Shown here: positions 1 to 64,000 of the stretch, piece after piece
Position numbering within the stretch: the stretch's first letter is position 1
Layout of the letters: the number at the start of each line of letters is the position of its first letter
NCBI RefSeq assembly: GCF_018128285.1
Contig: NZ_CP072380.1
Coordinates: 1,984,001-2,048,000, forward strand
Source: Atopobium sp. oral taxon 416
GTDB lineage: Bacteria > Actinomycetota > Coriobacteriia > Coriobacteriales > Atopobiaceae
Length of the DNA stretch: 64,000 bases
Reading direction: 5' to 3'
Position numbers and translations under genes: made by a program
Notes under the pieces: model-generated
What the model was told of the DNA's origin: nothing
The model's input: the letters and a program-made list of their open reading frames with translations, nothing else
Database searches by the model: none

Positions 1-199
1 AGGGCCTCTCAAGGACCAGAATGATTGCTGCTGCAGCAACGAGAACCGGAAGGCCCCTATGGACAAGACTACCATCAGCACGGCAGGCATGGGGACGGCA
101 TTTAGGATCGACAGCCATTCGAGGACGACGATGCTGTGCGCCCTCATCCTTAAGACGGGAGAGACTGCGCTCCTTCCGCAACAACCCGTAGTCTGACAT

Positions 200-952
200 C
201 AGGGCATGGATGGCGCAGGAGTGCTTCTGAAAGCCTGCCATCGACGTCTTGCGAGGCAGGCTGCACGGGCTTTGTCCCTGCACGGATGCTCAACGACCAA
301 GGATGTAAAGGTCGTGCCCATAGCGCCCTCAAGGATGTCCACCTGCTGGCCTACTCCCGCACGAGGAAAAACGACAGGAACGACTCCATGAGGTTCGCAA
401 GGCATGGCAGATGCAGACAAGCTCCACAGGGTGTGGGTACCCACCAAGGAGATAGCAAGGCTAAAGGGACGCGGTGTGTGCCCTCGGTGACCTTAAGGCA
501 GCAGAAGAAGGTACACCAGCGCGTGCCCGACCTGCTTGCCGCCACGGGATTGTCTGGGAGGAGAGGACGCCCGCAGACAGGCAAAAAGAAGCTTTAGGGA
601 GTCGACTTCTGGGCATGGCTGCGTGCCTGCGCCCTTGTCAATCCAGGATCGCAAGCGACGCTTCTTGCCGACATTCGGGCTGCGAAGTCCACAGACGAGC
701 AGTACGGCGCGATGATGGAGAGGGTGCATCCCCTTGCATCCACGTGCACGCTCGCCCCTGCCCGCGAGGCGCTCCTATGCCTTAAGGGCGTCGGCTTCAG
801 GTGCGCCTTTACCTTCTGCGCAAAGATGTGTGACTTCTCCAGGCTCTGTTCGGGGAGGAGGGTCACATCCTGGCTGGGGCTCGCTCCCGTCGCAATCGTC
901 AAGCGCCGACTCCCGCAAGCTGACTGGTATATCCAAGTGCGGCCCCAGGCTG
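200..952 (+). pseudogene. IS110-family transposase remnant A
   Basis: This is a decayed IS110-type transposase that can only be read by switching frames. Around 250-400 the pieces resemble the RuvC-like half of IS110 enzymes (an E-A-G-C-T-G-F stretch followed by K-N-D-R-N-D-S), followed by a stretch reading LHRVWVPTKEIARLKG. Around 770-940 the C-terminal half is recognisable (LKGVGFRCAFTF, then GRRVTSWLGLAP and SRKLTGISKCGP). Several stops and frameshifts interrupt it. The end is cut by the IS5 element that starts at 953, and the missing C-terminus does not resume on the other side of that element. Positions 1-200 hold no recognisable gene. Confidence 0.7.
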
Positions 953-2298
953 CTAGGGAAACGATGATTAATTCGCCTCGATGAGACCAGTGGGGCCGCA
1001 CGCTGTATGACATCGGCTCAAAATGTCTCGAACTATGCAGTGCCCATACCCACATAAATGCCTATCTGCCTGCGGATATGTTATAATTACAGCAACGTAT
1101 TCCAGCATATCCAAAAGGCAGATATGGACAGACAGATGAGCTTTTAGGACCTTAAATCCTAAGGTAAAAGGAGAAAGACCAGACGAGAGGCACACCTGGA
1201 GCGGATGGATGCGATCGTTGCGTGGGATAGCTGGATTGCACTGGTAGAACCCAGCTACCATTCTCAGGCGCGTGGCAGGCATGTGCGCGGTGCGGAGACG
1301 ATGCTTAGGATGTATCCTGCTTTAGGTCATGTTTGGGCTCTTAAGACGAGGGAACTTAAAGATGCTATCCTGGATTGCCACTCCTGGCAGCGCTTCTGTG
1401 CACTTGGACCTCATGTCTGAGCAGGTACCGGATGCAACGATAAGAGCGAAGATGCGCCATAGCCTCGAGCGGCAGGGACTCGGCAAAGCTATGCTTCACG
1501 ACCTGAATTCAGAACTCGAAAAGGCAGGGATCACGGCGCGGGGTGGCTCCATTGTGGATGCGACCTTCACCTGGGCCCTAAAGCTTAACGAAGAACCAAG
1601 ACCGTACGCGTAACCCTTAAAGCGCACCAGTCCAAGAAAGGGGGAGCCTGGCGTATCGGATACAAGGCACATATCGGTGTGGATGCCGCAGGCGGCCTTG
1701 TGCATGGTGTGGAGACGACCGCCTAGAATGTATCCGACATATCCTGTGGCACATACACTCATAAGGGAAGATGACAGGTTCTGCTATGCAGACTTTAGGC
1801 TATATAGGTATAGCGAAGCGCCCTTAAGGACGCATAAAGACCCACACCTCTCATCTATGCGCTGGAGTGTCGCAAGGAAACCTTCGACCATAAAGGGTCT
1901 TGCCTGTGCGCTTTCAGCCGAAAAAAGCATCGAGTCCAGGAAGGCATCCGTTCGCTCAAAGGCAGAAGCACCCTTCCTTATCGTGAAGCGGCGCTTCGGC
2001 CCCTTAAGGAAGCGCTACAGGCGGATAGAGAAGATGCCTGCACACTCGAGTCTGCCTCGCCCTTGCAAACCTTACCCATGTGCATCTCTGCCGGCAGGCT
2101 GCACCTCCCGGCTCCCAGCTTCGCTTAATCCGTCTTGGAGCCTTCTTGCGGTGCATGGGGCAGGACAGATGTAAGGATAGCGGCTCCTGCACGTGCTGGA
2201 TGAGCATCCTTCCCTGCCTTTCCCACATACCGACCGCGAAAAGTCGTGTGGTCGGTCCCCTCTGACACGTTATGGGGCATTAATCATCGTTTCCCTAG
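953..2298 (+). mobile_element. IS5-family element, copy 1 (decayed)
   Basis: The element is bounded by perfect terminal inverted repeats GGAAACGATGATTAAT and flanked by CTAG on both sides (953-956 and 2295-2298), which fits the YTAR target duplication of the IS5 subgroup. The core is 1338 bp. The transposase reads in pieces: MDAIVAWDSWIALVEP near 1205, ILDCHSWQRFC near 1370, VPDAT..RHSLERQGLG near 1430, GGSIVDATF near 1540 and IESRKASVRSKAEAPF..VKRRFG near 1930-2000, all in the order of an IS5 transposase. Frameshifts separate them, so it cannot encode an active enzyme as given. Two related copies lie at 39314 and 61803. Confidence 0.9.
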
Positions 2299-2607
2299 GC
2301 ACAAACAGATGCATAGATATCAATATGCTCTGTGGATTGCGTTTGTAAGAACATTACAGGGTGTGATGACCCTCCCAGCATGCGGAGGCTGTACTGTGCA
2401 ACAGGCACGGTAGTTGTCTGGACATGCCTCAATTTTCAGGAATGTGGAGTGTTGCATCCCTTTTAATGTTTCAGGATCGAACTCGTACACCGGCTGTATC
2501 CAAACTAAACTTTAGGCAACCGGAAAATGACTATGATGGAATAGATAAAACGATAGAGGCACGGTTTGTGCCTACATAAGCGGAAGATTCGAGAATAGGT
2601 TTTCAGA
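2299..2607. other. Intergenic region upstream of the phospholipase-like gene
   Basis: No coding sequence was recognised in these 309 bases. A plausible -10 box TATGAT lies near 2532, about 75 bp upstream of the next start codon, with a weak TTTAGG at the -35 position. The left part directly abuts the IS5 element. Confidence 0.35.
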
Positions 2608-3306
2608 TTGCCGAGTTGGAACATTCACACCGCTCATGTGGAGCGGCTGCTTCGGGAAGCAGACGCTTTGAGCTTAGGGATCCGCGATACAAATTGCTTT
2701 CTATTTGGGAACTTTGTTCCCGATATCTATGTCGGTTGGATGGTACCGGATATCTCCCACAAGATCGATTACTGTACCACCCATTGGGCACATTTGACCT
2801 CGATTCCGGTATCGAGCTACCAGAGCTTTTGGAATGCCTACATTGCAGGGCATGAGCCCAGTGAAGTCTTAGATGTGACGCTCGGGGCGTGGGCACATCT
2901 CGTATGCGATGCGGGCTACAACACTGCCACACGACACTACATCGCCACGATCGGCGTGAAGCCCTCTGATCAGACTCGCATCAGAAAAGAGAATGATTTT
3001 GAACTATATGGGCGGACCTACACCTTGCATATGGGCGTGAAACTGACCGATACACTCGTGCAACAATGTGCCCGTTTCCCGCAATACACTATTGAAAAGT
3101 CTGATGTTGTCAATACTGTTGCCGTAGCAGACACGATCGTCGAGAAAAACAATGCGGAGCATCTCAATCAGGTACCTGCCTACGATATGCTGACGCCAGA
3201 GTTCTTCAAGACGACCAGTGATGCGGTCAATACAACTCTATTGGCAGGGCTCAAGAAAATCGGGAGCGGTAAGAGGATTGAGCGTGTTGATGTTCCAAAA
3301 ATATGA
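2608..3306 (+). CDS. Zinc-dependent phospholipase C-like protein
   Basis: This 232-residue protein resembles the zinc-dependent phospholipase C-like family that is common and uncharacterised in Coriobacteriia. Recognisable features are the N-terminal W-N-I-H-T-A-H segment, the F-G-N-F-V-P-D-I-Y-V-G stretch near residues 33-43 and an A-W-A-H-L-V-C-D segment near residue 90, which supply His and Asp residues of the kind that bind zinc in this fold. No signal peptide is visible, so a cytoplasmic location is likely and secretion is not supported. The start is a TTG codon with a weak ribosome binding site. The final 17 bases overlap the start of the GntR regulator downstream, so the two are probably co-transcribed. 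Substrate unknown. Confidence 0.65.
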   Translation: MPSWNIHTAHVERLLREADALSLGIRDTNCFLFGNFVPDIYVGWMVPDISHKIDYCTTHWAHLTSIPVSSYQSFWNAYIAGHEPSEVLDVTLGAWAHLVCDAGYNTATRHYIATIGVKPSDQTRIRKENDFELYGRTYTLHMGVKLTDTLVQQCARFPQYTIEKSDVVNTVAVADTIVEKNNAEHLNQVPAYDMLTPEFFKTTSDAVNTTLLAGLKKIGSGKRIERVDVPKI

Positions 3307-4024
3307 AGGCGTACCCCTGCATGTACAGGTCGCGGACTTTGCGCGCGACAAGATCTATTCGAGAGAGTGGGGCGTCAACGAACCGATTCCATCAGAACAT
3401 GAATTGATGGATATGCTCCATCTGTCCCGTGGCACGGTCCAGAAGGGGATACGTGCCTTAGTTGATGAAGGACTACTCGTACAACAGCGCGGACGCGGTA
3501 CCTTTGTGGTCAAGCCGGTCGTAACGAATCCTTCAGGCAACCGCCTGCTTTCGTTTGCAGAGTCGATGAAGGCGCGGGGTGTCGAATATACGACGAAGGT
3601 CGTCGCGAAGCGGACTGAACCTGCTAAAGAGGCTTGTGCCCATGCGCTGGGTATCGATAAAGGGGATAGGTACTTCTATCTTGCACGGCTACGTTCGGTG
3701 CAGGGTAAACCCGTGATGCTGATTGAGAGCCATCTAAACCTCCAGCAAGTCCCGGGTATCGACAAGATTGACTTTGAGCACCAGCCGCTCTTTGCGGCGG
3801 TCGAGCAGAGTACCGGACACTCGATTGGTCGCTCAGATCAGGTCTACTGCGCCTGCGTGGCCGGAAAGATGCGTGGCCACTGGCTCGAGTGCGACGAGAA
3901 GGCGCCGGTACTGAATACTGAGCAGTGGGTCACGCTAGACAATGGACATGTGTTTGAGTGGGACCTGGTGTGGATGCCTGCCAACCGTTGTCAAATCTCG
4001 GTCAGAACCAATCGGATGCACTAA
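3290..4024 (+). CDS. GntR-family regulator with UTRA domain
   Basis: The product is a 244-residue transcription factor of the GntR/HutC subfamily. Residues 1-70 form the winged helix, with P-L-H-V-Q-V near the start and the typical I-P-S-E-H-E-L, L-S-R-G-T-V-Q-K and L-V-Q-Q-R-G-R-G-T-F-V motifs. Residues 90-240 are a UTRA ligand-binding domain, which in this family usually senses a phosphorylated sugar or a small acid. I chose ATG at 3290 because AAGAGGA sits about 8 bases upstream and the length then matches the family. It overlaps the end of the phospholipase-like gene by 17 bases, suggesting that the regulator controls that gene or its own operon. The ligand cannot be told from the sequence. 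Confidence 0.88.
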   Translation: MFQKYEGVPLHVQVADFARDKIYSREWGVNEPIPSEHELMDMLHLSRGTVQKGIRALVDEGLLVQQRGRGTFVVKPVVTNPSGNRLLSFAESMKARGVEYTTKVVAKRTEPAKEACAHALGIDKGDRYFYLARLRSVQGKPVMLIESHLNLQQVPGIDKIDFEHQPLFAAVEQSTGHSIGRSDQVYCACVAGKMRGHWLECDEKAPVLNTEQWVTLDNGHVFEWDLVWMPANRCQISVRTNRMH

Positions 4025-4099
4025 CACGGGTACTGTCAATAGTCTTGCGCACTTTCAGCTAGCCTGCCCATCACTCATTAGGCGTGGTTGAGCATCTCT

Positions 4100-6810
4100 T
4101 ACGCCTCTTGGAGCGATAGTGTCAGCAATGTTGGTTAATGCCCCATCCTGCCCGGGGCCAGGAGGCCGTCTCGAATCCGGAATCCCTGGCGCTATCCTAT
4201 GCTATCTCCATCCCATCTGCAAGCTCAAGGCTGGCATCTATTGCCTTCCTGGCGAGCTCCCTGAGCTCTGCCAGCCTCTCCGGCATGGGAGACAGAGAAG
4301 GTCTGCGCTTCTCGAAGAGCTCTGCGATGACCTTCTCAGAGAAGTAGCGCTCGCCTGCCTATATCTCTCATCCTGCTCTGCGAGGACCGATCCCACGAGC
4401 CTCATGAGCGACTTCTGTGAGGGGAACACCTGCACGACCTTCGTGCGGCGCTTGATCATCTGGTTGGTGCGCTCTTGTAGGTTGTTGGTGCGCAGGCGCT
4501 TCCAGTGGGATGCAGGGAAGTCCAGACAGGCGAGGGCATCCGCCTCGGCGTCCTCCCAGATCTCTGCCGCCTTGGGACAGCACTTCTCAAGCATCTTAGC
4601 CGCGAGGTGGAAAAGGGCGCGCACCTGGTTGGTGTCCTTGGCACGAAAGATGGGGGCCATGATCCTTGCCACCCTCTTCTTCAGGCTCCTGGAGCCTGCG
4701 GCGGCTATGCAGTTCCTCATGAGATGAACGACGTTGAGCCCTGTCAATATAATTGGACAGAGGAATCTCAGATTTTTTATGCGGTCTGCATCACCTTTGG
4801 ATCGTATGCAAGGCCTCTCTCGAGGCGCTCGAAGAACTCCTGCATCACCTCTGCCGGCACGCGATCTCCTATGGACTTATGCGGGTGGAAGCGGTTGTAG
4901 TATGACTCGATTAAACTCGTGTGCCTTGTGCTTGGTCGTGGATGCATCTAAGAGGCGCTTATGGTAGTACCACACGTTCTTGAGCGTGGCGAAAAACGAT
5001 TCGGCGAGCGCATTGTCGTGGCAGCTTCCGGTTCTCCCCACGGAGAGCCTCACGTCGTGTGCAGCTGAGCAGGCGGCCAGCTCTGAGCTTATGTACTGGC
5101 TGCCTGGGCTGCTTAGAATATGGCCCCTCCAGCCACGTATCCGCGCGAATATGCCATCTTCAGGGCAAAGACGACAAGGCCTGCCCTCATGTTGTCCTGT
5201 ATGCTTCAGCCCACCACCATGCGCGTGCACAGATCGTGTGCGACGGCAAGATATATAAAGCCTGCCGTGGTCCTGCGATAGGTTGTATCGCCCACGAGCT
5301 TGGCTGTCGGAACGGGACACGAAAAGCCGCACCGGGTGAGGGCGGGGCGCTCGGGGGTATCAGATGCGGGCAGCGTCGTCCTCTTGGAGGCATTGGATCA
5401 GATGCCGCAGATGCCCAGCTTAGCCATGCACCTGCGCACGCGGTAGCGGGTCGTCACTGTAAATTTTGCGTAACTTCGGATCTCCTGTGAGCTTGGATCA
5501 GACCTTGCGAAAGCTAAAGCGCCTGTCGCTTTCCTCCCATATCGCGCAGATGGCCTGCTTGAGGGGACCCCACGGGTCGCCACCGCCTCCGGCCTTGAGC
5601 CATCTGTAGAAGTGAGCCCTGCTCACCTCCAGTACGCGCGCCATCATCGAGACGCTATAGGTCGCCCTCTTCTCCAGCATGAGCTAAAACCTGTCCTTCA
5701 ACAGAGGCTTCTGGCGAAGAAGGCTGCCACTTTTCTTGGGAACTTATTCTCGCTCTCGAGCTCGTGTATGCGCCTGTTGGCCCTGTCGAGCTCCTTCTGC
5801 TCCTCGGTCCTTTCCTGGGTCACCCTTTTGGTCTTTGAGTGCTTGATGATCCAGTCGTTTAGGGTCTTGTCGTTGATCCTTAAGCTTCGCGGTGCATCCT
5901 CTGATGCTCTTCTTAGGGTTGGCCTTACGTGCCTTCCTGTAGTAGTCGATAGCCTCGAGGCAATACTTCTTCAGTGTAGTGTTTGGGTGGTGCCGGCTTC
6001 GTGCGGGACTTTGCCTTCTCTATCTCGCTTGCGCTTAGCGACATCTCATCTCTTCAATCTGCTGGTGTTGGTAGGTGGGTATCTGGACAGAGCATATCTG
6101 TTGCCAGTCCCTGAATCCCACTGTCCACCAAAAGATTACAGCTCAAACTCCTTCCAGGAGCCGTACGACTCGCTATCCACGACGGCAAGGCCCCAAGATG
6201 TGCCTCCAGCCGTTAGCATCGCAGCCTATGGTAGTGACGATAGCCGTGGAGAGACATGACCTTCCCGTCTACACTTCACGTAGGTGGCATCGAGCCAGAT
6301 GTAGGGCATCGCAAGATCTCCCAAGGGACGTCCCAGCAGCTCCTCGACATCGGCATCGAGGCTTTTGGCTTATGCTGCTCACCTGGTCCTTCGAGAGCCT
6401 GTCTTTGGACCTTCCTGGTGCTCGTGCCCATCGCATACATCTCGGCCACGGCGGCTATGAGTGCCCTGTCCATCCTCTGGTAGTACTCGAGGATGTCGTC
6501 GGGGAAGAAGCTTGCGCCCCTGAACCTGGGGATTTTGAGGTTCAGTGTTTCCACACAGGTGTTGAGCGTCCTCGGACGCTATGCGTTCCTGCTGTTGCCA
6601 CAGGCCGAGCATATCTCCTTCGTCTCCGGCGTCCATCACGGCGTTTACCACCATCTCGGCGAGCTGGCAGAAGAGCTCCTGGAGGTTGATTGATCCGTCT
6701 GCGAACTTCGGCATCTCTGCCGCCGCGGCCGCGCACACGGCCTGCTTTGCTATGCTGTCCTTTGGCCTTCGTCCTTTCCATAAACCTGTTATGCTGCGAT
6801 TCCAAATTCT
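4100..6810 (-). mobile_element. IS256-family (Mutator) element split by an IS3 insertion
   Basis: The transposase lies on the minus strand in two blocks. The N-terminal block (about 6800 to 6095) shows KFADGSINLQEL, then LNLKIPRFRGASFFP, MYAMGTSTRKVQ and WLDATYVKCRREGH, the first catalytic Asp region of IS256 enzymes. The C-terminal block (about 4745 to 4240) shows VHLMRNC, ALFHLAAKMLEKCCPKAAE, LACLDFPASHWKRL, NNLQERTNQMIKRRT and SLMRLVGSVLAEQ, again in the expected order. An IS3 remnant (4741-6090) sits exactly between them. Both blocks carry frameshifts, so the element is dead. Confidence 0.85.
4741..6090 (-). mobile_element. IS3-family remnant nested in the IS256 element
   Basis: Minus-strand fragments match an IS3 orfA/orfB pair. 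They include MMARVLEVSRAHFYRWLK (near 5640, start of the DDE protein) and GSCHDNALAESFFATLKN (near 5000, the region holding the catalytic Glu), followed by SYYNRFHPHKSIGDRVPAEV near 4880. The outer edge near 4741 carries TGTCAATATAATTGGACAG. A related end (TGTCAATATAAGGGGACAG) occurs at 36345, so the same element type is present twice. Multiple stops and frameshifts make it non-functional. Confidence 0.8.
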
Positions 6811-7143
6811 AGGACGCAGGCCCCCTCTTTTCCTTCGGGAAGCCCTTCAGGCAGTCAGATGCTTACACCAACACTGATAATGATATCGCGGTTGCAACTG
6901 CGCCGACACTCGCGCAAAGTCGACCGTGGGAGCGTATGCTCCCATCGTAGTAGCTTGCGACAGGGCGCTGGCCCATACACCACCAATCGTCGTCGCAAGG
7001 ACTGACCTTGAAATGACTTGCCGCGCCCTGCCGCGGGCATCCCGAAGGCCCGCCATGACCTTATAGGAGCATAGGCGCTGCCAGCAGGCCGAACAGCCTG
7101 ATTATAGCGCTCCCTTCAGTGTTGTGTCTGGCCCACTGGCGGG
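6811..7143. other. Non-coding stretch upstream of IS110 remnant B
   Basis: No gene was recognised here. It contains a perfect 7-bp stem with a 4-base loop (TGGGAGC at 6927 and GCTCCCA at 6938). It lies where the left end of the adjacent IS110 element would be, a region that carries the structured bridge RNA in some IS110 elements. That link is an inference. Confidence 0.3.
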
Positions 7144-8110
7144 GTGCCCAGTGAAGATGGGGAGGCTGCATGGAAGGCACGTCTGTCGTTTACGCCGGCA
7201 TCGACACGCACAAGGAGGCGCACGTGCTGTGTGTGCTGGACGCCATGGGCAGAAGTGACCTTCAGCGGGGAGTTTCCGGCAGACAGGGCCGGATACGAAT
7301 CGCTCGTAGAGGCGATGCAGAATCGTACGGTGTCGCCATCATGGAGGTCCTGCGGCCCAAGCGAGACAAGAGGCACAGGGGCTCCAGCAAAAACGATGCA
7401 ATCGGTGCCACAGCCGGCAAAGGCACACCGGTGCCGAAGTCGAGGGATAGCTGGGTCGAGGCGGCAAGGACCCTCGTGCGTGCGAACGTCGACAGCTGCA
7501 TCTAACGCCGTGAAGTCCCTGTTCGGAGCGGCGCCAGAGGAGATCCGTTCGAAGTTTGCCAGGATGGGAACTTCCGAAATGATGAGGTCGCTTGCCAGGA
7601 AGAGGCCAAAGGGTGCTGAGCTGGTCGCCGACTCGCTGCTTGTGCTCCAGGCGCTTGCGAAGACATGGGTAGCCGAGCTGGAGGCGCTCGTGGTAGAGCT
7701 TGTGCAGGACAATATGCCTGTCCTGCTAAAGATATAGGGCTGCGGCCCGCTGCCCTCGGCATTTACAGCGCTGCGCGCAGCGGCACCCCTCGAGGCATCG
7801 AGCGGCAAGCCTGTCAGATACCGACTTAACCGACAGGCTTTCCGGGCGCTGTATACCATCGCGCTCAGCTGCATGCGCTACGACGAACGGTGCTGGCCTA
7901 CATCTTCAAAAGGATAGCCAAAGGCACATCGAAGCGCGAGATCACAAGATGTTTGAAGAGATACATAGCTAGACAGGTCTTCCGTGCTCTTTTGAACCCG
8001 GGTACCAAAAAAGCACGAGTGCGAAGAGGGCCTTAAAGTCGAAACGGCTGTCGGCACACCTCACTTAGAGGGAGGCCGCTTTAAGGCTTTAACACCGAGC
8101 CCGTCAGGAT
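7144..8110 (+). pseudogene. IS110-family transposase remnant B
   Basis: The start is well preserved: from 7170 it reads VVYAGIDTHKEAHVLCVLDAMGR, the DEDD-type N-terminus of IS110 transposases with its first Asp, followed after a frameshift by TFSGEFPADRAGYESL. A later piece near 7640-7735 (LLVLQALAKTWVAELEALV) corresponds to the middle coiled region. A near-C-terminal stretch follows at 7800-7890 (KPVRYRLNRQAFRALYTIALSCMRYD). Stops at 7503 and 7736 and several frameshifts show that it is inactive. Confidence 0.75.
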
Positions 8111-8610
8111 CAACGAGATCGAGCGCGAAGCGAGGAAACACTGCGAGCTTTAGGACAGATACTCGATGCTCCTATCCGAAATATGCAAGAGACGTGAGAT
8201 GACTCTTGACACACCATAGGAGCGTCCTTGGGGGCACAATCGGAACCTCCGCTCGTAGGCAAGAAGCTCACCACCATGTACCAAAAGCTTCCGGTCAATG
8301 ACAACTTGCCGGATGCTCTACACCCGTCCCAACACCTATACTCATATCGTCGACCGTGTGTTGACGCGGGGGAAATCACACGTGGTCCCTCGGATCATGG
8401 AGCAGACTGGGCTGGACGAGAAAGCCATAACAATACTCTTCACCTTTACCGCCTGCGAGGACCTCATGGTCAACCGTGAGCTCGCCTGAAGCCGGGGACC
8501 TGAGTTCTTCAAGACACAGCAGCTCATTAGAGCGTTCATCACAAACGGTTATCAGGAATTCCGTGAGGTGCACACGTAGCCTCCCCGCACACTACAAAAG
8601 ACCGCAAATC
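8111..8610 (+). other. Unrecognised degenerate coding fragment
   Basis: A short reading stretch from 8298 to 8489 gives YTHIVDRVLTRGKSHVVP and LDEKAITILFTFTACEDL, and after one stop it continues FFKTQQLIRAFITNGYQEF to about 8577. The composition looks like real protein that has acquired a stop and frameshifts, but I do not recognise the family. The bases before 8290 show nothing clear. Confidence 0.3.
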
Positions 8611-8640
8611 GAAAATGGGCTGCCCGAAGGCAGCCCCATA
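8611..8640 (-). terminator. Rho-independent terminator of pheST
   Basis: On the minus strand GGGCTGCC and GGCAGCCC form a perfect 8-bp stem around a short loop, followed by ATTTTCG. It lies about 65 bases after the pheT stop codon. Confidence 0.75.
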
Positions 8641-8701
8641 CTCATACCAATGATTCAATTGCTAACTGATCACACTGCCGGCAAGAAGGTAGCGGTAGTG
8701 C

Positions 8702-11167
8702 TTAGCTTCTCACTTCGCCGTGGACCGCACGCGTGACCTTCTTGATTAGGCGCGCATGCGCCTTCTCGACTTCTTCTGAAGTGAGGGTACGATCCTTTGC
8801 ACGATAGGTCAGTGAGAATGCCATGCTCTTCTTGCCCGCGCCTAAACGCTCCGGGTCCCGAAAGACATCGAAGAGTCTCACGTCACTCAGATACTTGCCG
8901 CCGGCAGACTGAATGCGCTGCTCGAGCATCTCTGCAGTGATCGACTCGTCCACCACAATCGCCAGGTCGACACTGACGCCCGGCAGTGATGGGACCTCCT
9001 GGTACGGAAGCTCACGCTTTGCCAGACGCAAAAGGGCTGCCAATGAGAGCTCAAAGGCGACGACGCCCTGATCAACATCGAAGTTCTTGAGGGAGAGCGG
9101 ATGAATGTTGCCGACCCAGCCCAATAGGTCTCCCCCATGTGCATAGACCTCAGCGGCACGGCCCGGCTGCAGCCAGCTGTACTTCTCAGGATCTGCCGGC
9201 TTGAAGCGCACCTTCGTGATGCGCAGCACCTTTAAGAGCTCTTCGACGACGCCTTTGGCATCGAAGAAGGAGAGTCTCGGATACTTCTGGTTCCACTGAT
9301 CGTCATCCCAGGCGCCGGAAAGCACGCCGGCGACGAAGCGCGGCTCCTCAGGCTGTGACTTGTGCTCATTCCCGTAGAAGACGTGCCCGATTTCGTAGAG
9401 TGCCACGTTGTCGACACCGTGCGAGAGGTTGTAAGCGACGCTGCGCAGCAGACCTGGGATAATGGAGCGGCGCATCTGGCTCTGGTCTGCCACAAGCGGG
9501 TTGATGATCTGAACCGGAACTCCACGGCCCCCATCGCTCATATTGAGCTTCTTCAGGTCGTCCGCATCCGCGAAGCAGTAGGTCTGCGTCTCGGAGAGCC
9601 CACAGGCGCGCAGAACCGAACCAATCTTTCTGACGCGCATCTGCTCGGTGGTGAGGCCACCCGCGTGGTTGCGTGCCGCCGGCAGGGTCGCTGGTACCTC
9701 ATCTTCGCCCCACATACGCAGGATTTCCTCGATCAGGTCCGCCTCACGGGTAAGGTCTGGACGGGTGGTCGGAGCGACAACGGTGAAGCTCTTGCCAGGC
9801 TCCTTTTCGGTGACCGTGCAGCCCTCGCGGGTCAGCTTGTCCTGCATAAACTCCGGAGTGATCGTGACGCCGCATAGCTGGTTGACGCGGTCCACACGTA
9901 GGGCGATCGTTGCCGGCTCAAGCGGCACCGGATACTCATCAATGCAGCCCTCACAAACCTCAGCCCCACAGCACTCCTCGAACAGGGCTGCTGCGATGTC
10001 TGAAACGCGCTTGCACTGGTTCGGATCGATCTGGCGCTCGTAGCGGATTGAAGCCTCACTCATCAGATCGAGGTTACGGCTCGTTCTTGAGATGTGGCCT
10101 GCATTGAAGGAAGCGCTCTCGATCAGGACGTCGGTCGTGTTCTCATCGATCTCAGAGTTGAGGCCACCCATCACACCCGCAAGCGCGACCGGTGTCTTTC
10201 CGTCGTCGGTAATTACGATCATGTCGCTCGTGAGTTTGCGGTCGATGTGGTCGAGCGTCGTCACGTGCTCGCCATCCTTGGCAGCACGGATTACGATGTG
10301 GCGCTTGCCATCACGCTCTTTGAACTTGTTCAGGTCAAAGGCATGCAGCGGCTGCCCAGTCAGATACATCACATAGTTCGTCACGTCGACCACGTTGTTG
10401 ATCGTGCGGGAACCTGCAGCCTCAACACGACGTGCGAGCCACTCCGGGGAGGGACCGATCTTCACATTCTTCACGACATGAGCGGTGTAGCGCATGCACA
10501 GCTCAGGATCGTCAATTGTGACATCGACGAGATCAGAGCTCTTCGCTGCAATCTCCCGTTTGATCTTTGGCTCTTCGATATGTGTGTCGTGGTCGAGGAT
10601 CGCGCCAGTCTCGATTGCCATGCCTTCCATTGACAGGCAGTCCGGGCGGTTTGGGGTGATCTCACAGTCGATTACAGTATCGGCGATCCCGTAGTACTCT
10701 GCGAAGTCGACGCCCACTGGCGCGTCCTTCGGGAGAATCATGATGCCGGAGCGATCGGAACCTAAGCCCAGCTCACACTCGGAGCAGTTCATACCGAACG
10801 ACTCGGTGCCTCTAAGCTTTGCCTTCTTGATGTGGACGTCACCGGGTAAGTGAGCCCCGATCATTGCGACGACCACATGGTCGCCCGCCTCGAAGTTCTG
10901 TGCACCGCAAACGATCTGCAGCGGCTTCGGTTTCCCGTTCTCGTCGACGTTCTTCTCCCCCACATCGATGGTGGTGATCCACATGTGGTCAGAGTTGGGG
11001 TGACGCTCCTTCGTGAGGACCTGACCGGTCACGACGTGATCCAGGTTCGCCCCCAAGCGACTGACCGCCTCTACCTCTGTGCCGGTATGGGTATAGCTTT
11101 TGACCAGGTCCTCCGGATCTTCTGGCACATCGACCATACTTGAAAGCCATTCATATGATATGCGCAT
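8702..11167 (-). CDS. pheT: Phenylalanine--tRNA ligase beta subunit
   Basis: This is the 821-residue beta subunit of the alpha2-beta2 enzyme that charges tRNA-Phe in the cytoplasm. A tRNA-binding (EMAP-like) domain covers about residues 40-150 (VTGQVLTKERHPNSDHMW). The B3/B4 editing domain includes NNVVDVTNYVMYLTGQPLHAFD, and the B5 and catalytic-like domains follow. The C-terminal ~95 residues form the ferredoxin-fold anticodon-binding domain (VPSLPGVSVDLAIVVD to the end). The length is normal and no disruption is seen. The ATG at 11167 has a GAGAGGG site upstream. It lies 57 bases after pheS in the same operon, under the T-box at 12312-12600. Confidence 0.97.
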   Translation of the reverse strand: MRISYEWLSSMVDVPEDPEDLVKSYTHTGTEVEAVSRLGANLDHVVTGQVLTKERHPNSDHMWITTIDVGEKNVDENGKPKPLQIVCGAQNFEAGDHVVVAMIGAHLPGDVHIKKAKLRGTESFGMNCSECELGLGSDRSGIMILPKDAPVGVDFAEYYGIADTVIDCEITPNRPDCLSMEGMAIETGAILDHDTHIEEPKIKREIAAKSSDLVDVTIDDPELCMRYTAHVVKNVKIGPSPEWLARRVEAAGSRTINNVVDVTNYVMYLTGQPLHAFDLNKFKERDGKRHIVIRAAKDGEHVTTLDHIDRKLTSDMIVITDDGKTPVALAGVMGGLNSEIDENTTDVLIESASFNAGHISRTSRNLDLMSEASIRYERQIDPNQCKRVSDIAAALFEECCGAEVCEGCIDEYPVPLEPATIALRVDRVNQLCGVTITPEFMQDKLTREGCTVTEKEPGKSFTVVAPTTRPDLTREADLIEEILRMWGEDEVPATLPAARNHAGGLTTEQMRVRKIGSVLRACGLSETQTYCFADADDLKKLNMSDGGRGVPVQIINPLVADQSQMRRSIIPGLLRSVAYNLSHGVDNVALYEIGHVFYGNEHKSQPEEPRFVAGVLSGAWDDDQWNQKYPRLSFFDAKGVVEELLKVLRITKVRFKPADPEKYSWLQPGRAAEVYAHGGDLLGWVGNIHPLSLKNFDVDQGVVAFELSLAALLRLAKRELPYQEVPSLPGVSVDLAIVVDESITAEMLEQRIQSAGGKYLSDVRLFDVFRDPERLGAGKKSMAFSLTYRAKDRTLTSEEVEKAHARLIKKVTRAVHGEVRS

Positions 11168-11224
11168 TGTTTGTATGCCCTCTCTTATTGTTACGCAGGC
11201 GTTCCTAATGGATACGACAATCGA

Positions 11225-12292
11225 TTAGAACTGTTTCAGGAAGCGTTCGTCACCGGTCATCAGCATCCTCAGATCCGGCAGGTTGTAGCGCAGCGCGGCC
11301 ACGCGCTCGACGCCGATGCCGAAAGCGAAGCCGGAGTACTCCTCCGGATCGATGCCCACATACTTGAAGACGTTCGGATCGACCATGCCGCAACCCAAGA
11401 TCTCGAGCCAGCCCGTGTACTTACAGAATCGGCAGCCTTTGCCGCCGCAGACACCGCAGGAGACGTCGACCTCACAGCTCGGCTCCGTGAACGGGAAGAA
11501 GTGAGGACGGTAACGGGTCGCACGGTCCTTACCAAAGATCTCGTGCAGGAAGTAATCGAGTGTGCCCTTGAGGTCCCCAAAGGTGATGCCCTTGTCGACA
11601 ACTAAGCCCTCAACCTGTGTGAACTGCGGCAGGTGGTTCGCATCGGCGGTATCCGGACGAAACACAGTACCCGGGCAGATCATATAGATAGGTGGTTTCT
11701 GCTTCTCCATTACGTGGATCTGGACGCCGGAAGTCTGCGTACGCAACAACACATCGGACTCCCCCAGCACGTGCTGCGTCTTGCCCTCAGGCGCATTGTC
11801 GACCACGTAGAAGGTATCCTTGGAGCTTCTGGAAGGGTGATCCTCCGGAGCGTTCAGCGCGGTGAAGTTGTAGTAGGTGGTCTCCACCAGGGGACCATCC
11901 TCTACGGTGTAGCCCAAGCCGCAGAAGATGTCCTCAATCTCCTCACGAACCTGGGAGATCAGGTGCTCAGAGCCCAGGGTACGTACGCGGCCCGGGAGGG
12001 TCACGTCTATGGACTCCTGGTTGAAGCGCTCCTGCATCACAGTCTTGGAGATCTCGACACGGCGCTTCTCGATCGCGGCGGTCACCTGGGCACGGACCTG
12101 GTTAGCCATCTTGCCCATCGCTGGACGCTCCTCAGGGGGCACCTTTCCCATCATATGCATCAGCTGTGTCAGTCTGCCTTTGCGGCCCAGAACCGAAACC
12201 CGTATTGCTTCCAGCTCGTCAGGTGTCAGCGCTTTGCGCAATCCTTCCTGCACCTGCTTCTCAATCGCTTTGAGGTCATCGCTCATTGCCAT
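11225..12292 (-). CDS. pheS: Phenylalanine--tRNA ligase alpha subunit
   Basis: The alpha subunit carries the class II aminoacyl-tRNA synthetase catalytic core. Residues 1-90 form the N-terminal coiled coil that contacts tRNA. The core shows HPSRSSKDTFYV (motif 2 side), LPQFTQVEGLVVDKG, and the motif 3 stretch GFAFGIGVERVAALRYNLPD. A Cys-rich segment (SCGVCGGKGCRFCKYTGWLEI) is of the kind seen in many bacterial PheS proteins. I chose ATG at 12292 (355 residues) because AAAGGGG stands 8 bases upstream; the frame stays open to 12337 but that stretch belongs to the leader. The gene is followed by pheT and preceded by a T-box leader. Confidence 0.96.
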   Translation of the reverse strand: MAMSDDLKAIEKQVQEGLRKALTPDELEAIRVSVLGRKGRLTQLMHMMGKVPPEERPAMGKMANQVRAQVTAAIEKRRVEISKTVMQERFNQESIDVTLPGRVRTLGSEHLISQVREEIEDIFCGLGYTVEDGPLVETTYYNFTALNAPEDHPSRSSKDTFYVVDNAPEGKTQHVLGESDVLLRTQTSGVQIHVMEKQKPPIYMICPGTVFRPDTADANHLPQFTQVEGLVVDKGITFGDLKGTLDYFLHEIFGKDRATRYRPHFFPFTEPSCEVDVSCGVCGGKGCRFCKYTGWLEILGCGMVDPNVFKYVGIDPEEYSGFAFGIGVERVAALRYNLPDLRMLMTGDERFLKQF

Positions 12293-12311
12293 GCCCAAAA
12301 CCCCTTTCGAC

Positions 12312-12350
12312 AAAAAAATAACCGCCCTCAAGCACAAAGCCCAAGGACGG
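12312..12350 (-). terminator. T-box attenuator terminator
   Basis: A GC-rich hairpin (CCGTCCTTGGGC with GCTTGAGGGCGG) is followed by TTATTTTTTT, 20 bases before the pheS start. This is the terminator arm that competes with the T-box antiterminator. Confidence 0.85.
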
Positions 12351-12600
12351 ATGAATTCCGCGGTACCACCTTGATTGACACATCACAACTCACGTCGCGA
12401 GCGTCCACTCGTTGAGTCCCGTGCCGTGGGACGTACGGCTTCCCTACTGAAAGAAGCGTTCCCTCTTTCCCGTTCAGGTCGCGGCTGGTGAAGTGAACGT
12501 TGCCTTCCTTACTCGCACAGGAGCCTCTCAGCCACGAGCTCCCTCTCTGTTACCGGTAAAACGCGAAAAGACAAACCCTCTCCGTCAAAGCCAAAGAACA
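12312..12600 (-). promoter_or_regulatory. T-box leader of pheST
   Basis: On the minus strand upstream of pheS the 14-base T-box AAGGTGGTACCGCG is present at 12359-12372, preceded by about 220 bases of paired leader. Uncharged tRNA pairs with such leaders and stabilises an antiterminator, so pheST would be expressed when phenylalanyl-tRNA is scarce. The specifier loop was not resolved by eye; tRNA-Phe is inferred from the downstream genes. Confidence 0.92.
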
Positions 12601-12689
12601 GCTTAGCACAGATATTTGCCCTCTGAGGAGACAAATGAAATCAAAATCCCCCTCCTGCAACGTATTGATAATCCAGCTGTCGCCTAATC

Positions 12690-13140
12690 GTCTGAGCTAG
12701 GCCTCTATCCTCAGCAGTTACGGTATCCAAGCGTATTCGGGAAAGACATTGTCCGGTCAAGGACCATCGCTGCTCTCTAGAGCCTGTCTTTGGGCGGATC
12801 CATCATAGCTGAGAAGAGATCGAGCTAGCCTGTAAGGCTAGAGCTGCTGAAAACCGGTGTGGACATCGAAGACAAGCCTCAAGAGGAAGCAGAGCCGCTC
12901 CACCTTCCAGAGCGGGTTTCCACTGTCGGCAAGCTTCTTGATGATGCAAGAGTCGCAGGCCTCACTTGTAAGGTCGAGCTTCCTCACGACGGCGCTACAG
13001 GAGTACTTCCTGTCGTTGACGAGGGCGAGGCTCTGCGTGAGAGTAGAGCAATACTCGACTTGCCCTGTCTTAAGCCATGCAGAAGACCGACGGGCCCTCC
13101 GTCTTGCTCCTTACAAGCGAGGGCGATGTGAGCCGTAATC
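12690..13140 (-). pseudogene. IS1595-like transposase C-terminal fragment
   Basis: Minus-strand reading in shifting frames gives TAHIALACKEQDGG near 13110 and, near 12700-12790, LDLFSAMMDPPKDRL followed by RAAMVLDRTMSFPNTLGYRN. This is the C-terminal pattern of zinc-ribbon DDE transposases of the IS1595 type; the same pattern is seen at 21955-22200. The right side is cut by an IS30 fragment. The bases 12601-12690 hold nothing recognised. Confidence 0.55.
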
Positions 13141-13152
13141 TTTTGGTGGGGC

Positions 13153-13645
13153 GAATTAGCATTTTGAGTGCAACAGGATAGCGCCAGGCAGAGGTCGTGG
13201 TGCACTCCCAAAGGCTGCGATGTTGGTTGTATAAGCCATCATCGAACGTCGAGGGGAAATGCACCACTACACTCATCTTAGCGCCGCTGAGCGCAACAAG
13301 ATCGCGAAGATGTACATCAGGTACTACTCACCCAGCAGCATCGCAAAGGCATCAGACAAAAGACAGCTCCAACGTGAGCCGCAAGCTTGAAAGGAACAGC
13401 CCACAGGAGAGACTATGGTGCCTGCGTGGCTCCAAAGGAGGGCAAGTGCGCACCGCGATGCCTGCAGGGCACGCAAGAGGCTGGCTGCACAGGTAAGGTC
13501 GCTTCATCGTGGATGAGCATTGGTCATCCGAGCAGGTGGCAGGCAGGATCTTGGCGTCGTGAGCTTTGCGGCCATCTTCCGTACGCGACTTTGGCGCCCT
13601 GGACTCTCCCCGCACCCAACCAAACGAGCGACTGGAAGGGGAAGC
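13153..13645 (+). mobile_element. IS30-family element, 5' fragment
   Basis: The left end (ATTAGCATTTTGAGTGCAAC) and about 480 bases that follow are nearly identical to the reverse complement of 55650-56140. The reading around 13260-13350 is HYTHLSAAERNKIAKMYIRYY with SSIAKAS, the helix-turn-helix N-terminus of IS30 transposases. After about 13640 the similarity stops and the HAD pseudogene begins, so the 3' half is missing. Confidence 0.75.
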
Positions 13646-13649
13646 GCCC

Positions 13650-14226
13650 ACAAAAAGCCGATAAAGGCCACATCAAAATCAAGGTCGCTGTAGTGCATAT
13701 TAAGCAGATTGGTAAACTCTCTGATCCGGTTCTGATCGACATCCAAGAAAACGTTGGCCTTCATGATCCGTTCCCTCGGTAGGTGCGTCTTCTCTACCGC
13801 ACAGCGCACATAGGTGGGGAACTTTTTCGCTACGGTCGCGTGCATCCCACAGATCAGATAGAGCTGATCGTCGACAAAACACAGAAGACCTGCATGCAGG
13901 ATATCCACCAGGTACCTCTACAGCTCAATCAGCGCGTCACAGTTGAAGTATTCGTGATGGATCAACGTGTCGTTCAGATACACTTCCAATCCGTTGCTGG
14001 CCACCGCCGCCGCGGTACAGGCCGTATCGCCTCCGAATATGGAAGGGATTCAGCAGCGCTCACGACCGCTGACAGGGCCAATCGGGATATGGGCGTTAAG
14101 TACCTTGTGAAAAGCCATACGAGTCCGTTCCGAAACCTGATGGGCGCCCCAGAGTAGGATCGTCTGATCTATATCGGAAAGTATGAGTTTGCAGCTGTGT
14201 CCGTTCATTGTCGTTTGGCTTTCCAT
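13650..14226 (-). pseudogene. HAD-superfamily (Cof-type) hydrolase, truncated and interrupted
   Basis: From the ATG at 14226 the minus strand reads a normal Cof-type start: KLILSDIDQTILLWG carries the DxDxT nucleophile motif, and SERTRMAFHKVL with PIGPVSGR follow as in sugar phosphatases of this family. A TGA interrupts the frame near 14056 and a TAG near 13920; between and after them AVASNGLEVYLNDTLIHHEY and ANVFLDVDQNRIREF remain readable. The 3' part is lost at the IS30 junction near 13650. It is divergent from the iminopeptidase gene. Two substitution-type stops plus truncation mean it is non-functional. Confidence 0.8.
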
Positions 14227-14326
14227 ACTTCACCTGCCTCCCTATGAGCCAGATCCGATGTTGTCTATCCTAGAGTATACCGCTTTGGTTCTTATCACCG
14301 CTAAACCTCAAGGGATGGTCAAACTC

Positions 14327-15229
14327 ATGCACCTACATACTGGATATATGCCTTACCTCGGGCATCAGACCTACTACCGCGTTGTGGAGCCCAATGCTCC
14401 CGATTCACACCATAAGCCCCTCGTTTTGCTCCACGGAGGGCCTGGCTCCACACACAACTATTTTGAGGTGTTGGATGACTTTGCAGATAAGGATCACCGC
14501 ACACTCGTGATGTATGACCAGATCGGCTGCGGCAACTCCTGGGATGACTCACTCAAAGGGCGCGACGACCTGTGGCGTAACCTCTCCACCTGGACCAACG
14601 AGCTCAAGAGCTTGCGCACCTACCTGAAGCTCGACCACTGCCATCTGCTCGGTCAAAGCTGGGGCGGCATGTTGGAGCTCGAGTATCTGCTCACTCTGAA
14701 ACCTCAAGGCATTAACTCTATCATCCTCTCTTCCACGCTCGCCTCCAGTCCCCTGTGGGGAAAAGAGCACCACCGGTGCCTCAAGTACCTTTCACCACAA
14801 GAACAGGCCGCCGTGATGATAGCTGACCAAACCGGGAACTACGACACCGAAGAGTTCCGCGCCGCAGAGGCCCACTTTATGGACCTCTTCTGCGAAGGAC
14901 CCCTCACCCCGAACTCCCCCGAATGCCTCAGACGCTCCACACGCTCAGGACGAGAAAGCTATCTGGCCACTGAAGGGGACAACGAGATCACCGTGACCGG
15001 TATCTTTAAAAATTGGGACGTGAGCGACCGCCTCGACGAGATCAGAGAGCCCGCCCTCGTTATCTCCGGTACCGATGACCTGTGCACCCCGCTCGTCGCA
15101 AAGCAGATATACGATGGGATCAAAGACTCCGCCTGGGAGCTCTTCGAAGGCTGCCGGCACATGTGTTTCGTGGAGAATACTCCGCACTACGAGGAGGTTC
15201 TGCAGACTTGGCTCGATGCATACGACTAG
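14327..15229 (+). CDS. Proline iminopeptidase-family alpha/beta hydrolase
   Basis: The protein cuts N-terminal residues, typically proline, from peptides in the cytoplasm. It shows the alpha/beta hydrolase landmarks in order: oxyanion motif HGGPGSTHNYF near residue 36, nucleophile elbow GQSWGG near 107, the acid Asp in ISGTDDLCTP near 245 and the His in EGCRHMCFVEN near 275. HGGPG and GQSWGG are diagnostic of the S33 peptidase group. The frame is open further upstream, but ATG at 14327 has AAGGGA 11 bases before it and gives 300 residues, the usual length. ATG at 14315 is an alternative. No signal peptide. It stands alone between a HAD pseudogene and an ISL3 remnant. Confidence 0.88.
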   Translation: MHLHTGYMPYLGHQTYYRVVEPNAPDSHHKPLVLLHGGPGSTHNYFEVLDDFADKDHRTLVMYDQIGCGNSWDDSLKGRDDLWRNLSTWTNELKSLRTYLKLDHCHLLGQSWGGMLELEYLLTLKPQGINSIILSSTLASSPLWGKEHHRCLKYLSPQEQAAVMIADQTGNYDTEEFRAAEAHFMDLFCEGPLTPNSPECLRRSTRSGRESYLATEGDNEITVTGIFKNWDVSDRLDEIREPALVISGTDDLCTPLVAKQIYDGIKDSAWELFEGCRHMCFVENTPHYEEVLQTWLDAYD

Positions 15230-15307
15230 TACAGGCCGAATCCAGACATTGCGCACGCCCCAGCATATCTGGCAATCGTAGCACTGAAATATATATGGTT
15301 CAGTCCT

Positions 15308-16892
15308 AATTCCTGTGGGCAGCTCCATCATGCACCGGCCCCGGAAGGCTCCGAGTAGCGCCTGCTGGTATCGAAGATCTCGAGGAAGAAGTACTCGTCG
15401 TTAGGGTAGCCGTAGCCTGCCCTCCTGAGCGTCTTGATCATCTGGTTGGTGCCTTCCACCTTGCCTGAGATGATCCGGTGCCTGGCGTGCGCCACGATGC
15501 CGTCCATGTGCGACTCGACGAGCCTGGCGAACCTTAGCGAAGTGCCTGTCTTTCGTTCCGCGGCAGACCTCCACTATCTGCTCCATCGCATCGCGCATGC
15601 GCTTCTGCTGCCTGTAGCCGTAGGCCCTGGAGAGCATCTCACCTACGATGTCGCAGGCGGCAAGGAGCTCGTTTTGGGCTATGAGGTCCTTGTACCTCTG
15701 GCGGCTTCCGCCCTTGTGGGTGGCCTCCTGCTTTCCGAAGAGGGCGCTTCCCCTTGAGACGATCTTTCCGGCACGTGCATCCTGCTCCTTCCTCTTCCTG
15801 GTGTCCGCACAGGACATGAGGATGTATGTGGAATGCTTGAGGGCACGCGCCGCATCGACATCGCCTTCGTCCTTAAGCCTTGCCTGCTTATCCTTCCTGA
15901 CCTTACAGATGACCTTCTCGTTGAAGTTCTTCACGAGGTGGAAGTGGTCGTAGACGACCGAGAGATGCGGGAACCTCTCCAGGAAGGCCCGCCCGAAGTC
16001 GGCGTTCATGTCGCAGGCGATGGCCTCCACCTTCGACATCCATTCCTCCCCGACGAAGTCGCACAAGTCGTATACGACTTGCTTCTTCTTGGAGTATGCA
16101 AGCCACAGGATATGCCCCATCTTAAGGTCTATGATCACGGTGGCCCAGCGGCGGCAATTATGCAGCTTGAACTTATCTGCGCCCAGGTAGCGTGCCGGCT
16201 TGCGGAGCTTCCTCTCTTTGTTCCCATCCTTCTCCGTGTAGAGCCCAGAGAGCCTCGCCCAGTCGATCTTTTTCACGACATTCCTGTTGAGCCCTGCCGT
16301 GAGCGATACCGCCTTGAGGGTCTGGCCCAAGGCGAGCAGGTCATACACGAATGTCAGGAGCGGCAGCGTGATGCGCTGGCCTAGCGCCCTGGACGGTACC
16401 TCTTCGGTGGACGTCTGCCCGCATTCCCTGCATGCCCATCTTGGGCGGGGATACCTCGATCCTTGCCCTCTCCATCCCGAGGGGCAGGTGCCGAAGCGTG
16501 ATGGGGACCTGCCCGTTGCCCTCCATCGTCCTTCCACAGCAGGGGCAGCATGGAGCTTCCTTGGCAACCATCCTGCCTGGGACAGTGAGGATCTGCACTG
16601 CCCTTTGGCATCTCCTGGTGGATGTCCCGAACTCCTCTGTGCGTTCGCTCTCTTCGGACATGCCTGTCTGCACGAAGCTGTCCAGATGCGAGGGGATCTG
16701 GATGAAGCCAGGAGCGGCAGCCTCATCGGCATGGGAAACGGCGGGCAGCTGGGCTGCCGCGGATGCTACACTTGTCAGCGTGCTCCATCCTTCTTCGGAG
16801 TCTTCTTGTTGCGATGCAAGATTCTAGAGGATGGCCGCTTTTCTGTCTCTGAGGGCGCTACGCCGCTGGCATCCGCCCACAGCTTTTAGGAT
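15308..16892 (-). mobile_element. ISL3-family element, copy 1 (frameshifted)
   Basis: The element is bounded by related ends (CCTGTGGGCAG near 15316 and its reverse, CTGTGGGCG, near 16880). The transposase starts in one frame (16673 to about 16400) with a zinc-finger PCCPCCGRTMEGNGQVP, shifts frame, and then runs well preserved from about 16400 to 15560: RITLPLLTFVYDLLAL, then CDMNADFGRAFLERFPHL, VVYDHFHLVKNFNEKV. It shifts again before the end, where SGKVEGTNQMIKTLRRAGYG is recovered. The enzyme is therefore split by at least two frameshifts. A diverged second copy lies at 48927-50612. Confidence 0.85.
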
Positions 16893-16929
16893 TGAACCAT
16901 TTTTTCTTACGCTCTGTTAGACCACAATT

Positions 16930-18045
16930 GACCTGAGAAGGGCCCAAAAGTGTCCGGACCCCCGTCTACAATGCATGTCGCCAAACAAGGGCATCGAGAA
17001 GCGGAAGGGCCAGACTCAATGATACTGCAGCGCGTAGAAGAGATAGGCATCGCAAAGAAGCGCGAGCTCTCAGAGAAGCTCAAGGCCCTCATCGCTAAGG
17101 AGATGGGCGGGGTCTGTGCTTGCAGGTAAACCCAAGAGGTGCCTAAGATGCGAATCGGCCGACTTCTGCCGCAAGGGGCACGTTTGATATGGCCTCCAAA
17201 GATAGAAGTGCAGGTCGTGCGGAAGGACCTTCTTAGCCAAGACAGAATCCGCCATCTCGGCGTCGAAGCCCTTCGCCACCACAGGGACCACGTATGCAAA
17301 AGGCACCCTTGCAGGCATGACACTTAAGGAGCTTGCCTTTGTCTGCCATGTGGGCCTTAAGGACCTCGTAGGTTCCATGCGCATCAGGCACTTCGAGGTG
17401 ATGCAGGCAGCGCTTCAGTCACCCAGGAGCGCCCATGCCGTCTGTTGTTGCCAGGCAGGCTCTATCTCGGCGAGTCGCTTGCAGGCGACAGGGAAAGGTC
17501 GCATGTGCAGATACCCTAAAGGCACACAGGCCACGGCCATGTTGTGCATTCATGCACAATATCGAACGAGAAGGTCTGCGCAGCGTGTGCCACAGATGAC
17601 CTTAGAGACGAATATGCAACGCTTCACGGGAGGGGAAGGCCCAACGAAAGCTAAAGGTTGCTCTTTCAGGCATCACTGACAGCTCCTAGGCCGTAGCAGA
17701 TAACTATGCAGGATATGTGCGTATCCTTTCCTCACTCGGGATCACGCAGCCTGCGGCCACGTCCAGAGACGGTGAGAGCAGCCTTACCAATACCATGCAG
17801 CGAAGGCTCAGGCAAGTTCTTGCTCCTATTCCATGAGGTGTCGACAAAATGGCTGCAGCACTTGTCTCGCCTGCTTCCTGTGGACAAAGCAGGCGAGGCA
17901 TGCTGCACAGGACAGCAAGGCGATGCTCTCAGGACAGCTTGCAGAAGGCAGCTATGTACACACGAGACGCGCGCTCGTCAATATCAACCCTCTCTGGGAC
18001 TGGTGGGAAGAAAGGGCCGAGGTCAATCGTGGTCTTACCGAGAGT
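16930..18045 (+). pseudogene. IS1595-like zinc-ribbon transposase remnant B
   Basis: On the plus strand the N-terminal zinc ribbon is visible near 17130-17220 (CLRCESADFCRKGHV and CRSCGRTFLAKTES), then TLAGMTLKELAFVCHVGLK near 17305. Near 17850-18000 the typical C-terminal end appears: SKAMLSGQLAEGSYVHTRRALV followed by INPLWDWWEE. Frames change at least four times and stops are frequent. It ends just before the ROK gene on the opposite strand. Confidence 0.6.
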
Positions 18046-18059
18046 TTTCTTATTGCCGA

Positions 18060-19001
18060 TTACCGCTCTTTGTCGAGCGCACACATCGCGGCGCCGTACA
18101 TGCCGGCCTGGTTACCAAGCGTGGCGGGCACGATCTTGATGTCTTTGCAGACCGACAGACAGTGCGCCTGGTAGCGCTGCTTCAGCTCATCCTTAAAGAT
18201 GTCGAAGGAGCCGACCACACCTCCGCCGATTACGAAGCACTCCGGATCCACCACGCAGGCAATGTTTGCCATCGCCCGTGCCAGATACTCGAGCATGCTC
18301 GAGATGGCCCACTTCGCCTGGGGGTCGCCGGCACCCATCGCCTGGAAGACCGCATAGGAGTCGCTTCTGCCGGAGAGCGGGCAGGGCATGGCATTGGCTA
18401 CCTCACAGGCTTGCTTGTACAGCCTGACGATTCCGGAAGCGCTCGCGTACTGCTCGAGGCAGCCTTTACGCCCGCAACCGCAGGTCTCGGTCTCATCCGG
18501 ATTCATCGTCAGATGACCGAGCTCACCGGCGGCGCCCACATGGCCTGCAACCAGCTGTCCGTTGGTGACAATGCCGCCGCCGACACCGGTACCGAGCGTA
18601 AGCATTACGAAATTCTCGTACAGCTTTGCGGCGCCCATCCACATCTCACCCAAGGCAGCCGCGTTTGCGTCATTGATGAAGGCTGTCACTGCCTTCGGGA
18701 AGGCCCCCTTAAGCGCACGTTCGAATCTCGGAGCGTCGAGCTTAATGTTCGGGAAGAATCCCACTTCGCCCTTCGCATTGACCGGGCCAGGGACGTCGAG
18801 TCCTAAGGCTACGATGTCTTCCGGCTTGGCGCCACAGGTGCCGATCAGATCCGTGAGCGCGCTTGTCACATCAGCGAAAGCCGCCTCATTCGTCAGCTCG
18901 TCGGTCGGTATTGATTTTGTTGCCTCAAGGTCACCTTCGAGCGTGAAGATTCCAGCCTTAATGGAGGTTCCCCCAACATCGATACCCAATGCGTAGCCCA
19001 T
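18060..19001 (-). CDS. ROK-family sugar kinase (glucokinase-like)
   Basis: This 313-residue cytoplasmic kinase phosphorylates a hexose, most likely glucose, using ATP. It starts with the ROK phosphate-binding motif GIDVGGTSIKAG and has a catalytic region FINDANAAALGE near residue 105. It also shows TLGTGVGGGIV, the E-L-G-H segment and the zinc motif CGCGRKGC near residue 170, which marks ROK kinases and repressors. No DNA-binding N-terminus is present, which argues for a kinase. I chose ATG at 19001 because AAAGG lies 7 bases before it; the frame is open to 19031. Both flanks are IS remnants, so it is a single-gene unit. The true sugar is unproven. Confidence 0.92.
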   Translation of the reverse strand: MGYALGIDVGGTSIKAGIFTLEGDLEATKSIPTDELTNEAAFADVTSALTDLIGTCGAKPEDIVALGLDVPGPVNAKGEVGFFPNIKLDAPRFERALKGAFPKAVTAFINDANAAALGEMWMGAAKLYENFVMLTLGTGVGGGIVTNGQLVAGHVGAAGELGHLTMNPDETETCGCGRKGCLEQYASASGIVRLYKQACEVANAMPCPLSGRSDSYAVFQAMGAGDPQAKWAISSMLEYLARAMANIACVVDPECFVIGGGVVGSFDIFKDELKQRYQAHCLSVCKDIKIVPATLGNQAGMYGAAMCALDKER

Positions 19002-19149
19002 ATGCATACCTTTCACGTCAATGGAATACACGTCACTTTTAAGTATGCTCTAAATGTCTTCAGAGAGAGCCTATGATCCTTTAAACGGGTTAAAGATAGT
19101 GTGTAAACAGCAAAGAAATTGACCTGCTGACATTTTCCCGTACATGCGT

Positions 19150-19300
19150 ACATGTTAGGCTGCTACCCTATGGTTTTATTTGTACTCTATAGGACTCTTT
19201 CAACCGAGTGATCGTTTGATTCTGTGTGGGCTGCATCAATTGCTTTAGTCGTGTTGAGCTGGCTGATGAACTTGTTCGATGTGATGGTAGGCCAATTACG
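19150..19300 (-). pseudogene. IS3 transposase C-terminal scrap
   Basis: About 150 bases resemble the 3' end of the IS3-type fragment at 32330-32580 (TITSNKFISQLN on the minus strand, and the shared outer bases around ACATGTTAG). It is a short relic cut by the neighbouring IS30 element. Confidence 0.5.
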
Positions 19301-19302
19301 CC

Positions 19303-20388
19303 CGGCAGATTAGCATTCTGAGTGCAACAGGATGACCTGCTGCATGCAGGCGTGGCACACTCCGGAAGGCTACGATGTTGGTTATCCAAGTCAACGTCGA
19401 AAGCTGGAAGGAATGTGCCACTACAAGCATCGTAAGCCCTCAGGAGAGGGACTGCATAGCCGAGCTGTGTGGCACAAGGGAAGGTCAATTGCCTATATCG
19501 CGGCAGAGATCGGCAGGGACAGCTCCAGCGTCTGCCACAAGCTCAAGAGGAATGGCCGGCACGGACGCTTTAGGGCATGTGCTGCCCAAAAGGAGGGCGG
19601 ATGAGCGCCACAGGAGATGCAGGGCGAAAAGGCGGCTTTCAGACCCTGCGCTTACGCAGAAGGTGCGCTTGCTCATCATGGACAGACACTGGTCCCTGGA
19701 GGAGATAGACGACATCTCAGGCTCGAGGGTGGCGGCAGGTGCACCGTTGAGCCTGCCGACTATTCTTACAGGCAGGTCCATAGCCGCCACGCTCGAGCTG
19801 CCGGAAGCCGGCCCCGAAGGCCAGGTGCGGCGCCACCTGCGCAGGAAGGGGCCTAAGACGAGGGGTAAGATCGAGATCTTACATACCGTGGATGAGAGGC
19901 CAAAGCAGGCCGATGCGAGGTCTTGCCTCGAAGACTTGGCAGACGACACGCTCGTGGCAGCGGGACCCGTGTGCCTGCTTATGCTTGCCGACAGGGCAGT
20001 GAGGCTGCTTGCCGCAAGAAGATGCCACCACGACAGCGGAAGCGTCTCTAAGGCCGCCTTCGGGCTTTTGCAGGGACGTCCCCTTAAGACGCTCACTTCC
20101 GGATAGGGGCAAGCAGTTCGCAGGGCATGCAGAGCTCACAGATGCCCTTTGAGGCGTACAGTTCTACTTCTGCGACCCTCACCATCTATGGCAGAAGCTA
20201 ACAGTTAAGAACACCAACGGGCTCCTGCGCAAGTTCTTCCCCTAAGGGCAGCGACTTCAGCAAGGTCACAAACGAGGAGGTGTAGCATGCGGTAGAGCTG
20301 ATCTGCGACAGGGCGAGGAAGGTCCTTGGATACAGGACAGCCAACGAGGTCTTTAGGGAGATGTTGCACTCAGCTTGACAATCTGTCG
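19303..20388 (+). mobile_element. IS30-family element (decayed, both ends present)
   Basis: Both ends can be paired as imperfect inverted repeats (CAGATTAGCATTCTGAGTG on the left, CAGATTGTCAAGCTGAGTG read inward on the right). Plus-strand pieces follow IS30 order: SIAYIAAEIGRDSSSVCHKL near 19490, RCRAKRRLSDPALTQKVRLL near 19620, RHWSLEEI near 19685, KTRGKIEI near 19858, and GYRTANEVFREM near 20330 at the C-terminus. Several frameshifts and stops inactivate it. A sister copy in the opposite orientation is at 55113-56145. Confidence 0.85.
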
Positions 20389-20512
20389 CTGCATTGGATG
20401 GTGATATCTGGTCCTCTTCTGATATAGGTTTTGTGAAGTGGCCGAACTCGTGAGACAGGGAAAGCCCGATACTTCCGAAAACCCTTGCTAACCGGACAGC
20501 AGCATTGTAGGC

Positions 20513-21310
20513 CTATGCAGCCTCGCAGATACCGCTCCTGTACCACTCCGCCGGCGTGTCGTAGCCGAGCGACTGGTGGATGCGCTTCTCGTTGTACCAC
20601 GTCACGAACTTCGCGATGATCGCCCTGAGCTCTGCAGGCGTGCTGTACTCCTCCTGCCGCAGGCACTCCAATTTCAGGGTCCTGAACCATCTTTCCATCA
20701 GAGCGTTGTCCCTCCATCTGGCCCTTGCCTCCATGCTCTGCTCCACATGCATGGATGCGAGCAGCGACACGTACTCCTCCGAGCCGAACACGCTTCCCTG
20801 GTCGGAGTTCATGATGGAGGGCGTGCCGTGCTCCTCGAAGGTCTGCCTGGCGCATGCAGCCACCTCCTGGACGCGCATGGTGTCAAAGAGCCTCCAGGAG
20901 ACGATATAGCGGCTGAACCAGTCGATTACCGCCGTGAGGTACATGTGCCTTCCCCCTATCTGGACATAGGTGATATCTGTGGACCAAACCTGGTTGGGGA
21001 AGAGGATGCTCTTGCCCTTCAGTAGATACGAGAACCTCCTCGACTCCCTGCTGGGCTTCGAGAGAGATGGCAGCGGGCAGCAGGGGCGGATCCCCATGAG
21101 GCCCATGAGCTTCCCCACCCTGTAGCGGGTGGCGCACCTCTCGCCCTGCTTCTGCAGCATCTTCGAGATCTTCCTCGCGCCGAATGCGGGGCTCTCCACA
21201 TGGATGCCATCTATCTCGGCGGCGAGCCGCTCGTCCTTATCGGACCATGCATCTGCGCCATCCGCCGCTCCTGCGCCTGCCATGTCTCGGTAGGCGCTCG
21301 CCCTGCTCAC
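20513..21310 (-). CDS. IS3-family transposase, DDE subunit (orfB)
   Basis: This is the best preserved transposase in the window: 265 residues with an uninterrupted rve-type integrase core. The N-terminal part carries the HTH_21-like helix (SPAFGARKISKMLQKQGERC). The catalytic triad is visible as the Asp in VWSTDITYVQ near residue 115, the Asp in MNSDQGSVFGS near 175 and the Glu in NALMERWFRTLK near 210. The C-terminus ends with VTWYNEKRIHQSLGY, typical of IS3. The partner orfA upstream is broken by an amber codon. Mobility would need a functional orfA and the usual frameshift, so the element is probably inactive. Confidence 0.88.
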   Translation of the reverse strand: MSRASAYRDMAGAGAADGADAWSDKDERLAAEIDGIHVESPAFGARKISKMLQKQGERCATRYRVGKLMGLMGIRPCCPLPSLSKPSRESRRFSYLLKGKSILFPNQVWSTDITYVQIGGRHMYLTAVIDWFSRYIVSWRLFDTMRVQEVAACARQTFEEHGTPSIMNSDQGSVFGSEEYVSLLASMHVEQSMEARARWRDNALMERWFRTLKLECLRQEEYSTPAELRAIIAKFVTWYNEKRIHQSLGYDTPAEWYRSGICEAA

Positions 21311-21695
21311 GCCGAGCAGCTCGCATGCGCGCTGCCTCGTGAGCCCCTCCGGAAGGTCCCCTGCCGCAGCCTCACGCCTTGGGGTCGTATCCGTTCCTGT
21401 CGCAAAACCGCTGGAGGAAGTCGCGCTCGACGGTGAGCTGCCCGATCGTCTTCAGGGCTTCGTCGTACTTTCTCTACGAGGCCTCCTCCTGCTCCTTTCT
21501 CTCGCGCTCCTCCTTGGTCCTGCCGAATATGCTGTCGGCGCCTGCAAGAAGCTCGTCCCTCCATGCAGCGGCAAGCGACGGGCTCACGCCGTGCTTGGCT
21601 GCCACCTGCGAGAGCGTCTCCTGCTCCTTCGCGACCTCCAGCGCGACGGCCATCTTGAAGCTCGTGCTGTATGTCTTCCTCGTCGTCTTGGACAT
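21311..21695 (-). pseudogene. IS3-family orfA with in-frame amber stop
   Basis: The minus strand from ATG at 21695 encodes the IS3 orfA helix-turn-helix protein (KTYSTSFKMAVALEVAKE, LSQVAAKHGVSPSLAAAWRDEL). It then hits a TAG at 21474-21476. Beyond the stop the frame continues sensibly as RKYDEALKTIGQLTVERDF and ends about 30 codons later at KA with a TGA. The TAG stands where a Gln would fit, a single CAG to TAG change. Confidence 0.75.
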
Positions 21696-21954
21696 CTCTT
21701 CCTCGCAATCCGTGTCCCCTCGGACACATCTTTGCGGGATTCTGAAGGATGGTCAAATCGGTGTCTCAGAATCGGCGGCCACATCCAATCTTTTCGTCTG
21801 ATGTACGGATATTTGTCAGCAGGCCCGTACCCAAATATAAGTGAGCATGGCGTTCAAAGCTTACGTATCGGATACGCGCAACGCTATCGATACCGCAGGA
21901 GTAAGACAAAGTCCATTGAGTTCGCTTTACTGGTAAGCTCAACGGACTCCTTGA

Positions 21955-23155
21955 ATCCTCTATCAAGCCCAATTTGCATAGCTGTGCTGCCCGCATACCC
22001 TGCTAGCTGGTCTTTTTCGCATAGAAGTCCCTGTATCTGAGCGCTTTTTTGGCAGCGCATGGCGCGGTCCAGCACCCATGCCACCTTCTCGTCCATATTA
22101 TCGCCGATGTTGCGGGAGACCCACCAAAGGTCGAGCCATCCTCTGAATGTCTGCGGCCCTAAATCCGCTGTGGGACCTCAGGAGACTCTTTAGCAGGTTG
22201 CATTCCTGGTTGACTATGTCCTAAGGGTTGTCCCTGTCAGGGAGCGTGCAGCACTTCTTCGCGTCGTATGCCTTACTCTCGAGATTCAGGCGCTTTGCGA
22301 GGACAGCGTGCGACTTCTCCTTGTCGAGCATGTACTCGGGTCTCCGCTCAATATGGCCTCCGAAGGCATCCCATGTCCTCTTCCGGCTCGTCTTGCCGAG
22401 CCCTTCGTCCAGGCAAAGCGATGTCTCGTGGACGTCCACGGCGACGCCGATGCAGACCTTGTTCCTTGAGAGGCCCCACATCGTACTGCCATCAGCATTG
22501 CGCAGACGCTCTTCTAGGTCGAGCGGCCACTACGTCTCGTCGAGCCATATCCTCTCGAAGAGAGAGTGGCGCCCTCCTGGCAGGGCGCGATCACGCCGAA
22601 GAGCTTCGCCGTCCAGTACGCAGGGGTCTCAAAGGAGCGCTGGTGGCCCCAGGCTCATGCCGCCTCGCTCTTACTGCTTAAGGATCTTCGGCAGGAACAT
22701 GGCCCATTTCAAGACGGGAAGATGCCTCGAGTCGAAGAGCGTGCCGGTTGCAGACGTGAATGTCCTTCTGCAGTTGAGGCAGCGCTATCTCTGGATACCG
22801 TTGCGGTCGTGCCCGTCGCGCTTGAAGCGCGCCGATCCGCACCATGGACAGGCCTTTGGCGTATATGCATCGAAGAGGCCGGCCTCGCCGTCCCGGGACG
22901 AGGACTCGGCATATGCCGCCCTGCGCGTCTTTTCTGCGAGCCTCGAGGAGCCAGCCTTGGAGCTGTCGGCGTATGTCATGTGGTAGTCCCCCATCGTCGC
23001 GGTAGGCCGTGCCGCCAAGGGACTACCACATCGTAAGGGCGCAACGCCCCGCCGGGAAGATCTTGCGGGTGTGTTTCGCCGTCAACTATATCCCAACAGG
23101 CACCCTGCAAAGAGCCTGTCGAGCACAGCTATGCAGATGGGGCTTGATCCTCTAT
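21955..23155 (-). mobile_element. IS1595-like element A with terminal inverted repeats
   Basis: Matching ends are present: CTCTATCAAGCCCAATTTGC near 21957 and GCAGATGGGGCTTGATCCTC near 23132, both joined to the shared block GCATAGCTGTGC in inverted orientation. On the minus strand the zinc ribbon ACPWCGSARFKRDGHDRNG lies near 22850. TSATGTLFDSRHLPVLKWAMF follows near 22730, then LSRNKVCIGVAVDVHETSLC near 22440 and a C-terminal RAMRCQKSAQIQG near 22050. This order fits zinc-ribbon DDE transposases of the IS1595 group. Frames shift several times, so it is dead. Confidence 0.65.
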
Positions 23156-23188
23156 ATGAGCCGAATGCGCATCAACGCATATTGGTGC

Positions 23189-24490
23189 TTATTGCGCGTG
23201 CTCCTGCTCCCAGATATCCGCAAGCGTTGTACGCTTCTCAACGAGCTTGGCCAGCGAATCAAGATAGTACCGCTCATCCTCAGACAGCCCGTCGTAGGCT
23301 ATCTCGATCAAACGATCTGCCAGTTTGGAGACGTCTTGACCGTATACGGTGGCTTGATATCCATCACGCTCCAGGACATGCTTTGCTTCTACGATATCAT
23401 CCTCAGTGACGCCGTCGAACAGGGTATCGAGCGCATCGAGTGAGCGGTCCTCATACAGCGCACCTTTGATCAGCGCCGCATACGCAAGCACGTACGGGAT
23501 CGGCATCGCGTCAGCTAGGCGGATCTCAATGTAGGTTTTCAGGCGTACATCGTTGAAGAGCATCGACACTGCGTGCACGGCTTCTTCTTTGGTCATGAGC
23601 CTATCCGCATAGACTTCTCCGAAGGTCCTATCGTCGTAGCACACGTTGCCGTGTCCATCGGGCACGGTGATCGCCACAGTATCCAGCACATGCTCCGCCA
23701 TACGCTCTAAGGTGTAATCGGGATCCATCACACCGGGGGCAATACCTGAACGGCCCGGATCAAGTTTCTCCCAGTTTTCGGTACGCATCAGCTTATGCGG
23801 GCGCCGCTTCCCCTCAAAGATCGGTGAGTTATCGCAGATCAGCGAAAGGATCGGTGCTAGTGCGTCAGCGAGGCGGAGTTTACGCAGGCAATCTGCGGTA
23901 TCTGAGTAGTCGATGGAGACCTGCGTTGAGGTCGTCCCTCTCATCATCCGCGGTCCCCACGGGGAAAGCCCGCCCAGATACTTGTTCATAAAGTCATAGC
24001 GCTTCTTGGGGATCAGCTCGGTGTCTTTCGCAATTGCCTTAGGCTGATAGGCGACGCGTGCGATCTCCGCGTCGATCTCATCGGCGGCACTGGTCAGATG
24101 CGATTCAAACTCGTTGAAGCTGCGCTCTGTATCTGCCAAGGTTGTAAAGGGCCCTGCAGAAAGCTCCACCTGTGCCGCCGGCTCCAACGAAACGCCTTCG
24201 GTGATATCGCCGTGGGAGCGTGAAAGACCGATCAGATGATCGCCTTCATAGACCTTCTTTGGATAGTATTCAGCAAGCTGATTCAACAACCACACGGTCC
24301 CCTGTGGTTCCGAATAGCGCACCGGCAGCTTGGTATCTTTATGCACGACAAAGTGCTCGAGTTCGATACCGACACGACCGCGGACATCGGTAAAACCACT
24401 TTTGTAGTAGTTCACGAGGGTTTCAATGTTCTGCGCACGGTATTGCTGATGAGTGGTACCCTGCGCACCTGTTTGTGCTGAAGTATCCAT
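23189..24490 (-). CDS. gshA: Glutamate--cysteine ligase (GCS2 family)
   Basis: The enzyme joins glutamate and cysteine to gamma-glutamylcysteine, the first step of glutathione-type thiol synthesis, in the cytoplasm. The 433-residue protein carries the family hallmarks VGIELEHFVVHKD near residue 45, GVSLEPAAQVELSAGPF near residue 105, GTTSTQVSIDYSD near 185 and an R-S-G-I-A-P-G segment near 250. The ATG at 24490 has a strong AGGAGGAG 6 bases upstream, so I prefer it to the longer frame starting at 24517. No gshB or fused ATP-grasp domain is visible nearby. The left neighbour is an IS1595-like remnant whose end lies only 34 bases past the stop codon. Confidence 0.88.
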   Translation of the reverse strand: MDTSAQTGAQGTTHQQYRAQNIETLVNYYKSGFTDVRGRVGIELEHFVVHKDTKLPVRYSEPQGTVWLLNQLAEYYPKKVYEGDHLIGLSRSHGDITEGVSLEPAAQVELSAGPFTTLADTERSFNEFESHLTSAADEIDAEIARVAYQPKAIAKDTELIPKKRYDFMNKYLGGLSPWGPRMMRGTTSTQVSIDYSDTADCLRKLRLADALAPILSLICDNSPIFEGKRRPHKLMRTENWEKLDPGRSGIAPGVMDPDYTLERMAEHVLDTVAITVPDGHGNVCYDDRTFGEVYADRLMTKEEAVHAVSMLFNDVRLKTYIEIRLADAMPIPYVLAYAALIKGALYEDRSLDALDTLFDGVTEDDIVEAKHVLERDGYQATVYGQDVSKLADRLIEIAYDGLSEDERYYLDSLAKLVEKRTTLADIWEQEHAQ

Positions 24491-24803
24491 AGCATGCTCC
24501 TCCTGATTGAGAGCCAATGGTATACAGTGCCGTGCACATATCCTTACGCCCGTTCACCATATAAATATTGCATATACCCTCAAGCATAGGGAAATATCGT
24601 CTAACTCCTAGTAATTTACTTCTATATGTATCATTGTTACCAAGAGGAAACATTGCTCATGTGCGTGAACGCATAGTGCCGGAGGGCATACTTACAGCAC
24701 CTGTGGGCCGATAGCGGCCATCGAGGTGTTGCATCACACATTTATGAGCATTTACCGGGGGATATACGCGTTGACAATACCGGAGGATCAGAGCGTCGCA
24801 GCC
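24491..24803. other. Intergenic region between gshA and the phosphatase gene
   Basis: These 313 bases contain no recognised gene. The part nearest gshA is AT-rich and holds likely promoter sequence for that gene on the minus strand (TATACC and TATATG stretches near 24515-24575), but no clean -35/-10 pair or terminator could be assigned. Confidence 0.3.
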
Positions 24804-25555
24804 TTATATGAAATAGTAGACACGCAATGCAGCGATCTCATCTGAGGAGATGCCGAGCGCAGTGTGGATATAGCCCCTGAGGCTCCCATACTGCTTTTCA
24901 AGCGCGAAAACCGCTGAAGGCAGTGAACGCAAGCTGGCGCCGCTATCTCCCACTTCCGCTATCGGACAATAGGCAGCGGTGGCGAGGTGGTCATCTTCGA
25001 TGTCAGCATACGGAACGCCCAGGGCGGTCTCCACCAGCATGCTCACCATCCCGCACCGGTCTCTTCCCAGACTGCAGTGCCAGAGTACGGCACCTTCCGT
25101 ACAGGAGAACAACTCCTGAAAGAACTTCCGGTATCCCGCAATGGCCGCATCATCGAGCAGCAGATGTGGATACGACTTCGTCAGAAGATCGAGGCGAGCA
25201 TTCTGATCGAGGCTCAGGAGTCTCCACTCGATCTCCTTTGATTTGCTCCCTCTGGAGATTCCTGCCGTAATGGCAGACAGAACATCGATGTGGACAGAAC
25301 GGATGCCGGTCAACTTGTCTATCGGATCCGGCATCTCCCCGATCTCATCTGCCCCGCGCTGGTCTACCACAAAGCGTAGGTTATATTCGTTGTGCAGGCG
25401 TTCAACATCGGCGGCGGGAGCGTTCCACAGTGCACCTGAACGAAGCAACAAACCAGACTTTACCGTGTGACCATCGGCCGCAGAAAGCTTCCCAAGATCA
25501 CGGGTGTCGAGCAGCCCCTGTAAGTCAATCCACCCGTAGCTCTACGTCCTTGAAC
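24804..25555 (-). CDS. Tyrosine-protein phosphatase, N-terminal frame unclear
   Basis: The protein belongs to the dual-specificity/lipid-type tyrosine phosphatases (Y_phosphatase3). The P-loop HCSLGRDRCG near residue 120 of the open frame contains the catalytic Cys and Arg; the usual Lys and Thr of HCxxGKDRTG are replaced by Arg and Cys. The uninterrupted frame from the TTG at 25451 begins at LLRSGALW, which is too far inside the domain. Upstream codons in the same frame continue the conserved start (GLLDTRDLGKLSAADGH) up to a TAG. A nearby ATG at about 25555 reads MFKDVELRVD one base out of frame. The simplest explanation is a single-base indel near 25533, so the gene may be disrupted at its N-terminus. 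Confidence 0.7.
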
Positions 25556-25694
25556 ATGGCTCACTGCCGGGACTTCATAGCCCTCTGCTGCCAGTATCTA
25601 TCTGCATTTCTTAAATTCTGCGATCTGACCCATCCCCAATGCCTAGTACTCAATGGCTCCGTATGATGCCTGCATTGCATCACCATGGAATGTT

Positions 25695-27317
25695 TTAACC
25701 GGCATAGAAGTTCCGTGAGGGGCGCGTTGCTTGCATTCCTGAGGCATATTTGCCGGCCTCCTGTCTGAGCCTTTCCGCCTCGGATTTCTCTTCGTCGGTC
25801 GGCTTTGGCAAGTGCGACTTCAGGTCAACCGGTATGTCTTCACCGGAACGGATGACATCGTTCTCGAGGACAAACGCGGTATCCTCCGGCAGGTAGACCG
25901 AGAGCATTCCATCCTTGCAGGAGAAGTCCGCATTGCCGCCAGCATCTACTGTTGTGTCTGGCTCACCGCCGATAACGGCGACCCAGTTCTCCCCGGCATG
26001 GCGCTTACCCACATACATACGCTTTGTGCCACCAGTACGGTCAGTGAGAACACAGGCTAAACCGGAGCCTCCATGACGGCCATCACCTTCACGAGTCCAG
26101 CCGATCACATCCGGGTTGTCGATGTAGTCATGCTGTTGGCCATAGGCGAACCGACGACGTAACTCCATCAGCAGCGGCAGCTCACGCACCGCCGGCACAT
26201 GCCCATCATTGGGCATCCCAAACAGATCCCCATAGAAGACGCAGGGATACCCTTCCTGACGCAGCAGAATTAAAGCGTACGCTGCAGGTTTGAACCATGT
26301 CTGCACAAAGGATTGCAATGCTTGTCCCGGTTGGGTGTCATGGTTCTCGACGAAGGTCACCGCACGGGTGGCGTCACGCTGCACGAGAATGTCGTCAAAG
26401 AGATGCCTTAAGTCAAAGTTGCCAAAGGAGTTTGAAGCTGAATAGAGATGGTAGTGCAGCGGCACATCAAAGAGGCTCATCACCCGCTCTGATCCGAGGT
26501 AGGCTTGTAGCTCATCCGCACTCGGGGACCAGTACTCCCCCACGGTGAAGAGCTCTTTGCCGAATTCCTGCCTCAGTGTCGGGAGCAAGCGGAGATAGAA
26601 CTGACGATCCATGTGCTTTAATGCATCGAGCCTGAACCCATCGAGGTCACTGTTTTTCAAGTACCACTCACCCCAACGCAGCAGCTCATCGTAGACCGGC
26701 TGATACATCTCATCGACGTCGCAGCCCATCAAGTAGTCGTAGTTCCCGTTGTCGTGGTGGTCTACCTGCTCGCTCCAGTGCTTTCCCTGAAAGAGATAGA
26801 TCCCGTTTCTGTGGGTTGCCTCATCGTAGTCGACACCGTGGAAGCAGGTCCAGTTCCACTTAAAGGCAGAATATTTGTCTCCCCGTCCCGGGAAATCAAA
26901 GCGAGTCCAGGCGGTGATATCGTGAGGGCCGGAGACCGGTTGTTCCCGGTCATAGGAGGCAACCTCCATTGCACTTACCCGCTCGGTGCTGTCCGCGCCC
27001 ATCCGTTGGTTAAGCGCTACATCGCCTAAGGCTTCCATACCGGCTTGGTGGATTGCATCGATCGCGGCTAAGTATTCATCCCGTGTCCCGTATTTAGTGC
27101 GTACAGAGCCTTTCTGATCGAACTCGCCCAGGTCATAGGTGTCATACACCCCGTAGCCTACGTCGTTGGCGCCTGCGATACCTTTATACGCAGGCGGCAG
27201 CCAGACGGCGGTGATACCGGTATCCGCAAAAAGCTGAGCGTCCTCAGCCACTCGTTTCCAATGTTTCCCATCTGCATCGAGGTACCATGAGAACCCCTGC
27301 AGCATCGTTCCATTCAT
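25695..27317 (-). CDS. Cytoplasmic alpha-amylase (GH13)
   Basis: This 540-residue glycoside hydrolase of the GH13 clan cleaves alpha-1,4-glucans. It starts directly with GTMLQGFSWYLDADGKHW and has no signal peptide, as in the cytoplasmic AmyA/GH13_5 type that works on internal glycogen or maltodextrin. The four conserved regions are visible: ALGDVALNQRMG near residue 97, the nucleophile in DGFRLDALKHMD near 231, the acid in FTVGEYWSP near 260 and FVENHDTQPGQ near 325. The length fits the family. ATG at 27317 has GGAGG upstream. Together with the maltose-type PTS locus at 56.6-61.2 kb it suggests alpha-glucan use, though they are not linked. Confidence 0.93.
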   Translation of the reverse strand: MNGTMLQGFSWYLDADGKHWKRVAEDAQLFADTGITAVWLPPAYKGIAGANDVGYGVYDTYDLGEFDQKGSVRTKYGTRDEYLAAIDAIHQAGMEALGDVALNQRMGADSTERVSAMEVASYDREQPVSGPHDITAWTRFDFPGRGDKYSAFKWNWTCFHGVDYDEATHRNGIYLFQGKHWSEQVDHHDNGNYDYLMGCDVDEMYQPVYDELLRWGEWYLKNSDLDGFRLDALKHMDRQFYLRLLPTLRQEFGKELFTVGEYWSPSADELQAYLGSERVMSLFDVPLHYHLYSASNSFGNFDLRHLFDDILVQRDATRAVTFVENHDTQPGQALQSFVQTWFKPAAYALILLRQEGYPCVFYGDLFGMPNDGHVPAVRELPLLMELRRRFAYGQQHDYIDNPDVIGWTREGDGRHGGSGLACVLTDRTGGTKRMYVGKRHAGENWVAVIGGEPDTTVDAGGNADFSCKDGMLSVYLPEDTAFVLENDVIRSGEDIPVDLKSHLPKPTDEEKSEAERLRQEAGKYASGMQATRPSRNFYAG

Positions 27318-27369
27318 GCATAAGCCTCCACAACGGCAGCTTCCAACAAGCTGTCTTCTTTCATCCTAA

Positions 27370-27627
27370 TTATCTGCGTGTGGGGTGCATGCAACCGACA
27401 ATGGCGCCGACAAGGGCCAAGATGATAGATGGCGCAAATCCAATGAACCCCAGCACTAACGACGCGACGAAGAGCCACCAAAACACCCTGAGTCCCGCAC
27501 CGATGATCCAGCCCAGGATACGAAAGATACCGACGATAGCCGCAAAAACCAACCAGATACCTAGCACAGCGAACATGGTCGGAGAAAATATGATTGAAGC
27601 AAGTGACGCTAACATGTATGAGAGCAT
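27370..27627 (-). CDS. Small hydrophobic membrane protein
   Basis: The 85-residue product is almost wholly hydrophobic, with two or three membrane segments (about residues 5-35, 37-58 and 60-80) and a positively charged end (HPTRR). It lies 52 bases upstream of the alpha-amylase on the same strand. I do not recognise a family. Confidence 0.55.
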   Translation of the reverse strand: MLSYMLASLASIIFSPTMFAVLGIWLVFAAIVGIFRILGWIIGAGLRVFWWLFVASLVLGFIGFAPSIILALVGAIVGCMHPTRR

Positions 27628-27660
27628 AAGCTATCCCTTCGAGATGCGGGGCGCACTGTC

Positions 27661-27846
27661 TTACGACTGATGGGTCCCCATGTCAGAGGATTTTACCCAT
27701 CCAGAGATCCGCTCCCACCCACTCACAGGCTCCCCACAACTTGATAACACCCACATAACGCCCGCTACATAGATGAGACCGACGTTTTCAACAGTGAGAG
27801 ATGCAAGACCCAAGGCCACCCCTGAGAGAAAGAGTGCGATTATCAC
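27661..27846 (-). CDS. Small hydrophobic protein, GTG start
   Basis: A 61-residue frame with one or two membrane segments (residues 1-35) and a hydrophilic tail. It fits tidily between the 85-residue membrane protein and the phosphoesterase on the same strand, which favours a real gene, but the start is GTG and the ribosome site is weak. No family recognised. Confidence 0.4.
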   Translation of the reverse strand: MIIALFLSGVALGLASLTVENVGLIYVAGVMWVLSSCGEPVSGWERISGWVKSSDMGTHQS

Positions 27847-27864
27847 TGACCATAGATCTCTGCT

Positions 27865-28587
27865 TTACCAGTGTCCGTAGGAATGGCCTGCGTCGAGTAG
27901 CCCTTCCTCCTGTGCAGCGATACCGTCACTGATGCGCAGCGTGCGCCGGTTCACTACCTGCTCTTTCCAACCGTAGGAAAGCGCCGGTGGTTTCGGTGCT
28001 TCCAATTCAACATGCCCAAAGGCATTCACGACCCGTGTTCCACAGTCAAGGACGCGCTCGCGCTGAAAATACGGCATATAGGTCGCGTGGACATGGCCGT
28101 GAACCATAAGGCCTGGCTTCCAGCGCTCCATTAGATCGTTGAAGCATTCAAACCCCATGTGGGGCAGATCATTGAGGTCCCCCACCCCACGCGCCGGAGC
28201 ATGGGTGAGCAATACGTCGAAGCCACCCAACAGGCGGATGCGGGGCGTAAGTTTACGGATGCGTTTGCGCATCTCCTTCTCGGTCGACATATAGGCACCA
28301 TCCCGGTAGCGCATGGAGCCTCCAAGCCCTACGATACGCAGGCCCTGGTAGACATAGACCGAATCGTCGACACAGATACAGCCCTGCGGGGGCTTTCTCA
28401 AGTATTTCTCATCGTGGTTGCCGTGGACATAGAGCAACGGGACTGGGATCATCGTCACGAGGAACTCGAGATAGTCCGGATCGAGGTCTCCGGCGGCTAA
28501 CACCAGGTCGACATCTTCAAAGCGTGAACTGCAGAAGTTGTCCCAAAGAAGCGTCTCTTCGACGTCTGCGATTGCGAGGATCTTCAT
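27865..28587 (-). CDS. Calcineurin-like metallophosphoesterase
   Basis: The protein is a two-metal phosphoesterase of 240 residues. Metal ligands appear as D in IADVEE (residue 8), GDLD near 34, GNHDE near 56, THAP near 128 and HGHVH near 160. The first motif lacks the usual His (DxH), which is replaced by D-V-E, as in a sub-branch of these enzymes. The substrate is not predictable. Its ATG overlaps the stop codon of the upstream BMP-like gene by the ATGA arrangement (28584-28587), so the two are translationally coupled. Confidence 0.88.
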   Translation of the reverse strand: MKILAIADVEETLLWDNFCSSRFEDVDLVLAAGDLDPDYLEFLVTMIPVPLLYVHGNHDEKYLRKPPQGCICVDDSVYVYQGLRIVGLGGSMRYRDGAYMSTEKEMRKRIRKLTPRIRLLGGFDVLLTHAPARGVGDLNDLPHMGFECFNDLMERWKPGLMVHGHVHATYMPYFQRERVLDCGTRVVNAFGHVELEAPKPPALSYGWKEQVVNRRTLRISDGIAAQEEGLLDAGHSYGHW

Positions 28588-30584
28588 TCGGAAGACCCGC
28601 CTTTCGAAGCAGCCTCATCTTCTTCAGGTTTTGGCGGGACCGGCGGTGCGGTCGGGTCAAGCGGATGCGCACGCTCGCCCGTGGCCACTGAGGTCACATC
28701 CACCGGATGCCAGTTCTCAGGAAGGTCACCTTCTATATTGTCGTTGAGCCAGTCCATTGAGACCACAAGCTGCTCCTTTAACCGAGGGGAACCTGCTGGC
28801 TGCACCACGCCGGTCTGGCTCCTGAGCTCCCCGGCAAAGGGATCGAGCATCCCATAGGTGATACCATCAATAAGTTGATCAGCCAGTTTACGCGAATAAT
28901 ATGGCAAATCGTTTGAGAGTTTCAACCCGATAACTCCTGATGACATACCATACCAGTAGTTGACCGCATGCGGGTGTTCTTTATCGCTGTCTTCCCGCCA
29001 GGCGCCGTTGAGCAGCCCCTGGACGATCAGATTGTAGTAGCGGCCCCAGTCCCAGACCGGCAGAGCAAGGTTATGCACAATCCCACCCACGAGCTGGTAG
29101 AGGCCTAAAGCACACGGATCATCGTACGGCGCCGTCACGTCTGACCCTGACATCATCGTCACACCCTCATCGGCCATCCTATGGTAGAGGGATTCCTCCC
29201 CGCGCTTTGACCAAGCCATGCGAATCTTGACCTTCGGGTCGACCATAGCAGCACCGATCGCGAAGGCGTTGATCTCAGCGATCGAGCCGTACATCGGGAT
29301 GTTGGCTTGATACCCAATGCGATGGCTATCCGAGAGGCTAGCAGCTAAGGCACCAGTCACGAACTTCGCTTCATACATACGGCCATAGTAGGAGCGCACC
29401 CGACTGTGCGGTAAGTTGCAGGAGCAGTTGAGAAAGCGGATCTCAGGGTGCTTGATGGCGGCCTTTGCCGTATTGGCCATAAGCATCGGCGAGCAGGTGA
29501 GGATCACATCCACACCCTGCTCAATCGCCGCTGCGACGGCAGTGGCAAAGTGCTCATCTGAGGCGCAGTCCTCGTAGGCAACGGTTTCAACCATCCCATG
29601 GAAGTGGCCTTCAACTTCTTTGCGTCCTGCATCGTGGTTCCGCGACCACCTCGACGTCGCAAGCGGTTTCTCATAGAGAAATGCCAATTTCAATGGGTGC
29701 GCCGAGGAGTACGGGGTGTGGTAGGCCAACCGTGAGAGGACACCGTGTGCTGGTTCGGATTCCGCTTTCGTCGGCTCATCCATGAGCACGACTTCCTTAT
29801 CAGGATCCTCCAGGGCAAGCTCTGACCACAGGCGGTTCAGGCGTTCGACAATGATCGAGCCCGGGGTATCCAAGAGGTCTTCATTGGGAAAATAGCTCAG
29901 GTAGGCGAGCATCGCATCGCCGCAGGTAGTGTCAAAGTGCCCACCACCGTTACGGAGATAGAGGGTACGAAAGTATTGGTAGGCCGAGGTGAGCTGATCA
30001 ACCGCTTCCTCCGGCCAAGGCGCTTTCAGATCGCGCCCCATCAATTCCGCAAGCCGTTCATATGAACCTTTACGGGTAAACTCGATATCATAGATCGGCA
30101 CCGCATGCCAGAACTCGAGGAATTCGTCGTACAATTTGCGCTCCGGAGCGTCCCACTCTTTGGGGAGTAACCGAGTGACATCAGCGGCAATGGTCCCCGC
30201 ATCCAGATAGCTCATAACAGAGACGCGCTTGTTGCCTTCCTGCACATAGAAGCGGTGCATGTACTCAAAGCATTTGATCGGGTCGCGTAAGCCCTCAGTG
30301 GTCTGGATGTCGTAGAGGTTGGACCACTTGGAAGCAAACTCTGTTTCAGTTCCGAGGATCGGCATAAACGTCCGTGAGAAAGCGCGTTGACGTCCCTCAG
30401 TGCGGGTACCGATCACCATCTCCAGCGGGATCTCCATGGTACCGATATGCACTTCACCTTTGATATCACTTTGGTCGATGACAGAATCAAGGGCGGGAAG
30501 ATAGGGGTAAATGCCAGCGGAAGTATCACGGCGGAAATCACGCTCACCGCGTTTGAGTGCTTTCTTGTACTCTTCTTCACTCAT
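28584..30584 (-). CDS. Cytoplasmic BMP-fold protein with ParB-like N-terminus
   Basis: The protein has 666 residues. The C-terminal two thirds (from about residue 295, HPLKLAFLYEKP) match the BMP/Med periplasmic-binding family that binds nucleosides. Support includes GVDVILTCSPMLMANTAKAA, AKFVTGALAASLSDSHRIGYQ and MMSGSDVTAPYDD. There is no signal peptide or lipobox, so it should stay inside the cell. The N-terminal part contains a stretch (CFEYMHRFYVQEGNKRVSVM, then SYLDAGTIAADVTRLLP) that looks like the core of a ParB-type domain; that is my inference. The C-terminus is Pro/Glu-rich. It is the first gene of an operon with a metallophosphoesterase. No permease genes are nearby, which argues for sensing rather than transport. 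Confidence 0.82.
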   Translation of the reverse strand: MSEEEYKKALKRGERDFRRDTSAGIYPYLPALDSVIDQSDIKGEVHIGTMEIPLEMVIGTRTEGRQRAFSRTFMPILGTETEFASKWSNLYDIQTTEGLRDPIKCFEYMHRFYVQEGNKRVSVMSYLDAGTIAADVTRLLPKEWDAPERKLYDEFLEFWHAVPIYDIEFTRKGSYERLAELMGRDLKAPWPEEAVDQLTSAYQYFRTLYLRNGGGHFDTTCGDAMLAYLSYFPNEDLLDTPGSIIVERLNRLWSELALEDPDKEVVLMDEPTKAESEPAHGVLSRLAYHTPYSSAHPLKLAFLYEKPLATSRWSRNHDAGRKEVEGHFHGMVETVAYEDCASDEHFATAVAAAIEQGVDVILTCSPMLMANTAKAAIKHPEIRFLNCSCNLPHSRVRSYYGRMYEAKFVTGALAASLSDSHRIGYQANIPMYGSIAEINAFAIGAAMVDPKVKIRMAWSKRGEESLYHRMADEGVTMMSGSDVTAPYDDPCALGLYQLVGGIVHNLALPVWDWGRYYNLIVQGLLNGAWREDSDKEHPHAVNYWYGMSSGVIGLKLSNDLPYYSRKLADQLIDGITYGMLDPFAGELRSQTGVVQPAGSPRLKEQLVVSMDWLNDNIEGDLPENWHPVDVTSVATGERAHPLDPTAPPVPPKPEEDEAASKGGSSE

Positions 30585-30689
30585 ACGGGCAGGTCCCTCC
30601 CCTCACAAACGGCTACACGTTACAGCGGACACAGACACGTTCATCTGTGACAGAAACTTGTTTATACAAGATAAATCTTCCAGCCGAGG

Positions 30690-32345
30690 GTGGTAACGTA
30701 AATCCGTACCATTTCCATCGATAATCCTAAGCTGCCAGGGCCAAGCCCAAAGCCTTCCTGAACTCCATTGGGCTCACACCTTTAAGCGAGCGCTTGCGCC
30801 TTGTCGTATTGTACCTGACGATACAGTGATCGATGCACTCCTTTCAAACTCGTCTAAGGTGGTGCCGTCCCACTTGCACTTGCAAAACATCTCTGTCTTG
30901 AACACTTCGAAGAAGGCCTTAACCCTTCTGGTTGTGGCAAAGGCAGCCCTTAGGTGGCATCGATGTGGTGATACCCACCTTGGAAAAGATCTATATCCAC
31001 TCTGGCCAGCAGCAGTGGTGCCTCCTGTCGCTGCTGGGTTGCGAGATGCTTTTCGCTTACCTTTGTTTATCGTGGCAATAGCGGCGCGCAGCACTAAGTT
31101 TGCTATCTGAGGTTGGGAGGCATTAAGACAGTTTAAAGATAAAGCTTAAAGTAGGGCTTGTCGGCGAATATCTCAAACTGCAAGACGCTAGTGAGCCACA
31201 AGGAAGTTGGACAGGCCTGCCCTGAAGTCTTGCTTCACAAAACTGTCAGGGTTGTCTGATATCTTGCCTGCACAGGAGGTGCAAGACTTGTTCTTCCTTA
31301 GCTTCTTACAGCTTAAGGCCACCTTGCCCTCCTCTTTTAAAGATGTGAGATATCCTGTGCTTGCCGACCACCATGTTGATCTTTAAGGTCGGCTGCTATC
31401 TTATCGCGTATGTAGAGCCTGCCGTAGGGTCTTCTATTCGCATCAAATATACCTGCGAGCAGCTCCCTAACATCTTTGTCCCTGTCGGCTACCAAGGCGA
31501 CAATCTGGCAAAAGTAGCTAGACTTCTTCAGGTAGGTAGCGCGCCACAGGCTGGCAAAGGAGCCTCCTTCCTTTTCTGAGCAGCGAACAGGATCGTCTTT
31601 CCCCTATCGGTGAGGTATCCTGCCGGGGCAGCGCCCATCCTTTTCCCAGAAGCTCTATTGTGCCCTGCACTGTGTCGCGCATCTGTTCGAACTAAAGGTC
31701 GGTCCTCTTTTGCCTGCGCTTCTGGAGCCGTTGTCGTTGGGCTCTGGTATGGCGGGTATCTTCTTTGCGAGCAGCTGGTACTTCCACAAGCAGTGTACCT
31801 TACGGCTGACCCCAAGCTCTTTTGCCGCTTTCCTCGCAAAGCCCTGCTTACCAGAAAGCCTTGAGGGCGCCTTTTGCTTTAAGCTCCAGGGTGGCGATGC
31901 TTTGGGGTTTGGCGATGATCCATCTCCACAGGAGCCCCTTTGAGAGAAAGCTAAGCCTGCGGTGTGTGAAGGCAATGCATCTGCCGTGGCCGCGGTAGTG
32001 GTCGATCGCAGCGCACTTATGTCCGTCGGTGTAGCTGTTCTTGCTGTGGCCGTCCTGTGGGACGATACCTAGCGTCTTACACTCTTTGATCCAATTGTAC
32101 AAAAGTGTGCTTGTCCGGGTAGGTGAGCTCGCCGGTTACGGCGGTGATTTTCCTGCCGTAGTTGTAATAGAGATCGATCGCCTTTTTCTTGTCCTTGTAG
32201 CTGAACATCAATGACGCCTCTGTGTACGTCTGTTCGGTACGGATTTGCGTTGCCACACTCAATACCCCAATCTTTGAGTCAGATGTACGGATTTTTGTCG
32301 GCACCTCCCTTGCTCGCTCTATGTCACGACTCTCCCGATGCAGCG
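30690..32345 (-). mobile_element. IS3-family (IS150-like) element remnant
   Basis: Minus-strand pieces give orfA (MFSYKDKKKAIDLYYNYGRK, then VTGELTYPDKHTFVQL, near 32260) and the end of orfB (RRKRSLKGVSPMEFRKALGL near 30760). VGITTSMPPKGCLCHNQKG and FFEVFKTEMFCKCKW lie between them near 30900. An end sequence containing AATCCGTAC lies near 30700 and a related ACGGATTTTTGTC near 32288. Stops and frameshifts are frequent. The middle (31100-31900) shows only scattered IS3 coding traces. Confidence 0.7.
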
Positions 32346-32578
32346 ACAACCCAGCTTGCAAGGGTCTCTTTGGTAGATTAAAGGATGAATCCTCCTACGG
32401 ACGTAATTGGTCTACCATCACATCGAACAAGTTCATCAGCCAGCTCAACGACTACATCAATTGGTACAACACACAGAATCAAACAATCCCTCGGCTGGAA
32501 GAGTTCTGTAGAATACAGACAGGACCTTGAACTAGCAGCCTAACATGTACGGGAAAATGTTAGCAGGCCCTTGTCTGA
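32330..32578 (+). pseudogene. IS3 transposase C-terminal fragment
   Basis: The plus strand reads CKGLFGRLKDESSYGRNWST then NKFISQLNDYINWYNTQ, the C-terminal pattern of an IS3 orfB around and after its catalytic Glu. The rest of the gene is absent; it is abutted by the opposite-strand IS3 remnant. Confidence 0.7.
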
Positions 32579-32639
32579 AGATACAGCCTATAGAATGCAG
32601 CGTTATCCAACATCAAATATTTAACTAATACTGAGACAC

Positions 32640-33255
32640 TCAGCATGTCTTTAAGACCATTCCAATCATGGGAGAAAAACACTCCACCGTTGCAACAACA
32701 TCATTTTCTTTGTCACCCATATGCCATTCAAAGGCTGCTCCACACAGATATGTCAGAAGGGTTTTTGACACCTTAGGGACATTCATATCTTGATTCAGTT
32801 CACCCCGTCTGAATCCCTTCATTCAGTAGCGCTTCCATCTGAGATAGATCAATGTAGTAGCGGTCCAAGTTCTTGTACTGAATAACCAGCTCAGTCTATA
32901 TCCTGCAGAAATCGATGCCGATATCGTCCCGCATGATCTCTGCGTACCGTCTCATATACAGCATGATCCTTTGGGCGATTGGCAGGTCTTTTTTGCTTCT
33001 TGCCTTGTTGGAAGCGTCGTCCACATTCAAGCCTCTGATCGCAGCCATCAGGAAGTCATTCTTTGAAGTGAAGTAGTAGAAGATGCCTTTTGAAAATCCA
33101 CACGCGTCGGTAATATCAGAAACAGAGGTATTTTGTATCCCCTTTTTCACCATCAGCTTGGTCCCCACTTTAACAAGCTGCTCTTTTTTGCCTGTTTTTA
33201 GACGAAGTTGACTTTCATGCCTCCTGAGCAAAGCTATCGTGTGCGTGCGGCTCAT
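32640..33255 (-). pseudogene. TetR-family regulator with amber stop and frameshift
   Basis: From ATG at 33255 (AAGGGGG upstream) the minus strand encodes a TetR-type helix-turn-helix: LVKVGTKLMVKKGIQNTSVS, DITDACGFSKGIFYYFTSKN. A TAG interrupts the frame at 32896 after DFCRI. The frame continues sensibly (TELVIQYKNLDRYYIDLSQM) until a one-base shift near the GGG at about 32820. After that the other frame gives FRRGELNQDMNVPKVSKTLL and so on to a stop at 32640, about 205 codons in all. Whether the first 120 residues still work is unknown. A long perfect inverted repeat lies just upstream (33290-33314). Confidence 0.8.
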
Positions 33256-33289
33256 AGTACGTATGCCCCCTTCTGTTTTTGGCTGAGAG

Positions 33290-33314
33290 GCTAGCATATC
33301 GAACATATGCTAGC
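33290..33314. promoter_or_regulatory. Probable TetR operator palindrome
   Basis: Perfect 10-bp arms GCTAGCATAT and ATATGCTAGC are separated by five bases (CGAAC), 35 bases upstream of the TetR start codon. This size and placement are typical of an autoregulatory TetR operator. Confidence 0.7.
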
Positions 33315-33440
33315 ACCTGGAACTGTGAAATCCCTAAGTGGGGATTCCGCTTCCCTAGCAGAATCCATGTGTTTGAGCCACACATTAAGTGAGCAAGCTT
33401 GGCATAGGCAGGTCTGCTCTACAGCACATTGTTCAAAGGT

Positions 33441-35009
33441 TTATATGCTGACGCCCAAAAATGCTGGGACTCTCCCATCGAAACCGTCTCCTCCATACCG
33501 CTTTGAGAGTACCCAGGCAAGCGAGCGGACACATAGCTCGTGGTCTCTGCCTTCGTGCAAGCCACTGATAGAGAGCGTTGCGACCTGCTTTGGGGCTGAG
33601 CCATCAGAGCTTGCAACCCTAATAGGGAATGCCCCTCCGGCAACAGGTATAGCATCGGTTGTCCCCTGAGACAGGCAGGCCCACAGGCTGGAGTGCCCTG
33701 TCTTCAGAACCGCTTCACGCTTCGTCTGCATGAAGCCGAGGTTCCGCACTGCCTTATCGTCGTCCATCCATTGGAAGAGGACAAGTCCATCGGATTCTCG
33801 TGTGATCTGCACGCCGATTCCACGCTCCGCGTGACGTGCAAAATAGGCGACCGCGTCTCCGAGCTCGAGAGCTTCATGGCTTCCGAACTGTTTATAGACA
33901 AGGTCATGCTCCTGCCGTTCCAACACCTTCAGGTTTTCCGACTTTGTGCTGAAGCGCTGCCAAATCTGATGCAATAGGGTGGCATCCTCTGCAGTTGTGC
34001 TGAGCGACATGATCGGGGATTCTTTAATGCCCTGCTTCTTCAGATCGCAGAAGTGCGCAATCTCATAGGAGAAATCCGCTCCCTCACTCCGCATGGGGTA
34101 ATAGAGGATCCTATCTTCACCATCATCCTCCTTGATCGTTGCATGTGCAGCGCGGTGCATGTTGTCGATAATGATGGATCCCCTAGTGCCGTTAAGCACG
34201 GCGGTGCAGGGTTTTTCACGGTCGTAGCCACACTCAAGATGCGCCGGGATGCCAGCGCGCTTAAACCTTACATCGGTGTAGATATCGACCCGCTCACCAT
34301 CCGGGGCGAAGATGCCGGTTGGGGCTGCAGGATTTTGAGCAGTTTTAACTACACCGGAGAAGGTCTCAAACGAGAGTTTCCCCTGCGGTACAAAATCGTT
34401 GATCAGACTTGCACAGTAGGTACCGCAATCAAGCAGGGCACCTCCACCCTTCTGGGTCGGAGCGCATCGGAAATTCTTCACCTCGAGCATGCTCTGCCAG
34501 ATATTACAGCAAAAACAGACGTCCACATCGGTGATCGTCCCAATCTCTCCGGATTCGACCGCTTGCTTGACCTCTCGGTAGCACGGCGTAAAGCGGGACT
34601 TCATCGCTTCCATAAAGAGACACCCATGGGACTGGGCGAATGCTTTCACCTCTGCAGCATCATTGGCTGACAAGAAGGCAGGCTTTTCGCACAGCACATC
34701 TTTTCCGACTTTCAGCGCCTCTATGGTCCAGGGGTAGTGCAACGTATTGGGCAGTGCGATGTAGACTGCATCGATATCAGGCCGCTTCAGGAGTTCTCTA
34801 TATGCTTTATCGGTATCCCCACCGAAGGCTTCACCGGTATAGACGCCCGCTGCAGCTACTCCAAACCGCTCCGCAAAATCATGGCCTTTCTTTTCCGACC
34901 GGCAAGCAACTGCTACCAACTTATTGCCAGGGACCATTGCAAGCCCCTCAGAGAAACGACCTGAGATGCGGCCACACCCCAAGATTCCCCATCTGTCTGT
35001 ATCAGCCAT
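33441..35009 (-). CDS. Gfo/Idh/MocA oxidoreductase fused to a UPF0303 domain
   Basis: The protein has 522 residues. Residues 1-130 form a Rossmann domain (WGILGCGRISGRFSEGL, then DIDAVYIALPNTLHYPW and CEKPAFLSANDA with the conserved E-K-P). Residues 130-340 are the Gfo/Idh/MocA substrate domain (ALLDCGTYCASL). From about residue 365 a second domain follows that matches the UPF0303/HbpS-like fold: LVYKQFGSHEALELGDAVAY, QITRESDGLVLFQWMDDD, VLKTGHSSLWACLSQG, IPVAGGAFPIRV. The two families usually exist as separate proteins, so this is a fusion with no visible stop or frameshift between the parts. ATG at 35009 has AAGGGGA upstream. The substrate is unknown; a sugar or inositol derivative would be usual. 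Confidence 0.87.
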   Translation of the reverse strand: MADTDRWGILGCGRISGRFSEGLAMVPGNKLVAVACRSEKKGHDFAERFGVAAAGVYTGEAFGGDTDKAYRELLKRPDIDAVYIALPNTLHYPWTIEALKVGKDVLCEKPAFLSANDAAEVKAFAQSHGCLFMEAMKSRFTPCYREVKQAVESGEIGTITDVDVCFCCNIWQSMLEVKNFRCAPTQKGGGALLDCGTYCASLINDFVPQGKLSFETFSGVVKTAQNPAAPTGIFAPDGERVDIYTDVRFKRAGIPAHLECGYDREKPCTAVLNGTRGSIIIDNMHRAAHATIKEDDGEDRILYYPMRSEGADFSYEIAHFCDLKKQGIKESPIMSLSTTAEDATLLHQIWQRFSTKSENLKVLERQEHDLVYKQFGSHEALELGDAVAYFARHAERGIGVQITRESDGLVLFQWMDDDKAVRNLGFMQTKREAVLKTGHSSLWACLSQGTTDAIPVAGGAFPIRVASSDGSAPKQVATLSISGLHEGRDHELCVRSLAWVLSKRYGGDGFDGRVPAFLGVSI

Positions 35010-35199
35010 GATTACCAATCCCCTTGAACCCAGCGACTCATCCAACGAGGTATGAGGGTTATAGATTGAACCGCTTCAGCCCCTGCAACAAGCAGGCTGC
35101 TTCTATGGTATCCGAAGCCCCTCCCTATAGAGGATTGGAATTCCGATAGAGGCAGTAGACGCTGTTCTCACAAGCAATGCCCTGTCACAGTGGCAACAC

Positions 35200-36180
35200 C
35201 TCACTATTCACCGTTGAAATATGCGACTGGCGATCATTGCGTAGTGGCGCGGCAGATAAGCCGGCAATATTGACAAACGGGGATTGGATCTGCCCTGCCA
35301 GCTGTAACACCGCCAACAAAGGTCCCGTAGCTCATGGTCCCCGCCAGGATTCCATAGCCGCACCATATGATACCCACGAGGTAGACCGCATCTATCATGC
35401 CGCCGAAACCGATGTTGCACAGGTTGGAGAAGCGGATGCGGCGCATACATGCAGCACGGTGTTCGTCAATGTAGCCCTGCACCTCACGCTCGGATTCCTC
35501 CTCTTTCCCGAAAGCGCACACTACGAGCACACCCGAGAGTCGCTCAGCCAGAAACCCGCGCAGCCTGCCATTTGCCTCCTGAATATTCTTATGGAGGCAT
35601 CTGAGCTGCTTGCAGAATACATAGGTGAGGATAATGAGGACGATGCCGCCAGGTACCACGACAAACGCCAATCCCGGCATCAGGTAGAGCAGAAGCGCGA
35701 TCGCCCCTCACCAACCACACCACCATCTCGGCAACGCCGGGAATGATCGATACGAGGCTATTTGCCACGATAGCGGCATCAGGAGTTAGCCGGTTTATCC
35801 ACTCCCCGGAATGGATAGCGACAACAGAGAAATAATCCTTAGTCAAAAGCGTATAGAACAGATGCTCCTTAAAGCGGTTTTCCAGGGTTGTGCGCATTGA
35901 TTCCGAAAGATGGCGATTTACGGCCTGTGAGACAAGTTCACCGATACGCAGTGAGTAGGTCCAGAATCCCTCACGGTTGCCCGCCACTGTGGCATCAATA
36001 ACGCCACGCAGCAGCCACGCTAACAACACGATCATGGCCCCAATCGCAACCCGTATGAGTGTCAGCACCCCAACCTGGTACATGTTGTGTCCGGCGCCCG
36101 AAACAGGCCGACACCGTGCCGAACCGTTGAGCTGAGTAGTTGCAGAAGCGCTCTGATGTGGTGCATCGGCGGCATTCTTT
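35200..36180 (-). pseudogene. ABC exporter membrane domain, frameshifted and truncated
   Basis: Minus-strand pieces correspond to the membrane-spanning half of an ABC exporter: LTLIRVAIGAMIVLLAWLLR near 36055, FKEHLFYTLLTKDYFSVV with SGEWINRLTPDAAIVANSL near 35850-35760. After a frameshift near 35690, GLAFVVVPGGIVLIILTYVF and RLRGFLAERLSGVLVVCAFG follow. No nucleotide-binding domain (Walker A) is found, so the 3' half is missing. The start is lost near the MITE at 36235. Confidence 0.75.
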
Positions 36181-36234
36181 GTTTGTATGGGTCTGCTCTC
36201 TGTTCCGTGTACGTTCAGGGGCGAGCCCAAAAAG

Positions 36235-36330
36235 CTAGGGAAACAATGATTAATTCCCAATGATGTGCCAGAAAGGACCAGCCACGTGGCCTTTCGCGGC
36301 CGGTATAGGCATTAATCATCGTTTCCCTAG
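36235..36330. mobile_element. MITE copy A derived from the IS5-type element
   Basis: An 88-bp core (36239-36326) is flanked by CTAG on both sides and bounded by GGAAACAATGATTAAT and its inverted partner ATTAATCATCGTTTCC, nearly the same ends as the three IS5 copies. It has no coding capacity. The interior holds the palindrome GCCACGTGGC. A second copy with identical length lies at 49033. Confidence 0.9.
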
Positions 36331-36334
36331 AGAA

Positions 36335-37030
36335 CTGATTCCTGTCAATATAAGGGGACAGCAAGATCCCAGATCTCTATGCAGTCTGCGTGGCCGCCAG
36401 ATCAGATGGAAGGGCCCTCTCGAAGCGCTCGAAGAGCTCCTGTCTGGCCTTCTTGCAGACACGCACCTACCTATGGAGTCGTGCGGACAAATACGGTTGT
36501 AGTTACGACTCGATTGAGCCCGATGGCCCTTGTGCTTTGTGGTGAGATGCAGGCGCTTGTGGTGGTACCACTTGCCCTTGAGCGTCTCGAGAAGCGATTT
36601 CGCTAGCGCACTGTCGTGGCAGTCCCCGGTGTGCCTCACGTCGTGCAAGGCCGCCTGGGAGACAAGCTTAAGCGCTTATGTATTGGCTGCCCTGCTCGCT
36701 GTGGGATATGGCCCCACAGGCGATATATCCCCACACACGTGAATAAGCCATCTTTAAGGGCAAAGATGATAAGGCTTGCCTTAAGGCGTCTTTGTATACT
36801 TTAGCCGACGACCATAAGGTGCTCACAGCACGATCGCGACGCTAAGCTAGATAAAGCCTTTTGTGGTCCTTAAAGATAGCTATGTCGCCTGTAAGCTTTA
36901 TGGTCGCGACAAAGGCTTGTGACCTGACAAGGTTAGGACGTGCAGGGACATCCCTGTCCAAAGCCGGCACCTCTTGAAAGCTCTGTGGCAGATGCCACCT
37001 GTCCTTTAAAGCTCAATCTAACAGTCTAGA
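36335..37030 (-). pseudogene. IS3-family remnant (same type as 4741-6090)
   Basis: The left edge has TGTCAATATAAGGGGACAG, and the minus strand reads HTGDCHDSALAKSLLETLKG then KWYHHKRLHLTTKHKGHR near 36580-36520, close to the same region of the nested IS3 at 4741. Decay is heavier towards 37030. Confidence 0.7.
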
Positions 37031-37429
37031 TAATATTATTATCCATATCGGTAGCGCACACATAGTGAGCTGCAGGAACTGTCTAGATTTCTCTCATTCT
37101 GAGCAAGCCCTCTGATTTGTAGATGTCCCTACGATTGATTACCAACTATGTCGAATACTTAAAGGAAAAGCTACTGTAAGGATTACCGAAGCTCCGCGTA
37201 CATGAGGTATGACTGCCTTTGGTAACCTCAGAGGGACCTTACCGGAACACCCACTCCCAACAGGCTCGAATAGCCGGAGCAAGGTACAGACGGCCTCAGC
37301 CATGATCTCGAACGATCATTGTCAGGTGGCTGCTATCAATCCGCACTATGGGGCTGCTTCTCTGTCCGTATTAGACAACTGATACTTTAGAAATCAGATA
37401 GGGGTGTATGAGGTCTTGCCCCTCAAGCG
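37031..37429. other. Intergenic region, no gene recognised
   Basis: The 399 bases between the IS3 remnant and the PTS gene show no convincing reading frame. A weak stem GAGGGGC/CCCCT lies just past the PTS stop codon but lacks a T-run, so no terminator is claimed. Confidence 0.3.
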
Positions 37430-37891
37430 TCACTCATCTTCGCTGAACGTATCACCGATGATAGAGATAATCTCACGGGAGCTCTTTGCTTCAGCAAGCC
37501 CCTGCACTTTGTCCTTCAGATCGAGGAACTTCATTGCCCTTACGAGCATCGGTACCTGCTCGGCGGGGTCAACCACCACGGGCATCAGCATGATGCGTAC
37601 GGGGATCTTTTGGTCGGAGGTCCCCATCTCCATAAAGTCCACAGGGTGTTTGAGGGTTGCGACGCCCAACGCATCCACCAGGGAATAGTTGTTAGTGCAG
37701 TGTGGAATCGCCGCATTGACAGGGTCGCACTCAAGACCGGTCGGATAATCATCCTCACGCTCGATCACGGCGTCGGCATAGTCATCTTTCACATAGTTCA
37801 GATCGATAAGCCTCTGGGCGAGTGTCCTTAGCACCTCGTCGCTGTCTGCTGCATCAAGGCCGCATATCACTGCTCGCTCATCGATTTTCAT
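37430..37891 (-). CDS. PTS EIIA component, fructose/mannitol/galactitol type
   Basis: This 153-residue cytoplasmic protein passes phosphate from HPr to an EIIB. The active-site His lies in AAIPHCTN near residue 64, as in PTS_EIIA_2 proteins, and PVRIMLMPVVVDPAEQVPML later fits the galactitol-type branch. The length is that of a free-standing EIIA. No EIIB or EIIC genes are adjacent: the left side is IS debris and the right side is a nitroreductase gene with its own terminator. Partners must be elsewhere or lost. Confidence 0.85.
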   Translation of the reverse strand: MKIDERAVICGLDAADSDEVLRTLAQRLIDLNYVKDDYADAVIEREDDYPTGLECDPVNAAIPHCTNNYSLVDALGVATLKHPVDFMEMGTSDQKIPVRIMLMPVVVDPAEQVPMLVRAMKFLDLKDKVQGLAEAKSSREIISIIGDTFSEDE

Positions 37892-37951
37892 GACTCTCCC
37901 CTGGCAAAACCTATTACATTTTTTTTCAATTTTTTAACCATAACGCAATAC

Positions 37952-37994
37952 AAAAAGACCGTCTCCCCAAGGCTAATATTTTTCGGGAGACGGT
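37952..37994 (-). terminator. Rho-independent terminator after the nitroreductase gene
   Basis: On the minus strand ACCGTCTCCC and GGGAGACGGT form a 10-bp stem followed by CTTTTTG, 34 bases after the nitroreductase stop. Confidence 0.85.
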
Positions 37995-38027
37995 ATAGCT
38001 TAATCCTTGGTTATTAGGGGCTCTGCG

Positions 38028-38612
38028 CTAGATGAGCAGGTCTTTTAGAGCACGCTTGGGTACGTGGTGCGTCTCGTTCTCATCGCGCCAATATTTCCAG
38101 TCGTGCTCTTCGTCAACATCTTCCAGCTGCACGTTCTCCTTTGCGTAGCCGAGCGCCAGCACCAACGAGATAGCACAGCCTGAGTCTTGAAGCCCAACTT
38201 CTTTGATTAAGTCTTTATCGAAGTTCTGCATGATGCAACCACCGAGGCCTTGGACCTGGGCCGCTAAACGTATCGTCTGAGCAGCGATACCAACATCATA
38301 GCAACGGGTACGGTTGGTAAGCCCGTCACTTGGGACCAAGATCAGAATATAAGCTGTTGGGCGCTCCCCTTCTTTAGGGCCGTCCCAGTCTTTATAGAGT
38401 GCGGCCCATCCGAGATGGGAGAAAACTTTGACGCAGTCCTCTTTTCCGAATACCTCATGGAATCTCAAGAGCTGGGTATTGTTGCCAGTGGGCGCAAAGC
38501 GAGCGCAGTCAACGATGCGGTCCAGATCCGCTTTCCCAACCGGACTGCCTTCATAGAATCTGCGATAGGTGCGGCTGGTCTTGACCAGCTTCATAAAATC
38601 TTCGTACTCCAT
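38028..38612 (-). CDS. Nitroreductase-family flavoprotein
   Basis: The product is a 194-residue FMN-dependent oxidoreductase. The FMN phosphate site is seen at TSRTYRRFY near residue 12. The typical CARFAPTGNNTQLLRF lies near 36-51 and the C-terminal GIAAQTIRLAAQVQGLGGCI near 128. The natural substrate is not evident. I chose ATG at 38612 because AGAGGAAC precedes it at proper distance. The frame is open far upstream because the broken aminotransferase gene runs into it without a stop, an unusual read-through arrangement. A terminator follows. Confidence 0.88.
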   Translation of the reverse strand: MEYEDFMKLVKTSRTYRRFYEGSPVGKADLDRIVDCARFAPTGNNTQLLRFHEVFGKEDCVKVFSHLGWAALYKDWDGPKEGERPTAYILILVPSDGLTNRTRCYDVGIAAQTIRLAAQVQGLGGCIMQNFDKDLIKEVGLQDSGCAISLVLALGYAKENVQLEDVDEEHDWKYWRDENETHHVPKRALKDLLI

Positions 38613-39313
38613 AGCCGTTCCTCTCACTTTAAGGTCCACCTCTACAATCGCGTGCAGCACCTCTTTAATCTTCTCCAAAAGCAGCACCAAAGCAAAGCGG
38701 ACATAGCCTTCACCGTGCGAGCCAAAACTCGAGTATGGGGTCACGATCACGCCAGTCTTCTCCATGAGATCCATCGTGAACCTCACTGAGTCAGTGTAGC
38801 CCTCGGGCAGTTTTGCCCACACAAGCAGTGTACCGTGACAGTTGGGTCTCTCCCAGCCGAAATCGGCCAACCCATCGCACAGGACGTCCGGCACTCTTTG
38901 TCGGCCAGCCTCTGACACTCTATGCCGTCGAGGGGCCTTCCAGACAGACGACTGCAACCTTCTGCTCAACTAAGAACTTACCGAAGTCCACCTGGCTTCT
39001 GATCTTATAGGTAGCCTGGACAATATCTTCTCTACTCACCAGGAAACTCAGACGTACACCGGTCACGTCGAAGAACTTGGAGGGTGAGAGGGACTCAACG
39101 CCTACATCCATAGCGCCTGGATAGCTGGAGAAAGAACCACTCTTACCCTCAAAGACCACATCTGCATAGGCGTTGTCGTGGATGATTACGATATCGTGCT
39201 TCTTTGCGAAGGTGATGATCGCCTCGTAGACCCCATGCGTTCCCACAGAACTCACCAGGTTTGCCAGGGATACAATCATGTACTTGGTTTTGTCTGCCAC
39301 CTCATCGCGAATA
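38613..39313 (-). pseudogene. DapL-like aminotransferase, 5'-truncated and frameshifted
   Basis: The minus strand reads KYMIVSLANLVSSVGTHGVY, IVIIHDNAYADVVFEGKSGS, then SLSPSKFFDVTGVRLSFLV, the fold-type I region holding the Asp-Asn-Ala-Tyr and Ser-x-Ser-Lys PLP residues of LL-diaminopimelate-type aminotransferases. A frameshift lies near 38930, after which HGTLLVWAKLPEGYTDSVRF and GEGYVRFALVLLLEKIKEVL give the C-terminus. It then continues in frame into the nitroreductase gene. The 5' part is missing: IS5 copy 2 abuts it at 39314, and the other side of the IS does not resume the gene, so a deletion accompanied the insertion or followed it. Confidence 0.8.
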
Positions 39314-40664
39314 CTAGGGAAACGATGATTAATTCGCCTCGATGAGGTCGGCGGGGCCGCACGCTGTATGACATCGGCTTAAAATGTCTCGAACCACGCA
39401 GTGCCCATACCCACATAGATGCCTATCTGTCTTCTGGATATGGTATAGCTACATCCACGTATTCCTGCATATCCAAAAGGAAGATATGGGCAGCCAGATG
39501 AGCTTTTAGGACCTTAAATCCTAAGGTCTAAGGAAGAAGAACCGGCGAGAGGCATTCCTGGAGCAAATGGATGCAATCGTTGTGTGGGATAGCTGGATTG
39601 CACTGGTAGATACCAGCTACCACTGACAGGCTCTTGTCAGGCATGTGCGCACTGCAAAGACAAAGCTTTAGGATGTATCCTGCTTTAGGTTATGTTTGCT
39701 CTCTTAAGACGAGGGAACTTAAGGATGCTATCCTGGATTGCTACTCCTGGCAGCGCTTCTGTGCACGTAGACCTCATGCAGGCGCAGGTACCAGATGCAA
39801 CGACAAGCGCGAAGATACGCCATAGCCTTAAAGCAAGAGGAGTTCGGCAAGGCTTGTGCTTTGCGCCTGGACTTAGAACTTAAGAAGGCAGGGATCACGG
39901 CGCAAGGCGGCTCCATGGTGGATGTGACCTTCACCTGGGCCTTAAAGCTCCACGAAGGACAAAGACCATGCGCGCGACCCTTAAAGCGCACCAGTCCAAG
40001 AAAGGGGGAGCCTGGCGTATCTGATACAAGGCGCATATCGGCGTGGATGCCGCAGGTGGCCTTGTGCATGGTGTGGAGACGATCGCCTAGAATGTATCCG
40101 ACATATCCTGTGGCACACACACTCGTAAGGAAAGATGATAGGTTTTTCTGCGCAGACTTTAGGCTATATAGGTATAGCGAAGCGCCCTTAAGGACGCATA
40201 AAGACCCACACCTCTCATCTATGCGCTAAAGTGTCGCTAAGAAAGCCTTCGACTAGAGAGGGCCTTGCCTGTGCACTCTTTACCGAGAAGGACATCGAGT
40301 CCAGGAAGGCATGCGTTCGCTCAAAGGCAGAAGCACCCTTCCTTATCGTGGCGCGCCGCTTCGACCCCTTAAGGAAGCGCTACAGGGGATAGAGAAGACC
40401 TCCTGTATGCTCGAGTCTGCCTCGCCCGTACAAACCTTACCCATGTGCATCTTTTGCCGGCAGGCTGCACCTCCCGGCTCCCAGCGTCGCTTGATCCATC
40501 TTGGAGCCTTATTGCGGTGCATGGGGCAGGACAGATGTAAGGATGGCGGCTCCTGCACGTGCTGGATGAGCATCCTTCCCTGCCTTTCTCGCATACCGGC
40601 CGCGAAAAGTCGTGTGGTCGGCCCCCTCTAACACGTTATGGGGCATTAATCATCGTTTCCCTAG
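39314..40664 (+). mobile_element. IS5-family element, copy 2 (decayed)
   Basis: The ends are identical to those of copy 1 and it is flanked by CTAG (39314-39317, 40661-40664); the core is 1343 bp. The transposase reads in pieces with the same order as copy 1 but different frameshifts (for example ILDCYSWQRFC near 39735, LELKKAGITAQGGSMVDVTF near 39870 and ..RSKAEAPFLIV near 40320). It sits inside the aminotransferase pseudogene. Confidence 0.9.
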
Positions 40665-41148
40665 ACTGCTAGATTTTAAAATTGTGCTGCATTGTAGGAG
40701 AGGTGGCGTCCCAATCCGTTCGCTTCAGGGATATGTTCACGCAAGCATAGCGCACGCAAAATAAAAGGATACGATACCTACCTTGGCCAACACACACGTG
40801 CTGGATTTTAATCAGAAGATCGTGTGAAATTTGGCAAATGGATGTCAAATACTCTTAAATATATTTGGTCGTGTCGAACAGTTTTCAACGCCTTTCTGAC
40901 CCCCGCCGATACCTGTGCGGATGTGTGTCATCAACAAATAATCAACAAGCTTTCAACAATATATTGTTGTCGTTCATGGAACTGAACACTAGCGGTAGTA
41001 TATGAGTTGTGGCATACTAATCAGTAGAGCATGAGGGTGCACACTAGAAATAAGCAAAACAGAGCTCAAACAGAACTACAACCCCCTTGTGTTCAACGAT
41101 ACAGAGAGCTGTTAAGACACGCAGTGTGTGCCTATATGGGAGGGGATC
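40665..41148. other. AT-rich upstream region of nrdD
   Basis: This 484-bp stretch has no recognised gene. It is clearly more AT-rich than its neighbours, contains a repeated TCAACAA motif (40930-40957) and two candidate NrdR boxes, and so is the likely promoter region of the anaerobic ribonucleotide reductase genes. Confidence 0.5.
40954..41001 (+). promoter_or_regulatory. Pair of NrdR-type boxes
   Basis: A perfect 16-bp palindrome CAACAATATATTGTTG (40954-40969) and a second, weaker copy ACACTAGCGGTAGTAT (40986-41001) have centres 32 bp apart, three helical turns. NrdR boxes are known to occur as such phased pairs upstream of ribonucleotide reductase genes. The regulator gene itself is not in the window. 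Confidence 0.6.
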
Positions 41149-43371
41149 ATGAAGATAATCAAGCGTAATGGCTCAGAAGTCGAATTCGATATCACTAAGA
41201 TCGAGAACGCAATCAAGGGAGCCAACAGAGAGGTGAAAGACGAGCAGCGCCTCACGGAGCGCGAGATCGTCTTTGCCGCTGAGAACGTCACTGACCGTTG
41301 CAAGCAGGCAGGACATACCGTCTGCGTCGAAGAGGTCCAGGACATGGTTGAGGACGAGATCATGGCACTGGACCGCTATGAGGTAGCCCGCAAGTACATC
41401 ATCTATCGCTACGTGCAGTCTCTGAAGCGCCAGAAGAACACGACGGATGACAAGATCTTGTCCCTCATCGAGTGCAACAATGAGGAAGTCAAGCAGGAGA
41501 ACTCCAACAAGAACCCGCAGGTCGTCTCCGTACAGCGTGACTACATGGCCGGTGAAGTCTCCCGTGACCTGACCCGCAGAATGCTCCTCCCAAAAGATGT
41601 TGTTGAGGCAGACCGCCAAGGCATCATCCACTTCCACGACGCTGACTACTATGCGCAGCATATGCACAACTGCGACCTGGTTAACCTCGACGATATGCTA
41701 CAGAACGGTACCGTTATCTCTGGCACCCTGATCGAAAAGCCGCACTCCTTCTCTACCGCCTGCAACATTGCAACCCAAATCATCGCACAGGTTGCCTCCT
41801 GCCAATATGGTGGCCAGTCAATCTCGCTGTACCACCTCTCCAAGTTTGTCGACGTCTCCAGAAAGAAGATCCGCCGTCAGGTCGCAGCAGAGCTTGATGC
41901 AATCGATGCGTGTCCTTCCCAGGAGAAGATCGATGAGCTCGTCGAGAGACGCCTGAAGCAGGAGATCGCCCGCGGCATCCAGACCATCCAGTATCAGGTT
42001 GTCACGTTGATGACCACCAACGGCCAGGCTCCGTTCATCACCGTCTTCATGTACCTCAACGAGGCCCAAAACGAGCAGCAAAAGCACGACCTCGCGATGT
42101 GCATCGAAGAGATGCTGCGCCAGCGCTACCAGGGCGTGAAAAACGAGAAGGGTGTATGGATCACGCCGGCCTTCCCGAAGCTCATCTATGTGCTCGAGGA
42201 CGACAACATCCATCCGGAAGACCCTTACTTCTATCTCACGAAGCTTGCTGCTAAGTGTACCGCAAAGCGTATGGTCCCTGACTACATCTCCGAGAAGAAG
42301 ATGCGTGAGTACAAGCTCTCCAAGGGCGAGACCGTAGGCCACGGCGACGTGTACACCTGCATGGGCTGCCGTTCCTTCCTGACCCCGGACAAGACCGGCA
42401 ACGGCTACAACAATATCGCCAAGGCTAAGAACTACGAGCCGGGCAAGCCGAAATACTATGGCCGCTTCAACCAGGGCGTTGTGACGATCAACCTGCCAGA
42501 TGTCGCACTTTCAGCCCACGGTGATATGGATCAGTTCTGGAAGATCTTCGACGAGCGTCTGGAGCTTTGCCACAAGGCACTGCGCTGCAGACACGACCGT
42601 CTGGTCGGCACCACTTCTGATACTGCCCCGATCCTTTGGCAGTATGGTGCCCTGGCCCGCCTCGACAAGGGCGAGAAGATCGACAAGCTGCTCTACGGCG
42701 GATACTCCACGCTAAGTCTCGGCTACGCCGGCCTCTATGAGTGCGTCAAGGCCATGACCGGCCACAGCCACACCGACAAAGGGGCAACCCCGTTCGCCCT
42801 CTCTGTGATGCAGTATATGAACGACAAGTGCACCCAGTGGAAGCAAGCCGAAAACATCGACTACTCCCTCTATGGCACCCCGCTTGAGTCCACGACCTAC
42901 ACCTTCGCGAAGGCTCTGCAGCGCCGCTTCGGTATCATCAAAGGCATCACCGACAAGAACTACATCACCAACTCCTATCACGTCCACGTGACCGAGAAGA
43001 TCGATGCATTCACCAAGCTCAAGTTCGAAAGCCAGTTCCAGCGCCTCTCCCCTGGTGGAGCTATCAGCTACGTCGAGGTCCCAAACATGCAGGACAACCT
43101 CGAGGCAGTCGTCCGCGTCATCCAGTTCATCTACGACAACATCATGTACGCAGAGCTGAACACGAAAAGCGACTACTGCCAGGTGTGCGGCTACGACGGT
43201 GAGATCAAGATCGTCGAAGACGATGGCAAGCTCGTCTGGGAGTGCCCGAACTGCGGCAACCGTGACCAGGACAAGATGAATGTGGCGCGCCGCACCTGCG
43301 GCTACATCGGCACCCAGTTCTGGAACCAGGGCCGCACGCAGGAGATCAAGGATCGCGTACTGCATCTGTAA
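41149..43371 (+). CDS. nrdD: Anaerobic ribonucleoside-triphosphate reductase (class III)
   Basis: This 740-residue glycyl-radical enzyme makes deoxyribonucleotides without oxygen. Residues 1-95 are an ATP-cone (IIKRNGSEVEFDITKIENAI, then VEDEIMALDRYEVARKYIIY) that senses ATP/dATP. The catalytic barrel includes HIHFHDADYYAQHMHNCDLV-like sequence near residue 165 and TCMGCRSFL near 403. The C-terminus has the four-Cys zinc site (YCQVCGYDG and WECPNCGNRD, near 678-703) and the glycyl-radical loop RRTCGYIGTQFWNQGR with Gly near 718. The frame opens at 41128, but ATG at 41149 has GGGAGGGG in place. Candidate NrdR boxes lie upstream; nrdG follows. Confidence 0.97.
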   Translation: MKIIKRNGSEVEFDITKIENAIKGANREVKDEQRLTEREIVFAAENVTDRCKQAGHTVCVEEVQDMVEDEIMALDRYEVARKYIIYRYVQSLKRQKNTTDDKILSLIECNNEEVKQENSNKNPQVVSVQRDYMAGEVSRDLTRRMLLPKDVVEADRQGIIHFHDADYYAQHMHNCDLVNLDDMLQNGTVISGTLIEKPHSFSTACNIATQIIAQVASCQYGGQSISLYHLSKFVDVSRKKIRRQVAAELDAIDACPSQEKIDELVERRLKQEIARGIQTIQYQVVTLMTTNGQAPFITVFMYLNEAQNEQQKHDLAMCIEEMLRQRYQGVKNEKGVWITPAFPKLIYVLEDDNIHPEDPYFYLTKLAAKCTAKRMVPDYISEKKMREYKLSKGETVGHGDVYTCMGCRSFLTPDKTGNGYNNIAKAKNYEPGKPKYYGRFNQGVVTINLPDVALSAHGDMDQFWKIFDERLELCHKALRCRHDRLVGTTSDTAPILWQYGALARLDKGEKIDKLLYGGYSTLSLGYAGLYECVKAMTGHSHTDKGATPFALSVMQYMNDKCTQWKQAENIDYSLYGTPLESTTYTFAKALQRRFGIIKGITDKNYITNSYHVHVTEKIDAFTKLKFESQFQRLSPGGAISYVEVPNMQDNLEAVVRVIQFIYDNIMYAELNTKSDYCQVCGYDGEIKIVEDDGKLVWECPNCGNRDQDKMNVARRTCGYIGTQFWNQGRTQEIKDRVLHL

Positions 43372-43509
43372 GGCATCGCTTCATACCTGATGCGGGGATA
43401 GACCGGGAGGCCTGTCCCCGCTCTTCTTGTACTCTGCCGCGCTCGCATGTTCCTGTCGGCAGAGCCTGCTAGGGTAAGACAAGAGAGAGTGCAGGGGAGA
43501 GGCTGGTGG

Positions 43510-44081
43510 ATGAACTACTCCGAGATCAAATACTGCGACAGTGCGAACAGTACCGGCGTGAGGACGACGCTCTTCGTTTCCGGCTGCAAGAGGCACTGCC
43601 CGTTCTGCTTCAACGAAGTGGCCTGGAAATTCTCTGCCAGCAAGCCTTTCACGAAAGACATCGAGGACACCACCATCGAGAGCATAGAGCCCTTCTATGT
43701 GGACGGCCTCTCGACGCTCGGCGATGAGCCGATGGAGCCCGAGAACCAGCGTAGCCTTGTGGACTTCCCCGAACACGTGAAGAAGATCTACCCGGAGAAG
43801 CCGATCTGGCTCTACTCCGATTTCACGTATGAGGAGCTTGCCGGTACAGAGCCCGTGCATGTCCCCTATACGGGGTCTCCCCGCTGCGAGATCACGGACC
43901 GCATCCTCCAGACCCTTTCCATCCTTGTGGAGGGCCCCTTTTCGTCCAGGACCTCAAGGGCATCTCGCTTCGTCTCCGCAGCTCCTCGGACCAGCGCCTC
44001 CTCGATATACCGAAGACGCTTGCGGCCAGTGTGCCCACGATCTGGCACAATGACCCGATCTTCGAGACCCATTCGATGTAG
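43510..44081 (+). pseudogene. nrdG: Anaerobic RNR-activating protein, single frameshift
   Basis: NrdG is the radical-SAM enzyme that installs the glycyl radical in NrdD. The start has the Cx3Cx2C cluster motif (SGCKRHCPFCFN, near residues 25-36), GDEPMEPENQ near residue 80 and IWLYSDFTYEEL near 100. At 43938-43950 the sequence EGP is followed by a run CCCCTTTT where the frame is lost. The shifted frame then gives the expected C-terminus VQDLKGISLRLRSSSDQRLL and ends at 44081. Two extra T bases, or one missing T, would explain it; a sequencing error in a homopolymer is also possible. ATG at 43510 with GGAGAGG upstream. Confidence 0.85.
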
Positions 44082-44131
44082 AGCAGAACACAGAGTGCAT
44101 GCCAAGAGGGTGCCTTCAGGTGCCCTCTTCC

Positions 44132-44971
44132 TTACCGAGCCACTGCCCTTCCCTGAAGCTTTGGGTTCGAAAGATAGATCTCATGGAGGCCTCTGAGCGT
44201 GAGCGTCGCATCCGCTGTCACCTCATGCCTGAGAAGAGCTGTAAGCTCTCGGGCCTGGCTTCCCGTGACTGCGACAAGAGCTTCGCCTCCAAGCTCATCG
44301 AAGACGCAGTCAATGAGACCATCGACCTTCGCAAGCTCCCCCAGCACAAGGCCCGAGCACATCGCCTCAACTGTCGAGGTGCCGATAGCATGCACTGGCA
44401 CCGAGAGCTCGATTTCGGGCAGCCGTGCAGCAGACTCGCTCAGCGCCTTCGCGCCGAGCGAAAGTCCGGGTGCTATGATGCCGCCACGAAACGAACCATC
44501 TGCCCCCACTGCCTCGATGTTCAGAGTCGTCCCGAAGTCGACAGCGACCGCAGGCGCCCCGTAGCGCGCACGCACTGCCACCGCATCGGCAAGCCGGTCG
44601 GGGCCAATCTCTGCCGGATCCTTGTAGGCAAGGCGCATGCCGCTTTTGAGCCCCGGCCCCACGACAAGGGGACGCAGGCCTGAGGTAACGCCCAAGCCCT
44701 CGCGCCAGGCTTCCGTAAGGCACGGCACAACACAGGAGAGGATGGAACCGAAGGAAGCAGGTGCTGCAGTCCCTGCGTCTTCTGCCATGAGCTGCAGAAC
44801 TTCCCTGACAGAGAGCCTGACCTCATCTGCCGTGAGATGCTTTTTCGTCGTGAGCGCGAAGGTGGCAAGAGGTTCTGCATTTGGACCGGTTTCAGGCGCA
44901 AAGAGACCAAACGTCGTCTCGGTATTGCCGATATCGGCGGTAAGGACAAAGAGACTACTGTTCTCGGGCAT
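44132..44971 (-). CDS. coaX: Type III pantothenate kinase
   Basis: The enzyme phosphorylates pantothenate in the first step of coenzyme A synthesis. The 279-residue protein has the three family motifs: ADIGNTETTFGLF (phosphate 1) near residue 12, IGPDRLADAVA near 122 and VAVDFGTTLNIEAV near 142, followed by GGIIAPGLSLGAKALSESAA and GTSTVEAMCSGLVLGE. Length and order are normal. It is convergent with nrdG, the two stop codons being 50 bases apart, and stands alone. Confidence 0.95.
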   Translation of the reverse strand: MPENSSLFVLTADIGNTETTFGLFAPETGPNAEPLATFALTTKKHLTADEVRLSVREVLQLMAEDAGTAAPASFGSILSCVVPCLTEAWREGLGVTSGLRPLVVGPGLKSGMRLAYKDPAEIGPDRLADAVAVRARYGAPAVAVDFGTTLNIEAVGADGSFRGGIIAPGLSLGAKALSESAARLPEIELSVPVHAIGTSTVEAMCSGLVLGELAKVDGLIDCVFDELGGEALVAVTGSQARELTALLRHEVTADATLTLRGLHEIYLSNPKLQGRAVAR

Positions 44972-45189
44972 AACACGCTCCTATCTTCTAGTTGTTGCAT
45001 CTTGAGGCCGAATACCGAATGCTTCAGGGTGCAATGCAGATTCTGGCGGGCAGAGTTGCCGACATGGCATATGAAAGCTATACATCTCGCGAAGGAGTCA
45101 GGCAGCCTGCCACAGCTAGGGGAAGCCGCAGATTAGCTGGATGAGGGCGCCGAAGTGGGGCACCTTGGATCTCTTCCAGGAGCCTGCGG

Positions 45190-46225
45190 CCCCGAGTGAG
45201 TATGGAAGTGAGCCTGCCAGCGTCTGCAAGGAGAGGCAAGATGGTGTATGCAGGTATGCACATCGCGAAGACGAACCACGTGATCGGGGCAGCAGACGAT
45301 GTCGGCAGCCAGATCGGCAGGCCGCTGCCGGATTCGAGCGGGCCTTACATGGTTGGAGTCTGTGGACGAAAGCCTAGACGATGTGTTCGTGGGCATAAAG
45401 GCGAGCGGGCACTGCTGGAGGGCCTGCTTCTCCAGGCTCGTGTCGGCAATCTACAGGCTCTGTGTCATCAGCCCCCATGCAGGTGCATGCCATGTGCAGA
45501 TTCGATGGCGCAGGCGGCTCAAGGCAGAAAGGATAGACAGCATCCTTATAGCCAACACACTGCACCAGGACAACTTCGAGCAAGATGCAGCTCGCCACGC
45601 TGAAGGCCCAGGCCATCTGCGTACTGGGCTCCTGCTTCCCGAAATATGCAGGGTGCCTCACCAACATGTTCGGGCCCGCCTCGCTGAAACTGCTCCGGGA
45701 AGGCTAAAGGGGCAGGCTCGGCGAGGCGAACTCCTCTGTCGGCATCAGGCTCAACGAGTCTGGCACATCCGTTCCAGATGAGGTGCATGGTCTTGCAGAT
45801 AGAGTTCCTGAAATCCACCATAGAGGTGGTCGAGGGAACAGATCTTCGGGCTGCTCGCGAGGGTCGAGCCCACTATAGCCGCGATACCCCACGCAGGCAG
45901 CGTGACCGGCGCCGAAATCGGCAAGGCGAAGCGGTTCGGCAGCGCCGCGCCGATCGTCAGATACGCCGGCCTCCATTCAGGCGTGGGTGAGTCGGATAAG
46001 TTCGCGGCTGTCCATCACGAAGCACGGCTCCCTATACCTCAGGTGGGCACTGTGGCTCGCCGTGAGCCGGGTCTGGCAATACGACCCGATGCTTTGGGGC
46101 TTCTAGCGCAAGAAGCGGGCGCAGGGCAAGCCGCACAGGATCGCTGTGACCTGTAAGCTTTGCTACATCGTGTATGCGCTCATGCGCGACGGGAAGCCCT
46201 TCGATCCAGACAGATGGTGTGGTGC
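45190..46225 (+). pseudogene. IS110-family transposase remnant C
   Basis: From 45241 the plus strand reads MVYAGMHIAKTNHVIGAADD, the IS110 N-terminus (one Asp changed to His in the G-I-D motif). After frameshifts SLDDVFVGIKASGHCWRACF and LKAERIDSILIANTL follow near 45370-45560, then PHAGSVTGAEIGKAKRFGSA near 45890 and CKLCYIVYALMRDGKPFDPD near 46150 at the C-terminus. At least five frame changes occur. The bases 45006-45190 hold nothing recognised. Confidence 0.75.
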
Positions 46226-46486
46226 TCTCCCCCTGTGCTGCATCCAGAAGCATTCGGTATTCGGCTATCAAGGTCCCTTGGCGGCCCCGGCAGCCATACC
46301 GCAAGCCTCCGTCGAAAGATCGGTACAGAAGGCTCAGTTTGGTCTTGACCTCATATAGCTGGTCTACTTCTGAAGATATTTTCGGCGCAGTCCCCACAAC
46401 GGGACCTTGCTTGTATACTATAGTCGTTCTGCCAGCGTAACCCGACTCTCCGCTGAGGGAGAGCGGATATACCTCAAGGAGCGTAC
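46226..46486. other. Leader region of the OPT transporter gene
   Basis: No gene recognised. A -10-like TATACT lies at 46414-46419 without a convincing -35, and a short stem CTCTCC/GGGAGAG lies between 46445 and 46464, just upstream of the ribosome binding site AAGGAGCG. The assignment as promoter is tentative. Confidence 0.3.
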
Positions 46487-48187
46487 ATGCAAGAACGCAA
46501 GCTTTCTGCCTCATGGCAGGGGCAGCTCACCCTCCGGGGTACCCTTATCGGCTGCATCGGCTGTGTCATCATCACGGCCTCGTCCGTCTACACGGCACTG
46601 AAACTCGGAGCCCTTCCCTGGCCCATCGTCTTCGCGGCCGTCATCTCCCTCTTCTTCCTGAAGCTTCTGGGACACACCACCTTGAACGAAGCGAATGTCA
46701 CGCATACAATCATGAGCGCAGGCGCTATGGTCGCAGGCGGCCTTGCCTTCACGATTCCTGGCACCTGGATGCTGGGACTCGGTGACCAGATCGGCTGGAC
46801 CGAGATCTTTCTCGTCGCGCTTGCGGGCACGATCCTCGGCCTCATCTCCACAGCCTTGATACACCGCCATTTCATCGTCGATGCTGCGCTCGAATTCCCG
46901 ACCGGTACGGCCGCTGCAGAGACCCTGCGCGCGACCGAAGCCGGTGGCGAGACTGGACGCCAGCTCTTCTGCTCGATGGGGATAGCCGGCCTCTGGAGCG
47001 TCCTGCGCGACGGCCTAGGTGCCCTGCCGACGATGTTTGCCACCCTTCCCATCCCCGGCATCACCTTCGGCATCTATGACTCGCCGATGATGCTTTCCGT
47101 TGGCTTCCTCGTCGGCTGGGTGCCGGTCCTCTTCTGGTTCGCAGGCGCTCTCTTTGCAAATTTCGGCCTCATTGTCGGAGGCTCTGCCACAGGCCTCTGG
47201 GATGTGACCACGGCCCAGGGCATCGTCTCTTCTCTCGGCATGGGCCTCATGATGGGTTCCGGCATCGCAACCGTCGTGAAGGACATCCTGCCCGAGGCGA
47301 AGACAATCTTCTCGGGCCTCAAGAATGAAGCCACCGAGGAGAAGGACTCTCCCTACTCTCTCGCCACAGGATCCATCCGCCTCGATGCCGGCATCTTCGG
47401 AGTTGCTGTCGCAGCCGTGGTGCTCCTCATCTGCTTCGGTCTGGGCTTGGGACCCCTTCCCGCCATTGTCGTCGTAGTCTTTGCTTTCGTCGCGACGATC
47501 ATGAGCGCGCAGTCCTGTGGCCAGACCGGCATCGACCCGATGGAAATCTTCGGCCTCATGGCCCTTCTCGCAGTGGCTGCCTTCTCCGATATCGCGCAGG
47601 TAAAGCTCTTCTTCGTGGCCGGCATCGTCGCTGTCACCTGTGGCCTTGCCGGCGATGTTATGAACGACTTCAAGGCTGGTGCCATCCTCGGCACCGACCC
47701 GAGGGCCCAGTGGCTCGGTCAGGCCTTGGGCGGCATCATCGGCGCTATCGTGGCAGCAGCCGTGATGGTGGCACTTGTCGGTGCCTATGGGCCTGATGCC
47801 TTCGGACCAGGCAAGGAATTTGTCTCAGCTCAGGCTTCGGTCGTCGCGACCATGGTGTCAGGGATCCCGAGCCTTCCTACCCTCTTCGTGGGCCTTGTGG
47901 CCGGCATCGCGCTCTATTGGGCAGGGCTTCCTTCGATGCTTATAGGTCTCGGGGTCTATCTGCCCTTCTACATGAGCTTCACAGCCTTCTTGGGCGCGCT
48001 TGCCAAGCAGGTCTACGACAGGATCCAGCGTGAGCGCCGGAAGGATATGACTGAGGCCAAAGCTCAAGAGGCTGCGAAGGAGGCAGACGAAACTGGCCTC
48101 GTCGTTGCTTCGGGAGTCCTTGGTGGCGAGTCCATCGTCGGTGTCATCATCGCCTTCATCGCCGTCGCGGCAGGTCTCGCTGGCTAG
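46487..48187 (+). CDS. OPT-family oligopeptide/metal-chelate transporter
   Basis: The 566-residue integral membrane protein has many hydrophobic segments, spread over the whole length, and fits the OPT family that imports small peptides or metal chelates with protons. Early landmarks are LTLRGTLIGCIGCVIITASS and LGALPWPIVFAAVISLFFLK. FPTGTAAAETLRATEAGG near residue 142 and CGLAGDVMNDFKAGAILGTD-like sequence near 385 are typical of the family. The C-terminal 45 residues include a charged cytoplasmic loop (IQRERRKDMTEAKAQEAAKE). The start ATG has AAGGAGCG upstream. It is flanked by an IS110 remnant and a broken nudC. Substrate unknown. Confidence 0.93.
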   Translation: MQERKLSASWQGQLTLRGTLIGCIGCVIITASSVYTALKLGALPWPIVFAAVISLFFLKLLGHTTLNEANVTHTIMSAGAMVAGGLAFTIPGTWMLGLGDQIGWTEIFLVALAGTILGLISTALIHRHFIVDAALEFPTGTAAAETLRATEAGGETGRQLFCSMGIAGLWSVLRDGLGALPTMFATLPIPGITFGIYDSPMMLSVGFLVGWVPVLFWFAGALFANFGLIVGGSATGLWDVTTAQGIVSSLGMGLMMGSGIATVVKDILPEAKTIFSGLKNEATEEKDSPYSLATGSIRLDAGIFGVAVAAVVLLICFGLGLGPLPAIVVVVFAFVATIMSAQSCGQTGIDPMEIFGLMALLAVAAFSDIAQVKLFFVAGIVAVTCGLAGDVMNDFKAGAILGTDPRAQWLGQALGGIIGAIVAAAVMVALVGAYGPDAFGPGKEFVSAQASVVATMVSGIPSLPTLFVGLVAGIALYWAGLPSMLIGLGVYLPFYMSFTAFLGALAKQVYDRIQRERRKDMTEAKAQEAAKEADETGLVVASGVLGGESIVGVIIAFIAVAAGLAG

Positions 48188-48261
48188 ACCGATTCCTACA
48201 GGAAGATGCAGGCGGAGCGCGCCTGGTCTGGGATTTCCTTCTGAATCGATATCTTCTGGAT

Positions 48262-48870
48262 TTCTGGAGACTAGGCCTTCTTGCTGAAGGGGTCCCCCTC
48301 ACGAAGAGATCGATCATCCAGTTTGTCATGCTCGACGTGTCCTCATGCGTTGTGGGGAGATCCTTTCTCTCGACCCATTCGGCGAGGCTGAGCTCCTCCC
48401 CGTCGACCGTGAGCTCATCCGGGCCGTCAAGCTTGGCGAAGAAGCCAACGAGGAGGGTATCAGAGAAAGACCAGGGCTGGTCCGTGACGTAGGTGAGATC
48501 GCGCACGGAAAGGCCTACCTCCTCCTTGATTTCGCGCCGGCAGCACTCCTCCAGGGTCTCGCCTACCTCGGTATATCCTGCGATGAGCGCATGGTGTGTG
48601 ATGTGATACGTCCGCCTGCATACTTCGTGAGGAGCAGGCGCTCGCCGTCCACGATCACGACGATCGCACCGAATATTGATGCACGAATAGACGATGTTTC
48701 CGCACGAGGGGCAAACAAGCTCGCAGGAGCGCGGTGTATGCGCAAGCGACGCTACACAGGCGCCACAGTAGGTTGTGCTACCGCCAGTCCCAGAGTTGGT
48801 AGCCATAATGACAGCAAAAGCAAGCCAGTGCGGTGCATAGAAGAGGCAGCCTGAGATGGAAAGGTAGCGG
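48262..48870 (-). pseudogene. nudC: NADH pyrophosphatase-like Nudix protein, several frameshifts
   Basis: The minus strand shows the NudC zinc ribbon (YCGACVASL, then LVCPSCGNIVY near 48710). A second frame carries FGAIVVIVDGERLLLTKYAG, and the Nudix box follows back in the first frame (AGYTEVGETLEECCRREIKE, then EVGL, near 48560-48490), with QPWSFSDTLLVGFFAKLDG after it as in NudC. A further shift in a G-run near 48285 is needed to reach the natural end DPFSKKA. Three frameshifts make it a pseudogene or a badly read stretch. NudC enzymes cleave NAD(H), and remove NAD caps from RNA. Confidence 0.8.
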
Positions 48871-48926
48871 AGGGAGCCCTTAGCCTCGACGAGCACGTCG
48901 GTCGTCAAAAAGAAAGGGCTCAGACC

Positions 48927-50612
48927 TAAAACCTGTGTGCAGACCCATCACGCACCAGCCCCGGCTGCCTTCGAGTAGCACCTGCTCGCAATCGAATATC
49001 TTGAGGAAGAAGTATTCGTCGTTAGGGTATCCCTAGGGAAACAATGATTAATTCCCAATGATATGCCAGAAAGGACCAGTCACGTGGCCTTTCGCGGGCG
49101 GCATAGGCATTAATCATCGTTTCCCTAGCCTGCCCTCCTGAGCATCTTGATCATCTGGTTGGTGCCTTCCACCCTACCCGAAGAGATCCGGTGCCTGGCA
49201 TGCGCGACGATTCCCTCCATGTGCCCCTCCACGAGGCGGGCAACCCTGGCGGAATGCCTGTCTTTCGTGCAGCGGCACGTGTCCACGATCCTCTCCATGG
49301 CAGCGCGTATCGCATCCGCATCGGTACACGAATAGGCCTGCGTGAGCATCTCATCTACGATGTCGCAGGTAGCGAGGAGTTCGTTTTGAGATATGAGCTC
49401 CTCGCAGCGCTCCCTGGCGCCTCCCTTCTGCACAACCTCCTGCTTGCCGAAGAGGGCGTTTCCCCTTAAGACCACCTTGCCGGCGCGTGCATCGCGCTCC
49501 TTCCTCTCCCTTGTGTCCGCACAGGACTTAAGGATGTATGTGGAGTGCTTGAGGGGCACGCGCGGCCTCGCTGTCTCCATCGTCCCTTAAGCCTTGCCTG
49601 CTTATCCTTCCTGACCTTATAGATCACCTTCTCGTTGAAGTTCTTCACGATATGGAAGTAGTCGTAGACGATGTCCAGGTGTAGGAACCTCTCGAGGAAT
49701 GCGCACTCGAAGTCTGCGTTCATGTCGCAGGCTATGACCTCCACATGCAAACATCCACTCAGCGAGCACGAAGTTGCAGAAATCATGCACGACCTGTCTC
49801 TTCTTGGAGTATGCGAGCTACAGGGCATGCCCTGTCTTAAGGTCTATGACCACGGTGGCGCAGCGGTGCCCGCCATGAAGCTTGAACGTATCTGCACCCA
49901 GATACCGTGCCTGCCGCTCGGGCTTGCGCAGCTTTCGCTTGCTGCCTTCCCCCTTCCGTGTGTAGAGCTCAGAGAGCCTCGCGCGTTCGATCTTTTTCAC
50001 GACGTTTCTAGGCAGGCCTGCCGTGGGCGACACTGCCTTGAGGGTCTGCCCCAGGGCGAGCAGGTCGTACACGAAGGCAAGCAGCAACAGTGTGATGCGC
50101 TGGCCTGAAGCCCTGAAGGGTACCTCCTCGATGCAGGAGGCCCCGCACTCCCTGCATACCCATCTTGGCCGCAAGACCTCTATCCTTGCCTCTCCATCCC
50201 GAGAGGGAGATGCCAAAGTGCGATGGGAGCCTTCCTGTTTTTCTCCATCGGCCTTCCGCGGCAGGGACACGACGGTGCGTCCTTTACTTCGAGCCTGCTC
50301 GGCACGGAGAGTATGCGAGACGGCGTCCGGTATCTTTTGGACGATGTTTAGAACTCCTCGGTGCGAACAGCCTCTCTGGGCTCTCCTGCCTACACGAAGC
50401 CCACGAGATGGGAGGGGTTCCAGAAGAAGACAGAGTCTTCTCCGGCATGGGAAATGGCGGGCAGCTGGGCTGCCGTGGATGCTACACTTGTCATCGCACT
50501 CCATCCTTCTTCGGAGTCTACATGTTGCGATGCAAGATTCTAGAGGATGGCCGCTTTTCTGTCTCTTTGAGCATCAAGCCATGGGTATCTGCCCACAGGT
50601 TTCAGGACTGAA
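48927..50612 (-). mobile_element. ISL3-family element, copy 2, with MITE inserted
   Basis: It is the diverged sister of the element at 15308-16892; similarity runs from CCTGTGTGCAG near 48932 to CTGCCCACAGG near 50588. On the minus strand pieces give SSIEEVPF-like and RITLLLLAFVYDLLALGQTL near 50100-50030, CDMNADFECAFLERFLHLDI near 49730 and HARHRISSGRVEGTNQMIKM near 49200-49150. Frameshifts occur near 49570, 49750 and 49810. An IS5-type MITE (49033-49128) sits inside its 3' end. Confidence 0.85.
49033..49128. mobile_element. MITE copy B
   Basis: The core is 88 bp (49037-49124), flanked by CTAG on both sides, with the same ends and nearly the same interior as copy A at 36235. Comparing with the uninterrupted ISL3 copy 1 (around 15405-15425) shows a precise insertion, which confirms mobility in the past. 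Confidence 0.92.
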
Positions 50613-50619
50613 CCAAAGA

Positions 50620-51830
50620 AAGCTCTTCGACGTCTCTACTGGGTAGTACAGGCCAGCTGTCTCTGGGCCGAGAAGTTGAGTTTCCCAGTCTGAGGAAGAT
50701 TATCGTCCTGAAGTAGGCGATGCTCCTGAAGCCCCTGGCAGCGCTCCGGACGGACTGGACAAGGGAGTTGAGCCCTTCGAGAAATGAATTGGTCAAACTC
50801 CTCTTCCGCCAGTTCAAGACCCCCTCCCGCTCCTTTCTAAGCGTGTCTGCCACCTTCTTCATCTTAGCCACGGCAGAGTGCATCATCCATGAGCAGAGAC
50901 GGTCTGGGGCCTTGGATGTAGATTTTCTGTTAAGGCAGCCATAGACGTCCTGTATCGCCTCTGCCATCTGACAGGCGCGCGTCAGCATGTCTACTCTTTA
51001 TCCCATATTCACTTCTTAAGGTTCCTATCGAAAATCTTGGGTTTACCCCTTGACTTTAAATAGCAGGTCTTTCTCTTCAGCCGCGAGCTGCCTTATGTTT
51101 CTCTGCCGGCTCGCGCCTCTGCGTGCACCTCACAGGGTCTGTCGCCTTTGTGAAGAGCTGCCACCACATGGACGCTGCCCAGGATCTGGGTGGCCTGGGG
51201 CATCTTCGCCGCCACGCCGAGCGAGTATGCCTTTGCTATGTTGCAGTATGGCCTCTAAGCCCTTCGTCCTGTCCCCTGTATGCTCCTTAAGCTCATCTCA
51301 CTTGCCGCCTTTGTCCTTTGCCTTCCGTGATGGCGCGCTGGTGGTTGAGGTCGGCCATGATGCTGATACAGCTTTGGTCGCGCCTTTTGGCGGTGTTGCC
51401 TGTACCCACACGCACGACTACGGAGTAGTCTGCTGCATCCCTTACCTCGACGACGGCTCTGCTAAGCAGCCTCCATATGCGCGTGGGCTGTCTCGTGCAG
51501 AGGCTATGGTCACAACGCTCATGCCAAAGAGCGCTATCACGTATCAGCTGGGCCTCAAAGAGCGCCGTGATGCGTCTTTGGACGGACCTTTCAGGGTATT
51601 CTTGCAGCATGCACGCCGTCCTTGGGGCCCTCAACACTGCGCCGTGCACGATGGTCTCGTATTGCCAGATGTTGAGATGCCACAAGGTCCTCTCGTGTCT
51701 GCCACAGGTGCTACAGCGCCTGTGGCAGACCGGGCTCACCACTTGCCTGGCCCTTCCTGTGTGCCACCCTTACATGCAGCACGTCCTGCGCTCATCTGCG
51801 CTTTTCGAACCAGACGTCTGTAACCTCCAT
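50620..51830 (-). pseudogene. ISL3-family transposase remnant of a different subtype
   Basis: The minus strand near 51730 reads a zinc finger (VCHRRCSTCGRHERTLWHLN) and then ITALFEAQLIRDSAL, TRIWRLLSRAVVEVRDAADY and SCISIMADLNHQRAITEGKG. Further on (50990-50620) it gives ARACQMAEAIQDVYG-like sequence, then KRSLTNSFLEGLNSLVQSVR and SAARGFRSIAYFRTIIFLRL, the typical ISL3 C-terminus. Stops and frameshifts near 51010-51290 separate the halves. It lies directly beside ISL3 copy 2, but its sequence is clearly different. From 51830 to 51950 nothing is recognised. Confidence 0.75.
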
Positions 51831-51949
51831 TCATCCCTAAGCCCACTGGGATCTCTTAGAGAGCCTTGCCAGCATACCTGCCTTAAGCATCCATATCGCA
51901 CCTTAGGGCCGCATCCGTCGCCAAAATCTTGGCTGTCCGGGTACCACGT

Positions 51950-52480
51950 GCTCAAGGGATGCAGGAGTGCTGCCCACCATAAGTAGCAAAGAGCCCAGAA
52001 ACCTCCTTGTGTGTGAGCTTCCTGTCATCGAGCACAAGCTGGACCGGGATGCCAAGCCAGGAATACTGGGAGAGGAGCGTGAGCGCCACAGGCGCTTCGA
52101 GCCTTGTCATCGAGAAGCAATAGAAGGAGGAAGCCACTGCAGAGAGTGCACCGAGTATCATGAGCTTTGCTGCCTCACAGACCGGCAGGCGCATAAGGTG
52201 CGTCCCGCAAAGGGCTTCGATCAGTGCCAGGAGCACGAAGAGATTGCATCCTGTCCAGGCCTGCACCGCCATGATCTACTACCAGTTATAGCCTGCCGTA
52301 TAGGCCAGCTTGTATGCTGTTGCCATGAACCCATAGCTTACTCCTCCGAGAAGCATCTCGAAAGCTGCCAGATTGTGCCTGACGCCTCTCTTCTGCCATG
52401 AAACCTCCCAACCCGGCATCTACGCACAAAAAAGCGCCGCACAGCCCAGATAGCTGTTCGGCACAAAGATGACAGAGTCC
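51950..52480 (-). pseudogene. EamA/DMT-type permease fragment
   Basis: The minus strand reads FEMLLGGVSYGFMATAYKLA near 52350, then after two stop codons MAVQAWTGCNLFVLLALIEA and LMILGALSAVASSFYCFSMT, with LEAPVALTLLSQYSWLGIPV near 52080. These are membrane segments of the drug/metabolite transporter fold (first EamA repeat). The second half is missing at the ISL3 side. Confidence 0.6.
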
Positions 52481-52544
52481 GGAGACGACCACGAATCGTT
52501 TGCATCCTTATCGTAGTCGAGGAGGCTCATCCCTGCAAGCAGGC

Positions 52545-53126
52545 CTACTTTCCCTGCCAGACGATACGGGGCTTCAGGTCTTCGACTCCCGTCTCGCCAA
52601 GATAGTGCTCAACGATTGCAAAGCTGAAATCGATGGCCGTACCCATGCCACGGGAGGTGATGATGTTGCCGTCGACGACGACAGGAGCTTCAGAGTAGAT
52701 GGCATCGCCCTCGACGCATGTATCTTTGAAGTTCGGATTCGACGTTGCATGCTTCCCCTTGAGAAGACCAAGTTTCGCGAGGACGGAAGGCGCAGCACAG
52801 ATGGCAGCGATCTCCTTGCCGGTCTGGGCGAACTCCACGACTTTGTCTGTCAGTGCCTTGCAGTTGCCGAGGTTCAAGGTACCCGGCATGCCGCCCGGAA
52901 GGACGAGCATGTCATACTCATCGAAATCGAGGTCCTCGATCCTCTTGTCTGCCACGATGTGGATCTGATGGGACGACGTCACGTCCTTCGTACCCGTGAT
53001 GGATACGGTATCGCAGGGGATGCCAGCACGGTAGAGAAGGTCGCATACCGTGAGGCCCTCTATCTCCTCGAGGCCATTGGCAAGGAAGACCGCAACCTTC
53101 TTGTCAGATGTCTGCCTGAATGTCAC
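52545..53126 (-). CDS. DJ-1/PfpI-family protein
   Basis: This 193-residue cytoplasmic protein has the DJ-1 fold. The start VAVFLANGLEEIEGLTVCDL contains the conserved Glu, LVLPGGMPG follows near residue 68, and the nucleophilic Cys lies in IAAICAAPSVLAKLGLL near residue 106, followed by ITSRGMGTAIDFSFAIVEHY. Members act in carbonyl stress defence or as chaperones; the exact role here is unknown. I chose GTG at 53126 because AAAGGAG lies 5 bases before it; the frame is open to 53213. It is divergent from the NifU-like gene, with a shared inverted repeat between them. Confidence 0.9.
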   Translation of the reverse strand: MTFRQTSDKKVAVFLANGLEEIEGLTVCDLLYRAGIPCDTVSITGTKDVTSSHQIHIVADKRIEDLDFDEYDMLVLPGGMPGTLNLGNCKALTDKVVEFAQTGKEIAAICAAPSVLAKLGLLKGKHATSNPNFKDTCVEGDAIYSEAPVVVDGNIITSRGMGTAIDFSFAIVEHYLGETGVEDLKPRIVWQGK

Positions 53127-53163
53127 AGCTGCTCCTTTCGTTAAGAAATTGCTATCTCCATTC

Positions 53164-53169
53164 ATTATA
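53164..53169 (-). promoter_or_regulatory. Candidate -10 box of the DJ-1 gene
   Basis: On the minus strand a perfect TATAAT occurs 38 bases upstream of the GTG start. No good -35 is visible at the standard distance, which fits regulation from the neighbouring inverted repeat. Confidence 0.45.
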
Positions 53170-53193
53170 CCCTCGAGTCTTCTGGCCTCCATC

Positions 53194-53219
53194 TGGCCAT
53201 TTTCTGAGGACAATGGCCA
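53194..53219. promoter_or_regulatory. Inverted repeat between DJ-1 and the NifU-like operon
   Basis: Perfect 8-bp arms TGGCCATT and AATGGCCA are separated by ten bases. The site lies between the two divergent start codons (53126 and 53330), immediately upstream of the DJ-1 -10 box, where an operator for a shared regulator would be expected. Confidence 0.5.
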
Positions 53220-53329
53220 TCTGCAAATTCAAAATGGCACATATCTGTGTTCGCAGTATTATCGGTTTAGCAAGCTGTGCCTTGGCTCATAGGGGGTTTG
53301 AGGCCGATTGCATTTGGAGAGGAGAATCC

Positions 53330-54022
53330 ATGCAGTATTCCGCAGAAGTGGAGAGGATGTGCCCCGTTGCCAAGGGCGCAGACCACGGACCTGCACCAAT
53401 TCCCGAGGAGGGGAAATGGGTTCAGGCGAAAGAGATCAAAGACATCTCTGGTTACACGCACGGTGTAGGCTGGTGCGCACCGCAGCAGGGTGCCTGCAAG
53501 CTCAGCCTCAACATCAAGAACGGCGTCATTGAAGAGTGCCTGATCGAGACCATCGGTTGCTCCGGCATGACTCACTCTGCAGCTATGGCAGCAGAGATTA
53601 TGCCTGGCAAGACGATTCTCGAAGCTCTCAACACTGACCTTGTCTGCGATGCAATCAACGTTGCAATGCGCGAGCTGTTCCTCCAGATTGTCTATGGCCG
53701 CTCTCAGACCGCATTCTCTGAAGGTGGACTGCCTATCGGCACCGGCCTCGACGACCTTGGCAAGGGTATGCGCTCCATGGTCGGCACCACCTATGGCACC
53801 AAGGCAAAGGGCGCCCGCTACCTCGAACTCACCCAGGGCTACATCACCCACATGGCGCTCAACGACAAGGATGAGATCGTGGGCTTTGAGTTTCTAAACC
53901 TCGGCAAATTCACCGACGCAGTCAAGGCTGGCACCGATCCTAAGAAGGCCTTGGACGGCGCAATGGGTCGCTTCGGTCAGTGGGATCAGGCTGCTAAAGT
54001 CATCGATCCGCGTCAAGAGTAG
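53330..54022 (+). CDS. NifU/IscU-like scaffold protein paired with GGGtGRT
   Basis: This 230-residue protein resembles the NifU N-terminal/IscU scaffold fold. Cys56 in GACKLSLNIKNGVIEECLIE and Cys77 in IGCSGMTHSAAMAAEI align by pattern with the first two cluster ligands of IscU. Further Cys at 11, 49, 70 and 106 are present. Residues 130-230 (LPIGTGLDDLGKGMRSMVGT, then ARYLELTQGYITHMALNDKD) form an extension not found in classical IscU. ATG at 53330 follows GGAGAGGAG. It ends 18 bases before the GGGtGRT gene, with a shared terminator after the latter. The pair is known in anaerobes as a conserved unit of unknown function; a role in cluster or sulfur handling is inference. Confidence 0.88.
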   Translation: MQYSAEVERMCPVAKGADHGPAPIPEEGKWVQAKEIKDISGYTHGVGWCAPQQGACKLSLNIKNGVIEECLIETIGCSGMTHSAAMAAEIMPGKTILEALNTDLVCDAINVAMRELFLQIVYGRSQTAFSEGGLPIGTGLDDLGKGMRSMVGTTYGTKAKGARYLELTQGYITHMALNDKDEIVGFEFLNLGKFTDAVKAGTDPKKALDGAMGRFGQWDQAAKVIDPRQE

Positions 54023-54040
54023 GGAAAGGAGCTGATAGAC

Positions 54041-55045
54041 ATGGCAGTGACGTTTGAAGGTTATGAGCGCCGTATCGATGGCATCAAGAAAGCCTGCAAG
54101 AAATATGGCATCAAAGACCTGAAGGATGCACGTAAAATCTGCACCGATCTCGGGTTTGATCCGTACGCTATCACCACCGGCATTCAGTCAATCGCGTTTG
54201 AGAACGCTAAGTGGGCATATACACTAGGCTGTGCAATCGCAGTCAAGAAGAACTGCACCAGAGCAACCGATGCTGCAGAGGCTATCGGTGAGGGCCTGCA
54301 GGCATTTTGCGTCCCTGGCTCCGTTGCAGACGAGCGCAAGGTCGGCCTGGGCCACGGCAACCTGGGCGCTATGCTTCTGGGCGAGGACACCGAGTGCTTC
54401 TGCTTCCTGGCGGGCCACGAGTCCTTCGCAGCTGCAGAGGGTGCAATCGGTATCGCTAACAACGCCAACAAGGCTCGTAAGAAACCGCTGCGCGTTATCC
54501 TGAACGGCCTTGGCAAGGACGCCGCACAGATCATCAGCCGTATCAACGGCTTCACCTATGTGAAGACCAAGTTTGATTACTACACCTCCAAGCTCAACAT
54601 CGTCGAGGAGATCCCCTACTCCAAAGGTCCTCGTGCTGCCGTCAAGTGCTACGGCGCCGACGACGTCCGTGAGGGTGTCGCAATCATGTGGCATGAGAGT
54701 GTCGATATCTCCATCACCGGCAACTCCACCAACCCGACGCGCTTCCAGCACCCGGTAGCGGGCACCTATAAGAAGGAGCGTCTGGCTGCCGGCAAGAAGT
54801 ACTTCTCCGTCGCTTCCGGTGGTGGCACCGGCCGTACCCTGCACCCGGACAACATGGCTGCTGGCCCCGCTTCCTATGGCATGACCGACACCATGGGCCG
54901 TATGCACTCCGACGCACAGTTTGCTGGCTCCTCTTCGGTGCCGGCACACGTCGATATGATGGGCCTTATCGGCATGGGCAACAACCCGATGGTCGGCTGT
55001 ACCGTTGCCTGCGCTGTTGCTGTTGAGCAGGCACTGAACAAGTAA
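54041..55045 (+). CDS. GGGtGRT protein
   Basis: The 334-residue soluble protein carries the signature that names its family, SVASGGGTGRTLHPDN near residue 257, followed by MAAGPASYGMTDTMGRMHSD and DMMGLIGMGNNPMVGCTVAC. Earlier segments include IAFENAKWAYTLGCAIAVKK near 50 and GLGHGNLGAMLLGEDTECFC near 102, with FLAGHESFAAAEGAIGIANN following. No known catalytic motif was recognised. Eight or more Cys residues are present, some in positions that could bind a cluster or metal. It follows the NifU-like gene with a GGAAAGGAG ribosome site and is followed by a clear terminator. The function is not established. Confidence 0.93.
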   Translation: MAVTFEGYERRIDGIKKACKKYGIKDLKDARKICTDLGFDPYAITTGIQSIAFENAKWAYTLGCAIAVKKNCTRATDAAEAIGEGLQAFCVPGSVADERKVGLGHGNLGAMLLGEDTECFCFLAGHESFAAAEGAIGIANNANKARKKPLRVILNGLGKDAAQIISRINGFTYVKTKFDYYTSKLNIVEEIPYSKGPRAAVKCYGADDVREGVAIMWHESVDISITGNSTNPTRFQHPVAGTYKKERLAAGKKYFSVASGGGTGRTLHPDNMAAGPASYGMTDTMGRMHSDAQFAGSSSVPAHVDMMGLIGMGNNPMVGCTVACAVAVEQALNK

Positions 55046-55076
55046 GGCTTCCGCAGGCTACACCTTCGAATCATAC

Positions 55077-55111
55077 GCCGGCTTTCACCTTCTGGTGGGA
55101 GCCGGCTTTTT
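55077..55111 (+). terminator. Rho-independent terminator of the GGGtGRT operon
   Basis: GCCGGCT (55077) and AGCCGGC (55100) form a 7-bp stem, extended by imperfect pairs, followed by TTTTT. It lies 32 bases past the stop codon; an IS30 copy begins right after it. Confidence 0.88.
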
Positions 55112-55112
55112 G

Positions 55113-56145
55113 CACCGGCAGATTGTCAAGCTGAGTGCACCATCTCCCTAAAGACCTCGTTGGCTGCCCTGTAGTCTAATACCTTTCTTGGCCTGTCGCA
55201 GACCAGATCCAAGACATGTTGCACCTCCTTGTGTGAGACCTAGGAAAAGTCGCTACACCCTTAGGGGAAGAACTCACAGATGAGGACATCGGTGTTCTTA
55301 ACTATTGGCTTCTGCCACAGGTGGTGCGGCTCGCAGAAGCAAAACTTTACACCTCCCAAGGCTTTTGCGACCTTAGCCCTGCCAGGAGAGCTGCTTGGCG
55401 CAACCAGGTGTCATCGTCTTGAGCGAGGACCCCTCAAAGACGCTGAGCTGGGTAGCGCACACGCCCTTGCTGCCCACGAGCAGCCACAAGGAGCACTCGG
55501 GCAGACCTACAGGCACGCAGAGGTTGGCCCCACGACAGTGTCGGTTTGCCCACTTACCCAGACAGAAGCGCTCAGAAGGCCTCCCTTAGCCTTTCTCAGA
55601 GCATCTGGGAGACCTTGATATTGCCCCTCCTTTGGCGCCGGGCGCCTTCCTTTCCAGTCGCTCGTTTGGTCGGGTGCGGGGAGAGTCCAGGGCGCCAAGG
55701 TCGCGCGCTAGATGGCCGCAAAGCTCACGACGCCAAGATCCTGCCTGCCACCTGCTCGGATGACCAATGCTCATCCACGATGAAGCGACCTTACCTGTGC
55801 AGCCAGCCTCTTGCGTGCCCTGCAGGCATCGCGGTGCGCACTTGCCCTCCTTTGGAGCCACGCAGGCACCATAGTCTCTCCTGTGGGCTGTTCCTTTCAA
55901 GCTTGCGGCTCACGTTGGAGCTGTCTTTTGTCTGATGCCTTTGCGATGCTGCTGGGTGAGTAGTACCTGATGTACATCTTCGCGATCTTGTTGCGCTCAG
56001 CGGCGCTAAGATGAGTGTAGTGGTGCATTTCCCCTCGACGTTCGATGATGGCTTATACAACCAACATCGCAGCTTTCGGGAGTGTGCCATGACCCCTGCC
56101 TGGCGCTATCCTGTTGCACTCAAAATGCTAATTCGCCGTACCAAA
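55113..56145 (-). mobile_element. IS30-family element, opposite orientation (decayed)
   Basis: The two ends are GCAGATTGTCAAGCTGAGTG at 55118 and, read inward from 56140, AATTAGCATTTTGAGTGCAAC. The minus strand gives HLSAAERNKIAKMYIRYY near 56000 and the C-terminal DYRAANEVFREMVHSA near 55150. The first 480 bases are nearly identical to the fragment at 13153. Several frameshifts and stops are present between 55250 and 55700. Confidence 0.85.
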
Positions 56146-56240
56146 CTACCCGTTTTAGGGCGCAAGGCTTCCCTCATGACAAGACGGCACCGGAGATGTA
56201 TCCCGATGCCGCCCATACATGAAGCCTTCGTCGTCTTGCC

Positions 56241-56525
56241 TTAGGCGAACCCATTGATACTATAGAAGATAAAGTTCGCTGTGAAGATGGCTGCAGCAAA
56301 GATCGGCCCCGCAAGAGAGAAGAAGCGCCAGACTGGATCAGATCTGCGCTTCTTCTGCACGAAGTAGAGCACAACGCCGGCAAGAGGATAGATGTAGCCA
56401 AGCACGAATGAAGCAATGCAAAGAATCTGCTGCTTGAGACCGAGGCCAAGGAACCGTCTCGCAATCTTTCCTATGCGGGCCCTGAACGATTCGTGCGCTG
56501 TAAGCTCCTGATTGGTGCCTTTCAT
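56241..56525 (-). CDS. Small membrane protein
   Basis: A 94-residue frame with a charged N-terminus (about residues 1-30) and two membrane segments (ILCIASFVLGYIYPLAGVVL and IFAAAIFTANFIFYSI) joined by a basic loop Q-K-K-R-R-S-D. It lies 63 bases downstream of the phospho-glucosidase gene on the same strand and may be the last gene of that operon. I do not recognise the family. Confidence 0.6.
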   Translation of the reverse strand: MKGTNQELTAHESFRARIGKIARRFLGLGLKQQILCIASFVLGYIYPLAGVVLYFVQKKRRSDPVWRFFSLAGPIFAAAIFTANFIFYSINGFA

Positions 56526-56588
56526 TATCTATCCTCTCTCGTATCGAAGCTTCCGGGGGGCACCTGAGAGATGGCCTCCCGTATGTTC

Positions 56589-57941
56589 CTACTTGAGTTC
56601 AGGCCAGTAGCCCTTGTTTGCGACGATGTAGTCGTCAAGCAGCGCCTTTGCCGTATCCTTATCATTCACGAGGCGGTTAAGTGTCAGCGCCTGCCAGGCC
56701 TTGCGGTAGCTGCCTTCGAGATTTGCATCGACCGTAAGCTTCTCGTAGGCAAACTGGTTCTCGAGGATACCCTTCTGGAAGGTCGGAATCTCTCCGACAT
56801 TGATGGCCTCGGGACCATGGACGCCCATATGGCAGGGAACCTCGACCATAGCGCCCTCAGAGAAGTTCGAGATGATGCCGTGGTTCTCTGTCATGCACAG
56901 GAAGACGTCGCCCGTGTTGTGCGAGAGCGCATAGGCAAGATCCACGATGTAAGTCGCGTGCTCATCCTTATTGTCGGAGGGATCGAGCTCATACTTCGTG
57001 CCCTTGAGCTTGCCGGCTGCGATGACCTCATCGATCATCTCGAATGTACGCTTCTCGGAGCCATCCATAACCTCGTTTGCACGGGTATAGTTCGGGTTCT
57101 CAGTCGAGAGCATATGCTGCGGATAGAGGTAGTACTGGAGGTACGTATTCGGCAGATACTCATCCGGCATCTCGCGGATCATCTTATTCATGAAACGGTA
57201 TGTCTCAGCCCAAGAATGGTCGAGGCCGTGATCGTCTGGATCCTCTGGCATGTTCGAATAAATCTTCCTGATCTCTGGCAGATAGTCGTGACCGGTCTCC
57301 TTGTCGTAGACATGGGTGAACCAGCCGAAGTGGTTGAGGCCAAAGTAGCGAGCTTCAAGCTCGCTCGGCTTCTTGTGAAGCGTCTCCGCATACATGCTCA
57401 TGATACCGACAGGCATATCGCAGATGTTGATGACCTTGTAGTCGCCTGGGAAGATGCGCTTCGTTGCCTCGGCGACAATTGCAGCAGGATTCGAGTAGTT
57501 CAAGATCCAGGCATCAGGCGAATACTGGCGAATCTGATGGATGAGCTTCACGACAGCCGGGATCGACCTCATGCCGTAGGCGAAGCCGCCGGCGCCACAG
57601 GTTTCCTGACCGATGCAGCCATGCTTGAGGGCAATGTGCTCATCGGACTCGCGCATCTTCATGCGTCCAGCACGAATCTGCATCATCGCAAAGTCGATGC
57701 CTTTGAAAGCCTCTGCGGGATCGGTCGTGTCAACAATCTCGGTTTTGGGGGCATATTCGCGCATCAGGATGCGGGCATACCCTGCAACCCTATGCTGGCG
57801 CTCATACTCGCAGTCATAGAGAATGACCTTGTCGAGCGGGAACCTCCCCATCTCATGCACCATCATGCGCAGGATGCCCGGCGTGTAACGCGAGCCGCCA
57901 CCAACAATGCAGATTGTGAAATGCTTTCCTTCATTGAGCAT
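56589..57941 (-). CDS. 6-phospho-alpha-glucosidase (GH4)
   Basis: The enzyme splits maltose 6-phosphate and related phospho-disaccharides in the cytoplasm using NAD and Mn. The 450-residue protein has the GH4 NAD motif FTICIVGGGSRYTPGILRMM at the start. ILNYSNPAAIVAEATKR lies near residue 150 and the metal/substrate motif INICDMPVGI near 175; C-D-M-P marks the alpha-glucoside branch of GH4. YFGLNHFGWFTHVYDKETGH follows with the catalytic His. It is the second gene of an operon with the PTS permease, 36 bases after it, as in glvA/malH loci. Confidence 0.93.
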   Translation of the reverse strand: MLNEGKHFTICIVGGGSRYTPGILRMMVHEMGRFPLDKVILYDCEYERQHRVAGYARILMREYAPKTEIVDTTDPAEAFKGIDFAMMQIRAGRMKMRESDEHIALKHGCIGQETCGAGGFAYGMRSIPAVVKLIHQIRQYSPDAWILNYSNPAAIVAEATKRIFPGDYKVINICDMPVGIMSMYAETLHKKPSELEARYFGLNHFGWFTHVYDKETGHDYLPEIRKIYSNMPEDPDDHGLDHSWAETYRFMNKMIREMPDEYLPNTYLQYYLYPQHMLSTENPNYTRANEVMDGSEKRTFEMIDEVIAAGKLKGTKYELDPSDNKDEHATYIVDLAYALSHNTGDVFLCMTENHGIISNFSEGAMVEVPCHMGVHGPEAINVGEIPTFQKGILENQFAYEKLTVDANLEGSYRKAWQALTLNRLVNDKDTAKALLDDYIVANKGYWPELK

Positions 57942-57977
57942 GGGATACTTCCTTTCCTTCCAGACGCACAGGCCATC

Positions 57978-59549
57978 CTATTCAGTGATGGCACCGAGCT
58001 TCTGGTTGATTGCTTCGCAGACATCGTCCACCTTGAGGCCGATGATGATCTGGACATTGTCTTTCTTCATGACAATGCCGGAGTTCTTGAAGCGGTTGAT
58101 CTTGTCCTTATCAACCTTCGAGATGTCATAGACATCGACCCTCAGTCTTGTCATGCAGTTGATGACCGCCTTGATGTTGCTCTTGCCGCCGAGGCCATCG
58201 ATAATGTCCTGGACATCACCCATGCTAGCAACGCCCTTGACATTCTTGACCGCACCGGTTCCAGTAGCTACATAGTTCTCTTCGCGACCAGGAACATGGA
58301 GATCAAGCTTCTGAATCAGGAACACGAATGAGAAGTACCAGACGGCGATGAAGATGACGCCGATGATGAAGAACACATACCACTTGGTCATCTCAGCTGG
58401 TAGGGCAATTAAGCCAGGGATGATATCAAGGATGCCACCCGCTGCCATGAGACGGAATCCAAGAGCGAACTCGAGCATCTGGCCCAAGCCATCAAGCAGG
58501 GAGTGAACGAGCCAAAGGAGCGGAGAAGCGAAGAGATAGAGGAACTCGAGCGGCTCTGTGATGCCAGCGAGAAGGGCAACGCCCATTGCCGGAAGCATCA
58601 TGGCCTTCACATCGTCTTTACGCTCAGGACGTGCACAATGGATGAAGGCGAGGACAGAGCCGATGGAACCCCAGATCTTCGAAAAGCCGAAGAGTCCGTA
58701 CTTGACAGACGGATCGATTGACGTAATAGTAGACGCATTCCCGAGTTCTGCCGTATAGATTGGAACGGCACCTTCATAGGTCTGACCAGCAATAGTAGCC
58801 GTACCACCAATTGCCGAATACATGAACGGCATGTATACAAGGTGATGAAGACCAGTTGGGATCAGGAAGCGGTTCAGGAAGCCATAAACGAAGACGCCGA
58901 AGAGTCCGGAATCCTCAATGAGAGTCGAAAGAGCACTGATGCCTTTATTGACAAACGGCCACACATAGGAGACGACAATGCCAAAAGCGATTGCCATCAT
59001 CATGCAGCAGAAAGCAGAGAAGCGCGAGCCACCATAGATGCGCAGTGCCTCCGGGAACTGCGTGTCGCAGGTACGGTTGAAGATCCAACCCGTAAGGCAG
59101 CCGATGATGATGCCAGCGAAGACACCCGTATCATTGACCTGGAGACCAAGCGCCATGCCTTGTCCGGTACCAGCCAGCGTATCCGCCTGAATCAGACGTC
59201 CCGTCATCTTGAGGAATGTATTGTTCGCATAGAGATAGACGAGGAACGTAAGAATCGAGACGACAGCAGCATCGGTCTTTTTCTTGTGGGCAAATGCAAC
59301 CGACAGTCCTATCATGATGATGACCGGCAAATTAGAGATGCCAGCTGGAAGAAAGACATTGAAGAAGAATGTGCCGATTGTCTGAATCACTGCTGGCATG
59401 AACGAAAGCCTGAGAATCACGCAGACAGCAAGGACAATGCCAACAACCGAAAGGAACACGATCGGCTGTATGATGGCACCAGAGAAGAGCTTCATGACGC
59501 CTAAAGCGCTTCGCTTCTGCTTGACAGCAGCATCCTGTGATGTAGCCAT
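57978..59549 (-). CDS. PTS EIICB permease, maltose/alpha-glucoside type
   Basis: The 523-residue membrane protein imports and phosphorylates an alpha-glucoside, probably maltose. Residues 1-415 form EIIC (GVMKLFSGAIIQPIVFLSVV, then FLIPTGLHHLVYMPFMYSA and LAGITEPLEFLYLFASPLLW). Residues 430-523 form EIIB with its phosphorylated Cys in AVINCMTRLRVDVYD near residue 466. A separate EIIA is required and not present at this locus. The ATG at 59549 has AAAGGAG upstream. The intergenic region towards the rpiR-type genes is shared. Confidence 0.92.
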   Translation of the reverse strand: MATSQDAAVKQKRSALGVMKLFSGAIIQPIVFLSVVGIVLAVCVILRLSFMPAVIQTIGTFFFNVFLPAGISNLPVIIMIGLSVAFAHKKKTDAAVVSILTFLVYLYANNTFLKMTGRLIQADTLAGTGQGMALGLQVNDTGVFAGIIIGCLTGWIFNRTCDTQFPEALRIYGGSRFSAFCCMMMAIAFGIVVSYVWPFVNKGISALSTLIEDSGLFGVFVYGFLNRFLIPTGLHHLVYMPFMYSAIGGTATIAGQTYEGAVPIYTAELGNASTITSIDPSVKYGLFGFSKIWGSIGSVLAFIHCARPERKDDVKAMMLPAMGVALLAGITEPLEFLYLFASPLLWLVHSLLDGLGQMLEFALGFRLMAAGGILDIIPGLIALPAEMTKWYVFFIIGVIFIAVWYFSFVFLIQKLDLHVPGREENYVATGTGAVKNVKGVASMGDVQDIIDGLGGKSNIKAVINCMTRLRVDVYDISKVDKDKINRFKNSGIVMKKDNVQIIIGLKVDDVCEAINQKLGAITE

Positions 59550-59692
59550 ACCCTAGTTTCTCCTTTGCAAGCAAATTCCCCCAGCAAAGCTCAGATGGGG
59601 TCCTATCTTTGAGATGAATATACGACCGTCCGTAAGATTCACGTCTATCTATGCTGACAGAAGTGTTCTAATTTAGTTGGTAGTGAACAGAG

Positions 59693-59711
59693 TTTGATTT
59701 TTAGAATCAAA
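59693..59711. promoter_or_regulatory. Inverted repeat upstream of the RpiR genes
   Basis: TTTGATT and AATCAAA are perfect 7-bp arms with a 5-base spacer. The site ends 11 bases before the first RpiR start codon, so a bound protein would block its translation start region or promoter. It may be the operator of one of the two regulators. Confidence 0.5.
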
Positions 59712-59722
59712 GAAGCATCAGC

Positions 59723-60502
59723 ATGGGGTACGAGGTCTTATCAGAGCTTTCGGCAACTGACCAGACAATCATGAGCGCAATCAACTACCACATTTCCCAG
59801 TCAGAGTATGTAAGCATCTCCGAGCTTGCCGATGAATGCGATGTTGCAAAGAGCACGATAGTCAAGCTAGCAAAAAAACTAGGCTATACCGGATATGCCG
59901 ATATGCGCGAGACCCTTTGTGCAGGCAAAGAAGACGAGGTATCAGATAGCTTTCTGCCGCTCAACACGACACAGGACGAGGACACCCTCGATGCTGCGAC
60001 GCGGCTTGCCACGCTTTTCTGGGACAGACGCCATGCCAAGCATGTTCTAGCTTCGAATATATGCTCCGTCGATGCAATACTTTCAGCCTATCTTGCTCGC
60101 AAGCTTGCAATGTTTGGTATCTATGCGATAAGCACATATGACTACGCATCCATAATCGCCAAAAGCACTGACCCGGGAATTGCTCTCTTCTTCGAGCACA
60201 ATATTGACCAGAAAGCAGGAGCCGGCAGCTTCGTACTTTCTGCCTTCAAGCCACTTTTCAAGCTTGCCCAGCAAGAAGGCTATTGCACCGTGCTTATCAC
60301 TGATGTCGTGAAAGAGACCTCTACTTCTCAGCTCACAGACGAAGTATTTCGCATCAAGCCATCGTACGATTCGAGATATGATTTTTTCGCGCCGCGCACA
60401 ATCGTGCTCTTCGAACTCATGCTAAGCGAGCTCTCCCGACTGGCGGCCAGTCACAATGAAGACCCAGCGTCTCTCGGGGAGAATGCATGTTCAAAAATAT
60501 GA
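59723..60502 (+). CDS. RpiR-family regulator, first of a pair
   Basis: This 259-residue transcription factor has an HTH_6 domain at residues 1-80 (SISELADECDVAKSTIVKLA and KKLGYTGYADMRETL). A SIS sugar-phosphate binding domain covers about 95-240 (RHAKHVLASNICSVDAILSA, then LFFEHNIDQKAGAGSFVLSA). In glv/mal loci such proteins sense the phospho-disaccharide and control the permease and hydrolase genes. It is divergent from the EIICB gene and overlaps the start of a second RpiR gene by 16 bases. Confidence 0.88.
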   Translation: MGYEVLSELSATDQTIMSAINYHISQSEYVSISELADECDVAKSTIVKLAKKLGYTGYADMRETLCAGKEDEVSDSFLPLNTTQDEDTLDAATRLATLFWDRRHAKHVLASNICSVDAILSAYLARKLAMFGIYAISTYDYASIIAKSTDPGIALFFEHNIDQKAGAGSFVLSAFKPLFKLAQQEGYCTVLITDVVKETSTSQLTDEVFRIKPSYDSRYDFFAPRTIVLFELMLSELSRLAASHNEDPASLGENACSKI

Positions 60503-61209
60503 CAGAAAAGCAGCAGCATGCCTGGAGGACAGCGGCTGACCTCGCAAGAAAGAATCCACTTGTGACCATTGGAGAAGTGGCAAAAGATGCTGGCTGTTCC
60601 CCTGCAAGCATCACTCTGCTGGCGCGCCGTGTTGGCTTTTCAGGCTGGCCTGAGCTCCGTCGCTATCTTGTACAACAGTCAAAGCCACCTGCAACACCAG
60701 ATTCCCCCGGCGGATCAATAGTTCTCCCTGAAGTTCAGAACCTCTTGCTCGACAATAAAGACAAGTCGATTTTCGTCTACGGGGCAGGTGATGGAGCATT
60801 CGCGGCAGACTATCTCGTCTCCGCCCTCTTGTCTCATGGCTTCTGCTGCCTTTCGTATACACGACAGGCTCTGATAGCGCAAGCTCGCCGCAACCACACA
60901 GGGATGCTTTTCCTTGTCAATGAATCGGGTATTGCCCTCGCAGACGATGCCTGTATCGCACGCAATTTTGGTTACAGTATCTGTGCAATAACCGGTAATC
61001 CCTCCTCACCTGTCGCACGCCTTGCAACCATTACGATAATCCTTCGATCGAACAAATCGAAACCACAGAGCTATGAGCCAGACTTTTTCTGTGCGAGGGC
61101 AATGACATTCACATCCTATCTTGAGGCGAGACTCCCCTACCTCTTCGATAATTCAATTGCTGACCATGTAGCACTCAGCAACATCAGGAAGATGGAAGGT
61201 GCGGGCTGA
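60487..61209 (+). CDS. RpiR-family regulator, second of a pair
   Basis: This 240-residue paralogue has the same layout: HTH at residues 1-75 (TIGEVAKDAGCSPASITLLA, RRVGFSGWPELRRYL) and a SIS domain from about 88 (SIFVYGAGDGAFAADYLVSA, then LLFLVNESGIALADDACIAR, SICAITGNPSSPVARLATIT). Its start codon lies inside the 3' end of the first regulator gene, so translation is coupled. The SIS half looks complete, so both copies may be functional and could form a heteromer. Confidence 0.86.
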   Translation: MFKNMTEKQQHAWRTAADLARKNPLVTIGEVAKDAGCSPASITLLARRVGFSGWPELRRYLVQQSKPPATPDSPGGSIVLPEVQNLLLDNKDKSIFVYGAGDGAFAADYLVSALLSHGFCCLSYTRQALIAQARRNHTGMLFLVNESGIALADDACIARNFGYSICAITGNPSSPVARLATITIILRSNKSKPQSYEPDFFCARAMTFTSYLEARLPYLFDNSIADHVALSNIRKMEGAG

Positions 61210-61244
61210 TAGCCGTATTTGATAGCCTCTGAGTTGCGTGCCGG

Positions 61245-61802
61245 GAGTAGTAACGAAAATCCGTACCGAGCAACTGATCTGGAGGACAGATGTATACCTC
61301 CTGGAGAGGACGAGAGCTAAAGAGCTCTATGTCAGGTATGGCAGGAAGGCGGCCGCCGCAATACGCGAGCTGGGATATCCGAGCCACGTCCAACTTATGG
61401 CATGGCATAAGGAATGGGAGACAGGCAAAGGCAGCTTGGCAGAAGCGCAGCCATGCGGCGCTACAGCCCAGGGCAGAAGTGCTCCGCTGTAAAGCACTAT
61501 CTCTCCCATGGCAGATACAATCCTTCACCTGCCGTGAGATTGGCTACCCAGGATGCTCGCAGGTTCTTGCCAGCTGGATCGACAAGCTCGCGCCTGTGGA
61601 GCGCAGGACGTCAGCGGCAAAGTCATTCAGCGTCGGGAAGAAGCACGGGTTGGCAACATCTATTTGGACGGAATCGTGAAGGACTCTTCCCTGAACTCGA
61701 CTGGGCTCATGTAACTTAGCTTCGAGTGTATCCGCTCGTGGTTGTACCACCACATGTGATCGCTCAGCTTGACCTGTAGGTCGTGAAGGCCCTCGAAGCA
61801 CT
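61245..61802 (+). pseudogene. IS3-family (IS150-like) fragments, rearranged
   Basis: The left edge has AAAATCCGTACC at 61255. The plus strand then reads ELYVRYGRKAAAAIRELGYP and SHVQLMAWHKEWETGKG, an IS3 orfA. From about 61800 back to 61660 the minus strand reads VKLSDHMWWYNHERIHSKLS and YMSPVEFREESFTIPSK, the end of an IS3 orfB in the opposite direction. The two pieces therefore come from different insertions or an inversion. IS5 copy 3 cuts it at 61803. Confidence 0.7.
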
Positions 61803-63155
61803 CTAGGGAAACGATGATTAATGCCCCATAACGTGTCAGAGGGGACCGACCACACGACTTTTCTAGGCCGGAATGCGGGAAAGGCAGGGAAGGATGCCCA
61901 TCCAGCACGTGCAGGAGCCGCTATCCTTACATCCATCCTGCCGCATGCACCGCAATAAGGCTCCAAGACGGATCAAGCGACGCTGAGAGCCGGGAGGTGC
62001 AGCCTGCCGGCAGATATACACATGGCAAGGTTTGCAAGGGCGAGAGAGACTCGAGTGTGCAGGAGGTCTTCTCTATCCTCCTGTAGCGCTTCCTTAAGGG
62101 GATCGAAGCGCCGCTTCACGATAAGGAAGGGATGTTTCTGCCTTTGAGCGGCCGGATGCCTTCCTGGACTCGATGCTTTTTTCGGCTGAAAGCGCACAGG
62201 CAAGACCTTCTATGGTCGAAGGCTTCCTTAGCAACGCTTTAGCGCATAGATGAGAGGTGTGGGTCTTTATGCGTCCTTAAGGGCGCTTCGCTATACCTAT
62301 ATAGCCTAAAGTATGCATAGCAGAACCTGTCATCTTCCCTTACGAGTGCATGTGCCACAGGATATGTCAGATACATTCTAGGCGCTCGTCTCCACACCGT
62401 GCACAAGGCCGCTACCGGCATCCACGCCGATATGCGCCTTGTATCCGATACGCCAGGCTCCCCCTTTCTTGGACTGGTGCGCTTTAAGGGTTACGCGTAC
62501 GGTCTTGGTTCTTCGTGAAGCTTTAGGGCCCAGGTGAAGGTCACATCCACGATAGAGCCACCCCGCGCCGTGATCCCTGCCTTTTTAAGCTTCTAAGTTC
62601 AGGCGCAAAGCACAAGCCTTGCCGAGTCCCTCTCGCTTTAAGGCTATGGCACATCTTCGCAAGTGTCGTCGCATCTGGTACCTGCGCTTGCATGAGGTCT
62701 ACGTGCACAGAAGCGCTGCCAGGAGTAGCAATCCAGGATAGCATCTTTAGGTTCTCTCGTCTTAAGAGAGCAAACATGACCTAAAGCAGGATACAGCCTA
62801 AAGCTTCGTCTTTGCAGCGCGCACATGCCTGACAAGAGCCTGTCCGTGGTAGCTGGTATCTACCAGTGCAATCCAGCTGTCCCACGCAACGATTACATCC
62901 ATTCGCTCCAGGTGTGCCTCTCGCTTAGTCTTTCTCCCTAGACCTTAGGATTTAAGGTCCTAAAAGCTCATCTATCTGCCCATATCTTCCTTTTGGATAT
63001 GCAGGAATGCGTGGATGTAGCTATACCATATCCAGAAGGCAGATAGGCATCTATGTGGGTATAGGCACTGCGTGGTTCGAGACATTTTGAACAGGCGGCC
63101 TACAGCGTGTGGCCCCAGTGACCTCATCGAGGCGAATTAATCATCGTTTCCCTAG
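61803..63155 (-). mobile_element. IS5-family element, copy 3 (decayed)
   Basis: Same terminal repeats as copies 1 and 2, in the opposite orientation, flanked by CTAG (61803-61806, 63152-63155), with a core of 1345 bp. The transposase pieces on the minus strand (DSWIALVDTSYHGQALVRHV near 62850, VPDATTLAKMCHSLKARG near 62670 and near 62430 the remainder) keep the order seen in the other copies, with frameshifts at other places. Confidence 0.9.
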
Positions 63156-63350
63156 GAGGCTGGCTAGAAAAATCAGTCGACAGAGCTATAGGGACACCTC
63201 CCTTCTCGATGAGATGTCCGCCCTTGCAGCCACTTACCGGCTCTTTGTCCGCAAGGATCACTGTGTGGCCCTCGTGATGACAGGCTTGCCTCAGAATATC
63301 TCCACCCTGCTGAATGACAGGAGCGTCTCGTTTCTCAGAAGGGCGCAGCA
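63156..63350 (+). pseudogene. AAA ATPase fragment
   Basis: The plus strand reads LLDEMSALAATYRLFVRKDH then CVALVMTGLPQNISTLLNDR and SVSFLRRAQHV. This is the Walker B and sensor region of an uncharacterised AAA-type ATPase often seen next to mobile DNA in Gram-positive and actinobacterial genomes. Both ends are lost, at the IS5 copy on the left and at a junction with a GntR fragment near 63350. Confidence 0.55.
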
Positions 63351-63489
63351 TGTGTTCGACAGAAAGGTGGGGCCCTGGTACGAGAGCGCTTGCCGCGATG
63401 AACTGACGTATGTGACTCTCTATCTGAGCACGCAGCATCATGGGACTCGCAGGATCGATGCCATTACGCGAAATGAGTTCCAGCACATC
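63350..63489 (-). pseudogene. GntR-family regulator, N-terminal fragment
   Basis: From ATG at 63489 the minus strand gives MDVLELISRNGIDPASPMML, then RAQIESHIRQFIAASALVPG with P-H-L-S-V, which fits the first helix of a YtrA-type GntR regulator (SPMPLYVQI-like start, then I-R-Q-x-I and L-x-P-G). The match stops near 63350, where the ATPase fragment begins on the other strand. The fragment is divergent from the HAD gene downstream. Confidence 0.45.
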
Positions 63490-63614
63490 CATTGCTGGTC
63501 CTTGGTCTCTCATTGGTACTACTGGTATGTATCCATACTACCTTTTATTTGTCCTTGCCGAAGCTGCCTTTTCCCTCCTCTATCGTGAATGCCAGAACAA
63601 GAGAGAGGATAGCC

Positions 63615-64000
63615 ATGAAATCCAAATGCAAGGTGCTCTCCAGCGATATCGACGGAATGGCGCTCAGGAGTGACCATACGATGAGTAAGGCAGTGGCAGA
63701 CACGTTCAGGAACTGTATGAACAGGAGCTGCACAGCCGTGCTCGCCTCTTCAAGAAGTCCCCAGGGCATGATGCCAATCGTCAGAGCGAACAGACTCGAA
63801 AGGGTCTGGATTGCAGTGTATGGAGGAGGGCTCCTGCTTGACGCTGAAGGAAGAACTATCAGAACACGGATTCAGCCGCGAACTTACTTTTACAATCGAG
63901 CACCACATCGAAGAGCATTTCAGCGATGCTGCTGCCAGCATCTATTCCACCGAACATTAGTATGTGAAGAGCCCCAAGGACCCGAGGATTGCCCGCGAGG
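63615..64000 (+). pseudogene. HAD-superfamily (Cof-type) hydrolase, frameshifted, runs off the window
   Basis: From ATG at 63615 (GAGAGGA upstream) the plus strand encodes KVLSSDIDGMALRSDHTMSK, with the DxDxT-like motif altered to D-I-D-G-M, then CTAVLASSRSPQGMMPIV and VWIAVYGGGLLLDAEG as in Cof-type phosphatases. Near 63845 the meaningful frame shifts: the other frame gives LKEELSEHGFSRELTFTIEH followed by HIEEHFSDAAASIYSTEH and a TAG at 63957, then YVKSPKDPRIARE to the window edge. The changed Thr in the nucleophile motif, the frameshift and the stop indicate a pseudogene. Confidence 0.7.

Follow-up and report, generated by a model that had tools for sequence, protein, structure and literature searches.

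The closest described relatives of NIF, the first of the two proteins considered here, are the N-terminal scaffolds of the IscU, SufU, and NifU type (PF01592, TIGR01999, and TIGR03419). In IscU, the canonical ligand set comprises three cysteines and one aspartate, and LPPVK is the chaperone-binding motif of IscU scaffolds. A [4Fe-4S] cluster that is held by three cysteines and has a free iron, by comparison, characterizes hydro-lyases, among them aconitase and iron-sulfur L-serine dehydratase. Like serine, 2-phosphoglycerate, the substrate of enolase (Eno; TIGR01060), carries a proton on its alpha carbon and a hydroxyl on its beta carbon. The second protein, GGG, belongs to the GGGtGRT family (PF14057), for which no function is given in the accessible portions of the literature examined.

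NIF and GGG occur together in many gut bacteria, and they are encoded side by side in the window, which is the whole 64-kb stretch of DNA that was analyzed. Judged from the genes and their surroundings, they very probably form a two-subunit phosphopyruvate hydratase, an alternative to enolase that is unrelated to it in sequence. The basis of this proposal is genomic evidence together with published expression evidence, from which we infer both the activity and the cluster.

The NIF-GGG operon and its protein families

Both genes are intact and lie on the plus strand. NIF (positions 53330 to 54022) encodes an IscU/NifU-like protein of 230 amino acids, GGG (positions 54041 to 55045) encodes a GGGtGRT protein of 334 amino acids, and the gap between them is 18 bases. 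Each gene is preceded on the same strand by a strong ribosome-binding site read from the sequence, GGAGAGGAG for NIF (positions 53316 to 53325) and GGAAAGGAG for GGG (positions 54023 to 54031); GAGAGGAG occurred in 19 of 127 upstream regions, a count that includes overlapping loci. The operon ends in an intrinsic terminator on the plus strand (positions 55077 to 55111), in which a 13-pair stem (positions 55077 to 55106) is followed by a T run. Four terminator-like sites were found in the 64-kb window, compared with 1.8 in shuffled sequences, and that of NIF-GGG was by far the longest. Sequence inspection and the terminator search therefore confirmed what the earlier note had described, namely, two intact, closely spaced genes with strong ribosome sites and a shared terminator. 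A search of the 127 upstream regions for palindromic regulator sites yielded nothing convincing.

The match of NIF to the Pfam NifU_N family (PF01592) was weak (18.2 bits; cut-off, 22); however, all 82 aligned NIF homologues matched NifU_N at E values of up to 1 (best, 7.1e-6), and all 82 matched TIGR03419 at E values of up to 0.01 (best, 2.3e-9). The previous description of NIF as IscU/NifU-like is thus upheld by its homologues, although the window protein itself falls below the Pfam cut-off. With the IscU, SufU, and NifU equivalog models, NIF scored far below every cut-off (24.9 versus 187.9 bits for TIGR03419, and 18.7 versus 192.4 and 17.2 versus 92.5 bits for the others). By comparison, the profile of the NIF family itself gave 378 to 465 bits for the top match in each genome that has NIF, and the two additional matches in ten genomes, presumably ordinary NifU or IscU proteins, reached only 25 to 28 bits; the family signal is therefore far beyond chance.

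Homology to IscU extends over roughly residues 45 to 112 in the best PDB match, and the homologous region shared with the scaffold families amounts to about 50 to 70 residues around Cys77. Three cysteines were invariant in the alignment of 82 sequences (82/82 each), and all three are putative cluster ligands: Cys49 (codon at positions 53474 to 53476, plus strand), Cys77 (53558 to 53560, plus strand), and Cys106 (53645 to 53647, plus strand). Cys77 aligns with the second IscU cysteine and is the sole NIF residue on a canonical IscU ligand position; Cys106 lies off these positions, and in the match to 4eb5, Gln53 stands opposite the first IscU cysteine and Ala55 opposite the aspartate. The three-cysteine-plus-aspartate set was consequently not recovered, and of the two IscU ligand cysteines thought earlier to be retained, the second is present and the first is not. 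Cys56, which had been put forward as a target for mutagenesis, is found in only 73 of the 82 sequences, whereas Cys49 is invariant, so the choice of Cys56 is not supported; Cys11 is present in 72 of the 82. The LPPVK motif is missing from the NIF consensus, which has GGLPIGAGL. Compared with IscU, SufU, and NifU, NIF therefore differs in its new invariant Cys49 and Cys106, in about 100 extra residues, and in having GGG as a partner.

GGG is an ordinary, full-length member of PF14057 (641.6 bits; cut-off, 27; positions 1 to 327 of 327). Sixteen Arg, His, Lys, Asp, and Glu residues are among those invariant in all 87 aligned sequences: R99, H105, H126, E127, E133, K159, D160, R234, H237, R265, H268, D270, D283, R287, H289, and H303. 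The glycine-rich GGGTGRT loop appears apt for binding phosphate, and we propose that GGG may be the subunit that binds the substrate and provides acid-base residues. A PDB profile search with GGG returned one match (E value, 0.72), which was read as chance. A sub-threshold match of GGGtGRT to a threonine synthase (19.9 bits; hhalign probability, 18%) raised the possibility of kinship with pyridoxal phosphate (PLP) enzymes of fold type II. This kinship was not supported, since, with a profile built from 26 of these enzymes, GGG scored 15.6, whereas three reversed controls scored 24.5, 24.4, and 15.3. When the 26 proteins were compared singly, the mean score was 18.1, versus 15.7 for 150 random neighbor proteins. 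At 32.7, the threonine synthase that had prompted the comparison exceeded every random protein (best of the 150, 25.9), and none of the remaining 25 exceeded 23.7. Neither NIF nor GGG matched an enolase family in Pfam or NCBIfam at E values of up to 1, and neither had a sequence match to any family of [4Fe-4S] hydro-lyases.

Linkage, distribution, and duplication of the pair

The count of co-occurrence that the earlier note called for was carried out on 347 genomes, with an E value of 1e-20 as the threshold for NIF presence: 13 genomes had both NIF and GGG, and none had one alone. In the Desulfobacterota-type phylum that includes Syntrophorhabdus (G198), GGG was present in 3 of 148 genomes and NIF in the same 3; in the Bacillota (phylum of G199), GGG was present in 10 of 199 genomes and NIF in the same 10. 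NIF also lay upstream of GGG in all 80 top-ranking loci of a contig profile search that yielded at least 587 relatives, some of these loci ending at contig edges, and in 22 of 22 further loci, 11 of them from the 13 genomes just mentioned. In two loci (L045 and L051), about 1.4 to 1.6 kb separates the two genes. It is right, as was suggested previously, that NIF and GGG form a tightly linked, uncharacterized module and that iron matters to the pair.

Within the phylum of the window, 8 of 198 genomes have GGG, including that of the window itself, and all 8 belong to its order. Elsewhere, it was found in 7 of 100 genomes of Spirochaetota, in 1 of 148 genomes of Bacteroidota (the genome at the center of the search), and, at an E value of 0.001, in 8 of 299 genomes of Pseudomonadota, of which 7 were above the cut-off and the eighth match was a threonine synthase. 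According to the published passages available to us, distantly related bacteria of the chicken cecum express GGGtGRT at high levels in vivo, and the rumen metaproteome contains GGGtGRT proteins and NifU proteins, possibly including the NifU considered here. We count this prominence in gut and rumen proteomes in favor of the alternative enolase.

A second copy of the pair is located about 96 kb away in the same genome. The duplicated segment (positions 53314 to 55148, plus strand) has 99.0% identity over 1,835 bases and starts 16 bases before the NIF start codon; upstream of this point, the sequences of the two copies differ. Because the upstream region of the window copy is common to a close relative (L025), the distant copy probably arose more recently. 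All 14 codon differences between the copies are synonymous. Unless the two are homogenized by gene conversion, selection therefore appears to act on both, and we count the purely synonymous divergence for the alternative enolase.

Genomic context of the pair and apparent absence of canonical enolase

The remark in the earlier note that no cysteine desulfurase or SufBCD genes lie nearby holds for what was probed: SufS, SufU, and partial SufD sequences from Collinsella gave a sole match in the 64-kb window, that of SufU to NIF itself. Among 95 loci, the pair was beside suf genes in only 3, all from Collinsella, and on these grounds a scaffold or carrier role was not taken as our first choice. 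A module for the maturation, carriage, or repair of iron-sulfur centers in other enzymes, induced by fluoride because fluoride damages metal centers, would suit the IscU-like character of NIF, the 3 Collinsella loci, and the rise of the pair with iron described below. We nevertheless regard such a module as improbable: the Collinsella SufS, SufU, and SufD probes were empty in the other 92 loci, NIF does not retain the canonical IscU ligand set, and the module would leave unexplained both the enolase slot in glycolytic operons and the genomes that lack eno.

This slot is seen in G528, where one strand carries, in order, the genes for GAPDH, PGK, TIM, iPGM, NIF, GGG, and pyruvate kinase, with the five glycolytic products confirmed by Pfam. 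Of the lower-glycolytic enzymes from GAPDH through pyruvate kinase, enolase alone is missing from the operon, and NIF-GGG takes its place between iPGM and pyruvate kinase. In a scan of 164 GGG loci, which are of unequal length and many of which are overlapping views of one place, 10 distinct loci had a same-strand iPGM gene upstream of the pair (L031, L040, L042, L045, L051, L056, L062, G383, G498, and G528); in G383 and G498, the upstream order was again GAPDH, PGK, TIM, and iPGM. Canonical eno itself adjoins the pair in two loci, divergently and 1.1 kb from GGG in L052 and on the same strand 669 bases downstream in L056. The glycolytic context requires at least three changes on a tree of 107 pairs, and, judged from genome size, such neighbors would be rare by chance. 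An initial clustering of neighbors had suggested that none were conserved, a result that was overturned by targeted probes for the glycolytic and fluoride contexts; in most loci, including that of the window, the probes used gave neither glycolytic nor fluoride neighbors.

The second context is that of fluoride. The fluoride riboswitch senses fluoride, and crcB (Fluc) is a fluoride exporter. A riboswitch of this class (Rfam RF01734) scored above the gathering score, on the same strand and 35 to 194 bases before NIF, in 10 distinct loci, which belong to Vibrio (L022), Persicobacter (L020), G479, G540, G618, G650, G715, G734, G795, and G804. In an eleventh distinct locus, G443, it lies 822 bases before NIF with one gene in between. 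The operons of G443, G479, and G540 continue into crcB, crcB, and DUF190 (Pfam confirmed all three genes in G540 and one crcB in G443, and the others are named by similarity), and in G1039 a fluoride riboswitch and a Na/H exchanger directly follow GGG. The riboswitch link was present in 6 of the 7 Pseudomonadota genomes over the cut-off and in 3 of the 10 Bacillota genomes with GGG. A home-made riboswitch model, R1, was applied to 1.19 Mb of sequence from 132 sources, some of which overlap. It gave 12 strong matches, including 10 that lie upstream of NIF; 5 of the 12 places had served to build the model. Like the glycolytic context, the fluoride context requires at least three changes on the tree of 107 pairs. 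Neither copy in the genome of the window has a fluoride riboswitch (Rfam on L001 and L002; E values of up to 0.1), and the best R1 match across the window had an E value of 1.7. In the accessible text of published work, enolase is among the best-known targets of fluoride, which inhibits the standard enzyme, and phosphoenolpyruvate (PEP) synthetase is likewise inhibited.

The same neighbors and riboswitches, the fluoride sensitivity of PEP synthetase, and the two loci in which eno adjoins the pair would also fit some other fluoride-proof helper of lower glycolysis, whether one that shields enolase or one that replaces another fluoride-sensitive enzyme, such as PEP synthetase or inorganic pyrophosphatase. 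Such a helper seems quite improbable to us, since the G528 operon is complete from GAPDH to pyruvate kinase but for enolase and since an enolase protector would be pointless where eno is absent.

Absence of eno was examined in 64 GGG entries (41 genomes, and 23 reached via loci) and in 16 of more than 1,300 genomes without GGG. This sample was chosen before eno status was known and was nonrandom; at least 33 of the 80 best loci are represented. With TIGR01060 at an E value of 0.001, eno was absent from 12 of 63 distinct GGG genomes (13 of 64 entries; G153 and G1108 were treated as one genome and counted once), compared with 0 of the 16 genomes without GGG, and it was present in all 14 named controls. 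The eno-less genomes include two with a completeness score of 99% (G153 and G196) and that of an isolate, Olsenella intestinalis KCTC 25379 (G1105, L027). A contig-edge piece in G202 and six matches with one internal stop (open frames of 420 to 440 amino acids) were scored as present. In one-sided Fisher tests, the difference was borderline against the 16 matched controls (P = 0.052), and P was 0.007 after 13 named controls without GGG were added. Enolase-negative isolates make up <0.5% of >30,000 in the published account available to us; at this rate, the probability of finding at least 2 eno-less genomes among the 8 GGG genomes with known completeness is 0.0007, and all 6 GGG-less genomes with known completeness have eno.

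Mapped onto the 62 tree rows for which eno status was known, the absences imply no fewer than 10 changes (genomes were assigned to loci by hand, and G1089 has no row). This scatter reflects repeated loss or, in part, missing contigs, which would also scatter absences, most eno-less genomes being drafts or metagenome-assembled genomes of unknown completeness. Most of the distinct GGG genomes (51 of 63), among them G528 and that of the window, keep a canonical eno, and we count this frequent coexistence of the pair with enolase against the proposal.

Bacteria without enolase have been described before. As far as the available parts of these reports go, the first organism reported to be without an enolase was Butyrivibrio proteoclasticus B316, and its extracts had very low enolase activity, which fits an alternative enolase only if the substitute is oxygen labile or absent. 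The Hungate1000 study extended the lack of enolase to Prevotella and Lachnospiraceae, and its comparison of eno-positive and eno-negative Butyrivibrio gave no substantial insight into a compensating gene, which is what one would expect of a substitute shared by eno-positive and eno-negative strains. The absence of enolase was termed perplexing in Endomicrobia and is also reported for Saccharibacteria.

Iron response and the proposed hydro-lyase

Published proteome data for Clostridium pasteurianum, as given in the table available to us, show NIF-GGG and enolase responding to iron in opposite directions. GGG was higher with iron, 7.1-fold early and 2.2-fold late, the former being the greatest early iron-induced change in that table, and NIF was higher in two spots (2.4- and 1.6-fold in one and 3.7- and 2.9-fold in the other, early and late, respectively). 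The enolase spots, in contrast, were higher without iron (4.1- and 4.0-fold, and 4.8- and 1.8-fold, early and late). In the available data for Bacteroides thetaiotaomicron, the pair (BT0173-0174) fell by a factor of 11 to 12.8 when iron was withheld (P = 0), and a row of three genes that includes eno rose 2.0- to 7.7-fold (P = 0.144); with this P value on one three-gene row, the enolase point is weak in this species. Replacing an iron-dependent enzyme by an iron-free one, as proposed here, would parallel the flavodoxin response seen in these experiments. Higher levels with iron and prominence in published proteomes, so far as these are accessible, would also be expected of an iron or sulfur store or buffer with a function like that of IssA of Pyrococcus. 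We dropped this explanation as extremely improbable, because it accounts for neither the fluoride riboswitches and crcB neighbors nor the glycolytic operons and missing eno.

The evidence for an alternative enolase includes the enolase slot, the riboswitches, the genomes without eno, and the opposite iron response. The same body of evidence (neighbors, riboswitches, eno-less genomes, and iron response) favors an enolase over the delivery of a cluster or persulfide between NIF and GGG envisaged in the earlier note, an idea that is not supported. We postulate that the pair would catalyze the conversion of 2-phosphoglycerate to phosphoenolpyruvate and water. In NIF, Cys49, Cys77, and Cys106 would hold a [4Fe-4S] cluster whose one open iron would bind the 3-hydroxyl of 2-phosphoglycerate, as in hydro-lyases of the aconitase and serine dehydratase types; GGG would bind the phosphate and the carboxylate and supply the acid-base residues. 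As the proposed active site would have no magnesium pair, it would be indifferent to fluoride. Cells would rely on the pair under anaerobic, iron-rich conditions and turn back to the magnesium-dependent enolase under iron limitation, and a secure iron supply would permit the loss of canonical eno.

The proposed enzyme would thus share with enolase its reaction, its position after iPGM and before pyruvate kinase in G528, and its fluoride-linked physiology but would differ from it in lacking any enolase-family match, in having two subunits, in its iron-sulfur rather than magnesium chemistry, and, in C. pasteurianum, in its opposite iron response. With the [4Fe-4S] hydro-lyases (aconitase, class I fumarase, and iron-sulfur L-serine dehydratase), it would share a mechanism, the elimination of an alpha proton and a beta hydroxyl, but not sequence. 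The more detailed claim, that an IscU-type scaffold has turned catalytic and forms with GGGtGRT a fluoride-proof, oxygen-labile, iron-dependent [4Fe-4S] hydro-lyase of 2-phosphoglycerate that is abundant in gut anaerobes and explains eno-less glycolysis, seems to us likely.

In the accessible text of the open-license PMC literature, we found no link between GGGtGRT or its NifU partner and either enolase or the fluoride riboswitch and no proposal of NIF-GGG as the answer to the enolase gap. The pair could fill this published gap of enolase-less bacteria, and with a two-gene candidate named, the question of enolase-less glycolysis becomes directly testable. If the proposal is true, the fold of an iron-sulfur scaffold would have been turned into an enzyme, iron would enter central glycolysis, and iron and fluoride would be tied to carbon flow in bacteria of the gut and rumen.

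A possible integration site at the end of the GGGtGRT gene

Phages and other integrative elements appear to use the 3' end of GGGtGRT genes as an integration site in other species. The places concerned are L019 (7131 to 7301), L100 (12382 to 12486), the two Bacteroides fluxus loci (L142 and L143) and the viral contigs L011 to L017. In all seven viral contigs that carry the GGGtGRT gene, no more than about 2 kb separates it from a contig end, and the next gene encodes a tyrosine integrase. Furthermore, the end of the gene was found repeated downstream in direct orientation, over 196 bp at 96% identity and over 169 bp at 98% identity; in B. fluxus, a direct repeat of 210 bp at 90% identity lies approximately 24 kb downstream.

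Surroundings and interruptions of the operon

In the window, a DJ-1/PfpI-like gene, recognized by eye (52545 to 53213, minus strand), is divergent from the IscU/NifU-like gene (53330 to 54022, plus strand). Just 3' of the operon lies a segment (55640 to 56145) that is repeated at 13142 to 13649 with 96.7% identity over 508 bases and is probably an insertion-sequence remnant. In three Collinsella loci (L024, L029 and L034), sufD, sufS and sufU are located shortly upstream of the pair.

The two genes are not always adjacent. In two Clostridia (L045, 4810 to 5982; L051, 4806 to 5982), a nucleotidyltransferase gene, a HEPN-like gene and one further ORF lie between them; judged by eye, the first two resemble a MntA/HepT-like toxin-antitoxin system. 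In Parabacteroides (L023, 4791 to 4982), the separation is a small annotated ORF of 63 amino acids. The IscU/NifU-like alignment in Treponema UBA1240 (L075, 5267 to 5967) is split into two separate pieces; the gene may be frameshifted or decaying there, or the assembly may be wrong.

Threonine synthase similarity and the response to iron

The GGGtGRT protein (encoded at 54041 to 55045) showed weak but ordered similarity to a threonine synthase, a subthreshold search match (L141, 1087 to 2235); profile controls gave no support for kinship.

In Bacteroides thetaiotaomicron, the locus BT1658-60, which includes a 2,3-BPG-dependent phosphoglycerate mutase, is upregulated 15- to 24-fold without iron, according to Table 5 of PMC10434189. 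This rise is one more indication of an iron response in lower glycolysis.
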